DNA of 64,000 bases from positions 372,001 through 436,000 of the forward strand of contig NZ_CP031088.1 in assembly GCF_003339775.1 (NCBI RefSeq). Reading direction: 5' to 3'. The notes beneath the pieces are model-generated. The model was not told where the DNA came from. It saw only the letters and a list, made by a program, of their open reading frames with translations, and searched no databases. A program made the position numbers and the translations under genes. Source of the DNA: Spiroplasma phoeniceum P40 (lineage in GTDB: Bacteria > Bacillota_I > Bacilli_A > Mycoplasmatales > Mycoplasmataceae). Positions 1 to 64,000 of the stretch are shown in pieces. Position 1 is the stretch's first letter; every line of letters begins with the position of its first letter.

Positions 1-84
1 TACCATATAATGATTTTTTTCTCCCAATAACTTACTAACAGTTGATTTCCCTACTCCAACAACTCCTGCTAATGTAATCCGCAT
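1..84 (-). CDS. deoxynucleoside kinase, 5' end only
   Basis: Only the first 28 codons are in the window. They begin with ATG after a good AAGGAG ribosome site and contain a Walker A loop, GVVGVGKST, at residues 7-15. This N-terminus fits the mollicute deoxyadenosine/deoxyguanosine kinases, which phosphorylate salvaged deoxynucleosides in the cytoplasm. Cytidylate kinase is the other P-loop kinase often found beside scpAB and rluB, but its N-terminus normally reads differently (IDGPAGSGKS). The gene continues off the left edge, so the lid and substrate motifs cannot be checked. Confidence 0.6.
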   Translation of the reverse strand, partial: MRITLAGVVGVGKSTVSKLLGEKNHYMV

Positions 85-120
85 TGTTTTTTCTCCTTTA
101 TTTTATTTTTAAGTGTGATG

Positions 121-837
121 CTATTCCAAAAAACGTTTAATTTCTTTAGGTTTTAAATAACGTCATTCACCAGGCTTTAATGTTTCATCTAATTGTAAAA
201 ACCGATTGCAATTCGTTTTAATTTAATAACTTCATATTCTAATGCTTGTATCATTTTTTAAACTTGATGTTTTCTGCCTTCATGAATTGTTAATAGAAGA
301 ATCGAAACATTTTTTGCTTCTTCATATTTTACTAATTTTGCTTGCGCTTTGCTTGTTATAATTCCTGGTTCAATTTCAAGTCCTGTTGCTAATTTTTGTA
401 GTTGTTGTTTTGAAAAATAACCAGAAACCAAAACATGATATGTCTTATTAAATATGACTTGGGTGTATAATAATATTAGTAAATTCTCCATCATTAGTCA
501 ATAGCAAAAGCGAACTAGTATCATAGTCTAAACGACCCACCGGATAAATTCGCTCTGAAACACCTTTAACATAGTTTAAAACTGTTTTGCGATGTTGCGG
601 GATAACATCGTTGAAACACAATTTCGTGGTTTATTCAACATCAAATAAACTTTATTTGCATTTTCATTCGTAAGGATTTGATTGTTTATCTGTATTTGAT
701 CATTTTTGCTAACTTTAGTACCCAACGTTGTTACCACAATATTATTAACTTTAACTTGTCCTTGAATAATTAATTCTTCTGCTTTTCGTCGTGAACAATA
801 ACCTTTTGCTGCAATAACTTTTTTGTAAGCGTTCCAT
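121..837 (-). pseudogene. rluB: rluB, 23S rRNA pseudouridine synthase, inactivated
   Basis: Pieces in all three frames assemble into an RluB/RsuA-type pseudouridine synthase. They include an S4-like N-terminus (KGYCSRRKAEELI), the catalytic region YPVGRLDYDTSSLLLLTNDG with its Asp, and a C-terminus ending LKPKEIKRFLE. At least five lesions separate them: an extra A in the run right after codon 6, a shift after the NCVST stretch, a shift after IIIHPSH, an in-frame TAA after HEGRKHQV, and a missing base before QLDETLKPG. The start overlaps the scpB stop by one base (TAATG), which shows it was once part of the scpA-scpB operon. It cannot give a functional enzyme as sequenced. Confidence 0.85.
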
Positions 838-1385
838 TATTTAAATAAATCCTGCTCTTTTTCTATCACAGTTTCCTTAATTTGTGGTAAATCTGCTAAA
901 GAAGTTAAATTAAAAACTTTTAAAAATTCTTCAGTAATATTATATGTCATTGGTTTCCCTGGTAATTCGCTTTTACCAACTTCATCAATTAAATCACGTG
1001 CGCGTAATTTGTTAATAACACTGTCAGAATTAACTCCCCGTAACTCTTCAATTTCTGGTTTACTAATTGGTCCACGATAGGCAATAATTGCTAATGTTTC
1101 TAATGCTGCTTGTGATAAACGTGCTTCTATTTTATTATTAGCTAATTTTAAATAAAATTGATAATATTCTTGCTTTGTTGCTAAGCGATATTTATCAGCA
1201 AAAGATGTTATTGTTAATCCACGATTATTATTAGTTTGATATTCTACTTTTAATTTTGCTAAAACCTCCTCACACTCAGGAACAGAAATTTCAAGAATAT
1301 GAGCAATTTCTTTTAAATTAATTCCTTCATCACCGCTGATAAATAATAGTCCTTCTAAAACGGCCATTTTTTCATTTAAATTCAT
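837..1385 (-). CDS. scpB: segregation and condensation protein B
   Basis: This 182-residue protein is a normal-length ScpB. The central ETLAIIAYRGPISKPEIEEL stretch (about residues 94-113) is the family signature, inside two winged-helix domains. ScpB forms the kleisin regulatory part of the SMC-ScpA-ScpB condensin that compacts and segregates the nucleoid. It lies directly behind scpA, five bases after its stop, so the pair is co-translated in the usual way. The reading frame is intact even though the next gene downstream (rluB) is destroyed. Confidence 0.93.
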   Translation of the reverse strand: MNLNEKMAVLEGLLFISGDEGINLKEIAHILEISVPECEEVLAKLKVEYQTNNNRGLTITSFADKYRLATKQEYYQFYLKLANNKIEARLSQAALETLAIIAYRGPISKPEIEELRGVNSDSVINKLRARDLIDEVGKSELPGKPMTYNITEEFLKVFNLTSLADLPQIKETVIEKEQDLFK

Positions 1386-1390
1386 CTAAT

Positions 1391-2152
1391 TTAATTCCCC
1401 TTTTTCTGTAAGTATGGTCTAATGTAAATTGCTTCTAAATGTTGGTATTGCTCAATTTCAATTTTTTGATGACGAGCTAAATCTAACAAAGCAATAAAAC
1501 AAGAAACAAAAACTTGTAATGATAAAGTAAAATTAACTAGCAATTCTTCTAATGTTCATTCTTTATCATCTTGCGCTAATAATGCCATAATTCGCTCCGC
1601 CATTTCTTCTAGAGAAACTTCAGTAATAACAACATTTGATTCTAATGGTTTTGCTGCATTAATTCGTTCTAACATTTTTAAAAAACTATTAGTTAATTTA
1701 TCAATATTAATTTTTGGCGATAATGGTAAATATTCTTCTTTAATTTGATTTCCTTTAATAATTGTTCGTGGTTTTGACAAATAGCGAATTCCCTCTTGAT
1801 GTTGATATTTAAAATATTGACTAACTTCTTTAATTTTTTTATATTCTAGTAAACGATTAATTAGTTCATCACGAGCATCTTTTTCATAATTATCAGCAAT
1901 TTCAACTTCTTCTTTTGGTAACACTAATTTTGTTTTTGTCTCAACTAAATAACTTGCCATTGTTAAATATTCTGATGCAATTTCAATATTTAATTGTTCC
2001 ATTTCTCTAATATACGCTAAAAATTGATCAGTAATTTCTGTCAATTTAATTGCAAAAAGGTCCATCTCCTTTTCTTTAACTAAATGCAACAATAAATCTA
2101 ATGGTCCTGAAAAATTATCAATTTTTACTTCATATCGCGGCAAATTTAACAT
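1391..2152 (-). CDS. scpA: segregation and condensation protein A
   Basis: The kleisin subunit of the bacterial condensin, 253 residues. The N-terminus carries the ScpA signature FSGPLDLLLHLVKEKEMDL at about residues 13-31, which binds the SMC head. The C-terminal winged helix includes EEMAERIMALL and continues through a TGA read as Trp at 1556-1558 (EWTLEELLVNF), where a standard-code translation stops early. The stop is TAA at 1391-1393. A GGGAGAG ribosome site precedes the ATG. It is the first gene of the scpA-scpB-(rluB) unit. Confidence 0.93.
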
Positions 2153-2389
2153 TTTTTCTCTCCCATGTTTATTTTCTTAGTTAATAATAACACTATTTTA
2201 AAAAAAATTAAAGATATGAATCCTGTAAATGCAAGCAGTAATTTTTTTTCTTTTTATCCTTAATAGTAACATCATTTTTCGAAAATGCAACTCTTTTTTA
2301 AAAATAATAAAATATTTTATAAATATAGCTTAATTTAACCATATTTAATCACACTAAAAAATCATTTATTAAATTTTACACAAATAAAT
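2153..2389. other. gene-free AT-rich gap upstream of scpA
   Basis: About 240 bases of extremely AT-rich DNA lie between the scpA start and the transposase remnant. It should hold the scpA promoter on the minus strand, but no confident -35/-10 pair stands out from the background. No conserved ORF or clear hairpin terminator was seen. Confidence 0.4.
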
Positions 2390-2953
2390 TTATATAAAAT
2401 TCTCTAAAAATAAATCTTTTGCTGTTCTTCAATTCAAAATAGGCCTTATTTTTTCATTTATAACATTAACTACTCAATCTATTTTTTGTTGACTAACATT
2501 ATTAAAATCAGTTCCCTTAGGAAATCAGTGTCTTAATTCACTATTCATATATTCAATTAAAGGTTTTTGTGTTGGTGATGCTGGATCACAAAAATAAACA
2601 TGTGTCTCAGCAAATATTTCCAGTTCTCTTCATTTACTAAATTCTTTTCCTCTGTCAGTTATTATGCCTTTAATTTTCCCAATTAAATTATTATTTATAA
2701 CAATATCTTTAAATTTTATTAAAACATCATTAGCAGTATTATTTTTTAATTTCATTACAAAATAATTTTTACTTGATTGTTCAACTAAAAATAAATTACT
2801 AGATTGATGGTCTTTTCCAACGACTGTATCAATTTTGAATCAACCAATATCAAATTTTTTATTTTCAATACAAATACAAATTAACTGTTTTTCGAATAAA
2901 GCTAGAATAATATATTTTCCGTTTTTGATTATATTTATCTTTTTTCATAAAAT
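2390..2953 (-). pseudogene. IS30-type transposase, C-terminal part
   Basis: An open frame (TGA as Trp) encodes the catalytic core and C-terminus of an IS30-family DDE transposase. The three acidic sites appear as FKIDTVVGKDHQ, KGIITDRGKEF and KPLIEYMNSELRHWFPKGTDF, with the end at ENFI. SpV1-type plectroviruses and S. citri chromosomes carry transposases of this kind. The N-terminal helix-turn-helix half is missing, because the frame runs straight into the end of the RuvC-like phage gene. The element is therefore truncated and presumably inactive. Confidence 0.75.
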
Positions 2954-2955
2954 TA

Positions 2956-3468
2956 TTAAATCCTTTCATAATTAGCAATAATAATTGCATCTCGTAAATG
3001 ATTACTTATTTTTTCATTATTATAAAATCAACCTTTACCATATTGATAAGTTAAATTAGTATCTTTATCATATTTTCATACGCAACTATCATTATATTTA
3101 CTTAAATTTTCCATATTTTTAACAACAGATTTAGTATAGCGTGGAGATACTCAATTAAAATTAATTTGTAAATCATTTAATTTATTTTCTAATGCACCAA
3201 GCAAACGCAATAAATCGTCTCTATCTTTACTAGCATTAGCATTTGTTGGTAAACAATTTTCAATATTAAATTCATAATTCATTTCATATCAATTTTCATA
3301 TCTAAATACAAATTCAGGAAATGCATCTATTATAAACTCTAAATGTTTTAATCAACTAGCGTATATAATTTTAATTTTTCAAATAACTTTATTGTTTTCT
3401 AATGCAACAATAGCAGTAGTACCAGTATCTGATGGGTCAATACCTATTTTTATTGCCATTTTGCTCAT
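2956..3468 (-). CDS. phage RuvC-like endonuclease
   Basis: This ORF of about 170 residues looks like a RuvC/RNase H-fold Holliday junction resolvase. Near the N-terminus it has KIGIDPSDTGTTAIVALEN, which matches the first catalytic Asp motif of RuvC (GIDPG.TGTG). A mid-protein Glu (EFNIENCLP) and a C-terminal SNHLRDAIIIANY resemble the H/D..D pair that closes the RuvC site (HVADALAIA). The start MSKMAIK follows an AGGA site and overlaps the stop of the RecT-like gene upstream, so the two are translationally coupled. Nuclease function is inferred from motifs only. Other RNase H-fold enzymes remain possible. Confidence 0.6.
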
Positions 3469-3470
3469 TC

Positions 3471-4295
3471 CTAATCTCATTCATTATTAACTGCTGGTAC
3501 TACATTTGAAATATCTTCTTCTTTAACGACATTATCAGCTATTTCTGTATAAGACGGGGGGTACTTTATTATATTATTTGATAAGGGTTCATCGCTAATT
3601 TGCCCCTTATTTTTGGCGAAATCAATATCTTTAAATGAAATATATTCAAAATTACCATCTTCTTTAATTTCTTTTTCGTCTAAATCAATATCACTAATAT
3701 CTATTCCTAATTCTTGTGCTAATTTACAATATAATTTTGCTTCAACCATTTCTTTTGGTCATTTATTTCAAGGTGAATATTCACTATTTCCACTTGGACT
3801 ACTATTTTTTAATCTTTCAATATCTGCTTTTCTTAATAAAATACCTTGATAATTACCATTTTTATCTTTTGCAAAAGCATAAGCACCAATAATTTCATTA
3901 AAATCACTCGTATTTGTATTAAAATTAATTTCATGTATTTTAGGACAAGAATTTATAGCATCTCATTCAAATTTTTCACCTTTAAATATAATTGATTTTC
4001 GTGGACTATATCCTGCTTCTTCAATTATTCTACAATAAACTTTACTATCAATTACAGTAGTTAATTTATTTTTAAACGGAATAATATTAAAATCTTTACC
4101 AAAAATTAATCCTTTATTACTTAATTTAATAATTCCTAATGCTGTTATTTTTGCATTATCAACATTATTAACTAATTGCATATAATTTTGTCCATTTTTC
4201 ATTTTTAATTCTTCAAGTGCTAAAATATTTTCTTTTAAATATTTATCATTAACTTTTAATTCATATTTAATAATTGCACCTTTAATATATTTCAA
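3471..4295 (-). CDS. recT: phage RecT-type single-strand annealing protein
   Basis: About 274 residues, continuous when TGA is Trp. The order of motifs follows the RecT family: GLIFGKDFNIIPFKNKLTT, then IIEEAG, IIFKGEKFEWD, a central DFNEIIGAYAFAKDKNGNY, ILLRKADIERLK, and a late SPWNKWPKEMVEAKLYCKLA box that matches the family's PW...EM..K.. segment. RecT proteins anneal complementary single strands during phage recombination and replication. The C-terminal 80 residues are acidic and low in complexity. The first in-frame start is a TTG at 4295 with no ribosome site, and an inverted-repeat junction lies just upstream, so the true N-terminus may have been cut off. Confidence 0.7.
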
Positions 4296-4312
4296 AAGCA
4301 GATTAAAAGAAA

Positions 4313-4740
4313 TGACACCAGACGAACAACCTTTTAATCAAGTTGATAATAAGTATTATTATGTCGTATGGCGTAGTGAAAAAAAAAAAAAAAAAATGAA
4401 GAATTGCTAAATTTAAAAATAGTATTAAAGTAAACGATAGTATAATTATTGATTTACAAGATAATAATAGACTTAGACTTGGAAAATTTGGTCATTTAAT
4501 GATAAATTCTGGTGGTTTTTTTGAGGTGAAGCCCCAAGATGGGATATTGAAAAAATTAAATATGTTTACCGTTGAAATGGAGGAGAAGAGTGATCGCCGA
4601 TATTAACATATGATGGTGGGATGATTAAATTTTGGGTATGAAAAGATTTTAAAACATGAGATAAGGCACAGCGTGGTATTGTGACAACAGCTGCTATTGG
4701 TTTGCTATCGTTTGGAAGTTGAGAACAATTAATTTGATAA
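4313..4740 (+). pseudogene. plectrovirus surface-protein gene, C-terminal copy with membrane anchor
   Basis: This plus-strand piece is a near copy of the secreted-protein gene at 5258-5770, in inverted orientation. Both share VDNKYY, VVWRSE, NSIKVNDSIIIDLQDNNRL and VYRWNGGEE. After GGEE this copy continues differently, through WSPILTYDGGMIKFWVWKD to a hydrophobic tail (TTAAIGLLSFGSWEQLIW). An 18-A run at 4379-4396 and a T run one base short near 4521-4527 break the frame. The signal peptide half is missing. A C-terminal anchor would suit a pIII-like minor coat protein, but that role is inferred. Confidence 0.55.
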
Positions 4741-4765
4741 TAAGGAAAATAAAAAAAAAAAAAAA

Positions 4766-5028
4766 ATGAATGAGACTATTTTAGAAATTATTGTTTTGGT
4801 TATATAACTTTTTACTGGTGGAACAACCGGCATAACGGCAACTATTTTGAGTAAAAACAACAAAAAATCAGAGATGAAAATAAAGAATTAAAAGAAAAAA
4901 TAAATGATATTAAAATTGAAATTAATAATATTAATACAAAATTAGATGTTATTACAATCATAAATAACAATAAAATAAATATCAGACAAAAAAAGGATGG
5001 TAATAAAAATGAAAAAGAAAAAAACTAA
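4766..5028 (+). pseudogene. small phage membrane protein, broken
   Basis: An ORF begins ATG (MNETILEIIVLVI) after an AAGGAAAAT site and a 16-A tract. It has one hydrophobic segment, LFTGGTTGITATIL, followed by a charged coiled-coil-like tail (ELKEKINDIKIEINNINTKL). An in-frame TAA after residue 13 and a +1 shift after SKNNKK interrupt it. Its layout matches the small membrane ORFs that sit next to the coat-protein genes in Spiroplasma plectroviruses. I do not recognise a specific family. Confidence 0.45.
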
Positions 5029-5220
5029 GTTATTTTTTTACGATTAGCATATTGAATAGTTCACGGTTTAACATTGGGATTGCCAATTTTATTCACTGAA
5101 ATTAATAAACTAATGCTAAAACTAAAAGAAAAAATTAATAAAGAATGTATTTTGTTAGATGAAAATAAAGAAGATAATATTAACGAAATAATTAAAAAAA
5201 ATGATGAAAAAGAAAATTAA
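5009..5220 (+). pseudogene. small phage protein with one hydrophobic segment, frameshifted
   Basis: It starts ATG AAA AAG AAA after an AAGGATGG site, overlapping the end of the previous ORF. The frame then shifts in a seven-T run, and the rest reads LRLAYWIVHGLTLGLPILFT followed by a charged tail ending NDEKEN. One more T would restore a single frame of about 70 residues. It resembles plectrovirus small structural or assembly proteins in size and hydrophobicity, but the family is unknown. Confidence 0.45.
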
Positions 5221-5227
5221 ATAAATT

Positions 5228-5258
5228 AAAAAAAGCAATTTTTATTAAATTGCTTTTT
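5228..5258. terminator. bidirectional hairpin terminator
   Basis: AGCAATTT and AAATTGCT form a stem around a short loop, with A runs before and T runs after. It therefore works in both directions, between the plus-strand phage ORFs and the minus-strand secreted-protein gene whose stop lies at its edge. Confidence 0.8.
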
Positions 5259-5770
5259 TATTTATCCTTAACTTTTAAATTGCCATCATTATCAACAACT
5301 AAATCAGATAAATTTTCTTCTCCTCCATTTCAACGGTAAACATATTTGATTTTTTCAATATCCCATCTTGGGACTTCACCTCAAAAAAAACCACCAGAAT
5401 TTATCATTAAATAACCAAATTTTCCAAGTCTAAGTCTATTATTATCTTGTAAATCAATAATTATACTATCGTTTACTTTAATACTATTTTTAAATTTAGC
5501 AATTCTTCATTTTTTATTTTTTTCACTACGCCATACAACAAAATAATATTTATTATCAACTGTATTAAATGGTTTTTCTTGTGGTGCTATTCATTCTAAG
5601 TTTTCTTTTATTTCTTTGCAATTTGTGTATATTTGGTTTTCTTTTTTTAGTTGTTGTAATTCATTTTCGTTATATTGTGGTATATTATTAAAAGCAACTA
5701 CGCTTGTTGTGCTTGTTCCTAGTAATGTAATTACTCATAAAAAAATTAATCATTTTTTGATTTTTATTAT
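5258..5770 (-). CDS. secreted plectrovirus-type protein with signal peptide
   Basis: About 170 residues. An N-terminal basic stretch followed by WLIFLWVITLLGTSTTSVVA is a clear signal peptide or membrane anchor. The mature part shares VDNKYY, NSIKVNDSIIIDLQDNNRL and VYRWNGGEE with the inverted copy at 4313-4740, but ends in a soluble tail (LKVKDK) instead of a membrane anchor. No ATG, GTG or TTG lies in frame ahead of the signal peptide. A strong AGAAGGAAGG site is instead followed by ATA ATA, so either AUA initiates or the start codon was lost. A phage coat or adsorption protein is the likely origin. Confidence 0.55.
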
Positions 5771-5783
5771 CCTTCCTTCTTTC

Positions 5784-6278
5784 TTAAACTTTTGGAATTG
5801 CTGGTAAAACAACATCAAATTCTTTTTCACCATGTGCTCTATTTTTTCCACTAATTATTATTGTAATTTTTTTGGATATTGTTAAATCAATTTCTCGCGG
5901 CTGAAGGTGATTAAAATAATCTTTAAAAGCAATTATAAAATCATCTTCTGTTAATGACTCATCAATTGTTTTAATTGATTCTAAAACTTTAGATTTTAAG
6001 GACAAAAATAATTCATATTCTTTTACTGCGTTTGGTTTATTAGCATTAATTATAATGGGAGGATTAATAGAATTAATAAATAAAATATTTTTATCAATCT
6101 TTCATTTTAGTTTTTGATTTTCATCTTTTAGTTTTTGATTTTCATCTTTTAGTTTTTGATTTTCATCTTTTAAGTTTGGTTCTGTATTATTAACTACTGG
6201 TTTTCCACAAGATATTAAATTTGTTGTTCCAGTTGTTATTAAACCTACTAAACTTAAAATACTTAATAATCTTTTCAT
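5784..6278 (-). CDS. repeat-containing lipoprotein
   Basis: A 164-residue lipoprotein. The N-terminus MKRLLSILSLVGLITTGTTN ends in a lipobox (NLISC), so Cys would be lipidated and the protein anchored on the outer face of the membrane. Three tandem copies of the heptad KDENQKL follow at about residues 38-58, predicting a short coiled-coil spacer. The C-terminal domain (FKDYFNHLQPREIDLT) is of unknown function. The ATG at 6278 is preferred over one nine bases upstream because the AAAGGAAA site sits at proper distance only for the former. One TGA codes Trp directly after the repeats. Confidence 0.65.
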
Positions 6279-6453
6279 AAAAACCATTTCCTTTCTTAAT
6301 ATTTTTTTATATAAAAATTATATAATGAATTATGCAAATTTAATGATTATTTATCAAAAATATAATTAAAATATAAATATTCAAAAATAATATTTATTTT
6401 GATAATATATTAGTAGTATAAAACAATTTTAATTTTAAGAAAGGAAATAAAAT

Positions 6454-6756
6454 ATGGTTCAAAATAAACCATCATTGAGTTTAAAAATGGACAAATATTT
6501 ACAACTTTATAAACAAAGTTATATATTATCAGTTAAGGGACTAGCTCTTTTAGAAATACTAGAAAAATTAATTCTTAAAGAAGAGGCAAAAAAAGAATAT
6601 GAAGAATTTGTTGATATAGCTGCTAAATTTATAAAAACATTGTGAGAAGAAGATAAATTAAAAAAAGAAATTAATTTTGATTTTTTAAGTAAAAATAAAA
6701 TTAATAAAATTTATAAAATTTATAAAGAATTAAAAGACAATTCAATATTATTGTAA
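6454..6756 (+). CDS. unknown 100-residue protein, probably shortened by a frameshift
   Basis: It starts at ATG after AAGAAAGGAAAT and is continuous to TAA with one TGA as Trp. The sequence is helical and charged (KGLALLEILEKLILKEEAKK). The next 110 bases in another frame read IIVNIFATSNTIKEENKISF and then GLNTKIVFDNIKKKYI before a stop, which looks like the original C-terminus displaced by a single-base change near 6750. It is divergently oriented to the lipoprotein gene. I do not recognise the family. Confidence 0.45.
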
Positions 6757-6983
6757 ATATTTTTGCTACATCAAACACCATTAAAGAAGAAAATAAAATA
6801 AGTTTTAATTTTAAAGGTTTAAATACCAAAATTGTATTTGATAATATTAAAAAAAAATATATATAAAATCAAGCAAAATTAAAAATCTTGTTTTTTTATT
6901 TTAAATTAAGATATAATATATTTGTTATAAAAAAAGTATCAAAATTGTATTAAATAATATTAAAAAAAATAAATATTTGAAAA

Positions 6984-7010
6984 ACAAGTTAAAAATAACT
7001 TGCTTTTTTT
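6984..7010 (+). terminator. hairpin terminator
   Basis: CAAGTTA-AAAA-TAACTTG forms a seven-pair stem followed by a C and a run of T. It lies between the unknown gene at 6454 and the transposase-like pseudogene. Confidence 0.7.
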
Positions 7011-7067
7011 AGTTGTTTATTTTAATGTGTGTGATGATTTATTTTTAAATCAGGAAAGGAAACAACT

Positions 7068-8401
7068 TTAAAATGGTATATTAATAATATTATTAATGGT
7101 GAAAACTTTTTTAATAAAACATATGAAGATTTGAGTAGATATGTTGTTGGAGAAATTGCATATAGGTTAGAAAAGTTAGATGATCTTATTTTTCAAAATT
7201 ATCAAAAATATGATAAATTTAAACATTATCGAGTAAAAGAAATAAGAACAAAAAACATTAATTACTTTAAAAGGTAAAATAACATTTCGCAGACGACGAT
7301 ATTATAAAATTAATCCAATAACAGGGAAAGAAGAATATATTTTTATTTTAGATGAAGTTTTAGGAATTAAAAAATGACAAAGACTGGGGAATGACGTCAA
7401 AGAAAGAATTTTATTGTTTTTAAGTGATGATAAAAAATACCGCGATATTTTAGATGCATTAGAACAAGCAAAAATTAGTTTAATGACAATTTCAAATACA
7501 ATAAAAAACGCAACAACAAACGACAAATATTATATTAATAATACCACTATTAAAATAAAAGTTCCGCATACTTTATATATTCAAATTGATGGAAATTTTC
7601 TTAAAATAGAATACGATAGAAAAAAGGTTAAAAAACACACGCCTTATTATCTACTGTTCATACTGGTTATGATCAAGAAAAATCAACCGAAAAAAGACAT
7701 GTAATTGCAAATAAGTTAGGTGTTTACGAAATAGATAATATTCCAATTTATATTTCTAAAAAAACAAAATTAACCCCTTTTGTTGTTAAATTAATACTTT
7801 TGATAATAAGTAATTATAATATTCAAGATGATACTGAAATTATGATTTTAGGTGATGGAGCAAATTGAATTAAAGGGGTTAAAAAGATATTGCAAATCGT
7901 TTTCCTAATAACAAAGTTCATTATACAATAGACAAATTTCATTTAGTAAAAAGATTTAAGGATTTATTACCCCACCGAAGAATAATTAAAGAAAATGAAG
8001 AAACTTTTAAACAAGTTGTTGATTATTTTTATAATGGAAAATATTATAAATTATTACAATGTTTAAAAGAAAGTAAGTCATTTATTCCTAGTTCTAAAAA
8101 GTTTTTAAGAGAAACAATTAACCTAATTAAAAATAACGAAGAGGGCATTAAAAATAAAACATTATGAAATAATATCGGTTGTCATATGGAGGGCGATGTT
8201 TCCCATTATGGTAAGGGGATATTTTCTAAAAAAGGAATTTATAGCGAAAAAAAAACTGTTAAAAATAAATTGAATAATAGTATGCTAAAATTAAGAAATA
8301 ATATTAAGGATTTTAAACAATCAGAAAAAACACCAGAAAATAATACTATTTTATATAATAATTTTAATAAAACTGAACAACAAAACTTACATCTTTATTA
8401 A
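7068..8401 (+). pseudogene. UPF0236 / ISLre2-type transposase, frameshifted
   Basis: Three frames join into one protein of about 440 residues of the UPF0236 family, which is now treated as the ISLre2 transposase family and is multi-copy in spiroplasmas. Landmarks are KWYINNIINGENFF at the start, ITFRRRRYYKINPITGKEEY, YIQIDGNFLK, VHTGYDQEKSTEKRHVIANK, MILGDGANWIKGVKK, NKVHYTIDKFHLVKRFKDLL and NNIGCHMEGDVSHYGKGIFS. An extra A near 7251, a missing T near 7647 and a missing A near 7884 break it. An AGGAAAGGAAA site precedes the start, but no ATG is in frame. No terminal inverted repeats were identified. Confidence 0.8.
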
Positions 8402-8542
8402 TTTTATTTTTAAGTTAAATAATTTTAATAAAAATGAATTTTTTGTTGTGATTAAATTTAAAAAAATATAAAAATTTGTTGACAATAAAATTAAACATGG
8501 TATCTTTAAATTAAGTAGGTAAATTATTTATTCCATAATTTC

Positions 8543-8740
8543 TTAAAATATATTAAATACCCTTAAATAATTTATACAATCATTTTTCTTTGTATTTAAT
8601 GCTCAATGTTCATCAGTAATTTCATCTTGTGAAACCAGGTAACTTTTACGCATTAATTCATTTAATTTATTTTCTTGATTACATTTAAAAAAATATCCTC
8701 AATATCTTTTTTTAAGACAAGTTTTATTTAAATTTTTCAT
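8543..8740 (-). CDS. unknown 65-residue protein
   Basis: A short ORF has an excellent ribosome site (GGAGGTAAAT-ATG) and is continuous only with TGA as Trp (two in-frame TGA codons). It begins MKNLNKTCLKKRYWGYFFK and is Trp/Cys/Lys-rich, with no obvious membrane segment. It lies among mobile-element remains. Function is unknown. The strong Shine-Dalgarno sequence is the main reason to accept it. Confidence 0.45.
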
Positions 8741-9152
8741 ATTTACCTCCTAAATTTATTGTTCTATATTTTGTATTTTGTAAATATACAACTATTTTTA
8801 TTTGTTTGACGCCAGAACATATGCCTCTCTTCATCCGCACCATTTTCTTTCAGGTCAAAGCGTTCAGTTTGTAAATTAAATCTACTCGCACCTTGAAGAA
8901 CCTAATGCTGGCTTTGTGGTTTTTAACCCTTGCCACTTCTAAGAAGTAAATCTTTCGCAGATTTAATTGTAAAGTCACTATCTCTATTTTTATTGTTGTT
9001 TGATATTAACCTTGGACTTATCACGACTATCGCAAGTTATTGCGTCTATTATTTCCGGACTGATTACCGCTGGGTTAGACCGCCTATGTGGAAAAAAAAA
9101 CTTAGTTATTTTAAATAACTGTCCCACTCTGCTATTAAGTTGTTTTTCAAAT
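8741..9152. other. GC-richer non-coding block with hairpins, possible phage intergenic region
   Basis: About 400 bases differ sharply in composition from their surroundings, with many C and G on both strands. They contain compact perfect hairpins: AAATCT-TTCGC-AGATTT at 8948-8964 and CGCAA-GTTA-TTGCG at 9031-9044. A 62-codon open frame at 8930-9118 lacks a start codon with a ribosome site and uses codons rare in this genome, so I do not call it a gene. Single-stranded filamentous phages keep hairpin-rich intergenic origins, and a plectrovirus origin remnant is one reading. Another is an RNA of unknown type. Confidence 0.35.
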
Positions 9153-9184
9153 AAAAAACAACTCTAACAAGAGTTGCTTTTTTA
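9153..9184. terminator. bidirectional hairpin terminator
   Basis: CAACTC-TAACAA-GAGTTG is flanked by A6 on the left and T6 on the right. It closes the non-coding block on the plus strand and could also stop minus-strand transcription running out of deoA. Confidence 0.7.
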
Positions 9185-9216
9185 CGGGTTCATCGTACAG
9201 GATGCCATATTAAAAC

Positions 9217-9248
9217 AAAAAAGTGATTAACTTAAAGCATCACTTTTA
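9217..9248. terminator. terminator at the end of the thyA-folA-plsC-deoA operon
   Basis: AAAAGTGAT pairs with ATCACTTTT around a short loop. On the minus strand the T run falls just after the deoA stop codon, which is built into the stem. Confidence 0.7.
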
Positions 9249-10556
9249 TTGAATTATCTCATAAACTAATTCTTCTTGTGGTGGTTTTGTTGAAACAATT
9301 CGAAAAGTTCGTTGTGCTCAATCATAAACTGGGGCAGTAACATAACGGTTAGTATATAAAGTCATTACAACATCATTTTTTGCAACTTTTTCACCAGTTT
9401 TTTTGTTTAAATAAATACCAGCATGATAATCAATTGTTTCATCTTTTGTATTACGGCCAGCTCCTAAACGAACAGCTAATAATCCTAACTTATTAGTATC
9501 AATAATTTCCATAAATCCCGATTGGGTTGCTTTAATTTCAACTATATTTTTTACTTTTAATACTTCTTTTAAAGTTAAATCATTATCAATAAAACTTAAA
9601 TCTCCACCTTGCTCGTTCACAAAAGCACGGAAGTAATTTAACGGTTCTTCTGTTTGTAATTTTTTTTCACAAGCTTTAACTGCCATTGCTAAATCTTTAA
9701 AAAGCCCTGCTTGGCATAAACTTAAAGCTGCTGCTTCACATACAATGTAAGTCAAATCATCAGGCCCTTTTCCTCGTAATGTTTGTAATGCTTCATAAAT
9801 TTCAATTGCATTACCGATAGTACGGCCTAATGGTTCTGTCATATTAGTAATTTCAGCAGCAATCTTCTTATTAAATTTAATTCCAAGTTCAACCATAATT
9901 TGTGCTAATTTCCGTGCATCAGATATTGTTTTCATAAAAGCACCACTACCACATTTAACATCTAACACAATTCCATCACTACCAGTCGCAATTTTTTTAC
10001 ACATAATACTTGCTGCCACTAATGGTAATGAATCAACTGTTGCCGTCACATCCCGTAAGGCATAAATCTTTTTATCAGCAGGAACAAGATTATCAGATTG
10101 AGCCATAATTGATAAATTTGTTTTATTAATAAAATCCTTAAATTCATTAAAAGAAAGTTCAACTTTAAAACCGGGAATACTTTCCAACTTATCAATTGTT
10201 CCTCCTGTTTGGCCTAATCCCCGCCCTGACATTTTTGCCACTTTTAAACCAAATGCAGCAACTAAAGGCGCATAAATTAAACTAACCTTATCACCAACTC
10301 CACCAGAAGAATGCTTATCAACTTTAAAACCAGGAATTGTAGTTAAATCATATACTTCTCCTGAATTAATCATTGCTTCAGTTAAAAACGAAATTTCTGT
10401 AACTGACATTGATTGAAAATAAATTGCCATTAAAAAAGCTGACATTTGATAATCTGGAATAATCCCTGATGTATATCCTTTGACAATAAAGCTAATTTCT
10501 TCTCATGATAACTCTTGTCCATTTTTCTTTTTATCAATTAATTCTAAAATATTCAC
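9246..10556 (-). CDS. deoA: pyrimidine-nucleoside phosphorylase
   Basis: A 436-residue protein that splits thymidine/uridine with phosphate into base and (deoxy)ribose-1-phosphate in nucleoside salvage. The family signature SGRGLGQTGGTIDKLESIPG is present near residues 115-134, preceded by VDKHSSGGVGDKVSL for phosphate binding. The start is a GTG at 10556 (VNILELIDKKKNG) after AGAAGGT. An internal ATG would drop the conserved first 37 residues, which contain a TGA-coded Trp. It is the last gene of an operon with thyA, folA and plsC, 19 bases after plsC. Confidence 0.93.
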
Positions 10557-10575
10557 TATTCGATACCTTCTTTTT

Positions 10576-11367
10576 TTAAGTCGTTTTTTTCTTTAATGAA
10601 GTTTTATATTCTTCATAAGTTTTTTTATGATTAACATCTTGATATTGATCAATTCCTTTTTGAATAATTTGTTTAACATTATTTGCAATTAATTCAGTTG
10701 ATTTGGTCATAAACGTATCTGGCTTAATTGGCTTATGAAACACAACATGAACATACTTTTTCCCTCTTTTTTTAAATTCTTTATTAAAAATTGGATAAGA
10801 GTTAACAATTGAAACAGGAATAATTGGAACATGTGCTTTTTGGGCAATTTTAAAACTTCCAGCATGAAATTCTCCCATTTCTTGCCTGCGACTTCGTGTT
10901 CCTTCCGGAAAAACAACCATTGTTCGTGGTACACGAATTAAATCATTTGCCTCTTTAATAACTTCTAAGGTCTGACGAGGGTTTTCCCGATCTAAAAATA
11001 AAATGTCAATTAATGTTAAGAAATTTCGATATGTTCGATTATCTTGTAATTCTTTTTTAGCAATAAATGCACAAGGTGCGGTTTTATTAAAATCATTTAG
11101 AGCAAATAATAATGCCGGATCCACATTCGATTGATGATTTGCAATCATTAAACAACCCTTATCAATTCAATTATCACGATAATGAACAATTATTTTAACA
11201 TCGTGCACTCATAACATATAGCGTGTTCGTTTTTGTAATCAATGATAACGATATTCTTCTGAAACAATATTTGGATCTCGTTTAATTTTTTTACTAATAC
11301 TTCTTGCCTTAGTAATTGTTCGTAAAAATCGTGGTCATGTCAGAAGAATTTTTCAAATATTTAACAT
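10576..11367 (-). CDS. plsC: 1-acylglycerol-3-phosphate acyltransferase (PlsC family)
   Basis: A 263-residue membrane-associated acyltransferase that adds the second fatty acid to make phosphatidic acid. The catalytic HX4D motif is NHQSNVD (His at about residue 78, Asp 83), and the glycerol-phosphate site is FPEGTRSRR near residue 154. The N-terminal helix (MLNIWKILLTWPRFLR) and residues 40-70 contain TGA-coded Trp, so a standard-code reading starts too late. The start ATG follows the folA stop by one base, implying coupling. The C-terminus is lysine-rich. Confidence 0.88.
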
Positions 11368-11368
11368 T

Positions 11369-11851
11369 TTAACTTTGTTCCTTTCTTTTATAATATTTTA
11401 TTACAAATTGCTGATATTCGTTTGATTTAATTAAAGTAAATTGGTTTAAATCAAACGAAGGAAAATAAGTATCACCTTGATATTTTCCCTTAATATAACT
11501 AATGATTAATTCATAAGCATATGGTAATGTTGCCTCATAAATTTTTTTTCCCCCACAAATATAAATATCTTCGTTTGAATTTTGATGATAAAAATTAATA
11601 ATTGCTGTTAAATCAGTTACTACTTCCACATCCGGATGATTAATTTGATAATCAAGTTGTCTTGTTAAAACTAATGTTTTTCGTTTCGATAATGGTCGTC
11701 CAATTCCTTCATAAGTTAATCGACCAAATAAAATTGTTTGCCCTAATGTTGTTTCTTTAAAATGCTGTAATTCTTCTCTTAAATGTCATGGTAATTGGTT
11801 ATTTTTACCAATTAAATTATTTTCATCCATTGCTCATAATAACTTAATCAT
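11369..11851 (-). CDS. folA: dihydrofolate reductase
   Basis: A 160-residue protein, the usual DHFR length. It begins IKLLWAMDENNLIGKNNQLPWHL, with the conserved WAMD..N.IG and LPW motifs. It later has GRLTYEGIGRPL and the NADPH-binding IYICGGKKIYE. It regenerates tetrahydrofolate from the dihydrofolate that ThyA makes. Its ATG overlaps the thyA stop by one base, and the two are functionally paired. Confidence 0.92.
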
Positions 11852-12723
11852 TATACTGCGACAGTTCCTTTAATTAATGGGGCTGAGTCATAATTTTCCA
11901 ACATAATATCTTCAAATTTAAAATTAAATAACGAAGTAATGGTTTGATTTAACTTCAAAGTTGGTAATTTTCGCGGAGAACGTGTTAATTGTTCTTTAAT
12001 TTGATTAAAATGATTTTTATAAATATGACAATCTCCTAAAGTATGGACAAAATCGCCAACATCTAAACCAACAACTTGGGCAATTAAATGGGTTAATAAA
12101 GCATAACTTGCTATATTAAAAGGGACTCCTAAAAAAACATCCGCACTACGTTGATATAATTGACAACTTAATTTATTATCTTTTGAAACATAAAACTGAA
12201 TTAAAGTATGACATGGTGGTAAAGCCATTTCATCAACTTCTGCTGGATTTCAGGCACTAATAATATGACGACGTGAATATGGATTCTTTTTTAAATTTTC
12301 TAATAATTTTGCTAACTGATCAATTCCGTTAAAGTTTCGTCATTGTTTCCCATATACTGGTCCTAAATCACCAAATTCAGCAGCAAAATTTGCATCAGTT
12401 TTAATTTTTTCAACAAATTCAGCTAATGTTTCATTATTATATTTTGCTGATGCTTTATATTTTTCATATGGTCATTCATTTCAAATTCGAACATCATGAT
12501 CTACTAAATATTTAATATTAGTATCGCCTTTAATAAATCATAATAATTCATAAACTACTGACTTAAAATGAACTTTTTTTGTTGTTAAAAGTGGAAAGCC
12601 TTTGCTTAAATTAAAACGCATTTGATAACCAAAAAAAGAAATTGTTCCCGTATTTGTTCGATCATCTTTTTCTTGCCCGTGTTCTAAAATAAAACGAGCC
12701 ATATTAAGATATTGTTCCATCAT
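11851..12723 (-). CDS. thyA: thymidylate synthase
   Basis: A 290-residue ThyA that makes dTMP from dUMP with methylene-THF. The nucleophile is Cys at about residue 171 in [12 protein letters not shown], followed by [20 protein letters not shown] and the dUMP-binding [12 protein letters not shown]. The N-terminus has [20 protein letters not shown]. Several Trp are TGA. ATG ATG at 12723/12720 follows AGGGTG. It is the first gene of the thyA-folA-plsC-deoA operon. Confidence 0.95.
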
Positions 12724-12791
12724 TTTCACCCTATTTTCTATTCTCATATACTTAAATCTTACCTTATTTAAAAATAAAATCATCTGAAAAA

Positions 12792-12822
12792 ATAAAAAAA
12801 TCTTAACAAGATTATTTTTTTT
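12792..12822. terminator. hairpin terminator
   Basis: AATCTT-AAC-AAGATT is flanked by A and T runs on both sides, between thyA and the phage remnant. Confidence 0.6.
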
Positions 12823-12859
12823 ATGTTATCATATTGCTAATTAAAAGAGTTGAGCAGTA

Positions 12860-13223
12860 ATGAATAAATTTTTAAAAAAATAATTAAAAAAAAAAAAAAA
12901 ATTAAATTTTCATTAAGTTTATTTATTCCTGGCACATTTAATACTCTACGAAGCAAATATGAAAATGAAGCCGAATTTAATTATGCATATATTTTAAGCA
13001 ATTCAATTCATCAACAAAATGTTATTGATAAAACTAAAATTATATTAGAAGAAAAAGATAATAATTGTCAATATGATAAACAAATTATTAAAAAATTAAT
13101 CGTTTTAAAAAAACTAATAAAAATAATATTTTAGTAATTTTAGTTTTTGTTGTTTGGTTTTTTAAAATCAAAAATAATACATTACCACCACAAGATTTTA
13201 AAAAGACAATACAAGCAAAATAA
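12860..13223 (+). pseudogene. unknown protein with C-terminal membrane segment, frameshifted
   Basis: An ATG (MNKFLKK) is followed by a TAA and a long A tract at 12885-12900. After a shift the frame reads LSLFIPGTFNTLRSKYENEA and YAYILSNSIHQQNVIDKTK. A second shift near 13110 leads to NILVILVFVVWFFKIKNN, a clear membrane helix, and a stop. I do not recognise the family. It lies back to back with the terminase remnant and may share its phage origin. Confidence 0.4.
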
Positions 13224-13339
13224 ATTAACGACCTAAAATAATAAAATAATTTTTTCAAGTAAAAAACCTTTCAAATTTTGTGGAAACCATATACATTTAA
13301 GACCAGTTATATCGTTAGATTAAGTATACCGCTTTTTTA

Positions 13340-15022
13340 TTAATTTTCAAATAAATTAAATCTAAAAAATGACAAAGTACATTCAAATGCATTAATAGCA
13401 TCCAATTTATTTCAGCCAGGACGTTCGTCTCTAATATTCGTTTTTTCGTAATTAAGACATTTATATAATTCATCATATAGGTAACCATATTTTTTGTAAC
13501 TATATCTTCACCATTAATATTTTTAGTAACAGTTAAATTTTTTTAAAATATATTCTTCCAGAAGATAACAAGCGTTTTATCGTAAAATGTCGATCAACTA
13601 TTTTTCATCCTTTTTCACCCGTAACCAAAATCCGACTAATACTATTTTCAAGACTTTTTTCATCTCAATTATGATTAATAATTAATTTTTTTCGAACAAA
13701 ATCGCCTACTGTTCGTGCATGATGCCCAATTCTATATTTTAAATCTTCTTTTAATTTATGGTATTTTAAAGATCAATCATTAAATTTATTTGCCATACCA
13801 GAAACCTTTTTAGTCATATCTTTAAATTCAGTAGTTGAAATTGATTGTTCTTCTAAAATATAAATTTCAGTTGGAACATCATTTTTGTTTATTTCTACCC
13901 CAACTAAAATTTGTACAGCATCGTCTTTTCCTTGAATACTATCTGCATAATCAGACCCAACAGCTATAAAACTAAATCAATATTTATTAATATCTTTTCA
14001 TCAAAATTCAGTTGGATCAAAAAAATTTGCTCCTTATATTAGTTCTTTTCTATTAGTTCTTTTCGATAACTATATTTTTCCAAAGCAAATTGACGTTCTT
14101 TTCCTAAAAATAAAGAATCGTATGTTTGTGGATTATTTTCCTTTAATCAGTTACCTAAATCAAACGTACGTTTATTTAAGTTTTTATCATTAACTTTTGT
14201 AGTACCTCGAATAACGGTTATACCTATTCCATTCATATAATTTGGATCATTATAACAAGAAAAATAATTGTCTTCTAATTCTTTTTTAATTTCTTCAGTA
14301 AGCGGAAAAAATCGATTGTACAAATGTTTGATAAATTATATGATCAGCATCATGATTATTAAATCCAAATAATACCATTTGTTCTTTTCTTAAATTTAAT
14401 TCAATTTCATCATCTTTATAACAAAGCTCTGGAATAATTTCTTTTGATGTTTTAATATTTTGCCCCCGGGAAATTTGAATTATCATATTAAATAAACGAT
14501 ACATATATTCTTCAATATCTAAGATAACTGTATCTAAAGGTATGACTTCATCAAGTTTAAAAAACCATACTCCCCTACTGGCGCTTCTTGCCCTTCTCAT
14601 GTAGAACTATTATCAAATCCAACAATTTTAATAATTCTACCATTGGGTCATTTGTATTCAAATCGATTGTCGTTATTGGTTACCTTAATTATTTTTTCTT
14701 TGATAGCTTCTTTAATTGTGACTCCAAACTTTTCTAAGTCATTAATAACCCTGGTTATTTTTTTATCAAAGTTGTCGCGTGCTGAATTATATTGGTACCG
14801 TGCTAAGATGGAATTCCAATCTGTAAAATTGCAAGGAAAGAATAATGCTAATAAACAAAATAAATATGATTTTCCAAATCCTTTAGCTCCAGTTAAAATT
14901 TTAAATACTGCGGTTCAAGAAAATGGTTTACAAAATTTTTTAATAAAAACTTTTGCTAAAATATCAATATTAAAATTACAATTATTTTCTGATCAATTCA
15001 AATCTATAGAATACTCAATTAT
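13340..15022 (-). pseudogene. phage terminase large subunit, decayed
   Basis: Pieces in several frames assemble into a TerL-like packaging ATPase. Near the N-terminus is a Walker A loop, ILTGAKGFGKSYLF. It is followed by DNRFEYKWPNGRIIKIVGFD, the Walker B-like VWFFKLDEVIP, then LYNRFFPLTEEIKKELED. The nuclease half has FIAVGSDYADSIQGKDDAVQ and ERPGWNKLDAINAFECTL near the end. Shifts fall near 14570, 14320, 14040 and 13550. A GGAGG site precedes the N-terminus, but the in-frame codons there are ATA and ATT rather than ATG. Terminases belong to tailed phages, not to the filamentous plectroviruses seen elsewhere here. Confidence 0.65.
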
Positions 15023-15215
15023 AATTCCTCCTGTCAGTAATTGATGCACTATTTTTTACTATTTGTCAAGAAAATTCGGGCGAGCAAACCAAACGAAAAA
15101 AACACCTTGCGGCGCATTCTAAAATAATGGAGACATCTACAATTATGGTAGTAAGAAAAAAGTTTATTTTTTATAAAAAATATAAATAAATTAATTAAAT
15201 ACAAATTAAAGTAAC

Positions 15216-15238
15216 CGCTTATTAGAGCGATTTTTTTA
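15216..15238 (+). terminator. hairpin terminator
   Basis: CGCT-TATTAG-AGCG is followed by a run of seven T. It sits at the left border of the inverted-repeat element. Confidence 0.5.
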
Positions 15239-15240
15239 TT

Positions 15241-15404
15241 TGCATTATTATTCATCAGATAGTACCTTTATTAAAAATGATATTATTAGTTGTTAAAACG
15301 AAAAAATATAATAAATCACAGAAAGGGAATTATAAATATTAACTAATTTTTGGGGAAAATAGGTTAATTTTTAATTTTAAAGGTACTATCTGATGAATAA
15401 TGCA
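15241..15404. repeat. 164-bp element with 27-bp terminal inverted repeats
   Basis: The left arm begins TGCATTATTATTCATCAGAT and runs on to AGTACCTTTA. The right arm, read on the other strand, begins TGCATTATTCATCAGATAGT and runs on to ACCTTTA. They differ only by a three-base ATT insertion in the left arm. The core of about 100 bp is AT-rich and has an AGAAAGGG site but no real ORF. The shape is that of a MITE or of a stem-loop from a phage intergenic region. No flanking direct repeat was seen. Confidence 0.6.
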
Positions 15405-15807
15405 ATCTAAAACTTAATATTTTGATGCATAAAGATGGATAACTCATCTATGGCACGAAGCTTTAAAGAAAGTGTGAAAGCGATTGGATTTACTATTCTA
15501 TTTATTTCTTTAATTCTCGGCAAGATTAATCACTTGCGAAATGTCAGAGCGTGTGTTTTTGCTTGTTTCATAAAAAGAGTGTTGTTAAACCAAAAAACAA
15601 TATCGGAAACTAAAAAAGCAAGAGGGAGGAACTCCAAAAGGTTATTTTCTTTGTATAAAGTTGTATAGGGATGGATGAATCGTAATTAATAACTGGGTAA
15701 ACTGTTTTTTTGTTTATTTCCGTGGGGGGTAAACTCTATCAAAATATCCTATCCGCTCCCGCTCACCCCCGAAGTGAAGCGGGCGGCGAAGTAATTAAAT
15801 AACATTT
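15405..15807. other. gene-free region with GC-rich hairpin
   Basis: About 400 bases have higher GC than the surroundings. A 77-codon open frame at 15435-15668 has no ribosome site, matches nothing I know and uses atypical codons. I do not call it. Near 15755-15784 an imperfect GC-rich hairpin (CCCGCTCAC paired with GTGAAGCGGG around CCCCGAA) stands out in this AT-rich genome. It lies just 3' of the membrane-protein gene on the minus strand and may shape the end of its transcript, although no T run follows. Confidence 0.35.
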
Positions 15808-16833
15808 TTAAAACCACGGCTCAAATGGTACATCAAGGCCAAATCAACCATTAATTAAGTCATGAACTGCTTCTATATTAAAATACAACATTACAATTGT
15901 TATAACTGATAAAACTAAAAGTACTATCACAACAATTAAAACTATTGCTCAAACTGGTAATTTTCGCTTGCTTGTTTCTTCATCATATTGAAATGGCATT
16001 TTTGTTGCATCAATTTTACCCAAAACATTGCTATTATTAAAACCATCTGATGGAGAAAAATCAGATGATGAACTAAAGCTTGGTGCTGCATTAAAATCTG
16101 GTGTTGGTCCAAAATTTGAATTTCCTTGGTCAAAATCATTTTGACCAGAAAAATTAGCACTACCAAAGTCATTTGTTTGATTAAAATCATGGTTTGTCCC
16201 AAAAGGATTTCCCTCATTAAACGTATTATCAAAATTATCATCAAAATCGTTATTGATTCCCTGTTGTTGTTTCATCAAATCTGGATTCATAATTGAGTAA
16301 TGACGGCCCGAATCTTGCGAATACTGTCTTTTATTAAAATTAGAATCTTGACCAGCAAATTGTTGTTCTACTTCTGGTCCTGCTATTGGAGGATAAGTTA
16401 ACATTCCGGGATATTGTGACATTTGCGGATAACCCATCATCATTGGAAATTGTGGCATCATTGGATAAGGGAACATTTGCGGATAACCCATCATCGGATT
16501 ATATGCCCCCATTCCCATCGCATTCATTGGATTAGGCATAATAGGCATAACAAATGGTTGATAAATAATTGGTTGATAAATTGGTTTATTATGTTGGGGT
16601 TTAACTTCTGTTCCATTAATTCCCAAAGTTTTTGAAATGTAAGAAGAATTAAAAGGTGGATTAGTTTTTGTTTTAAAATCGTTTGGATTACCAGGAACTC
16701 TAATTGGTTTTGTTAGTGGTGTTACTGGTGCATTTTGGTTTAATAAATTATCATTGCCAAAACTATTGTTATTTTCAAACGAATTAAAATGATTTTCATT
16801 TTCACCACTAAATTTTGGATCATTATTATTCAT
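15808..16833 (-). CDS. low-complexity Met/Asn/Pro-rich tail-anchored membrane protein
   Basis: A 341-residue protein. The start MNNNDPKFSG has a textbook GGAGGGG site six bases upstream. A second ATG 15 bases earlier would overlap that site. Residues about 85-160 are repetitive and rich in Met, Pro, Tyr and Gln (PMMGYPQMFPYPMMPQFPMM). Residues 180-280 are rich in Asn, Asp, Phe, Gly and Ser with NDFDQGNSNFG-like units. Near the C-terminus a single helix (WAIVLIVVIVLLVLSVITIV) starts with a TGA-coded Trp and leaves a short tail, FGLDVPFEPWF. The bulk is probably a disordered cytoplasmic domain. No family is recognised. Confidence 0.65.
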
Positions 16834-16976
16834 GCTATACCCCTCCATATTAATATGCCAACTTTTCTTATAAATAAATTATATCACATATTTAAGTAAA
16901 ATTAAAATAAACTATTGTCATAATTATTAGAAAGGTATATAATTATTTACCATTTTATTTAATTTTAATACCTTGT

Positions 16977-18563
16977 TTATTGTTTTTCACTTTGCAAATA
17001 TTCTTGATCTTTTTCATCAACTTCATTAAAAATATGATAACAATGTTTGTATCAAAATAAATATAAAATAATACCTAAAATGATAGCTGAAATTAAATCA
17101 TTTAACCATAATAATATAAAATAATAAATATTACTTTGGTCTGTGCCATCCGATAATCCATGTGCTAAGAAATATCCACACTTTTTACTTTATTATTATT
17201 TATTGCTCTTGGACCACAATTGTTAATGTCTTTTGTTTTTCCTGCTGATTTAGTTGATGAATATCGGTGAATAGCAGTTTTAATGTTAATGAGTTATCCT
17301 TGTGCTGCTATTTAATTTTTTAGGTGTTTAGTTATTTCAAGGGATGAATAACGCACGAAAAGCAGCATTATGCTCTTCATTTCGTGCTTTTATTGTGTTA
17401 CCAATTTTAATGTTATGTGGAACCACTAATAATTGCTAATCCATATCAACAAGTTTGATACATTCGTAAATATTTTTTTGTTCCATAATTATACCCAATA
17501 ATTTTTTTCATCCATTGTGCAATCCCTAATGCAATTGAAGTAAAAAAAGCAATTCAAGGACTTATTGCACTATTAAATAATTGGAAGTATGCTAAACCAT
17601 ATTGCTGGAGTTGAATAAATTGTCCTGGTAATGATGAAATAATTGTTGATGATAAAATTGAAACTAAAACAGCACCTAAATTATTAATAAAAGATGAAAA
17701 ACCTAATCGAAAAATTTCTTTAATTGTTGTTTTATGTAAATAAAAAAGATCACGCCAATGAAATCGTAAATAAGAATTTTTATTATAATAAATACAAAAT
17801 AATAAAACAATAATAAAAAAAATCAGGAACTAATTGTTCCTAACATTGTACATTCTAACAACATTCGACCATATTTTACAAAAACAATTGAAAATAAGAC
17901 ATTAATCGCAATTGCTACAATTGTAATGTAAATTGCAACATGACTTTTTCCATCTGTTCGTAATAATGTTAGTAATAAATAACTAACAAACATTAAAGTA
18001 CTAGCAAGTAACATTGGAAAAACATAATGCCAAGTTAAATCTTGTACGATTCCTTTTTTACTTAATTGAATTAAAATCATAATATTATCTCATTGTGGAA
18101 AAACTAAACAAAAAACAAAAAAAGCTGCAACAAATGAAAATAAAAAGGTAATTGTCAAAGCATTTCCTGCTAAAGATTGTGTTTGTTGTTTATTACTTTG
18201 CCCAGATTTAATTGCAAATGTAATTGATGTTCCTGTCGCAAATAAAATTGCAAAAGCAAATAATAAGTTATAAATTTGCATTGAAAAATGGGCTGACAAA
18301 TTAACAAAAATTTTTGCTGATTCATATGTTCATAATTTACCATTATTAATTGTAATATGTTCTTTATATCAATCCAAATATGGCTGATGATGAAAAACAT
18401 TTGGTGATACAAATGTTAAAGCAATAAATTTATCGAAGATTGGATATAATGCTGTCATTGCCATCACAAAGACAGTTGGTAAATAAAAAATAAAAATTGT
18501 TTTTCATAAATTGTCATAACGTAACTTAATCTCGTTTTTTGAAAAAACGGTTTTCTTTATTAT
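16977..18563 (-). pseudogene. MATE-family efflux pump with an internal inverted segment
   Basis: The minus strand encodes a MATE (Na+/H+ drug antiporter) protein that aligns with the intact paralogue at 33309-34904. The N-terminal two thirds run from NLWKTIFIFYLPTVFVMAMT to IGYNYGTKKYLRMYQ and WYGLAIIS. The C-terminus is YFLAHGLSDGTDQSNIYYF to YLQSEKQ. The missing middle lies between them on the plus strand at about 17180-17420: LFTLLLFIALGPQLLMSFVF, ADLVDEYRWIAVLM and LFQGMNNARKAALCSSFRAF. Short GTGG/CCAC repeats border the flip. One further shift lies inside the flipped part. The start lacks ATG: AAAGGGGG is followed by ATA ATA. Confidence 0.75.
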
Positions 18564-18668
18564 CTTCGTCCCCCTTTACAATACTATTTATCTATTATTT
18601 TATGATATTTTTAATTAAATTGCCAGATTCAAAGGGGACATATTTTAGTTAAAGGGGATTTATTTATT

Positions 18669-20031
18669 TTATCCTAACATTGTCTCTTTATTTTTGCTAA
18701 GCAATATTAAATACATTATAAGATTAACAATAAATGACCCTAATAAAGAAAAACTATAAATTAAAATAATTAATTTTATGTTTAGGAATAAAATATTAAC
18801 TGCAATTAATATAAATGGAATTAAATAAACTGTAAAATTTATTACACATGATTTTATTAATAAAAATTTTAATTTGCCAATTCCAATAAAAACTGCATCA
18901 AGCAAAGTCGCTCAAGTATAAAAAAAATAAAATCAAATAACAATTCTCATAATTTGCATTGATTCGGTCATTTTTGTTTGATCATTATCAGTCAAAAATC
19001 TAGAAAAAGGAATTCATAGTCCATAAAATATGCTTGCTGAAACAGCAAATAAAAGAAATGAAAGCTTAAAATATTTAATAAATTTTTTATTAAGTTCTTT
19101 ATTATTTATGCCCTCATATACATTAATGGCAACTATAGCTTTAAATAGTTCAACTAAAGCAATTATTGGTAATAAAATTCAATTTCAAATTAATTGATTT
19201 GCTAATCAATATGAACCAGATGCAGTTAATGAATTTAATGTTTTTGCAATTACCAATAAATAGAAAAAGTTATCAATTGACAATGATAAAAAAGTAAAAA
19301 TAAAATTAAGAAAAAAACTTTATTAAATTCTAATTTTGTTAATCGAAAAGTCTTAATATTTCAAAAAATTTTAAAACTAAAAAAGTTGGCAATAATTAAT
19401 AAAGAAAAAAGAAATAAAAATATATTAGTTAAAATACTACTTAATCCCAAACCAATATATGTATTTGCAAAAACATTTTCATTTGCTAACGTAAAATCTT
19501 AAAATAATATAAATTATCATTTTACCTAAATAATAGAAAAAAGAATGCCTTACTTTTACCAATATTTAATAAAAAACAGTAGAAATTAATAACAAAACTT
19601 CTGGAATTTTTGAAAATAATTGCAAATTAAAAAATATTATTTGATCATTATAATTATAACCATCAATAACTTTAATTAGATTATCAGTAAAAAAGAAAAA
19701 AGAAAAATAATTCCTAAGTAAATTAAAAAAACAAATAAATAAATTTGACGAATTTTATTTAAGTCATCAATTTTATTATTTTTAATTTTTCCAATAAAAA
19801 AGAATAATGGAAAAACAAAAACTTCTTGAAGAATTTCAAGCATAATATTAAGATATTCTCATTGAGCATAAGTATCTAATGAAACATCCATATATTTTGT
19901 AATAATATTGTGCGAACTAAAATTCATATTGATGGAATTAAAGAATATAAGAAAAAACTTAAATATAAATTAATATCATTTTTATTTAATTTTATATTAA
20001 AAAATGTTTTTAAATTCAAAGCTTTTTTCAT
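18669..20031 (-). pseudogene. MATE-like multidrug transporter, frameshifted
   Basis: A polytopic membrane protein starts MKKALNLKTFFNIKLNKNDI at 20031 and overlaps the kinase gene before it. It is broken by at least three frame changes, near 19925, 19685 and 19270. Recognisable parts are YMDVSLDTYAQWEYLNIML, LTASGSYWLANQLIWNWILL, PIIALVELFKAIVAINVYEG and FYTWATLLDAVFIGIGKLKF. The last two resemble mollicute Na+-driven multidrug (MATE-type) proteins. Membrane helices are clear throughout. The exact family is less certain than for the two true MATE genes in this window. Confidence 0.5.
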
Positions 20032-20705
20032 TCATATTTAACCCACTTTATACAGTTTAAATAACATTTTAACAATCAATCATTACTCTTAATTTGATAA
20101 GAATGTTTTTTCATTTCACTTTTTATAACTTTATAAATTCATCGTTTAAGATACTTAAGGTCTTTTTGATTATAATGCAAAGTGTTTTTAAAAACATTAG
20201 CTTCTTTTTTAATTTCACTAAAACTTTTATTATTTCCACCAAAATTTATTCATAATCAAAAAACATATGCTGAATCTTGATATTTTGAACCAAGTTTAAC
20301 ATTATCTCAATCAATTATTTTTTTAATTTTTAAATCTTGTTCAAAAATAACATTAACGGGAATTAAATCGCCATGAACAATATATTTATTTTTATATTTT
20401 AATTTTTGTAAACTTTGTAGGACTGACAAAATACTTTTTAATTCTAACATCCCAGTATTTCCAATTTGAGTAAAAGTATATCCTGCAATTAAATCATATG
20501 AAATATAATCTGGAAAAATAGTTATATTAAAAATAGTTATATTAGTAATATAATTATTGTTACTTAATAATCAACTAATAATTGTTTTTGTTTTATTGCT
20601 TAATTTAATATATTTAAAAACTTTATTATAATTAATAATAATTTTTTGGTTAGATAAACCATTATATTTAAAATTTGTTGATAAGTTTATTAAATTTTGT
20701 ACCAT
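20010..20705 (-). CDS. aminoglycoside/choline-kinase-like phosphotransferase
   Basis: A 231-residue intact ORF with several TGA-coded Trp. The catalytic loop YIVHGDLIPVNVIFEQD (HGD at about residue 114) and the metal-binding KKIIDWDNVKLGS give the two signature motifs of the APH/choline kinase fold. The N-terminal ATP-binding lobe is short (FKYIKLSNKTKTIISWLLSN). Such mollicute proteins phosphorylate small alcohols or amines such as choline. The true substrate is unknown. It overlaps the start of the broken MATE-like gene by 22 bases, which suggests a two-gene kinase-transporter operon before decay. Confidence 0.65.
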
Positions 20706-20794
20706 ATTAAAACCCTTTCGTAATTTTAAATATTTTTTCTCCTAAAAACTTACATTACAATGCTAATTATTACTAAAATAATATAAATATAACA

Positions 20795-21262
20795 CTAAGA
20801 TTTATTATTTAAATCAGTTTCTGTTACTACTGACAATACTGTTTTAATATGTTCAACTGGTTTAACTTTCCGTCATTCTTGAATAATCTTAAAATCATTA
20901 TCCAACAAAAAAGTGCTTCGTTCAATGCCAAAATAAACATTATTAAACATTTTTTTTTCTTTCAAGACACCAAACATTTCACATAATTTAGAATCAATAT
21001 CACATAACATGGGGAAAATAACATTATTATCATTTTGAAACTTAGTTTGTTTTTTTAAATTATCACGACTAATACCAATAACATTATAACCAGCAGTTAA
21101 AAATTTTTGATAATAACGATTATAAGCAACTGTTTCTAAAATACAGCCTGGTGTTGCTGCTTTCGGAAAAAAATAAAAAATATAGCCCTTTTCTTTTTGA
21201 AAATCAGTAATAAGATGTTCTTCTCCATCTGTAAACAAAAACTTTTCTTGTTTTAAATCCAT
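20795..21262 (-). CDS. bcp: thiol peroxidase of the Bcp/AhpC type
   Basis: A 155-residue peroxiredoxin. The peroxidatic Cys40 lies in KAATPGCILETVAYN, the TPGC motif of the Bcp family. The usual resolving Cys five residues later (TPGCT.EAC) is absent, so it is a one-Cys type or uses one of the Cys in PMLCDIDSKLCEMFG. YNVIGISRDNLKKQTKF and ERSTFLLDND are typical. It reduces hydroperoxides, which spiroplasmas produce by glycerol and lactate oxidation. The C-terminus reads through TGA as Trp. Confidence 0.85.
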
Positions 21263-21295
21263 TTTTAAATAACCTCCCCTAAAAATAATAATTAA

Positions 21296-21629
21296 TTACT
21301 GTCTTTTAAAAAGTTGGATTAAATATTTTGTTACTTCTAACTTATTTTTTAAAATATTAAATGATAATTTTAAATCTAAAAAAATTAAATATAGTGAAAA
21401 TTCGGTAATATCAAACTTATATTCTAAATCATTAATTTCCTTAGCAATATTGGCAATTTGCTCACCAATAGTATCATATTCATCAAGAACAGCATTCTTT
21501 TGTAAACTTGCTCGTTCTTGTAATTCAGTAAGATCTAAATTAATTGCTTGAATTGTTGACATTAGTTCATTCAAAGTTTGTTCAATTTTTTTCTTCACGC
21601 AAAGACATTTGCTCTACTTTATTTTCCAT
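21296..21629 (-). pseudogene. small coiled-coil protein, one-base frameshift
   Basis: An ATG at 21629 (MENKVEQMSLREE) has a good AGGTGAAAG site. A seven-A run then shifts the frame away from the rest, IEQTLNELMSTIQAINLDL to LEVTKYLIQLFKRQ. One A fewer would give a single frame of about 110 residues. A GTG at 21598 could start the second part alone, but it lacks a ribosome site and an in-frame TAG lies upstream. The protein is predicted to be almost entirely coiled coil. Function is unknown. Confidence 0.5.
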
Positions 21630-21686
21630 TTTTTACTTTCACCTACTTATAATTAAAATATATCATAAAACTAAAAAAGATTAGTT

Positions 21687-23105
21687 TTAATAATTAATTA
21701 CTAATCCTTTAAAACGTGTCACTGAATTAATTGTTTCACGAATCCCTTGAACTCCTTGTCCAGAATCATTAATTCCGAAAAACGGGAATGAATCAGGTCC
21801 TCGTTGAGTACGACCATTAATATTAACCGTTCCTGTTTCTAATTCATTAGCAATATTAAGTGCTGCATTAATATCTTTTGTAAAAATACATGCTTGCAAT
21901 TTAAAATTTGATTTATTTGCTAAAGTAATCATTTCTTCAACATTCTTACAACGAATAATTGGTAAGACTGGACCAAATGGTTCTTCTCATGCTAATCGCA
22001 TTTCTGAGGTAACATGGTCAATTAAAGTTGCACTAATTAAATTATCTTTTCGTTGATTACCAAGTATTAATGTTGCTTTTTTTACTAAAGCATCATCAAT
22101 TAAACCTTGTACAAAATCTGCAGCTTTTAAATCAATGACAGGAATAATAGCTTTATTATCTAATGGCGAACCTGCTTCTAACTTGCTAACTTCTATTTTT
22201 AATAATTTTACTAGTTCATCAGCAATTGTTTCATCTACTAATACTCGCTTAACAGCCGTACAACGTTGTCCAGAATATGCATAAGCACCAGCAACAATTT
22301 CTTTTACTGCTTTTGTTAAATCAGCATCTTTTAATACTAAAGCTGGATCTTTTCCTCCTAATTCTAATACTAAGTATTTTCCATGTCCTAATTTGCGAAT
22401 ATGATTGCCAACAGCAACTGACCCAGTAAATGAAATAACATCAATTTCAGGATTTAAAACTAATAAATCTCCAATATCACGTCCACGACCAGTTACAACA
22501 TTAAAAACACCTTTCGGAAAACCAACTTCAAAAGCTAATTTTGCCATATATAACCCAGTTAAACTGCCATTTGTTGCCGGTTTAAAAACAACAGTATTAC
22601 CAACAACTAAACTTGGTACAATTTTTGCAATACTTAAATTAACAGGATAATTAAATGGTGAAATTGCCAAAATAACACCTTTTGGAACACGAGAAAAAAT
22701 CCCTAATTTATTTTTAATATTTCAACCATCCCCAGTTAATGTTTCTGGAAAAACTCGTTTTGCTTCTTCAATTGTGTAATCAATATATTCAATACTACGC
22801 TCTACTTCAACTTGACCATCTTTTAAACTTTTTCCAATTTCATGGGCCATAATTTTCGCAAGCTCTGTCTTATGACTTTCTAATAATTTTGCTCATTTTT
22901 GCAAATAACTAATTCGTTCAAATAAAGTTAAATTTGATCATTCTTTTTGTGACTGTCGAGCCCACTTAAACGCTTCATTTATTTCTTTTTCTTTTAGAGC
23001 TGGAACACGACCATATGGCTTATTATTAATTGGTGAAATTATTTCTAATCAATCCCCATTATTGATTAATTCACCATTAATTAATGCATTCAATTCCAAA
23101 TTCAT
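21687..23105 (-). CDS. gapN: NADP-dependent non-phosphorylating glyceraldehyde-3-phosphate dehydrogenase
   Basis: A 472-residue aldehyde dehydrogenase that fits GAPN in length and motifs. They include AISPFNYPVNLSIAKIVPSL, the Rossmann VISFTGSVAVG, the catalytic Glu in LVLELGGKDPALV, and the nucleophilic Cys at about residue 283 in YSGQRCTAVKRV. The end has NINGRTQRGPDSFPFFG and RETINSVTRFKGL. The enzyme oxidises glyceraldehyde-3-phosphate straight to 3-phosphoglycerate and yields NADPH, an important source in mollicutes that lack the oxidative pentose-phosphate branch. The ATG follows AGGCGG. It is monocistronic as far as seen. Confidence 0.9.
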
Positions 23106-23165
23106 TTTTACCGCCTCGTTTCTTTCTGCATTATTCTATTTATATTTTATGCTTTTTTAAAATTA

Positions 23166-24500
23166 TTAAAAGATACTTTCCACATTTAAATTATTGTTTA
23201 TAATAAAATGTTTTAATGTTGTTAACGCACGTTCACTATATGCTAAATATTTTTCATTTTTACTTTTAAAATGTTGTTCAAAGGGAGGGATAATGCCAAA
23301 ATTTGCTTTCATTGGCTGAAAATTAGTTTTTGAAGCATTAATAATATAATTCACTAATGCGCCCATCATTGTTTCGGGTGGAAATGTTAACATTGGGTCG
23401 TTATTTAATAATCTTGCAATATTTAGTGCACTAATAATTCCTGTGGCTGCTGATTCAACATATCCTTCAACGCCAATAATTTGACCAGCAAAAAATACAT
23501 TCTGATGTTTTTTTACTTGTAAAAATTGATTTAATAAAATTGGAGAATTAATAAAATTATTCTTATGAATAACACCATATCTTACAATCTGAGCATTTGC
23601 TAAACCTGGAATCATACTAATAAGGCGTTGCTGCTCTGGAAACTTCAAATTAGTTTGAAAACCAACTAAATTATATAATGTATCAATTGCATCATCTTGA
23701 CGTAATTGTACAACAGCATATGGACGGTTACCATTTGTGGTTTCTAAACCAACTGGTTTTAATGGTCCAAACAATAATGACTTAATCCCCCTTTTTGCCA
23801 TTATCTCAATTGGCATACACCCTTCAAAATAAATTTCTTTTTCAAAATCATGTAAAACTACTGTTTCTGCTGTAATTAATGTTTGAACTCATAATTCAAA
23901 TTCATCCTTGCTCATTGGACAATTAATATAATCTTTACTATTGCCTTGATCATAACGTGATTTATAATATACCTTAGTAAAATCAATACTTTCTTTTGTA
24001 ATAATTGGTGCGGCTGCATCATAAAAGTAAAAATATTCTTGCCCCAATAATCCTTGAATGGTCGTTTGAAATTTTGATGTTGTTAAGGGGCCAGAAGCAA
24101 TCAATGTAATTGCTTTATCATCAATAGTTGTTGCCTCTTGGTCAATTAAAGTTACATTTGAATTATTTATTAACCATGTTGTAATATATTCTGAAAACTG
24201 ATTCCGATCAACAGCTAATGCTCCCCCAGCTGGAACACGGCTTGCATAAGCTGCTTTAATAATTAATGAATTAAATGCTAGCATTTCTTGTTTTAATAAA
24301 CCAACACCATTCGTTAAACTTTCACTACGTAACGAATTTGAACAAACCAATTCTGCAAAGGAATTTTGTTTTTGCACTGGATTTTTTATTAATCGTTTAC
24401 TTTCATATAAATTGACCTTAAAATCTCGTCGTGCTAATTGATACGCTGCCTCGGTTCCTGCTAATCCAGCCCCAATAATGTTAATCGTTGGAATTTCCAT
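23166..24500 (-). CDS. trmFO: tRNA (uracil-54 C5) methyltransferase, folate/FAD-dependent
   Basis: A 444-residue flavoprotein that makes ribothymidine-54 in the tRNA T-loop with methylene-THF as carbon donor. The N-terminal FAD site [18 protein letters not shown] and the GidA-like C-terminal [20 protein letters not shown] are both clear. Conserved [15 protein letters not shown] and [14 protein letters not shown] are in place. Two TGA codons near 23880 encode Trp and join halves that a standard translation splits. The ATG overlaps the last 20 bases of valS, so the genes are cotranscribed behind the T-box. Confidence 0.92.
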
Positions 24501-27147
24501 TTGTTATTTTTCCTTTTAATTGTTGATATTGTTCTAAATATTGGGCATATTTTTCTTGTTCAAGTTTAATCTTTTCAGGATTTGCTTTTGCTAAAAAACT
24601 TGGATTATTTAAAATATTTTTGCTTCGTTCTAGTTCTTGTTCAAGACGAGTTAATTCCCCATTGATTTTTTGTTGTTCTACTGTTTCATCAACAATATCA
24701 TTCAACCCAACTTCTAAAATAACATTCGTTAATGGAATTGTGGCATATTTTTGGTTTGCATCTTTTTCTTGAAGTACACCCATCACTTTACTATTAACCA
24801 TTTTTAAAATAAATTCATTAATTAATGCAATAACATTTGTAGTAATATTGTTTTTAATACTTATTTGATCAAATCAAATTTCAATAATATCTTCTTTTTT
24901 AATTTGATAATTACTTCGCAATTCACGGATTACAGCAACAATTTCCGTTACTAAATTCAAATAATCAACATTATAATTAAAATTAATTTTTGGGTAAACT
25001 TCTAACATAATTGACTCTTTCAAATTTAATTTTTGATAAATTTCTTCTGTTACAAATGGAATAAATGGATGTAACATAATTAAAATTTGTTTTAAAACAT
25101 AAAACAATGTTTGAATTGTTATCTTCTTGATTGTGGCATTATTACTTTGTAAATTAACTTTTGTTAATTCAATATATCATGAACAAAACTTATTTCATAC
25201 AAAATCATACAAATCTTTGCCAACTAAAACAAATTCATATTTTTCCATATTCGTTTGTACTTTAGCAATTGTTTTTGTTAATTCAGTTAAAATTCATTGG
25301 TCAATAGCATTTTCTTGATGGTTTAATAATAAGTTTTTAATTTCTGTTTCAAAATTAACCAATGGTTTAAAATCACTTGTTAAATTCAGTTCAACATAAC
25401 GAGCAGCATTTCATAACTTATTAATAAAATTTCAAGCACTATTAACTTTTTCTAAAGAAAAACGTAAATCTTGTCCTGGTGCACTATTTGTAACTAAAAA
25501 ATAGCGTAATGTATCTGCACCATATTCTTTGATAACATCCATCGGATCAATCCCATTCCCTAATGACTTACTCATTTTTCGGCCTTCTTCATCACGAATT
25601 AAACCATGAATTAAAACATCATTAAATGGTTTTTCCTTTGTAAACTCTAATGAGTCAAACATCATTCTTGAAACTCAAAAGAAAATAATATCATAACCAG
25701 TCACCAAAACATTAGTTGGAAAATAGCGATGAAATAATGTTTTATCTCAATTTCATCCTAAAGTTGTCATTGGTCATAATGCTGATGAAAATCAAGTATC
25801 TAAAACATCTCCATCTTGAATTCAATTTTTACTATTATCTGGTGGAGTTAAGCCAACATGAATTTTTGTTGAATCATCTTTATGATATCATGCTGGAATT
25901 TGATGTCCTCATCATATTTGCCGTGAAATACATCAATCTTGAACATTTTTCATTCAATTAATTAATGTTGTATTAAATCGAGAAGGATAAAATTGAATTT
26001 TATTTGGTGATGATTGAAATTTAATAATTTTTTCAGCAAAATATTCCATTTTAACAAATCATTGGTCTGATAAATATGGTTCAACAATAGCACCACTTCG
26101 TTCTGAAAAACCAACTTGATGAGAATGATCTTTAATTTTAACAATTAACTTTTGGTGATCTAAATCATGAACTAAATTTTGACGGGCAGTAAAACGATCT
26201 TGGTGATGATATTTTCCAGCCAATTCGTTCATTGTTCCATCTAAATTCATACAAATTGGCATTGCTAAATGATGACGCAAAGCAATTTCAAAATCATTAG
26301 CATCATGTGCTGGTGTACATTTCATTGCTCCCGTTCCAAAATCTTGGTCAACATAATTATCACAAATAATAGGAAGCAATTCACCATTTGCTGGATTTAT
26401 CACTTTTTTATTTCAATATTTGCTATAACGATTATCATTTGGGTTAACAACAACACATTGATCAGCAAACATTGTTTCTGGGCGTGTTGTTGCAATTGTC
26501 AAAAAATCACTTGTACTATTTTCTAAAAAATATTTAAAATAATACATTTTGCCTTTTTGCTCTTGATAAATAACTTCAATATTTGATAAAGCGGTTTTTT
26601 GTAAAGGGTCTCAAGAAATAATCCGTTTACCACGATAAATTAATCCTTTTTGGTATAAATCAATAAAAACTTTTTGTACTGCTGATGTTAAATTATTATT
26701 TAATGTAAATTGCTCACGTGAATAATCTAATGCTAATCCTAATTTAGCTCATTGCTCACGAATAATTTCAGCATATTCTTCCTTTCATGCTCAAACTTGT
26801 TCAATAAACTTTTCTCGTCCTAAATCATGTCGTAAAATATTTTTTGTTATACGTAAACGTTCTTCTACTTTTGCCTGTGTAGAAATTCCTGCATGGTCCA
26901 TTCCTGGTAAATATAAAGTATCAAATCCTAGTAATTTTTTATAGCGAATAATCAAGTCTTGCAATGTTGTATCTCAGGCATGACCTAAATGTAATTTCCC
27001 AGTCACATTTGGGGGTGGAATAACAATACTAAACTTTGGCTGTTTACTTGTAACATCTGCAGTAAAATAACCTTTTTTCTTTCAAAATTGATATTTTCCT
27101 GTTTCGACCAAGGCATGGTCATATTTCTTTGTTAATTCTTTTCCCAT
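24481..27147 (-). CDS. valS: valyl-tRNA synthetase
   Basis: An 888-residue class I synthetase. The HIGH region is [16 protein letters not shown] near residue 50, and KMSKS is [14 protein letters not shown] near residue 525. The editing domain has [12 protein letters not shown] and [19 protein letters not shown], which hydrolyse Thr-tRNA(Val). The C-terminal coiled coil is present ([20 protein letters not shown]). More than a dozen TGA codons sit at Trp positions, so the gene is unreadable with the standard code. It is preceded by a T-box leader and followed by an overlapping trmFO. Confidence 0.96.
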
Positions 27148-27165
27148 TTTTGTTTCCTTTCTAAA

Positions 27166-27378
27166 TAAAAACTCCTATTATTTAAATAAAATAATAGGAG
27201 CAATTATTTTCTAAATAATTACGGTACCATCCTTTTTTAAAAAGTATCACTTATTACCTTAATTAAAATATCAAGTTAAAATATTTAGCAACCTTCATTA
27301 AAACAATAGATTAATTTCACACCATTAATTAACTCTCTGAACTATTTTTTTAATTAATCCTATAATATTTATGGTTTC
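27166..27378 (-). promoter_or_regulatory. T-box riboswitch controlling valS
   Basis: The valS leader contains AAGGATGGTACCGT (27221-27234), the T-box core that pairs with the acceptor end of uncharged tRNA. It is followed by a terminator, CTCCTATTATTT pairing with AAATAATAGGAG plus a T run, at 27166-27200. Upstream are an AGAGAG element and a GGTGTGAAA segment typical of stem I. A GTT in TATTGTTTTAATGAAGG is a possible Val specifier but needs a fold to confirm. Uncharged tRNA(Val) should let transcription pass the terminator. Confidence 0.85.
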
Positions 27379-27406
27379 ATTATAATTCTTTTTCAATTAA
27401 TTGCAA
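27379..27406 (-). promoter_or_regulatory. promoter of the valS T-box transcript
   Basis: On the minus strand TTGCAA and TATAAT are separated by 16 bases, with transcription entering the T-box leader. Confidence 0.7.
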
Positions 27407-27440
27407 CCTTTTTTGTTCCTCCAAGAATATTATTCTAAAA

Positions 27441-27478
27441 TAAAAATAAAAGTTATAATTAACTTTTATTTTTATTTT
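27441..27478. terminator. bidirectional terminator
   Basis: AAAATAAAAGTTA pairs with TAACTTTTATTTTT, with T runs on both strands. It ends the transporter/MetS-like operon, and that gene's stop codon is inside the stem. It also isolates the valS promoter. Confidence 0.7.
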
Positions 27479-27614
27479 TTTCTAATTTTGTGTCTTCTGC
27501 CATTTTAATATTATTGTTTCAATCTTTATACATAAAAAAGACAAATCCGCCAAATAAAACAAGAAACAACGCAATAATAATCGTCAATGTAATAATTAAT
27601 CAAGTTGCCATCAT
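27459..27614 (-). CDS. MetS-like small subunit of an NSS transporter
   Basis: A 51-residue protein with one membrane helix (LIITLTIIIALFLVLFGGFV) and a short charged tail (MAEDTKLEKNKNKS). Its ATG lies three bases after the stop of the large NSS transporter, and a GGAG site sits at the end of that gene. In actinobacteria the NSS methionine/alanine importer MetP needs a small one-helix subunit, MetS. Position, size and topology fit that role here. The assignment rests on context and architecture, as the sequence is too short for a firm family call. Confidence 0.6.
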
Positions 27615-27617
27615 TTT

Positions 27618-29189
27618 TTAGTTCTCCAATCCTTCTTTTCACATTCCAACTGGTACTGGTTTAATTTGATATTTTCTTAACACAGTAACCGATAAAATAC
27701 TACATATTAACGGCATAATAATTCCTAATAATACTGATAATACTGATAATCATCAAGGTTTTGATAACCCCGAACTAATAAAGACATAAAACATAAAAAC
27801 AATATTAACTGCTAACAACAATGGTGTTAAATACGAAATCGCAAATTTATATGTTTTACCAATTTTAATTAACGAGTGTGCATTATTGTAGACAATCATT
27901 ATTGGTAATTTTTTGTAAATATGAATAAATAAAATAATTTCAACTAAAGCCATCACTAACATATTAACACTACCAGCTAAAGCTTGGAACGAATAAAGTA
28001 ATTGGTTAGTATCTTTAAACATTAAGACTAAACCAATGGCAGCCATTAAAATCATTAATAAAATAATAACTTGTTTTTCCTTTACCTTGTAATTTGAAAA
28101 AATTCCATTTATGACAACTTCAATCATTGCAATAATACTACTTAATCCAGCAAATAATAATGCTGTAAAAAATAAAATGCCTAAAAAGTTTCCAAAACCA
28201 ACAAAGGTTTGTTTATTAATAGCATTAAAAGTTTGTGGAAAAACATTAAAGATAAAACTAGCACCACCATTCTTTGGAAACGCTTCATCAATTGCTTTGG
28301 TATAATCATCAATCGTAATTAATCCAGGATTTTGTTCATGAACTAAAATGCCTGCTGAACCAAAAACCATAATTAATGTTAAAAGTGAAATTGCTAAAAC
28401 ACCAAATGATAAAATATATGCTTTATTTGTATTATCCTGTGTTTTTGGTGCTGCACCAGCAAATAACATCATAAATCCTGAACCAACACAAACCGTAAAC
28501 ACACCTAATCCAAAGGCATCACTTCATACTTGCAAGCTTCCAAAGGAACTTAAGGTTCTTTGCGTTGGCATTAAAACTGTTCCTAGTCCTTCTAATGCTC
28601 CTGGAATTGTTAAAACGTAAATTGCTAAAACTAATAAAATAACAAATAAAACTGGAATAAAAATAACATTTGCTTTTTCAATTCCTTTTGCTCGAAACAT
28701 CACAATTGTCCCAGCAATAATAACAATTACAATAAAGGCTAAGTATGCTAATCATTGAAAATTAGCATTACCGGCTACAGCAATTCCACCAGGATTTAAA
28801 ATATTATTATCAAACCATAATGGTGTATTAATTGACGATGTAAAATTTAATATTAATAAAATTAAAACATAACCAATTAATACGGTATAGTAATTAGCGA
28901 CAATAAACATAAAGGCTGATTTAAATCAACCGATAAACCCACTTGCTTTTGGGTTTTCTTCATCAAAAATATTAATTAACGATTTACGTCGCATATTACC
29001 AATGTTGAATTCTAAAATTAATAACGGAATGCCACAAGTAATAATTGCTAAAATATATAAAACAAAAAATGCTAAACCTCCATTTTGCTTTAATAAAGTG
29101 GGGAACCCCCATACATTACCAAGTCCAATTGCTGCCCCTAATGTGGAAACAATAAAACCAAACTTGCTAACATGCTTCTTCTTTTTCAT
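27618..29189 (-). CDS. sodium-dependent amino-acid transporter (NSS/SLC6 family)
   Basis: A 523-residue protein with about 12 membrane helices. The first helix carries the NSS signature GAAIGLGNVWGFPTLLKQNG, which binds substrate and Na+, followed by GIPLLILEFNIG. Others include GVFTVCVGSGFMMLFAGAAP and LFAGLSSIIAMIEVVINGIF. It should import an amino acid with sodium. The small MetS-like gene directly behind suggests methionine, alanine or a branched-chain substrate. A terminator-like hairpin lies just ahead of its ribosome site. Confidence 0.88.
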
Positions 29190-29507
29190 TTTTTAATTCC
29201 TTTCTTTTAAAAATAAAAAACAATTACTAATAAATTATTAATAATTGTCCTTAACGAATAATATTTCTTTTTATTAATAAAAAAATATCGCTGCATTTTT
29301 TTCTCAAATTTTTCTTATTATCATAATTCTGTCTCTAAAATATTGAATAATAGTTTTAGTTTAGAAAACTAATTCTGAAGCAACTATCACCGTGTTCAGA
29401 AATCATCGTGCACCAAATACTCCTGCAAATACTTGATGCACATTTAAGAAAAATATTGATAGGTGCATGCCTTCCCTGTTTGGTAAAGACACTTCCCATT
29501 GACTATA
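29190..29507 (-). promoter_or_regulatory. leader with terminator hairpin ahead of the NSS transporter
   Basis: About 320 bases lie between the small membrane gene and the transporter start. Close to the transporter, CAATTATTAATAAT pairs with ATTAGTAATTG and is followed by TTTTTTATTTTT, a terminator only about 15 bases before the AAAGGA site, so it acts as an attenuator if real. Just upstream, a 29-codon frame (MQRYFFINKKKYYSLRT) runs into the hairpin and could be a leader peptide. Further up are TTCTGAA...TTCAGAA and GTGCA...TGCAC pairings. No known riboswitch core was recognised. Confidence 0.4.
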
Positions 29508-29771
29508 TTAATAATTTTTCCAATAATTGGATAAAAAAATTGGATAAAAATATAATTTTCAAAGATTTTGTTCTTGATAAATATTTGTTCCTGTTATCTC
29601 ACTTTGATATTTTATAAAAGATAAGAAATAAATAATTATCACAATTGAGCCTATGATATAAATATATTTAATTGATAAAACAACACTAAAAAAACTAAAG
29701 CCGATTAAAATGGCAAACAATAATTGATAATAAACTTGTCAATCTTTTCAAGTTTTTTTATTGCAAATCAT
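29508..29771 (-). CDS. small membrane protein, 87 residues
   Basis: The ORF starts at an ATG with a perfect AAGGAGAAT site and has several TGA-coded Trp (NKKTWKDWQVYYQ). Two hydrophobic helices follow (LLFAILIGFSFFSVVLSIKY and IYIIGSIVIIIYFLSFI), then a Trp/Tyr-rich tail ending SNYWKNY. No family is recognised. The region just after its stop in another frame also reads like coding sequence (NVHQVFAGVFGARWFLNTVI), so the protein could once have been longer. Confidence 0.5.
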
Positions 29772-29855
29772 TCTAATTCTCCTTTTAATAGATATATTAT
29801 AACCATAAAAAAATACTAATTCTACTTTTTTTCAACAAATTAGTATTTTTTTTAT

Positions 29856-30149
29856 TTATTTAAATTGTTTTTGATAAACTGATGCTTTTGTTTTATTTCG
29901 TCCAAATTTTTCAAACTTAACAATCCCATCAATTAAGGCAAATAAGGTATCATCACCACCACGCCCAACATTTACTCCTGGGTGAACTTTTGTTCCACGT
30001 TGACGATAAATGATTGATCCTGCTCTAATTGTTTGGCCATCAGCTCTTTTTGCACCCAATCGTTTTGAATGTGAATCACGACCATTTTTAGTCGATCCTA
30101 CTCCTTTTTTTGAAGCAAATAACTGTAAGCCTAATGCGAACTTCATCAT
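29856..30149 (-). CDS. rpmA: 50S ribosomal protein L27
   Basis: A 97-residue L27 ([43 protein letters not shown]). The N-terminus [16 protein letters not shown] has the extension seen in Firmicutes and mollicutes, in which the protease Prp cuts after the LF to expose the ASKKG end that reaches the peptidyl-transferase centre. The gene for Prp is immediately upstream, and its stop overlaps this start by one base. Confidence 0.96.
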
Positions 30150-30463
30150 TATTCTTCAACCTCCTTTACACTAATAAATTTTTGATATTGCTGATAAATT
30201 GTTAAAAATTGATAATAAATTGTTTGTAACATAACTTGTAAGTCAGCACTATTATTTTTTACTGTAATAATAATTAGTCCTTCCTTAACAATGAATTGAC
30301 AACTATTTGGTTTAATTTGATCAATTGCATTTAAACCGCCAATTGCAATTCCTGTTATTGCGGCGCAAACAAGATCTTTACCATATTCCGCTGCTTTAGC
30401 ATGACCAGTAATTTTAATTTTTTTAATTTTTTTCTCAGTTTTCGTAATTATAATCTTAATCAT
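30149..30463 (-). CDS. prp: ribosomal-processing cysteine protease Prp
   Basis: A 104-residue protein of the YsxB/Prp family, always coded between L21 and L27. The catalytic pair is His21 ([14 protein letters not shown]) and Cys33 ([17 protein letters not shown]). It removes the N-terminal peptide of L27. Six bases separate it from rplU. Confidence 0.9.
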
Positions 30464-30469
30464 AATGTT

Positions 30470-31045
30470 TTACTTGTCACTTTGTTTTGTTTTTGATGCT
30501 GGTTTTTTTGCTGATGTTGTTGAAGAACTTTTAGTTGCTGACTTTGCTACAGTTGTTGTTTTTCCTGCTGGCTTTGCCGCTACTGGTTTTTTATCACCCG
30601 AATAAACTGTTTTTGTTGTTGCTGTTTTTTCTGTTGTTACTGTTTTTTTATCAGTAACAGGTTTTACATTTGACTTTGTAGCAGTTGTTGATTTTGTTAC
30701 CGTAGGTTTAGCTTTGGCATCTGTTGTTGTTCCTTTAGCAGAACCTGATAACAAAATTTGATCAATTTTAACTTTTGTATATGGCTGACGATGCCCATAT
30801 TTTTTATGTTGTGTTTTCTTTGGTTTATAATGGAAAACAACAATTTTCTTTTGCTTTCCTTGTTTTAAAATTGTTCCTGTTACTGATGCCCCTTTAATAA
30901 AAGGAGTTCCTACTTCTCTATCAATCATTAAAACTTCAGTGAAATTAACTTTTTCACCTTCATTACCATTTAACATTTCAACAAATATTTCATCACCTTG
31001 AGAAACACGAAGTTGTTTCCCTCCAGTTTTAATTATTGCAAACAT
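30470..31045 (-). CDS. rplU: 50S ribosomal protein L21 with long C-terminal tail
   Basis: The first 103 residues are a complete L21 (MFAIIKTGGKQLRVSQGDEI, VVFHYKPKKTQHKKYGHRQ, YTKVKIDQI). About 88 more residues follow that are nearly all Thr, Lys, Ala, Ser, Val and Pro, starting near SAKGTTTDAKAKPTVTKS. Normal L21 stops at about 100-105 residues. The tail is basic and disordered and could contact rRNA or be a species-specific expansion. The gene heads the rplU-prp-rpmA operon behind an L21 leader. Confidence 0.94.
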   Translation of the reverse strand: MFAIIKTGGKQLRVSQGDEIFVEMLNGNEGEKVNFTEVLMIDREVGTPFIKGASVTGTILKQGKQKKIVVFHYKPKKTQHKKYGHRQPYTKVKIDQILLSGSAKGTTTDAKAKPTVTKSTTATKSNVKPVTDKKTVTTEKTATTKTVYSGDKKPVAAKPAGKTTTVAKSATKSSSTTSAKKPASKTKQSDK

Positions 31046-31150
31046 TTTTACACCTCCAGTTTAGACTCGCCTTGTAAGTAGATAAGTATTGCATATCCTT
31101 TAGGTACTTAAAAGTCAAAGAGCGGTTGAAACTGAAACAACCATAATTAA
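31046..31150 (-). promoter_or_regulatory. L21 leader RNA
   Basis: The 100 bases before rplU are conspicuously structured and GC-richer than the surroundings, with CGCTCTTTGACTTTTAAGTA, CTAAAGGATATGC, ACAAGGCGAGTCTAAAC and then GGAGGTG. Low-GC Gram-positives carry an autoregulatory L21 leader at this position. The call rests on position and composition. A covariance search would settle it. Confidence 0.55.
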
Positions 31151-31205
31151 TTATATCGTTATCTTAAAAAAATTCAATAAATTTTATGTTTTTCTTAAAA
31201 ATAAA

Positions 31206-31376
31206 TTATTCTTCAGATTGTAAGACAAGTTCTTCTTTTTTATTACAATTACAACATTCTTCGCAACTATCGCATACTTTACAATCTGGATCTAAATCAT
31301 TAATTTTGTTGCATTTTTTTCCACAATCACAAGTAATTTCACGATATGTCCCCATAATGTTTATATACGTTCCCAT
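31206..31376 (-). CDS. cysteine-rich 56-residue protein, metallothionein-like
   Basis: A short ORF with a GGAG site and ATG at 31376. It contains nine Cys in 56 residues: CDCGKKC (16, 18, 22) and CKVCDSCEECCNC (32, 35, 38, 41, 42, 44). Spacings are C-X-C, C-X2-C and CC, separated by an acidic linker (NKINDLDPD). That pattern suits a small metal-binding protein such as a metallothionein or a minimal zinc ribbon. A shorter start at Met8 is possible. It stands alone behind the L21 leader. No family is recognised. Confidence 0.6.
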   Translation of the reverse strand: MGTYINIMGTYREITCDCGKKCNKINDLDPDCKVCDSCEECCNCNKKEELVLQSEE

Positions 31377-31447
31377 TTATTTGCACTCCAATCTTTTTGC
31401 TAATTTTATCCCTATTTTATTATTATTAGATATCTTATTATTTCTTA

Positions 31448-31842
31448 TTATCGACTATATGTTTCATCTTCCTCAACTTGTTCAACAGTAAATCTTCAAT
31501 TCGTTTTGTTTAATTCTTTTCTATCTTTTGGAAAAAATTTATTAGCCTCATTAAATATTTTTTATATTCATTAGCATAATCTTGATTATATTCTTTATTG
31601 TTTTCAATATTTTTATTTTTTACATTAAATATTGGTTCTAATGCTTTGGCATCAATTTCAGCATTAATTCCACTATTTACATATGTTTCTAATGTTTCAT
31701 CAATGTGGTCAAAAATTTTAGTTGATATTTTAATAGTTTCATCTTTATTAAAACCAAGTTTTTTTAAAAATATATTAAACTCTTTTTAAACTGATTTATA
31801 ACTTCTTTTAAAGGTAGACTTTATTTCTGAAATAAATTTCAT
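31448..31842 (-). pseudogene. unknown protein, broken by a stop and a frameshift
   Basis: It starts MKFISEIKSTFKRSYKSV and meets an in-frame TAA, then continues KEFNIFLKKLGFNKDETIKI and AEIDAKALEPIFNVKNKNIE. A one-base shift leads to NEANKFFPKDRKELNKTNWR and EQVEEDETYSR. Without these lesions it would be a helical protein of about 130 residues. No family is recognised. The lesions suggest it is no longer under selection. Confidence 0.45.
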
Positions 31843-32067
31843 ATTAAATTTCCTTTTTTATATAAGCAAAGTAATTTATTTTAAAAATATTATTTCTATT
31901 TTTAAAATCATCTACATCTTGATTGATTTTACAATTTTTAAAGTAAAGTGTCAATAAGGTATAATAAAAAAAATTATAATAATCTTTTATTAAATTTATT
32001 TTTAAAATCAACATATTTTAATATTAGTTTCATTAAAACACGATATAATATATATAATTTAAGGTAA

Positions 32068-32641
32068 ATGAAAAAATGAAACAAAAAAAGTATCGACAGA
32101 ATCCTAAAATTAAGCGAATGTTTCGAATTAAAGGTGTATATCATAAAAAGTCTAAGTCATTATCAACATAGTCTTTTACTAACTCTTTAACACGTGTAGC
32201 ATCTTCATGGTAATCTAATTGGGTACTAATTGCAATGGTATATGTTTGATCATCATCATTACTAATATCGGTCATATAAATTTCATATTCAGTATAAATT
32301 AATTCATTTTGAATGCGTTTATTTTGAAAGGGATTGGTCATATAATGGACAAAATTTTGTGCTAATTTTGTTGCCTCATATACCATTGGTGAACAAATTG
32401 ATGAAAAAGAACAAGCTTTTTTGAATCATTAGGATTTATTCAAAATGAAATTTTAGTTGGAATGGTACTTGATTTAACAAAATGAAAAAAAGTAAAATTA
32501 AAAGTTGATAAAAATCTTAAATTTCGACGTGTTAATGATAATAAACGATTAAATGATTTTAGTAAAATTCTTGAAAGTGCAATGGGACCAAAAAGTTGAG
32601 ATTATGCATTTTATAAAACTTTATTAAAATGAATTATGTAA
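32068..32641 (+). pseudogene. unknown conserved-looking protein split by an internal inversion
   Basis: The plus strand begins MKKWNKKSIDRILKLSECFE and ends NEILVGMVLDLTKWKKVKLK to FYKTLLKWIM. The middle, about 32138-32385, is coding only on the minus strand: VYEATKLAQNFVHYMTNPFQ to KELVKDYVDNDLDFLWY. Flipping it back gives one frame across both joins (ELKVYEATKLAQ and DNDLDFLWYTIGEQIDEKEQ). The borders carry the near-palindromes GGTGTATAT and ATATACC. A missing T near 32420 is a second lesion. The rebuilt protein would have about 190 residues, with no recognised family. Confidence 0.65.
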
Positions 32642-32642
32642 A

Positions 32643-33206
32643 ATGAAGTGCAACAAATCAACTTTGAAAGGAGTTGATTTTTTATATAAAAATGATCTTC
32701 CTGTAGCAACTGGAAATATTTACTTTGAAAAAGATATTGCAATTATTGATGATATTTCAACTCATAAAAATTTTCGCCAACAAGGATTAGCAAAACTAAT
32801 GATGAATCATTTAATTAATCGTGTTTATAATCAAGGTTACGATTTGGTTGGGTTGATTGCAACATCACAAGGATATAATGTTTATCGCAAATTAGGATTT
32901 CGTCCAATTAACTTATATTTAAGTGAATACATTACAAAAACAAAAAGCACTAATTTAAGTCAAATTGCAACCAAAATTAGTCGTGGTAAGATTAAACATC
33001 TTCAAACAATGAACCAAACAGCAATTAATAATATGATAAATAATTTTAGTTGTAAGAAATGTAATAAAGAAATTACTGATAATAAATATTTAATGGCTTT
33101 TAAAGGATTAAATGATTTTGCTATTAACAATTATCACCAAAACTGTTATAGTTTTTCAATAAAAGATAAATGAGTAATTTTAGTTAAAAGAGATGATAAT
33201 AATTAA
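32643..33206 (+). CDS. GNAT-family acetyltransferase with C-terminal Cys/His module
   Basis: A 187-residue protein. The acetyl-CoA site is FRQQGLAKLMMNHLINR near residue 48, preceded by IAIIDDISTHK and followed by GYNVYRKLGFRPINLYLSEY, the typical GNAT order. The C-terminal part has CKKCNKEITDNKYLMAFKG and INNYHQNCYSF, where two CxxC-like and one HxxC site could bind zinc. The substrate is unknown. It starts one base after the stop of the preceding broken gene, suggesting a former operon. One TGA Trp lies near the end. Confidence 0.7.
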
Positions 33207-33252
33207 TTTATCTTATAAATTTATCTTATAATTAATAACAAATAATCTTCAA

Positions 33253-33293
33253 TAAAATAGACACATAAAATTTAATTTTATGTGTCTATTTTA
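33253..33293. terminator. strong bidirectional terminator
   Basis: AAAATAGACACATAAAA pairs perfectly with TTTTATGTGTCTATTTT around a short loop. It serves the convergent GNAT (plus) and MATE (minus) genes. Confidence 0.9.
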
Positions 33294-33308
33294 GATATTC
33301 AAACCTTG

Positions 33309-34904
33309 TTATTTTTTTTGTTGATGTTTCACTTTTAAAACTTTTTTAGTTCGTAAATCTTCTTGATATTCATTAAAATATGGATCAGGCTCATCAACTA
33401 ATTTGTTACGATATTTTCTTCAGTAGTAAACTAAAATTGGAATAATAATTGCTGCTGAAATTAAATCATTTAAACCAATAAAGACATAATAGAAAATTGG
33501 ATTTCCAGTTGCTTGACTAACGCCAAAACCAATTCCAATTAATGGTAAAATTACAACAATTGAACGTAAACTACTTGTAAATGTTGCTAAAAAGGAACGA
33601 TTAATTCCTTGGAACAACGTTAAAGCAATATAAGTTAATGAACAAAATGGATAAGTCATAAAGTTTAAAACAATTCATCAACGATATTTCGTTGCATATT
33701 TTTCATGAAAAGCAAATAACATCATCATATCTTTTGCAAAAATAATAAAGACAATTAACATTAAACAAAATCAAATAATAATTAATAAACTAACCCGTTT
33801 TAAAACTTCTCAAATTCGAGCATTCTTTTTTGCCCCATAATTATAAGCAATAATACTACGAGCCCCTTGTGTAACACCAACCCCTGCTGATAATACTAAT
33901 GTCATTCATGGCACAATTGAAGAATAAAGTTCCTGCAAAACAGCAACCCCATTATGATATTCTTGGTTTGGTAACTGAACAACAAGGGATGTTGCAACAT
34001 AAGATGTAACGACTAAAGCAGCATTATTAATAAAATTTGGTAATCCTGCTTTAGTAAAATTAGCAATATTTTTTCCTTCAATTTGGAATAAGTCATTTCA
34101 ATAAAATTTTGAATAACTATTTTTTGTTTTAAAAACAATAATAAATCCTCAAATTACTTGTACTGTTCAAGAAAAAACTGTCCCCAACATTGCTCCTGAC
34201 ATTCCAAGATGACAAACTCTCATAAAGAAAATGGCAGATGCAGCATTAATTAATAATGAACTTAAAATCATAATTATTACTCATTTCATTCGTCCTTCAC
34301 TACGAATTAAGGACATAAAATAATAACTTAAAAACATCATTGGTGCTGCTGCTAACATTGGAAATGAATATTCTCAACATAAACTTTCTGTAATTGGATT
34401 ATAATGTTTTCCCATTTGAGAAGTAATAAATATAGCGTTTCATCCCGGAAATACAATACAAAAAATTGCAAATGCGACGATGATTGAAAAAAGAACTGTT
34501 AATGAAAAACCATTTCCTGCAATTCGACGCATACTTGGAATATCACGTTGCCCATAAGCAATTGAAAAATTCATTGCACAACCCATTCCAATCATAATAC
34601 TAAACGACCATTGTAAGTTATATGTTTGTGAAGCATATTGAGTTGCAACATTAATAAATGACCGCATATCAGCTAAAGGAATTTCTGTAACACTAATATT
34701 TTTTAACCGATTATATGCATCAATATAAAATTGGTCATGAATTAAATCAGGTGCGGCAAATGATAATGCTAAACTTTTATCAACAATATTGTATAACCCT
34801 TGAAAAATCATTAAGAAAACAGTTGGAACACAAAAGTATGCTATTGTTTTTCAAGGTTTTTCAAACCGTAATTTTTTTTCACGACCTGTTAAAACTTCTG
34901 ACAA
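33309..34904 (-). CDS. MATE-family efflux transporter
   Basis: A 531-residue, 12-helix antiporter of the MATE/DinF group, continuous when TGA is Trp. Landmarks are AYFCVPTVFLMIFQGLYNIV, IGMGCAMNFSIAYGQRD, AGVGVTQGARSIIAYNYGAK and TLFQGINRSFLATF. It should export toxic cations in exchange for Na+ or H+. The start is TTG at 34904 with a GGGGGAGGAAA site, as there is no suitably placed ATG. The Lys-rich tail ends KVLKVKHQQKK. It is the intact paralogue of the rearranged gene at 16977-18563. Confidence 0.85.
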
Positions 34905-34927
34905 ATTAATTTCCTCCCCCCTAATAA

Positions 34928-34956
34928 AAAAATAAAAAAACCTTACTATGTAAAGT
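34928..34956 (-). terminator. terminator in the leader of the MATE gene
   Basis: On the minus strand CTTTAC-ATA-GTAAGG is followed by TTTTTTTATTTTTTT, directly before the MATE ribosome site. A possible promoter (TATAAT at about 34990) lies upstream, so the hairpin may attenuate the MATE gene. A farther CCTTAGTAAAAT segment could form a competing pairing. Confidence 0.55.
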
Positions 34957-35030
34957 AATTTTAAAACTACATTAATAATCTTCGTTATAATTATAGCTCA
35001 AAAAAATTATTTTACTAAGGTTTTTTAACA

Positions 35031-36020
35031 TTAATTACTTAATGCACTTGCTTTACCAAAATTTTTATTAACTGAAAAAAACAACACGATCGTAAATTTC
35101 GGTAATATTTGTTACAAATGGTTTAATAGTAATTAAAATTACTTTTTCTTCAAAAGCACGATAAGCAATTTCTTTAATTTGTTCATTGCCATTTTCTAAA
35201 TGTAAAATTAAACCGTCTTCTAATTTTTCAATTATGGGAAGATTTAATTTTTTTAAAAAATTTTCTAAACTTCCTAACATTGGTTTTTCCATTACGGTAA
35301 ATTGATAATAGTTTTGGGTTGAATTAATAACAGTACCCTAAAACACAACCTTACCATAATTTAGAATTGTAATCTCATCGGCCAAATCTTGCAATTCAGT
35401 TAAAATATGTGAACAAATTAAAATTGTCTTACCTTGGTTTTTAACTTTAATTAAATCATTGAATAATTCTTGGCGAGCAGTTGGGTCTAAATTAGCCGCT
35501 GTTTCATCTAAAATTAGGACCTTTGGATCCGCAATTAATGCTTGTGCTAATAAGACCTTTTTATTCATTCCTGATGAAAATGTATTAGGATTCTTAGTTC
35601 GAAATTTTCATAAATTTAGATTTTCTAAGATTTGCTTTGCTTTTACTTTTGCTTCTTTATACTTAACATCTCGTAAATAACTCATTTCAACTAAATATTT
35701 ATAAACATTTAAATGTTTTGGAAACCTATCATTTTCAGGAATATATCCAATAATTTTTTTGCTGCTGGTGAGTTCGCTTTTAAACCATTAATACTAAAAT
35801 TACCACTTGTTGGAATAATTGCTCCAACTAATGATTTAATTGTTGTGGTTTTTCCTGAACCATTTGGTCCAATAAACCCATGAATTTTTCCTTTTGCAAC
35901 ATTCATATTAATATCATCAACAGCGACAAATTTTTTAAATTTTTTTGTAAATCCATGAATCTCGATTGCTAAATCAGGATTTGGTGTAAAATTACTTTTT
36001 TTGTTTTCATAACTATACAA
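35031..36020 (-). pseudogene. ABC transporter ATP-binding protein, broken
   Basis: An ABC ATPase starts MYSYENKKSNFTPNPDLAIE and has Walker A GFIGPNGSGKTTT, a degenerate signature FSSGMNKKVLLAQALI, Walker B VLILDETAANLD and the switch His in ILICSHILTEL. A missing A in a seven-A run near 35761 shifts the frame, a TAG replaces what was probably CAG after GKVVF, and a further shift displaces the end (KNFGKASALSN). Its partner permease directly upstream is also broken, so the exporter is lost. Confidence 0.8.
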
Positions 36021-36039
36021 AATCCTTTCTTGTAATTCA

Positions 36040-37912
36040 TCATAATGTTAATCCTGATAATGCAAGTGTTACTAATAAATAACCCGTATAAAAACCATAT
36101 AAACTAGTTAATGTTACTGGTTTATTAAAGTCTCCCATTAAAAAATAATTTGTTTTTGCCTTAGAATCACTTGTCTGAAAAGCAACAGAATCAATGTTAA
36201 CATCTAAATAATTATTAATTGGTAACAACATTGTTGCAGCATGGATTTAAGTATGCCATTAATTTATAATTTGTTTGAGCTTTTTTAATACTATTTAATT
36301 TATCTTGTGGTTGTTGCTCGTTATCATGAATAGCATTAGCATTATATGGATAATATATTCCTTGTTGTGATCAATAAGATATTTGGAAAATAAATTGAGT
36401 ATACAATGACATAACTAAATCATTAATATAAACATTTTCACTATATAAATTACGATCTAAAAATTCACGAAAATCTCAAGAAAAATTATTAAATTTATTT
36501 TGAATAGTTTTTGACAATGTGTTAAAAACAAGCGATGCAATTCTACTTGGTGCAATGATTCCTTCTGAAAGATAACTATTTTTTGGATAACAAAAAATAG
36601 TTGGTGAAAAAATTGATTTATCATACATTGTTTTAATAATTTGATAAATATTTTTTGTTGTTTTACTTTTTAATTTTGTTTCATATAACACATTTATATT
36701 AATTTTAGCATCAGATGATGGTTTTGTTCTTGAAAGCGTAATTGGTTGTTGTAAACTTATATCATTATAAAAATCCGATAAAATATTAATTCCTTTATCA
36801 CTATTATTTGTAAATGTAACTTCATTACCGATTCTAGGTTTAACAACATTAAATTTAATTGACTTATAACCAACAAATTCTAATACATTAGTATTAATTA
36901 ATTTTGCTAATATTGGATAATCATTTGGTGTTTTTTTAACTTCTGTAACAACATCATTTCAAGAAATTGGGTTTCAAGTAGAAGGTAATTTAGTGACCAC
37001 TAAATAAATATACCGCGCTAATGAAGTCACATCAAAAGCTTCCATATCTTTACTACTATACGAAAATGATATACTAAGTTTATCGTCAGATACACTTCAT
37101 ACTGGTCAACCAGTCGGATTTAATAAATAATCATATGTTTTTTTAAGATCAGAGTCCTTAAATTTAACATGATTCTTTGCTAAATCTGCGGTTTTAATCA
37201 AATATTGTGATGCTTGATCACCTTTACTTGCATTATAAATAAATGGAATCATCGCTCCAATTACTTTTAAAAAACCAATTGTAAATAAAATACCGATAAC
37301 ACCTTTTGCATTTAATCCTAAAGAAATTAAAATGCCAATTGTGGTTAAAAATAATTGTAAAATAAAATTTGTTAAAATCATAAAGTTAACTTTGCTTAAA
37401 ATTACTTTTCCAAATGCTGTTCCTTTTGGCCCCATTCCGAATGATAAAATTGGTGGTAATAATAAAATAATTAGTGAATAAATTAAGCATAATAACTATA
37501 AAGCTAATCATTTTTCAATAATCATTCTTGTTCGTGAGATTGGAATTGATGAAAAAATTAATAATGTTCCATCATCAATTTCATCACGAATTAACTGTAC
37601 CGCTTTAAAACCAATAAACATTGATGTTAACCCAAAGTATAACATATATCAAATCCATGAATAAATAGTAAATAATTATTTAGCAGCATCAATATAGTCT
37701 CCACTAGCAACATCTCTTATTCCTAAAGCTAATAATAAAACCCATAATTATTCCTACTACTAATGTTAAAACAAACATCACTCATGTTGATGGTGCCTTT
37801 AACATTTTAATTAAAGTATAACGAAACATTTTTAATGAAAAAAATGAACTATCTTTTTATTTAATTCCGCTTTTTTCACTTGCGTTGCTTCGACTGTTTC
37901 ATTATGAGTCAT
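36040..37912 (-). pseudogene. ABC transporter permease, broken
   Basis: Starts MTHNETVEATQVKKAELNKK with a GGAGGGAAATT site. An ABC-2-like membrane protein follows with several frame changes near 37860, 37735, 37680, 37490 and 36230. Readable parts are APSTWVMFVLTLVVGIIMGF, AVQLIRDEIDDGTLLIFSSI, a long extracytoplasmic region (LARYIYLVVTKLPSTWNP) and a last helix (LYGFYTGYLLVTLALSGL). It pairs with the ATPase gene that follows. The IRDEIDDGTL motif is typical of ABC-2 permeases. Confidence 0.65.
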
Positions 37913-38045
37913 AATTTCCCTCCTATTTCATTAATTTCATAATATATTTTGTAATTTTAAAAACTACAAAATAATTATACAAAAAAAGACTTTTGTTTCT
38001 TGTTTTAAAAAAAATAACATTAACAAAAAACATTAAGTTTTCTTT

Positions 38046-39428
38046 TTAATTTTTATTAAATAATTTATTTGCTCGTTCTTTTGCTTTTTCTTTTTTAATT
38101 TTTTTAATTGATTCTTTAATGTGACTCCGACGAACTTGTTTTTTAAATTCATCAATTTCCGCTTTTCGTTTTTTCTTATAACCAGGTTTAATTTTTTTAT
38201 TATTATCTTTTGTTTTATAACGATGAATAATTTTATTAATTTCATTCTCAACTGCAAGAGAAGATTGTTTTTTAGGCTTATCATCACTAAGAACTGTTTC
38301 AACCAATTCTCCTTGTTGATTTCATTTCTTTGTTTTAAAAGTAATTCCTTTTGTCATTAATTGTTGCACTAAATTTAAATTTTTTGTATCATAAAGAACA
38401 TAACTATAACCAGTATAATTTGCCCGTCCAGTACGACCACTACGATGAATATAATATTCTAAATCATTTGGTAAATCAATTGAAATAACATGACTAACAC
38501 CAATAAAATCAATTCCACGCGCTGCAATATCACTGGCAATAACATACTTATATTCTAAATTTCGAATTCGTTTAACAACTTGTGTTCGTAATCGTGGTTC
38601 TAATCCAGCATGTAATTGGATAACAGAATAATTATGTTCTAATAACAAATCATAATACTTATTAATATCTGTTTTTTTACTAACAAAAATTAAACATAAA
38701 TATGGATCAAATGTTTTTAAAAGTTTTAATAAAATTGTTTTTCGTTCTTGATTTTTTGTTGGAATTAAAATATGTGTAATGTTTTGATTTGTTATTTGAT
38801 TGGCATTTAAATCTAAATAATGTGGATTTTTTAAATACTTGATTAAAAAAGGTTTTAACTCAGGCGGAATTGTTGCAGAAAAAACAGATACTTGAACATT
38901 AGGATTCACTTTGCTCAAAATATAATCAACATTTTCAATAAAACCTAAATCAAAAATCATATCACATTCATCAATAATAAAAGTTGTTAATTTACCTAAA
39001 TTTAGACTTTGTTGTTCAAACAAATCTTTTAGTCGCGTTGGAGTGGCAATAATAATGTGGGGTTGAATTCGTTGCAATTGTTCAATTTGACGTTTAATAT
39101 CTTCGCCACCAATAAAATAATTAACTTGTAAATTTAATTTAAATTTTTTAAAAAAACGAATATTATCATAAATTTGTTTTGCTAATTCACGGGTTGGGGT
39201 TACAATAATAGATTGATTTTTTGCTTGCTCATAATTTATATTATTTAAAATTGGTAAACAAAACGCAAATGTTTTTCCAGTTCCTGTATGTGCCTTACAT
39301 ATAACATTTTGATGTTTTAATAATAATGGCATTACTTTTTCTTGCACAATAGTTGGTTCAACAAATTTTAATTCAGCAAGGCCTAAATTTAAAAACCGCT
39401 TAAAACCAAATTGATTAAAATTACTCAT
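38046..39428 (-). CDS. DEAD-box RNA helicase (DECD variant)
   Basis: A 460-residue protein with two RecA-like domains. Motifs in order: Q motif region FNQFGFKRFLN, motif I CKAHTGTGKTFAF, PTRELAKQ, motif II IIDECDMIFD, SAT, and motif VI YYIHRSGRTGRANYTG. Motif II reads DECD instead of DEAD. A TGA-coded Trp after KTKK joins the core to a Lys/Arg-rich tail of about 90 residues (PGYKKKRKAEIDEFKKQVRR) that likely binds RNA. It is a CshA/DbpA-type helper of ribosome assembly or RNA decay. The specific paralogue is not resolved. Confidence 0.88.
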
Positions 39429-39507
39429 AATTTAACCCCCTTTTCTCACCTTTCAAATTATAACATATTTAAAAAATGAAATTATTGCTAATTTCATTAT
39501 ATAACTT

Positions 39508-39960
39508 TTATTTTTTACCGGTAGTTACTAATTTTTTCACAACTGGTTTTTTATTATCATGAGCTTTAAAAAGTTCTTCTTCTTTAAGAAAATCTGTTTC
39601 AGCATTAACAATTAAATTAGCTCATCGTTCTTGTTCTCGTGCTAATGTTGTGGATGTTTCATGTCCCTTCCGAACAACTATATTCATTTTTTTCAGTGCT
39701 TTTCTAGCTTGTTTTATTGTTTTTTTCAATTTTTTCTGTGTGTCTAAATATTCAATTGAATAAGGATGTGTCATTGCTTTTATCATTTTTTTGTAACATA
39801 TATTCCAATTAAGATTAAAACGGGAACTGCCACTAATAGCACAATTAATAGACTACCAACTACTTCTGCAAAATTTGTTCCGACTTCTAATTCATAATTT
39901 TGGGGTCATTGAATCACTCCACTATTTAATAAATTATTACTTGAATCAAACGAAAAATAT
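39508..39960 (-). pseudogene. C-terminal part of a single-span membrane protein, truncated and shifted
   Basis: The minus strand reads FDSSNNLLNSGVIQWPQNYE, a membrane helix (VVGSLLIVLLVAVPVLILIG) and, after a one-base shift, a charged tail MIKAMTHPYSIEYLDTQKKL to KPVVKKLVTTGKK. The upstream part is cut off at about 39960, where plus-strand phage sequence begins. The layout (outer region, helix, Lys-rich cytoplasmic tail) recalls spiroplasma surface proteins such as adhesins, but there is not enough to name one. Confidence 0.5.
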
Positions 39961-40387
39961 TTTAAAGATTGAGAAAGTCACTATAATTTAATTATTAGTT
40001 ATATTAATGATTGTTTAAATATTAATTATATTAATGTTGTTTTAAATAAAAATAATGAAATAGAAAAATATAACATTATTATAAATATTGAAAATTGCTC
40101 ATATACAAATGCTAATGGTTCAAAAGTTAGAGATGACTTATTAAGATTATTAGGGGGCATTACAAAATAAATTAAATGATTTACAAATTAATTTTAATTG
40201 AGTATCACCGCGTTATACTAAATCAATTGTTAAAAATATGGAAAAATTTAAGTAAATATAATGATAGTTGTTTATGAAAATATGATAAAGATACTAATTT
40301 AACTTATCAATATGGTAAAGGTTGATTTTATAATAATGAAAAAATAAGTAATCATTTACTAGATGCAATTATTATTGCTAATTATTA
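39952..40387 (+). pseudogene. second copy of the phage RuvC-like gene, truncated and frameshifted
   Basis: The frame reads NIIINIENCSYTNANGSKVR, DDLLRLLG, then NDLQINFNWVSPRYTKSIVK and WKYDKDTNLTYQYGKGWFY, ending SNHLLDAIIIANY. All match the gene at 2956-3468. The catalytic N-terminus (GIDPSDTG) is missing. An extra G near 40155 and an extra A near 40247 break the frame. The last Asp motif is preserved. Confidence 0.7.
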
Positions 40388-40854
40388 ATTTTTATGATTT
40401 TATTGATGAAAAAACAAGATTAGTATTAGGATATATTTATTATAAATTAAGTACTCATAATGCTATTGATGCTGTTAAAAAAGCAATTAGTGATTTTAAA
40501 AATATATTTGGTATTAGAATAATACGGATTAGAACTGATAACGGTTCTGAATTTATTAATAGTTATCGGAATAATCAAAAAATTAATGTTAAAAAAACTA
40601 ATTTTACTCAATTTTTAACAGATAAAAATATTTTGTATCAAACAACACCAGTTCGCTCTCCACAGTCAAACGGTAAGATTGAAAGATTTCATCAAAATTA
40701 TACTAAATTATTTGTATTTGAAGAAAAAATATTAAATGCAGTTAGTTTACAGAATAAATTAAATGATTATTATTATTTTTATAATTTTGAAAGAGTGCAT
40801 AAGTCTTTAAATTTTCAGACACCATTTAACTTTTTGAATAGTTTAATTAAATAA
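40363..40854 (+). pseudogene. rve-type (IS3/IS481-like) transposase, C-terminal part
   Basis: About 150 residues of an integrase core: YDFIDEKTRLVLGYIYYKLS, the second Asp in RIIRIRTDNGSEFINSY, and TTPVRSPQSNGKIERFHQNY with the catalytic Glu. The end has FYNFERVHKSLNFQTPFNFL. The first catalytic Asp and the N-terminal DNA-binding half are absent, since the frame joins the RuvC-like fragment. It is a different transposase type from the IS30 fragment at 2390. The 3' end of the element may lie near 40998-41013, where a TGTCTGTGGTACAACA motif occurs. Confidence 0.7.
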
Positions 40855-40963
40855 TTTTAAATTATTAAGTTTTTGTATTTAAACTAATTTTTAGTTTGTT
40901 TAATTTTATATTTTTTATTTATTTATTTTATGATATTTTTATAATTATAAATAAATATTTTTA

Positions 40964-41317
40964 TTATTTTTGTTTTTTTCTTGTAATCTTTAAAATGTCT
41001 GTGGTACAACAAACTTTCTTTTTATTTTGCACTTCAATTGTTTTTCATTGAGTTGCTGTTTTTCCTAAACGTTCTGCAATTAGTCTTTCTGCTGTAATTG
41101 CAGTAGTAATGGCACTTCCATCTTTTGCCCGATAATCCGCTGCTTTTTTTGTATAAACATCTCCTAATGAACGATCGATTGATCTTTTCATAGCTGGAGT
41201 TGAATCAATAAATGCTTGTGATTTAATGAATAATCATTTTTCTTCTGTCGCATTTTTTGCTACTGGTTTTTTCGACTGGGGCACCTTTTTTCTTTTAGCT
41301 TTCAAGCTTACTGGCAT
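40964..41317 (-). CDS. unknown basic protein, 117 residues
   Basis: It starts MPVSLKAKRKKVPQSKKPVA with an AAGGAGATT site. The middle (LFIKSQAFIDSTPAMKRSID, SAITTAITAERLIAERLGKT) is helical. It ends KVCCTTDILKITRKKQK. The last 20 residues overlap the presumed end of the neighbouring transposon, so the original C-terminus may have been replaced. Two TGA codons are Trp. No family is recognised. Confidence 0.5.
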
Positions 41318-41604
41318 ACTCAATCTCCTTTCATAATGAAATCAAACCAATGTTGGTTGCTAATGTTAAAATAGCATTAATCATTAGTTTTTTGCATTAA
41401 ATATTTTTTATCACAAATTGAATTTAGTATTTAAGATAATTGTAATATTTTAAGAAAAAGATAAAATTTTTACTTAAAATAGACGGGTTAATTATATCAA
41501 ATTTAGTTTGATTAATAAATAAGTTTAAGATATTATTTTAAAATGATAAAAGAGATTTTTAATTATGATATTATATAAGTAGATAAAAATGGATTGGTGA
41601 AAAA
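41318..41604. other. intergenic region between divergent genes
   Basis: About 290 AT-rich bases separate the basic-protein gene (minus) from ispH (plus). A TATTATATAA-like -10 lies about 35 bases ahead of the ispH start. No ORF or clear hairpin is seen. Confidence 0.35.
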
Positions 41605-42486
41605 ATGAAAGTTGTAAAAGTGACACCTCGTGGTTATTGTCTTGGTGTTGTCAAGTCAATTAAATGAGCAAAAGAAGCTGCTGTCAAATATGCTGGACGG
41701 CAAATTTATATGTTAGGTTATCTTGTCCATAATAAACATGTTATTGATGAAATTGTTAATTTAGGTGTTATTCCGGTCAACGATTTTAAACTTAATCGCC
41801 TTGCGATAATGCAAACACTACCAGATAATGCTGTTGTGATTTTAAGTGCACATGGTAGTGATGACCGGATTAAAGATGTCGCAGCAAAGAAAAACATTAC
41901 ACTTGTTGATACTGAATGTGAATGAGTAACTGTTACGAAAAATTTAATTAAGGAATATTTAGCAAAACCTGATTATCAAATTATTTTTATTGGAAAACAC
42001 TTTCATCCAGAAACAAATGCAATGTTAGCGCTTAGTCCAAGCATCAATCTTGTGACAACAGAACAAGAAGTTGATAACATTTTGCCTAATCTTGACCCAA
42101 CTAAAAAGATTTTAATTACAAACCAAACAACCCTTTCTAAAATTGATATTGAAGCAATTGTGAAAAAAATTAAAACCCTTGTTCCAAATGAAATTCTTTT
42201 TAAAAATGATTTATGTAATGCAACATTAGAACGACAAAATGCTGTTCTAAATTTAGATCCAACAACAATTGACCTTTTACTTGTTGTTGGTGATGAACGA
42301 AGTAGTAACACCTTAAAGCTAGTTGCAATGGGCGAACAAATTGGGATTGAATCATATCGCATTAATGATAAAAATGATATTCAAGCAACTTGGTTGGCAA
42401 ATAAAACCTGTGTTGCTGTTACTGCGGGGGCATCAACACCTAGCATCATTCAGTTAGAAGTAATTCGTTATTTAGAGCAAATATAA
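41605..42486 (+). CDS. ispH: 4-hydroxy-3-methylbut-2-enyl diphosphate reductase
   Basis: A 293-residue iron-sulfur enzyme that performs the last step of the MEP isoprenoid pathway. The three cluster Cys are Cys12 (PRGYCLGVV), Cys105 (VDTECEWVT) and Cys204 (NDLCNATLERQNAV). The substrate motifs SAHGSDDR and ITNQTTLSKID are present. The second Cys motif differs from the common ATCP. Dxr at 56048-57196 is an earlier step of the same pathway, so isoprenoid synthesis is supported. It is the only long housekeeping gene on the plus strand. Confidence 0.93.
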
Positions 42487-42494
42487 AAATATCA

Positions 42495-43238
42495 TTAACG
42501 ATAGTTAATAATATTTTTGATATGATATGGAATTATTGTTAAAGTTGGAAACTTTCGGGTTAAATATCCAGCAAAAGCAGCAGTAAAAAAATCTTCCATA
42601 TAATGGTTGAAGCAAATAACTGCTAATTGTTTTTCATTTGCTAATACTCATTGATCTCATTTTACTTCCCCAGTAATAAACAGGTCAATATTTTGGTTAA
42701 TTTTTGCAATCACATCACCTGCGGTTCCTGCTGCTAAGGCAACTGTTTTAATAGGTTGCTCTAACGTCGATAAATTGTGCTGCACTGTTGTAATTTTAAA
42801 AATTGCTTTTAATTTAGTAATAATTTCATCAGCTGTTAAACTTACATACCCAATCATTGTTAAATTATCATCAAAGGGAACAATTTTTTGAGGATTTAAT
42901 TCTTGTAAAATCAATTCATTCATTAAACCATCATAATTTGTGTGTAAAGCATAAACAGTTATCTGATGTTTATTAAGAAGATCAATAATTGCTCGTTTGT
43001 AAGGAATCTGTTGAATTCTTTTTTTCTTGCCAAAACAAAAAGGATGATGAGTTATAATAACATTAATTTGCTTAGCGACTGCTGCTGTAATTACTTCGCT
43101 TGTTAAATCTAAACTAACCATAATTTTTGCTACAAAATGATTTTTGCTTCCATATTGATGACCACTATAATCTCACTTACAAGCTGCTTTTAATGAAAAA
43201 TCAGTTTCAATTTCTTGATATAATTTTTTAATTAACAT
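42495..43238 (-). CDS. Nif3-like dinuclear metal-centre protein
   Basis: A 247-residue DUF34/NIF3 protein. Metal ligands appear in IITHHPFCFGKKK (the HH pair), YALHTNYDGL and the C-terminal AVICFNHYMEDFF. LDLTSEVITAAVAKQINVII is typical. The family binds two metals and is often coded beside trmK and sigA, as here. Biochemical role is unsettled (GTP cyclohydrolase I type 2-like annotations exist). The ATG overlaps the trmK stop by one base. Confidence 0.85.
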
Positions 43239-43900
43239 TATATCACCTTATTAATCATTTTTAGTTTTGCTTTAACTTCTTGATATCGCTTAGTGTTTTC
43301 AGGAATCTTGTTTAACAATGTTAAATAATAATCATTTTTTAACAATCATTTCTCTTGAAAAAGTTTACTATGTTCTTTGCGAAGATAAGGACCGAAGTAT
43401 AAGTCTTTTTTATTTTTGACTTTTTGACCAGCAGTTTTATTAACAACAATAATCTCATAAATAATATCATTTTCCTTAATTAATAATTCTTTTTCAATAA
43501 AGTACTTATGTTTTTTAATTCATTCTCGTAATAAAAATGGATCATCATTAGGGCATAAAATATAACGATCAATTAAATCAGAATCTCGTTGCAAAATGGT
43601 TAAAATTGTTGTACTCCCTAATCCTGAAATAATACATGTATCAATCTTAATGTCCGAAACTCCTGTTAAACCATCTGCTAAAATTGAAGTAATAAGTTCT
43701 TCAGTATGATATTTTGCAATATTTTTTTTCGCTTGGGCTAAGGGTTGTGCTGCAATGTCGCACGCATAAGCTTTGGTAATTAAATTTCCTTTTGCTAAAT
43801 AAATTGGAATCATTGCATGATCTGTCCCAATATCACAAATAATGTCTTTTTCATTAACTTGTTTGGCAATTAATAATAAACGTTCTGATAATATATCCAT
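43238..43900 (-). CDS. trmK: tRNA (adenine-22 N1) methyltransferase
   Basis: A 220-residue SAM-dependent methyltransferase. The SAM site is IICDIGTDHAMIPIYLAKGN near residue 20, followed by AYACDIAAQPLAQAKKNI. TCIISGLGSTTILTIL corresponds to the family's GMGG loop, here GLGS. The tail is lysine-rich. It sits in the classical sigA-trmK-nif3 cluster of low-GC Gram-positives. Confidence 0.88.
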
Positions 43901-43911
43901 TTTTAAAACCC

Positions 43912-45249
43912 CTATCCTTTAAAAAAGTCTTTTAATACTTTTGCTTTCGAATTAGCTTGGTTTGGCTTAAACTTACGAATTGTTTTTGCTTCAATTTGGC
44001 GAATTCGTTCACGTGTTACTTTAAATTCTTTGCCTACTTCTTCTAATGTTTTTGGTGAATCATATTTTGATAAATGCTTATCAATTAAAGCATTTTTTTG
44101 ACTTTGTACTTTTTCAATTGGTGTATCATAATGAATATCAAGAACTTTAACTGTTTGAACTAATTCGGGGAAAGTTTCATCTTCACATTCTTTTGCTAAC
44201 CGTAATACTGTTCGTAACTTTGTTGGTAAAAGTCCAAACCGCATTCTAATTACTTTTTCTTCTCGTGCTGATAAAATTTCATGGAAAACTTCATCAATTA
44301 CTTCTCGTAATGATTCTTTTTCAGCATATTCATCCGGTGTAAAAATATCTTTATCATCAACAAAATCACCAAAATGAGTATCATCCTCATCACCAATTGG
44401 TTTTTCTAATGAAACTGGTTCAATTGATAGTCTCTTAATTTCACGAACTTTTTCGCCAACCATTCCTTGCCCCATTTTTTCAGCAATTTCATTGTAACTT
44501 GGTTCGCGTCCTAACTCTTGTGTTAATTGCCGTTCAATTCTTGTTAATTTATTAATTGTTTCAACCATATGAACAGGAATCCGAATTGTTCGCGCTTGAT
44601 CAGCAATTGCCCGGGTTGTTGCTTGTCTAATTCATCATGTGGCATATGTTGAAAATTTAAAACCACGCTTATAATCAAACTTATCAACAGCTTTCATTAA
44701 CCCAATGTTCCCTTCTTCAATTAAATCCGAAAAATCTAATCCCCGGTTTAAATGTTTACGAGCAACTGAAACAACTAACTTCAGGTTAGAAGTAATTAAT
44801 TTATCACGTCCAAAACGTCTTTCTTCTGGATCAGATGATTCTAACATTTTAGCATATTTAATTTCTTCCTCACGAGTTAAAATCTTACTTGTTCCCAAAA
44901 TATTAAAGTAAGCTTTAATAATATCTTGAATTTTTGTTTCATTTGAAATCCCACCAACTTTGTAACGTAATTTTTCATCTGGTTGTTTTTTCGTTACTTT
45001 TATTGGTTCAGGAACTTCATTTTCTTCTAACTCTTCTAAATTAATATCACTAAATTCAACACCATTAGCAACTAATTCTTCGAAATATTCTTCAACATCA
45101 TTATCATCAACTTCAAAATGATCATTAATTAATGTTATTAATTTTTCTTGTTCAATCTCATTGTTATTTTCTTCTAAATATTTATTAATATATTCTTTAA
45201 ATTCATCAAAAGATTTCATATCTCTGACTTCTTTTTTTGATAATCCCAT
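43912..45249 (-). CDS. sigA: primary sigma factor
   Basis: A 445-residue sigma-70. Region 1.1 is acidic. Region 2 has [40 protein letters not shown] and [20 protein letters not shown] with two TGA-coded Trp. Region 3 has [13 protein letters not shown]. Region 4.2 has [20 protein letters not shown]. Between region 4.1 ([12 protein letters not shown]) and 4.2 there is an insertion of roughly 60 residues ([20 protein letters not shown] and onward) that ordinary SigA proteins lack. The start follows a GGGGTAG site five bases after the dnaG stop. Confidence 0.96.
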
Positions 45250-45254
45250 TTTTT

Positions 45255-47135
45255 CTACCCCTTTTTAAATTTTAATCGTTGATTCAACTTGTCAATTTCC
45301 ATTGAAATTGCCTGTTGTTCAATTAGATTACTTGCTTTTTCTAACTTATTTCATAGCATTGCAATCTCTTTTTCATTAGCAAAATCATCAATTAAGAGCG
45401 CATAGTCTTCTAATTCTTTCTTATTATATTTAATTTTAATCGTTGATTTATTAATAATATCCATTAATATTTTTTTTAAATTTGGATCACTTATTTCTTG
45501 ACACAACATATTAATTTTAACATTTTCTGCCCCCAAATGTCCATTATAATAAGTAATTATATCATTTGCTAACAAACGATAACCATCAAAATTTAAATTT
45601 CCAATTTTTCTTTGATAAAAATCTGCTGCTTTTCGAGAACCAAGTAATTGTAAAACCATATTTTGTTCTGCTAAAAGATATCGTTTTAAATTTTTAATTT
45701 TATATTTTGTATTTTTAACTACAACAGTCTTACTTTGCTGTGGTTTGAACCTTGGTGGCGACTTTTGCTGATAATTATTATCATTTGTTCCATTAGGAAT
45801 TGGTTCTGACACAGCAGGTGAAAAAACTGCTTTTTGATATGTTTTAATTTGTCCAATTTTTGTTGTAATTGTTTCTTTAGATATTCCTGTTATTTTAACT
45901 AAATTATTAACTGCTAATTCTTGTTCCAATTGATTTGGACTAGCTTTAATTAAAGGTGCAACAATATTAATAAATTCTTCTAATTCATTTGCTGCTTGTA
46001 AATTAAATTTATTTTGAAAATAATCAAGAGCAAAATTAATTGGATGTTGGGCATTTGCTAACATTGTATGAATTAATTCTCCCTGACCACTATTAACTAA
46101 TTCGTCAGGGTCTTGTTGCGTCTCATTCAAAACAATTTTAACTTTTAGATTATGACTTAATAATTTAATTGTTGCTTTTAAACTAGCATTAATCCCAGCC
46201 TTATCACCGTCTAAAAAAATTAAACACTCATTTGTTAATCTTTTAATTTCTTTTAAATGATATTCACTTAAATTAGTTCCCATTAAAGCAACGGTATTTT
46301 TAAGATTTAATTTTTCTAAACTAATAACATCCATATATCCTTCAAGTAAAATTAAATTATTTTGCTGGCGAATAAACGGTTTCGCCCGGTGAATATTATA
46401 CATTAGTTGTTCTTTTTTAAAAACCTTAGTTTCAGGAGTATTAAGATATTTTGCTACCTGGTTATTAACCCCAATTACTCGTCCAGAAAAACCAATAATA
46501 TAACTATCTTCATTTTTAATCGGAAACATTAAACGATTATTAAAATAATCATACACCTTGCCATTTTTTATTGTAATTAAACCCGCTTGTTGAATATCAT
46601 TAATTGAATATTCTTTTTTAATTAAAAAATGGTACAAATGATCAAAGCCACTCTCAGCATAACCAATCTGAAATAATTCAATTTCAGTATTATTAATGTT
46701 CCGCTTTGTTAAATATTCCTTTGCATCATAAGCCTTTTTGGTTTCTAAATTATTACTAAAGTAAGCGCTTGCTAAGGCATTAATTTCAAAAATTAACTGT
46801 TCACTTTTATCATATTTTGGTTTTTCTTGATAAGTAGTCAATTCATATAAGGAAATATTGGTCATTACCGCAACTTTTTTTAAAGCTTCAATAAAACTAA
46901 TATTTTCATATTCTTGTAAAAAAGTAAAAACATTGCCTCCAGCTGAACAAGCAAAACAACGGTAAATTTGCTTTTCTGGTGAAATACTCATTGAAGGATG
47001 TGAATCTTGATGAAACGGACAAACTGCTCAATAATTACGACCCCGTTTTTCAAGCGATAAATATTTTGACATTACGGTAACAATATTTACTTTTGACTTA
47101 ATTAAATCAATTTTTTCATTACTAATTAATGCCAT
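45255..47135 (-). CDS. dnaG: DNA primase
   Basis: A 626-residue primase. The N-terminal zinc ribbon has Cys39, His42, Cys60 and Cys63 ([20 protein letters not shown]). The TOPRIM core has [11 protein letters not shown] and [17 protein letters not shown], and the central domain [20 protein letters not shown]. The C-terminus is helical for DnaB binding. The first 48 residues include a TGA Trp, which hides the zinc-ribbon start under the standard code. It is cotranscribed with sigA in the dnaG-sigA macromolecular synthesis operon. Confidence 0.96.
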
Positions 47136-47153
47136 ACCTTTCACTCCTTTTAA

Positions 47154-48521
47154 TTATTTTAATGTTGCGGTAAAATAGCTTTCTAAATTAGCAATTGCCA
47201 CTCGTTCTTGTTTCATTGTATCACGATTACGAACTGTAACTTTTTGGTCTTTTTGACTGTCAAAATCAACTGTTACACAAAACGGTGTTCCAATCGCATC
47301 TTGACGACGATAACGCTTTCCAATATTTCCTGTTTCATCATAAGTGCATTGAAAACGACCTAAGAGTTTTTCATATAACTGATAAGCATCGTTGTTTAAT
47401 TGTTTACTTAATGGAATCAGCGCAATTTGATATGGAGCTAATAACGGGCTTAATTTTAAAACAATTCTTGTCTCATTATCAGCAACTTTTTCAACATGGT
47501 AAGCATCATATAAAATCGCTAACATCAAGCGCCCAACACCAACCGATGGTTCAATTACATGCGGGATAATTTTTTCATTTGTTTCTTGATTTAAATACGA
47601 CAAATCATTTTTACTCATTTCACTGTGGCGACGTAAATCATAATTCCCCCGGTCAGCAATCCCTCATAATTCACCTATGCCAAACGGAAACTTATATTCA
47701 ATATCAATAGTTCGTTTTGCATAATGGGCTAACTCATTAGCGTTATGCTCACGAAAATGATAGTTTTCTGGTTTTAAATTAATTAATTCTAAAAACTTGG
47801 TTACTTCTTTAATTCAATATTCAAATCAATCAATCTTTTCGTTAATATCATAAAAAAATTCTAATTCCATTTGTTCAAATTCACGTGTACGAAAAATAAA
47901 ATTTCCTGGGGTAATTTCATTCCGAAATGACTTTCCAATTTGACCAACACCAAAAGGTAATTTTTGTCGCAAAGAACGTTGAACATTTTTAAAATTAACA
48001 AAAATTCCTTGTGCTGTTTCTGGTCGTAGATAAACAACTGATTTTTCATCTTCAATAACACCTTGGTTTGTTTTAAACATTAATTCAAACTGACGAATTT
48101 CAGTAAAATCATGCCCCCAACAATTTGGACATAAAATATTTTTTTCGGTAATAAAAGTCTCTAATTGTTCATTAGTTCAACCACCACAATTTAATTTCGG
48201 ATAATTATCTTCAATCAGTTTATCTGCCCGCATTCGGCTTTTACATTTTTTACAATCTAATAATGGGTCAGCAAAATTGCCAAGATGTCCAGAAGCTTTT
48301 CAAACATTATTGTTCATTAAAATAGCACTATCAAGACCAACATTATATTTTGATTTTGTAATAAAATGTTGTCATCATAAATTTTTTAAATTTCGTTCTA
48401 ATTCAACCCCCAATGGTCCAAAATCTCAGCTGTTTGCTAAACCACCATAAATTTCACTCCCTTGAAAAACAAAACCTTGTGTTTTTAAATGATTAACAAC
48501 TTCTTCTAATGTATATTGCAT
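47154..48521 (-). CDS. glyS: glycyl-tRNA synthetase, single-chain type
   Basis: A 455-residue class II enzyme. Motif 2 is [20 protein letters not shown] and motif 3 [40 protein letters not shown] at the start is the GlyRS signature. A zinc-type insertion has CKKCKSRMR and CPNCWGHDF. The C-terminal anticodon domain ends with [17 protein letters not shown]. It is 18 bases ahead of dnaG. No T-box was seen upstream. Confidence 0.95.
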
Positions 48522-48688
48522 TAATGTAACTCCTTCTTATTTCTCTATCCTCAATTATACTATGTTATTCTTTAAAATAAATTGATTTTTGTCGCATTTC
48601 ATAAATACTCCACAAAAATATTCCAACTTTTATTAAATAATACTCACATAGCATTTTAAATAATATTATTAAAACTTTTATATTAATC

Positions 48689-49321
48689 TTAATTAATCTT
48701 ATTGTAAAAATAAAAATTAGTATGAAAATTACTATTAAAAACTTTCACTAATTCAATTGGAAAAAGATAATCTCTTGGTAATAAACAATTTTTACAAAGA
48801 TATCCTTCCTCAAGAAAACTAATTGTTTTAATGTGTTGTTTGCTGCCACACCGTTTACACATCGTAAAGTCTCATTCTAATCCATATCATTTTAAAGCAC
48901 GAAACATAAAAGCAATTACAATACTTAAATTATCTTCTCATGCAGCTAAATTGTCTAATGTTGTTGTTAATAATTCGTACAATTCATTATCATCTTGACG
49001 GTCAACAACCGCTTGCTCAGCAATTTCACAAATTAATGTTGCTAATAAATAATCATCATAATTTTGTGCTAATTTAATTCTTGTTTTTAATAAATTTCCT
49101 GTCTTTAATTTACTTAACTTATTGTTATGATATGATAAAAATATTTCAAATTCACTTGTTGCTAAGAATTGTACTGCATACTGATTTTTTGATGTATTTT
49201 TTTGTACCCCAGGTGCAAAAAAAGCTAATTTTCCTAATTCTTGTGACAAAATCGTAATAATTGCACTGTTATCATCATAAGGTCGTTTATGCAATACCAT
49301 TCCTGTTAATTTTTGAATCAT
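48689..49321 (-). CDS. recO: DNA repair protein RecO
   Basis: A 210-residue RecO. The N-terminal OB fold has TGMVLHKRPYDDNSAIITIL and KLAFFAPGVQKNTSK. The C-terminal zinc site has CKRCGSKQHIKTISF and GYLCKNCLL. RecO loads RecA on SSB-coated DNA with RecR. It follows era with one base between stop and start. Confidence 0.9.
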
Positions 49322-49322
49322 T

Positions 49323-50216
49323 TTAATAACTTTCTTTGTTATAACCTAGACGGGCAATCATTGAAGGTTTATCCCGTCATTTATCCACTACTTTAACAAA
49401 TAATTCTAAAAATATTTTTGTTCCTAAAATTTGTTCTAATTCTAAGCGGGCTTGCGTTCCAATTTGTTTAATTAAACGGCCTTGTTTCCCAATAATAATT
49501 CTTTTTTGCGAATCCCGTTCAACGCAAATTGAAGCCATAATTTTTAATAGTTGTGGTTGATCATCAATTTTATCAATTAAAATGGCAACACTATGCGGAA
49601 TCTCATCTTCTGTCAACAACAAAATTTTTTCCCGAATAATTTCACGAATTAAAAACTTTTCTGGTTGATCAGTTAACATATCATCAGGATAATATTGTGG
49701 TCTTACTGCTAAATGTTTTTTTAATAAAGTTAATAATGTTTCAAGATTTTTATGTTTGACGGCTGAAACGGGAATGATAGCGGTAAACTGATGAATTTTT
49801 TCTCATTCAGCAATTTTTACAATTAAATCACCTTTGGAAACTAAATCAATTTTTGTTACAAGTAAAACAATTGGAATTGCGCGCTCTTGTAGTGCTCTGA
49901 TAATATAACGATCATTATCACCAATGTATTCATTTGCTGGAGCTAAAAATAAAATAACATCGGCTGCTTTTGTTGCTGATAAAGCAACTTTATTCATAAA
50001 TTTCCCCATTTCATGATGAGCTTTATGAATGCCTGGCGTATCCATAAAAACAATTTGTGATTCTTGATCATTATAAATCCCTTGAATACGGTTTCGTGTT
50101 GTTTGTGCCTTTGCTGTTACAATTGCTACTTTATTATTTAAAATTGTATTTAATAATGTTGATTTACCAACATTTGGTCGCCCAACAATTGCAACAAAAC
50201 CTGATTTAATTGCCAT
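49323..50216 (-). CDS. era: GTPase Era
   Basis: A 297-residue ribosome-assembly GTPase. G1 is GRPNVGKSTLLN, G2 QTTRNRIQG, G3 DTPGIHKAHHEMG and G4 TKID. The C-terminal KH domain has RIIIGKQGRLIKQIGTQARL and binds the 3' end of 16S rRNA. The ATG at 50216 has a GAGGTG site. A GTG nine bases upstream is in frame but too close to that site. Confidence 0.95.
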
Positions 50217-50275
50217 TTTCTTCACCTCTTAATTATTATAATTATAAAGGAAAATATCATAAAAAATTATCTTAT

Positions 50276-53200
50276 TTAAAACTCAAACGCAATTTGATCA
50301 TCTAATGATAAATCTTTTAAAATTCCAAGTTCTTCAAATGATTCTAAATGAGCTTTTGTAATATTTGTTCGTTTTTGTAAATCAGCAATTGATAAAAATG
50401 GTTTTTCATGGCGAGCATTAATAATACTATCGCCAACAGCTCCGCCCAAACCATCAATTGCAGAAAATGGCGGTAAAATAATTTTTTCATTATTTTCATT
50501 TGTAATAACGGTAAAATTTTTATTTCGACTTATTTTTAAATCAATATTGCTCATTTTAATTCCTCGGGCATACATTTCTAATGCTACTTCATAAACGGGA
50601 ATTAAATCTTTTTCTTTTTGTGTTGGTTTATTGGGAGCATTAAAATCTTTATTATCCAAACGAGTTTGAATATCGCGTAAAACTTGTTTGATTGTTTCTG
50701 CTCCTTTTAAAATTGTTTTAATATCAAAAACATCTGTTCGAGTTGAAAAAAATGTTGCATAATATTCAACTGGATAATTAATTTTATATCATGCTACTCG
50801 TCACGCCATTAAGACATAGGCTGTTGCATGGGCTTTTGGGAACATATACTTAATTTTATTACACGAATCAATATATCATTGTTCAACATTATTATCCCGC
50901 ATTAATTGTTCATGTTCAGTTGTTAACCCCTTTCCCTTTCGAACATCTTCCATAATCTTAAAAGCACTTTGAGCAGGTAACCTTTTATAAATTAAATTAA
51001 CCATAATATCATCACGACATCCAATTACTTCTGAAATACTAATATTTTGATTTCGAATTAATTCTTGGGCATTGCCAATTCAAACATCTGTTCCGTGTGA
51101 CAATCCTGAAATTTGGACTAAATCTGCAAATGAAGTTGGTTTTGTATCTAATAACATCTTACGAACAAAAAAAGTACCAAATTCAGGAATACCAATTGCA
51201 CCAGTATTTTCACCATTAATATCTTCTGGTTTAATGTTTAAAACATCTAAACTTCGAAAAAGACTTAAAACCGCTTCATCATTTGTTGGAATTGTTTTTG
51301 GATCCACTCCCGTTAAATCTTGCAGCATTCGCAAAGCAGTTGGGTCAACATGACCTAAAATATCTAACTTTAAAACATTATCATGAATTGCGTGGAAATC
51401 AAAATGAGTTGTTAATCAATTTGATTTGATATCATCAGCAGGAAAATTAACTGGTGTAAATGCCTCAACTTCATATTCATTTGGAATAACAACAATTCCA
51501 CCTGGATGTTGTCCAGTTGTTCGTTTAACTCCCTCACAACCCTTGGCAATTCGTTCTAATTCTGCGCGACGTTTTAAATGTAAAATATTTTTACTTTCAA
51601 AATAACCTTTCACATAACCATATGCAGTTTTTTCTGCCACCGTTGAAATTGTTCCGGCACGATAAACACTACGTTCTCCAAACATTTCTTTAGTAAAGTC
51701 ATGTGCAATTGGCTGATATTCTCCTGAAAAGTTTAAATCAATATCCGGAACTTTATCTGCTTCAAACCCTAAAAATGTTTCAAAGGGAATATCATGCCCT
51801 TCCCCTTTTAATGGTTTTTGACACTTTGGACAAGTACGAACTGGTAAATCATATCCACACTTAACTGAACCATCAACAATAAATTCACTATAACTACAAT
51901 AAGAACATAAATAATGTGGTTGTAATGGATTTACTTCAGTAATATTACTCATTGTTGCAACAAAACTACTACCAACACTTCCCCGTGACCCGACTAAATA
52001 GCCATCTTGCAATGATTTATCAACTAATTTATGTGCAATTCAGTAAATAACAGCAAAACCATGCTTAATAATAGCATTTAATTCACGTTCTAAGCGTGAT
52101 GCAACAATTTCTGGTAATGAATTACCATAAATTTTATAAGCATTTTTATAACATAATTCTTTTAATAATTGGTCACTACCCTCAATTTTAGGTGTATATA
52201 ATTTATCTTTAATAATTTCAACTTTTTCAATTTGGTCAGCAATTAAATTTGGATTTGTTACTACAATTTCATAAATTAATTCATCATTATTTAAAAACTT
52301 AAATTCGTTCATCATTTCCATTGTTGTTCTTAAAAACTGATCAGGATTATCAGTTACGCGTTGCTTATAATCATATAAAGGATGGGGGCGGCCACCAATT
52401 CCTTTTGCATTAATATAAACTTCACGGAAAATTTTATCTTCTGGGTTAAGATAGTGCACATCACCAGTAGCAACAACTAATTTATTTAATTTTTTTGCTG
52501 TAAAAATAATATCTTTAATGACTGTTAATAATCGTTCTTCTGATAAATCCCCCATTTGAACTAAATGTTTATATACACTAGGAGGTTGAATTTCAACATA
52601 ATCATAAAACTTAATTGTTTCTGCTAATTCCGATGCATCTTTATTTCGTGCCACTTCAAAAACATCACCATTAACACATGATGACCCAATCAATAAATTA
52701 CTACGATGTTGTTCAATTACACTTCGTAATAATTTTGGTGATGAATAAAAATATTTAGTATGCGCAGCAGTTATTAGTTTAAATAATTCTAATAAACCTA
52801 CCTGATTTTTTGCTAAAATTGTCATATGTTTTGGTCGCAGTTTTTTATAAACAGCAGGGTCATGAATTTTCTCAATATCATCATCAAACTCAATATTGTA
52901 AGTATTAATCATTTTCCGTAGCTGATGCTCATAGATGTCTGTTAAAACAATTGCATCATAATCGCCACGGTGAGCAACTTCTTCATTATAAATAACATTA
53001 TAACAACGAGCAATTGTTCCCAACCGATAATTTTTCAAATGTGGTTCTAAAATCCGTGATAATTGTAAAGTATCAATTACTGTGTTATTAATTTCTGAGC
53101 GTCCAGCTTTTTTTAACCACGATTGAATAAAACCAAGGTCAAACTCAGCATTATGTGCAATTAAAATTGCATCCTTAAAATATTCTAAAATTTGGTCAAT

Positions 53201-54637
53201 TGATTCAATAAAAGTTGGTTTATCGGCTAATAATTCATCTGTAATTCCTGTTAATTCAGTTGTAAATGATGATAACTTAACGGATGGTTTAAACAAATGA
53301 TTAATTGTTTGACGTTCACCACTAATACCATCCATAATAACCGCACCAAATTCAATGATTTCATCATAGCTACTACTTAAGCCAGTTGTTTCTAAGTCGA
53401 AAATAACATATTTTGCAGTTCGTAAATTATGATGATGCGGGTTTTTAAAATATCAGACTTTATCATCTAAAACATCTGCTTCAACACCATAAATAACTTT
53501 AACATCAGGATATTTCTTATTAAGATTATAAATTTCTGGATAAGCTTGAACATTTAAATGGTCAGTAAAAGCAATTGCTTTATGATTCCAATGTACTAAT
53601 GTTTTAAAAAGCATTGCAAGATCTGTTACTCCATCCATAACACTCATTTTAGTATGGAGATGTAACTCCACGCGTTTTTCAGGCGCATTATCTTCACGAT
53701 ATAAATCTTCACGCTCTAAACGAGAAATTTTTTTAATAAAAAACATTTGTTCATTAGCATAAGTATCATACCGAATATCGCCAAAAAGACTAACTCATTC
53801 ATTCGTTTTTAATTCTTCAATAAAATCATCTGGTTGTTCTGTTCGAGTAAAAAATTTTGCGCCAATTGTATCACTATAATCAGTAATTGTTATTACATAA
53901 ATAAATTTCTTTGTTGAAATTAACTGTCGTTCTTTACTTAAAATTTTTCCATAAATTGTCACATTCGGAGCATCTTGATCAATATCAATTAACCGTTCAT
54001 AACTTGCTTCTCCATTTTTTGCTCTCTGATAACTATTTAATTCTCTTCAAACTGGATTAGTCCCATTGGTTGGTTTAGAAATTAACTGTTCTGTTTTTTG
54101 CGCTGTTTCTTTATATTTAATTAATTCTTGTTCATTAATTTCTAAAATATTATTTTCTCGTAAATGAAACACTAGGGCTAATTGTAAATCACTAAAACCA
54201 TAGCGGCGAAGTTTTTTTTGATAATAATTACAATGTTCACCCACTAATTTTTGTTCACTTTCCGAATGAACAGTAATTTTTAAAATATTATCAGTTAAAG
54301 CAAAACGTTCTGGGGATAATTTACTAAAAAAACTATTTTTTAATTCCGATTTATTTAATCGAATATATTCTAAGTAACTAAAAATAGTTTCTAATTCGTA
54401 TTGTTCTTTTCGAACCCGTAAAGAAATCTTTGTGGGTAATGTTTCATTTTCTAATAAAGTTTGTTCTAATTTTAGTAAAACTTCTAGTGGTAAAAAATCA
54501 TTAATTTCAATCACAACACGAAAAAAACCTTCACTAGTACTATATTCTGCTTTAATGACTTTAGCATCATCAAAATAATTTCCAATAAATTCTAAATTAT
54601 TTGCTGTAAATAGTTTTATCAATTGTTGGTCCATCAT
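50276..54637 (-). CDS. polC: DNA polymerase III alpha subunit, PolC type
   Basis: A 1453-residue replicative polymerase. Domains in order: N-terminal and OB parts, PHP domain ([20 protein letters not shown] near residue 325), DEDDh proofreading exonuclease inserted near residue 415 ([20 protein letters not shown]), zinc finger near 912 ([18 protein letters not shown]), and palm aspartates near 965 ([14 protein letters not shown]). The fingers have [17 protein letters not shown], and the C-terminus has helix-hairpin-helix motifs. Many TGA codons are Trp, so the standard code splits it into at least six pieces. The start MMDQQ follows GAGGAT. Confidence 0.97.
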
Positions 54638-54661
54638 CTAATCCTCACCTAGCTTTTCTGC

Positions 54662-56008
54662 TTAAAAAAAGACATCTTTAATTGTTATTCCAATAAATAA
54701 TAAAATAAAGACTATTGCTCCCGTTACATTAATAATAATCTTTGCCTTATGCGGTAACTGTCATTTTTGCTCTTTTGCTTGATATTCTCCTAATAATACT
54801 TTTTGTTGCGCTGGATCATAGCGTTTCTTTCAAATCCTTACCCGACCATTTAAGCGTTTTACTCCACCAACTATTCCTTCAATTGATGTTTCAAAAAACT
54901 TGTATCCATCTAATGGCGGGATTGGAATTAAGTTCAAAACAAATAAATTAGCAGATAACATGGCCACATAAATAAAGAAAAGAGCTGGTCCTTCTGTTAA
55001 CATTGAAGAAAATGTTCTTGCAATTCCAACTGGACCAGATAATTGTCCTCACTGACCAGTAAATAATAATCCAAATGATTTTAAAATTGTCACTGATTGT
55101 CTAAATGTTTCTCCTCAACCATAGCTATATGCTTGCGCAGTTGAAGAAAACTGACGATCAGGAGCTCTAATTCCGACTGTATAAGTATTGTTGGCTTCTG
55201 TTAACTTAACTGGTTCAGTTTGAAATAAACCATCCGAAGCCGTTATAACTTCTTGTTTACTATTTACACGAGCAAAAGCAAGAGTAATATAATTAATTTT
55301 TTCATCATTATTACTATTATCATATTGTTGTTTTAAATTTTGAATAAAATCAAAAACTGTTGTTTGATAATTTGGAATCTTATCTACTGTTCCCACATGA
55401 CTTGCTAAAATATGATTCTCCTTATTATCAGCTTTATCTTCCTTATTAACACGATAATATTCTTGTACTACTTTAAGTTTTTCAATATTAGGACCTAATC
55501 AATAATCTAAAATCACAATATCTTGAGCAACATTTTGGACACTCGTTTTTAGAGCAGCATATGCTGCACCATTAGAATCATACTTAGCTCCTCAATATGT
55601 CATATCAGATGGTTTATAATTTAATGCCGCAAAAGTTGTGGTAAAAATAAAAACAGCAATAAAAAAATTCATTAAAGCTCCTGCGACAATAAAAATTAAG
55701 CGTTTTCATTTTGCAATATTTTCCATTTTTTGTTCTTCAGGAACTTCTTCCTCTTCACGCCCTTTTGGTGGATCAACTAATTGACTTGCAATATAAACAT
55801 ATCCTCCAAAAGGAAAAAATCGGATTGAATAACGAGTTTCTTTTTTTCCTCAAGAAAAAATTTTGGGACCAAAACCAATTGCAAATTCATAGACATATGC
55901 TCCCGCTAATTTCGCAATAATAAAATGTGCAAATTCATGAATTGTAACTAACATTAATAAAATTATAATCCCAATTACAAAACCTAAAACTACCATTCCT
56001 GCTGACAT
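54662..56008 (-). CDS. rseP: site-2 zinc metalloprotease RseP/RasP
   Basis: A 448-residue intramembrane protease. HEFAH in [20 protein letters not shown] binds zinc within helix 1, and [10 protein letters not shown] follows. The third ligand lies in [16 protein letters not shown] near the C-terminus. The PDZ-like middle part is unusually long and replaced by [11 protein letters not shown] and similar. It cleaves membrane anti-sigma factors or leftover signal peptides. It lies between dxr and polC in the conserved frr-uppS-cdsA-dxr-rseP-polC order. Confidence 0.9.
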
Positions 56009-56047
56009 TTATTTCTTAACTCCTTACTTTTTTTATTCAGAATAACA

Positions 56048-57196
56048 TTATTTTTCTGAAAAATAATTAATAATATCTCTTTTAATGATATCATTTAATT
56101 CTTTGATTTCACGATAATTAACTAATTTTTGCGGTTTAATTTGATTCATAAAATATTCAATATAATCAACAATTTGATAAAATTTAATTATTCCGGATAA
56201 GAAAATCGAACGTAATGTTTCATTTGCTGCATTAAAAGCAATGGCTAATGAATTATTTTCATTTAAGCAACGATAGGCTAATTGTAGCGCTTTTCAACGA
56301 GATAAATCAGCTTTTTGAAATGTTAAGGTTATTAATTTCTCAAAATTTAATGGTTTTAAGAACGAACTATTTTTTCGAATTGGATAATATAAAAAATAAT
56401 TTAAAACTTGTAACATTGAAGGTTTTGATAATTGTCCAATAATTGAAGAATCTGCATATTGTACGGCTGAATGTAAAATAGCTTGTGGATGTAAAATAAC
56501 AGTGATTTTTGAAATTTTAAATAAATGATAAGCTTCTATAATTTCAAATCCTTTGTTTACCATTGTTGAAGAATCAATGGTAATATTTTGTCCCATCTTT
56601 CAAGTTGGATGTTGCAAAGCTTGTTGCTCATCAATTGTTTTTAAATCAGCTAATGTTTTATTAGCAAACACCCCCCCTGAAGCTGTTAAAATAATTTCTG
56701 AACACGGGTTGGTTTGGTCTAAACATTGAAAAATAGCACAATGCTCAGAATCAATTGGATATAATTGATTATTATTTTCAACTAATAAATTGTTAATTAA
56801 ATCCCCTGCTACTACTAATGATTCTTTATTTGCTAATAATAACGTACGATTTTTACCATATAAAGTTTGTAATGTTGGGTATAATCCTGCAAAACCACTA
56901 ATTGCATTTAAAACCAAAGCTGTCGGAAAAGCAGCTAACATTGCATTAATTCCTGTTTCTCCAGTTACAAAAGTTATATTTGGATATTGCGCTGTTAAAA
57001 TAGCTTGTTGTGTTTCATCACCAAGATGAACAATCCTAATTGTGCGATGTTTCTCTAAAATCTTAATTAGAACTGAAATATTATGATAAATACTAACGGC
57101 GGTAATTTGAAAATCATTTGGATTTGATTCAATAATTTGTAACGCTTGTTGACCAATATTTCCAGACGCACCAAAAACAATAATATTTCGCATCAT
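56048..57196 (-). CDS. dxr: 1-deoxy-D-xylulose 5-phosphate reductoisomerase
   Basis: A 382-residue enzyme of the MEP pathway. The NADPH site is IVFGASGNIGQQALQII, the metal site is LYPIDSEHCAIFQCLDQ, and the catalytic loop is LTASGGVFANKTLADL. HPTWKMGQNITIDSSTMVNK joins the domains through a TGA Trp. FEKLITLTFQKADL is the C-terminal helical part. Its presence with ispH supports de novo isoprenoid synthesis. Confidence 0.95.
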
Positions 57197-57199
57197 AAA

Positions 57200-58291
57200 T
57201 TATCGTTGTAACACTATATTTGAAATAATAAACATTACAAAAAACACTAATGAAAATGAATCCAAACGATCTAAAATACCACCATGGCCAGGCAATAAAT
57301 TACTAAAATCTTTAATATTATAAAGACGTTTAATTCATGAAAATGATAAATCCCCCAATTGTGAGAAAATGCTTAATACAAACGCTAACAGAACATAAAT
57401 GACATAACGCATTACATTTTGATCATTATCATTTGAGAAAAAGTTAAAAACCCAATGGTTACTAGTTGCAAAATGAAACATTAAAATAGCATAAGTAATT
57501 GCAATTCCTGCTGCTAAGATTGTTCCCGTTACAGCACCTTCTCATGTTTTGTTTGGAGATATTGTTGGCGCTAATTTATGTTTTCCATAAGTAACACCGC
57601 CAACAAACGCAAAAGTATCAGTTAAAATAATAATTAATGCTAATCATACCACACTACTTCAACCATAAGCAGGATTTAACATAAATTTATTCATTGCTTT
57701 TAAAGCAAAAGTTAAATACAAGGTAAAAATTAAAACTAATGTCATTTTACCAAAAGTAATTTCTTTTGAACTAAATACTAGACAATAATATCCTAAAATC
57801 GCACATAAATAAATAACAAAAATAATTCAGGGTTTTAATCAATTTCAATTTAATAATGTATAAAATGGGTAATTAATTGAACCAATTCCACCATATTCTG
57901 TTGCGATTGATTCAGCTGGAAACAAAAATAAAAAAATTATTAATAAATATGTAATGACTTGCGTATAAATTGGTCACTTTGTTCCTCCAACTAACCGCAA
58001 AATTTCATAGTTAACTAAACCTAAAATAACAGCATTAATGCCAATAAAAACATAATTAGCAATTTCAATATGTGGAACATTACCATGTCATTCTGTTGAA
58101 ATTACCCCTGTGAATAAATATAAACATAAAAAGACTAATAAAAAATAAAATGTAATATGACGAGCAACATATTTTTTTTGAAACATACCTTTATGTTCCT
58201 TACTTTTTGACGCTTTATTTGTTAAATTATCATCTCCTGTTGATTTTTCATTTTCATTAACAAGAACATTATCTTCCTGATTGTTTATCAC
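57200..58291 (-). CDS. cdsA: phosphatidate cytidylyltransferase
   Basis: A 363-residue membrane enzyme that makes CDP-diacylglycerol. The signature is SQLGDLSFSWIKRLYNIKDF plus NLLPGHGGILDRLDS near the C-terminus. TDTFAFVGGVTYGKHKLAP and SPNKTWEGAVTG precede it. The N-terminal 45 residues are acidic and hydrophilic. The start is GTG at 58291, eight bases after GGAGG. It overlaps the end of uppS by 23 bases. Confidence 0.93.
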
Positions 58292-58976
58292 TTTCAATTC
58301 CTCCAAATCTTCTATTTCTATTATTATAATCTAATATTGCTTCAGTTAAAGCATTTTCATCAAATTCTGGTCAAAATGCTTTGGTAAAATATAATTCAGC
58401 ATAACGATTTTGTAATAATAAAAAATTACTTAACCTTTGTTCACCACCACATCGAATCATTAAATCAACATCTGGTAAATCTGCGGTATATAAATGGTGA
58501 AATAATGTCTTTTCATCAACAGTTGCTAATTTTTCACTTATCATTTGATTAATTGCTGTTAATAATTCTTCAATGGCTCCATAGTCAAAAGCAAATGTTA
58601 AAACCATTCCATTATTATCTTTTGTCCGTAAAACAGCATTATCAATTGCTGCTAATGTTTTAAGTGGCATTTTTGTACGCCGACCAATATGATTTAAAAC
58701 AATATTTTCATTCTTAAAATTATTAACTTGTTTATTATTTAATAATCGCTCTGGCATCGCCATTAAATATGCAACTTCTTGTGCACTTCGTTTTCAATTT
58801 TCAGTTGAAAAACAATAAATCGTTAAATACTTAACACCAAGAGCATTTGCTTTTAATGCGACATCTTTAATCCGTTTTGCTCCTTCTTCATGGCCAGTTG
58901 TTCGTTCTAAACCTTGCTTAGTTGCCCAGCGACCATTACCATCTAAAATAATTGCAATATGTTGTGGTATTTTCAT
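58269..58976 (-). CDS. uppS: undecaprenyl (polyprenyl) diphosphate synthase
   Basis: A 235-residue cis-prenyltransferase. Asp12 lies in [20 protein letters not shown], followed by [13 protein letters not shown]. The last motif is [20 protein letters not shown], which departs from the usual IRTSGE at RCGGE. The [11 protein letters not shown] motif replaces FALNYGGR. A wall-less spiroplasma does not need a peptidoglycan carrier, so the product may serve other roles. Activity is likely, but chain length is unknown. Confidence 0.88.
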
Positions 58977-59027
58977 GCCTTATGTCCTTCTTCCCCGTTT
59001 TGTTAATTATACCGAGAGTCATAAAAA

Positions 59028-59058
59028 AAAAAAAATGAAAGTTTTAAACTTTCATTAG
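59028..59058 (-). terminator. terminator at the end of pyrH-frr
   Basis: On the minus strand AATGAAAGTTT pairs with AAACTTTCATT and a run of 12-13 T follows. The frr stop codon lies in the loop. Confidence 0.85.
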
Positions 59059-59592
59059 TTCTTTTTCTTTTAGAGTTGCTTTTTCATCAATTTTTTTAAT
59101 AAATTGGTCCGTTAATTTTTGAACTTCCCCTTCATAATATTTTTTATCATCTTCAGTTAATTCAGAATCTTTTTTAAGGTGTTCATTACTATCTCGTCGT
59201 TCATTCCGAATTGCTACTTTAAACTGTTCACTAGCTTTTCACATTTCCTTAACCAAAATTTTACGACGTTCTTCAGTTAGCGGAGGAATATTTAACCGAA
59301 TTAAATCTGTTTCTGAATTTGGTGTTAAACCTAAATCTGCTTTATTAATTGCTGTTACAATTAAATTAATAATTGAACGATCATATGGTTTAATAACTAA
59401 TTGTCGTGCTTCTGGAACCATGATATTAGCCAATTGTTGAATTGGTGTTAGTGTTCCATAATAATCAATCATAATATGTGATAACATATTTGGATTGGCA
59501 CGACCAGTACGAATTTTAATTAATTCATTTTCAAATGAAACGATTAATTTTTCCATCTTTTCTTTTGTTTGATTAATAACTTCTTGCGACAT
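59044..59592 (-). CDS. frr: ribosome recycling factor
   Basis: A 182-residue RRF. IKIRTGRANPNMLSHIMIDY and YGTLTPIQQLANIMVPEARQ are characteristic. It splits the post-termination ribosome together with EF-G. It starts directly at the pyrH stop (59593), so the pair is coupled. Confidence 0.96.
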
Positions 59593-60318
59593 TTATTTTT
59601 TTCCTCCTGTAACAATTGTTGAACGCGCATTACCATGTGCTGCCTTATAAATATTATCTGGTTCATTAATATCAAAAACAACGATTTTAACATCATCTTC
59701 CATTGCTAAACTAGATGCTGTTAAATCCATTACTTTTAATTGTTTTTTTTGCAATTCATTTAAACTAATATTATCAAAGCGAACTGCATCAACATTATGG
59801 CGCGGATCTTTATCATAAATACCATCAACCCCATTTTTTGCCATTAACATAACATCTGCATCAATTTCAATTGTTCTAATTGTTGCTGCTGTATCAGTTG
59901 TAAACTTTGGTTGGCCAGTTCCTCCAGCCATAATAACAATTGCTCCTTTTTCTAAAGCAGCTTTTGCTTTTTTAAACAAATATGGTGAAGCAACTTCCGG
60001 AACTTGAATTTTTGAAGTTACAACAACATTCTGACTACCTTCATTTTTTAATACAGCCTCTAATGCTAAAGCATTCATTACTGTTGCTAACATCCCCATA
60101 TAATCTGCACTAATTGGATTCATTTTAATTGTGTCAGCACGATTACCGCGTCAAATATTACCACCACCAACAACAATAGCAATTTGTAATCCTTCTTTTT
60201 GTAATTTAACAATTTGTTTTGCAATATTATAAATTTTTTTCGCATCATATAAATCATCAGAATTCCCTAATGCTTCACCAGATAATTTTAGTAAAACTCG
60301 CTTATATTGTAATGCCAT
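59593..60318 (-). CDS. pyrH: UMP kinase
   Basis: A 241-residue amino-acid-kinase-fold enzyme that makes UDP from UMP. RVLLKLSGEALG, IVVGGGNIWRGN, ADYMGMLATVMNALAL and TGQPKFTTDTAATIRTIEID are conserved. The usual AAGTGNPYFTTD is varied to AGGTGQPKFTTD. Its Trp near residue 57 is a TGA. Confidence 0.95.
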
Positions 60319-60436
60319 TATAACTTTCCTCTCTTTTTTCTATTTTATTCTAATATATTATAAATTGTTTTAACAAATAATCAAAATAAAATTACAAATT
60401 AGTAAAGAAATTTACTTTATCAAAAAGTACTTAATA

Positions 60437-61604
60437 TTAACTTAAACTTGGCAAATAAAATGTTAAAAACTCATGTCAAAATTCTCATGCTTTTGTTTTT
60501 AAAACATCACTTGTTAAAAGTCAATATACAAATCCCTCCGCAAAAAATTCAAAATTATCTCTAAATGAAAATTTACTAAGATGAAATAATTGAAAAATCT
60601 TTTCTTTTGTTAAACTTTGTTGCTGGTGAAAGTTATTAATTTTTTTTAATAAAAATGTTTTTAATTGTTCAATCACATTAATTTTATAATCTAATTTATA
60701 ACGATAGTGCAGCAAGTGTTCAAGTTCATGACATAGAGTGTAAAAAATACACTTTGTTATGAAATTCCACCTTCAATCCAATTTTGCTTTCATATCTCTT
60801 CATAGTTACAATTTATTGCATCATATGCAATTGCAATTTGCCGGTTGTTTAAATTTGTATAACCCTTTGTTTCTAAAAATTGTCCGTCTTTAATAGAACT
60901 TAAAACTTTATTAATTTCTTGTTTTGTTCAAAGAAAAGCACAAATATTATAAAATAATATAATAATTTCTTTTAATTTATTTTGATAAGTTGAATAATAA
61001 TGATTGATAAATTGTTGTCAAGAATGTCGAACTGGTTCATCTAAAAAGGACAATAATTCATCATAAGAAATAAATGCTTTTTGATCATAGAATGGTAAAT
61101 TAGTATAATTAGCTTTACTTAAAAAAGCATTTGTTAAATTTTGTTCAAGTTTTGTTGCAATATTATTATTAATTCACATTCCTCGGTAACCTCGATTTTG
61201 TACTCAAGTTTTATTTGGAGCATATTGTCGATTTAAATCAATTTGATTAGCAATTGATTTATCAAGAGTATAATAAAGAATCACTGATCCTCGATAAAAC
61301 GAAAAATCACTTGAAACAATTGTTTCTGATGAAGAACTAATGTTATCTTTAATTTTTATTTTATTAATATTTAAATTAGAAAATTGTTTTTTTATTTTTT
61401 TTAATCTGTATTTTTTTCGGAATATGTAAGCCATTAGTTTTAAGGGTTTTTAAATTGGGGGGTCAGTAACAATTGTCCCTAACTCAAGTGGTCTTGGATT
61501 TAAATAACCAAGATATCAGACATACAGAACAAAACTGACAAAAACCGTTACCATTAAAAATAATGTTGAATTAATCATTCACCATTTTTTGCTATTTTTT
61601 TCAT
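60437..61604 (-). pseudogene. membrane-anchored HExxH metalloprotease-like protein, broken
   Basis: A protein with an N-terminal helix (STLFLMVTVFVSFVLYVWYL), a basic linker (FRKKYRLKKIKKQFS) and a C-terminal part that contains FTLCHELEHLLHYRY, an HExxH-type zinc site. Further on is KFSFRDNFEFFAEGFVYWL, where the Glu could be the third ligand. Two in-frame TAA codons, after TDPPI and after EGGIS, stand where CAA (Gln) is expected. A one-base change near the ATG at 61604 also splits the start. It lies between pyrH and ffh. Family not identified. Confidence 0.55.
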
Positions 61605-61715
61605 ATGTTTTTCCTTTTCTAAAACTTTTAATAATTTATAATGTTTAATCTTGGATAGTCATTTTATTATTTAGAAATAATTTTGTTAAAACAACATTAT
61701 TTTGTATCACAAAAT

Positions 61716-61741
61716 AAAAACTGTTTAAAAAACAGTTTTCT
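61716..61741. terminator. bidirectional hairpin terminator after ffh
   Basis: AAAACTGTTT-AA-AAAACAGTTTT with T runs on both strands lies just downstream of the ffh stop. Confidence 0.8.
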
Positions 61742-61749
61742 TAAATAGA

Positions 61750-63108
61750 TTAATTAAAACCCATTCCGCTTAGACCACCCATCCCAGGAATATTTGGCAT
61801 ACGCCCTGATTTAATTTGACGAGCAATTTCATCAACTTGTTTTTTTGTTTTTTCAAATTGATTAATTAGCTCATTATATTCTTTTTCAGTTCGTCCTGAG
61901 CCTTTTAAAATCCGATTTTTTCGTGATAAATGTTTTAATAATCGTGGTTCACGACGTTCTTTCACTGTCATTGATGATAATAATACTTCGGTTACTTTTA
62001 ATTTTCGTTCAGCATCATCAATTTTTTCATTACTTAATTTTGGCATTCCAGGTAATAATTTAATAATTCCGCCCATTTTACCCATTTTTGAAATTTGGCG
62101 CATTTGGTTTAATAAATCTTGCAAATCAAACTGTCCCATCATCATTCGATTCATTGTTTTTTTGATATCACGTTCATCTAATACATCTTTTGCTTTTTCA
62201 ACTAAGGTTTGAACATCTCCCATTCCTAAAATTCGATCAGCCATTCGGTCAGGATAAAAGATTTGTAAATTACTCATTCCTTCTCCAGTTCCAATAAAAG
62301 TAATTGGTAATTTTGTTAAATGTGTAATTGACAAAGCAGACCCGCCACGAGCATCACCATCTAGTTTTGTAACAACTACTCCTGTTAATTTTAATAACTG
62401 ATTAAATTCAGTCGCAACATTAATAATGTCTTGCCCTGTCATCCCATCAACAACAAGAAGAATTTCATCCGGGGTAATATTATTTTTAATTTCTTTTAAT
62501 TCTTGCATTAACTCAGCATCAATATGTAAACGTCCAGCTGTATCAATTAAAATAACATCATTTTTATTATCTTTTGCATAAGTAATTGCTTGTTGCGAAG
62601 TCGTTACTGGATTTTGTGTTCCGCGCTCAAAAACTTCAATATTTAAATTTTTTCCAATTGTTTTTAATTGTTCAATCGCTGCTGGTCGATAAATATCACA
62701 AGCAACTAATAATGGTTTTTTGTGATATTTCTTTTCAACTAACTTAGCAATTTTCCCCGTTGTGGTTGTTTTACCACTTCCTTGTAAACCAACCATCATT
62801 ACAATTGTTGGTTTTGAAGTAAATGATAATTCTTTAACTGTTTTTCCAAATATATTAACTAATTCTTCATGCACAATTTTAACCATCATTTGTGATGCAT
62901 TTAATCCATCAAGAATATATTCACCCCGCGCTTTTGTTTCAACAGCTTTAATAAAATCTTTAACTACTTTATTATTAACATCAGCCTCCAATAATGCTAA
63001 TCGAATTTCACGCATTGTTTCAGTAATAGCATCAGTCGTTAAAGTTGATTTTTTCATATTTTTTTCAATTGATTTTTTCAATCGATTCGCTAAAAAATCT
63101 CCAATCAT
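61750..63108 (-). CDS. ffh: signal recognition particle protein Ffh
   Basis: A 452-residue SRP54 GTPase. G1 is MVGLQGSGKTTTTGK, with ACDIYRPAAIEQL, DTAGRLHID and VVTKLDGDARGG following. The M domain has GMPKLSNEKI and the 4.5S RNA-binding RILKGSGRTEKEYNELINQF. It ends GMGGLSGMGFN. The protein targets nascent membrane and secreted proteins. There are no TGA codons, so it reads through in either code. Confidence 0.97.
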   Translation of the reverse strand: MIGDFLANRLKKSIEKNMKKSTLTTDAITETMREIRLALLEADVNNKVVKDFIKAVETKARGEYILDGLNASQMMVKIVHEELVNIFGKTVKELSFTSKPTIVMMVGLQGSGKTTTTGKIAKLVEKKYHKKPLLVACDIYRPAAIEQLKTIGKNLNIEVFERGTQNPVTTSQQAITYAKDNKNDVILIDTAGRLHIDAELMQELKEIKNNITPDEILLVVDGMTGQDIINVATEFNQLLKLTGVVVTKLDGDARGGSALSITHLTKLPITFIGTGEGMSNLQIFYPDRMADRILGMGDVQTLVEKAKDVLDERDIKKTMNRMMMGQFDLQDLLNQMRQISKMGKMGGIIKLLPGMPKLSNEKIDDAERKLKVTEVLLSSMTVKERREPRLLKHLSRKNRILKGSGRTEKEYNELINQFEKTKKQVDEIARQIKSGRMPNIPGMGGLSGMGFN

Positions 63109-63174
63109 ATTTTTTCTCCTTTAATTTTTATAACAAATACACTCTTATTAATTAATTATACTAAAATTAACATA

Positions 63175-63200
63175 AAAAAAGAATAAAAATTTTATTCTTT
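63175..63200. terminator. bidirectional hairpin terminator
   Basis: AAAGAATAAAA pairs with TTTTATTCTTT between rny and ffh, with T runs on both strands. Confidence 0.75.
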
Positions 63201-64000
63201 AAATAACAGTTTCCGTAACTCGTAATTCACGGATAACTGTAATAACAATATCACCAGGAATTGCCTTTGCTTGTTTAATTTTTTCCTTAATATCAAGCGC
63301 AATTTTATGAGTACGAGCATCATCATTAATAATTGGATTAACAATAACTCGAATTTGTCGTCCTGCTTGTAAAACATAAGCTGATTGGACACCATGGACT
63401 GTTTGGCAAATTTTTTCTAACTCATTCATTCGAGCAATATAATTTTCAACAGTATTATTACGACTGCCTGGACGAGCAGCTGACAACGTATCAGCTGCTG
63501 ATACTAAAACAGAATAAGGATTAGTTACTGGTACTTCGCCATGATGCGAAGCGATTGCATTAATAATAATTGGATGTTCATTACATTTTGTTGCAATTTG
63601 AACACCTAAAGTAACATGACTTCCTTCATTTTCAAAATCAACTGCTTTTCCAATATCATGTAATAACCCAGCACGCATTGCAATTGCAGGGTCTAACCCC
63701 AGTTCACTTGCCATTATTGCTGCTAATTTTGCTACTTCGACAGAATGTAATAAGACATTTTGACCATAACTAGTTCGATATTTTAAAATTCCTAAGTGAC
63801 GAATTAATTCAATATCTAAATTATCAATTGCTAATTCAGCCGCAATTTCTTTTCCTGCTTCAAGAATTGTCATTTCGATTTCTTCTTGTTCTAATTTGAT
63901 TGTTTCTTCAATTCGCGTTGGTTGAATTCGGCCATCAAGTAATAATTTTTCTAAAGTTTTTTTTGCAATTTCCCGACGAATTGGGTTAAAAGATGAAATT
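63199..64000 (-). CDS. rny: ribonuclease Y, C-terminal part
   Basis: About 266 residues are visible and the gene continues off the right edge. The HD domain is clear: NVLLHSVEVAKLAAIMASEL, GLLHDIGKAVDFE and INAIASHHGEVPVTNP, followed by SAADTLSAARPGSRN. RNase Y is the main endonuclease for mRNA decay in low-GC Gram-positives. The N-terminal membrane anchor and KH domain lie outside the window. Confidence 0.95.
   Translation of the reverse strand, partial: ISSFNPIRREIAKKTLEKLLLDGRIQPTRIEETIKLEQEEIEMTILEAGKEIAAELAIDNLDIELIRHLGILKYRTSYGQNVLLHSVEVAKLAAIMASELGLDPAIAMRAGLLHDIGKAVDFENEGSHVTLGVQIATKCNEHPIIINAIASHHGEVPVTNPYSVLVSAADTLSAARPGSRNNTVENYIARMNELEKICQTVHGVQSAYVLQAGRQIRVIVNPIINDDARTHKIALDIKEKIKQAKAIPGDIVITVIRELRVTETVI

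What the first reader, a model, noticed from the sequence alone, without database searches (positions are those of the whole stretch)
16977..18563. In-place inversion of about 240 bp inside a MATE transporter gene
The minus strand codes the N- and C-terminal parts of a MATE pump. The missing middle (FIALGPQLLMSFVF, DLVDEYRWIAVLM, LFQGMNNARKAALC) reads only on the plus strand at about 17180-17420. Placed back in order it aligns with the intact MATE paralogue at 33309-34904 (KYRWWIVLNFMTYPF, TLFQGINRSFLATF). GTGG at one border and CCAC at the other suggest a flip between tiny inverted repeats. Such micro-inversions are easily missed because each strand shows a plausible ORF.
Basis: partly seen in the sequence, partly recalled or inferred. 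Interest (0 to 1): 0.68.

Follow-up and report, generated by a model that had tools for sequence, protein, structure and literature searches.

The report
Flipped DNA piece in dying gene
In this Spiroplasma a 240-base piece of an already decaying transporter gene has been turned end for end; it is one of at least seven such flips in five related genomes, all of which keep the DNA length exactly and lack the inverted repeats that usually cause DNA to flip, so it is an overlooked kind of mutation and not a genetic switch.

Summary
Window 17181-17420 is inverted inside a MATE-family gene. Seven same-genus genomes carry the segment on the gene's own strand, so the flip is derived here. Turned back in silico, the region aligns colinearly over 1,758 bp.

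The proposed cause, a flip between tiny inverted repeats, is not supported. The CCACA/TGTGG pair exists only after the event: TGTGG was duplicated at one end and five bases were lost at the other. A reversible switch is unlikely: the gene has other frameshifts and stops, some inside the flipped piece, and no serine or tyrosine recombinase was found in the genome.

The event is not isolated. Screening 0.4-0.8 Mb stretches of five relatives gave seven micro-inversions without long inverted repeats (150-557 bp; another is at window 32135-32381). All seven conserve length exactly, with small end offsets and 0-4 bp microhomology. RecA is broken or undetected in all five genomes; Ku and MutS are undetected.

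I favour conservative cut-flip-rejoin, perhaps by a type II topoisomerase. Template switching is the main rival. No read data were available.

The parts
16977..17179 (-). C-terminal part of the MATE pseudogene, outside the inversion
   Evidence: Colinear with close relatives at 91-96% identity
17181..17420 (+). Inverted segment, about 240 bp (one shared base at each border); codes the missing middle on the plus strand
   Evidence: Opposite strand to its flanks when compared with G002, G004, G005, G007, G008, G009, G010; junction fit
17176..17180 (+). CCACA at the left border: flank copy of the 5 bp that occur twice after the event
   Evidence: Ancestral flank is AAATATCCACATAAC in close relatives
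17416..17420 (+). TGTGG at the right border: second copy, standing where relatives have TAATC (GATTA on the minus strand)
   Evidence: Relatives read GGTTGATTACTTTTTACT-like here on the minus strand; this genome lacks GATTA
17311..17332 (+). One-base insertion and stop codons inside the inverted segment, so turning it back would not give an open frame
   Evidence: Restored translations break here; alignment with relatives
17421..18563 (-). N-terminal part of the MATE pseudogene, with a frameshift near 17820-17830 and ATA where G005 has its start codon
   Evidence: Pfam MatE
32135..32381 (.). Second micro-inversion of the same kind (about 247 bp), inside a gene whose relatives code an intact 377-aa protein
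   Evidence: Opposite strand to its flanks against all ten relatives with matches on both sides; junction fit, length conserved; open 377-aa frames in G002 and G005
27888..28037 (-). Here un-inverted, inside an intact 524-aa transporter-like gene; the same 150 bp are inverted in relative G004

Best explanation
This is a derived inversion of 240 bp inside a dying MATE transporter gene; it is a mutation and not a switch. Shown here: derived state, gene decay, exact length conservation, no meaningful inverted repeats, and the same signature in six further independent events in related genomes. Inferred: both ends of a small DNA loop were held together, cut with a short stagger, swapped and resealed. 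The non-matching overhangs left a mismatched patch at each junction, and replication kept one strand, giving 5 bp gained at one end and 5 bp lost at the other. The most plausible agent, weakly supported, is a type II topoisomerase (gyrase or topo IV) exchanging interfaces between two cleavage complexes. Confidence by step: derived inversion in a pseudogene 0.95; not a reversible switch 0.9; conservative cut-flip-rejoin 0.55; type II topoisomerase as agent 0.25.
For: Inversion and polarity. Decay of the gene in this genome, and deletions in G004 and G007. Seven independent events (E1-E5, E7, E8), found with a tolerance of up to 80 bp at each border, all have replaced length equal to inserted length exactly. 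Two independent joinings would not be expected to agree to the base seven times. End offsets are 4-6 bp in E1 and E3, 1-7 in E2, 2-3 in E4, 1-4 in E7 if G002 is derived, and compatible with 0 in E5 and E8. The longest inverted match near the ends averages 5.4 bp against 5.8 bp at random positions. No Ku in 14 genomes, no serine or tyrosine recombinase in this genome, recA with three stops in this genome and truncated, stopped or undetected in G002, G005, G004 and G007, no MutS in 14 genomes. Both type IIA topoisomerase A-subunit genes are present. Gyrase interface swapping has been proposed to make micro-deletions or micro-inversions (PMC11164529).
Against: The 2-3 bp offset of E4 does not fit the fixed 4-nt stagger of type II topoisomerases (stagger from general knowledge), so the agent is uncertain. 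Only seven events were found; the direction of E7 (G002 or G005) and E8 (G000 or G004) was inferred from which copy has the better open frame. Template switching could also give inversions with 0-4 bp microhomology. No raw reads were available, so an assembly fault in any single genome cannot be formally excluded, although the events lie in different genomes.
Confidence: 0.6

Rival explanations
1. Replication template switching: the growing strand jumps to the opposite strand, copies the segment backwards and jumps back, using 0-4 bp of microhomology.
For: One to four shared bases at most junctions. The process is well described, including spacer inversions between inverted-repeat arms (PMC8604942). 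It needs no RecA, Ku or recombinase.
Against: Two independent jumps need not restore the exact length, yet all seven events do. In yeast, spacer inversions were seen only with arms over 9 bp and involved spacers of a few bases, while these have no arms above chance and are 150-557 bp.
Confidence: 0.3
2. Programmed or phase-variable inversion by a site-specific invertase acting on short inverted repeats.
For: A 5-bp inverted pair flanks the segment in this genome.
Against: The pair is absent in the un-inverted relatives; no serine or tyrosine recombinase family member was found in the genome while the controls ring; the segment carries its own frameshift and stops; none of the seven relatives holding the locus shows the flipped state.
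Confidence: 0.03
3. Assembly or sequencing artefact.
For: No reads were available to check; homopolymer frameshifts in the same gene could in part be read errors.
Against: There is no long inverted repeat to mislead an assembler. The junctions show a 5-for-5 base exchange that an assembler would not be expected to make. Similar events occur in several separate assemblies.
Confidence: 0.06

Closest known systems
Micro-inversions used as phylogenetic characters in mammals (Chaisson et al. 2006, cited in PMC2483231)
   Same: Short in-place inversions that mark a lineage
   Different: Bacterial, mostly inside protein-coding genes, with base-exact length conservation examined here
Invertons / conservative site-specific inversions in bacteria (PMC5903667, PMC11892184)
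   Same: Conservative flip of a short DNA segment
   Different: No inverted repeats above chance, no invertase family found, not reversible in effect
Spacer inversion by template switching between inverted-repeat arms (PMC8604942)
   Same: Reverse-complemented segment in place, length kept
   Different: No arms; segments are 150-557 bp instead of a few bases
Gyrase-mediated illegitimate recombination / interface swapping (Ikeda and co-workers; PMC11164529)
   Same: Homology-independent, RecA-independent exchange; micro-inversions proposed by the 2024 authors
   Different: Not shown for these events; one of seven offsets does not fit a 4-nt stagger

Membership tests
Inverton (invertase-driven DNA inversion) | Inverted repeats at both ends before the flip | tested here: not met
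   Ancestral ends of E1 have a longest match of 4 bp; all seven events 4-7 bp, as random positions
Inverton (invertase-driven DNA inversion) | A site-specific recombinase in the genome | tested here: not met
   No PF00239 or PF00589 match in this genome; controls positive
Inverton (invertase-driven DNA inversion) | Both orientations in a population | not testable with these tools
   No read data
Micro-inversion (short derived in-place inversion) | Segment inverted in place relative to an ancestral order shared by outgroups | tested here: met
   Seven relatives share the un-inverted order
Template-switch inversion between inverted-repeat arms | Inverted-repeat arms at the ends | tested here: not met
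Type II topoisomerase illegitimate recombination | Conservative exchange without homology | tested here: met
   Length conserved in seven of seven, offsets 0-7 bp
Type II topoisomerase illegitimate recombination | 4-nt stagger at the exchange points | tested here: inconclusive
   Six of seven events are compatible with 0 or 4; E4 gives 2-3
Type II topoisomerase illegitimate recombination | Enzyme dependence | not testable with these tools
   Needs experiment
MATE transporter family | Match to the MatE profile | tested here: met
   PF01554, E 1.1e-8, above cut-off for the 254-aa N-terminal piece

The most novel reading that the evidence does not exclude
Citri-clade spiroplasmas, which lack an intact RecA, Ku and MutS, accumulate 150-600 bp length-conserving inversions made by type II topoisomerase interface swapping, so that gene decay here records an otherwise unseen mutation process.
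Probability: 0.2. Interest if true: 0.72.

Novelty: new variant of a known kind. Interest (0 to 1): 0.47.

Why it matters
Short inversions inside genes are easily missed by annotation, because each strand shows a plausible frame. That seven of seven repeat-free flips keep the length to the base argues for a cut-and-reseal process in genomes that lack the usual recombination tools. It bears on a puzzle raised for these bacteria (PMC3563533): extensive rearrangement despite a broken recA. It would also give natural data on the proposal that gyrase can make micro-inversions (PMC11164529).

Tried and rejected
1) Named relatives by protein scan of genome contigs: none confirmed, perhaps because of the TGA=Trp code; a DNA pattern then named two relatives. 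2) A viral-contig scan found nothing. 4) Candidates set aside from the repeat-free class: a 165-bp segment with 13-20 bp inverted repeats (window 15247-15412 and G004), hairpin-like pieces under 100 bp, IS elements in opposite orientations. 5) Inverted repeats as the cause: rejected by a random-position control. 6) A fixed 4-nt stagger: not established, E4 does not fit.

Full report
WHAT WAS CHECKED. The window lies at G000:C1:372001-436000 of a 1.9-Mb, four-contig genome.

THE INVERSION. Translation shows the N- and C-terminal MATE parts on the minus strand and the middle on the plus strand. The N-terminal piece matches Pfam MatE. A DNA search of 14 genomes of the genus shows that in G002, G004, G005, G007, G008, G009 and G010 the stretch of about 240 bp matches on the strand opposite to the rest. 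When the piece is turned in silico, the whole region aligns with G002 or G005 in one stretch of 1,758 bp at 91.5%. The gene is an open 537-aa frame in G002 and G005. So the flip arose on the window's lineage.

THE JUNCTIONS. On the gene's strand the ancestral left end reads GTGGTT-GATTA-CTTTTTACTT and the right end AATGTTA-TGTGG-ATATTTC (inferred from the close relatives). The window has GTGGTT-CCACATAACATT at one junction and AAGTAAAAAG-TGTGGATATTTC at the other. Thus TGTGG is present twice and GATTA is gone. Apart from one shared base at each border, the two ends have nothing in common.

A DEAD GENE. Besides the flip, the gene has a frameshift near 17820-17830, an insertion and stops at about 17311-17332 inside the flipped piece, and ATA where G005 has its start codon. 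G004 and G007 have lost other parts by deletions. Turning the piece back would not give a working gene, which argues against a switch.

NOT ALONE. I compared stretches of five genomes (G000 836 kb, G002 800 kb, G004, G005 and G007 400 kb each) for short inverted pieces between colinear flanks. Beside inversions with clear inverted repeats (a repeated 165-bp segment, hairpin-like pieces, IS elements), seven events have none: E1 MATE; E2 window 32135-32381 in a 377-aa gene, derived against ten relatives; E3 a 150-bp flip in G004 in a transporter-like gene that is intact in the window at 27621-29192; E4 172 bp in a photolyase-like gene of G000; E5 557 bp in a plectrovirus-like element of G004; E7 about 240 bp in a small secreted-protein-like gene, in G002 or G005; E8 about 230 bp in a P-loop phage gene, most likely in G004. 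Gene names for E2-E5, E7 and E8 are my reading of the translations, not profile matches. E1-E4, E7 and E8 break a frame that is open in a relative; E5 swaps the ends of two phage frames.

THE COMMON SIGNATURE. A junction fit gives replaced length equal to inserted length, to the base, in all seven. The one deviation, E1 against G007, is two bases and coincides with a two-base insertion in G007 near the junction. End offsets lie between 0 and 7 bp and microhomology between 0 and 4 bp. Longest inverted matches near the ends are not above those at random positions (mean 5.4 against 5.8).

MACHINERY. In this genome the recA match has three stop codons inside; G002 has only its first part, G005 one stop, and none was detected in G004 or G007. 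A broken recA in S. citri and S. melliferum is known (PMC3563533). Ku and MutS were not detected in 14 genomes. No serine or tyrosine recombinase family match was found in G000, with positive controls. Two type IIA topoisomerase A-subunit genes are present. A causal link between RecA loss and these flips is not shown: recA-intact relatives were not screened.

MECHANISM. Equal gain and loss at the two ends is what a staggered cut at both ends, a flip and resealing would leave after replication of one strand; without MutS the mismatched patch would not be corrected by that route (inference). Type II topoisomerases cut with a 4-nt stagger (general knowledge), and gyrase interface swapping was proposed to allow micro-inversions (PMC11164529). 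Six of seven offsets allow 0 or 4; E4 (2-3) does not. Template switching remains the main rival.

LITERATURE. Searches of the held library for bacterial micro-inversions found no description of this class; the library is incomplete, so this is weak evidence of novelty.

VERDICT. The recurrent, repeat-free, length-conserving pattern is the interesting part.

Noticed in passing
window 32135-32381: A second repeat-free micro-inversion of about 247 bp, only in this genome, in a gene that is an intact 377-aa frame in G002 and G005.
   Followed up: yes
window 15247-15412: A 166-bp segment inverted relative to many copies of a repeated element, with 13-20 bp inverted repeats at its ends. The same segment is inverted in a G004 copy, so this one looks repeat-driven and recurrent.
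   Followed up: partly
window 27888-28037: Un-inverted here in an intact transporter-like gene, but inverted in relative G004.
   Followed up: yes
G000:C1:105304-106089 (L040, 5304-6089; outside the window): recA homologue with three in-frame stops; a photolyase-like gene at G000:C1:114919-115090 nearby is broken by a micro-inversion.
   Followed up: partly
G004:C1:532108-532664 (L085): One plectrovirus-like copy has a 557-bp internal inversion relative to the copies compared in the stretches of G000, G002, G005 and G007.
   Followed up: partly
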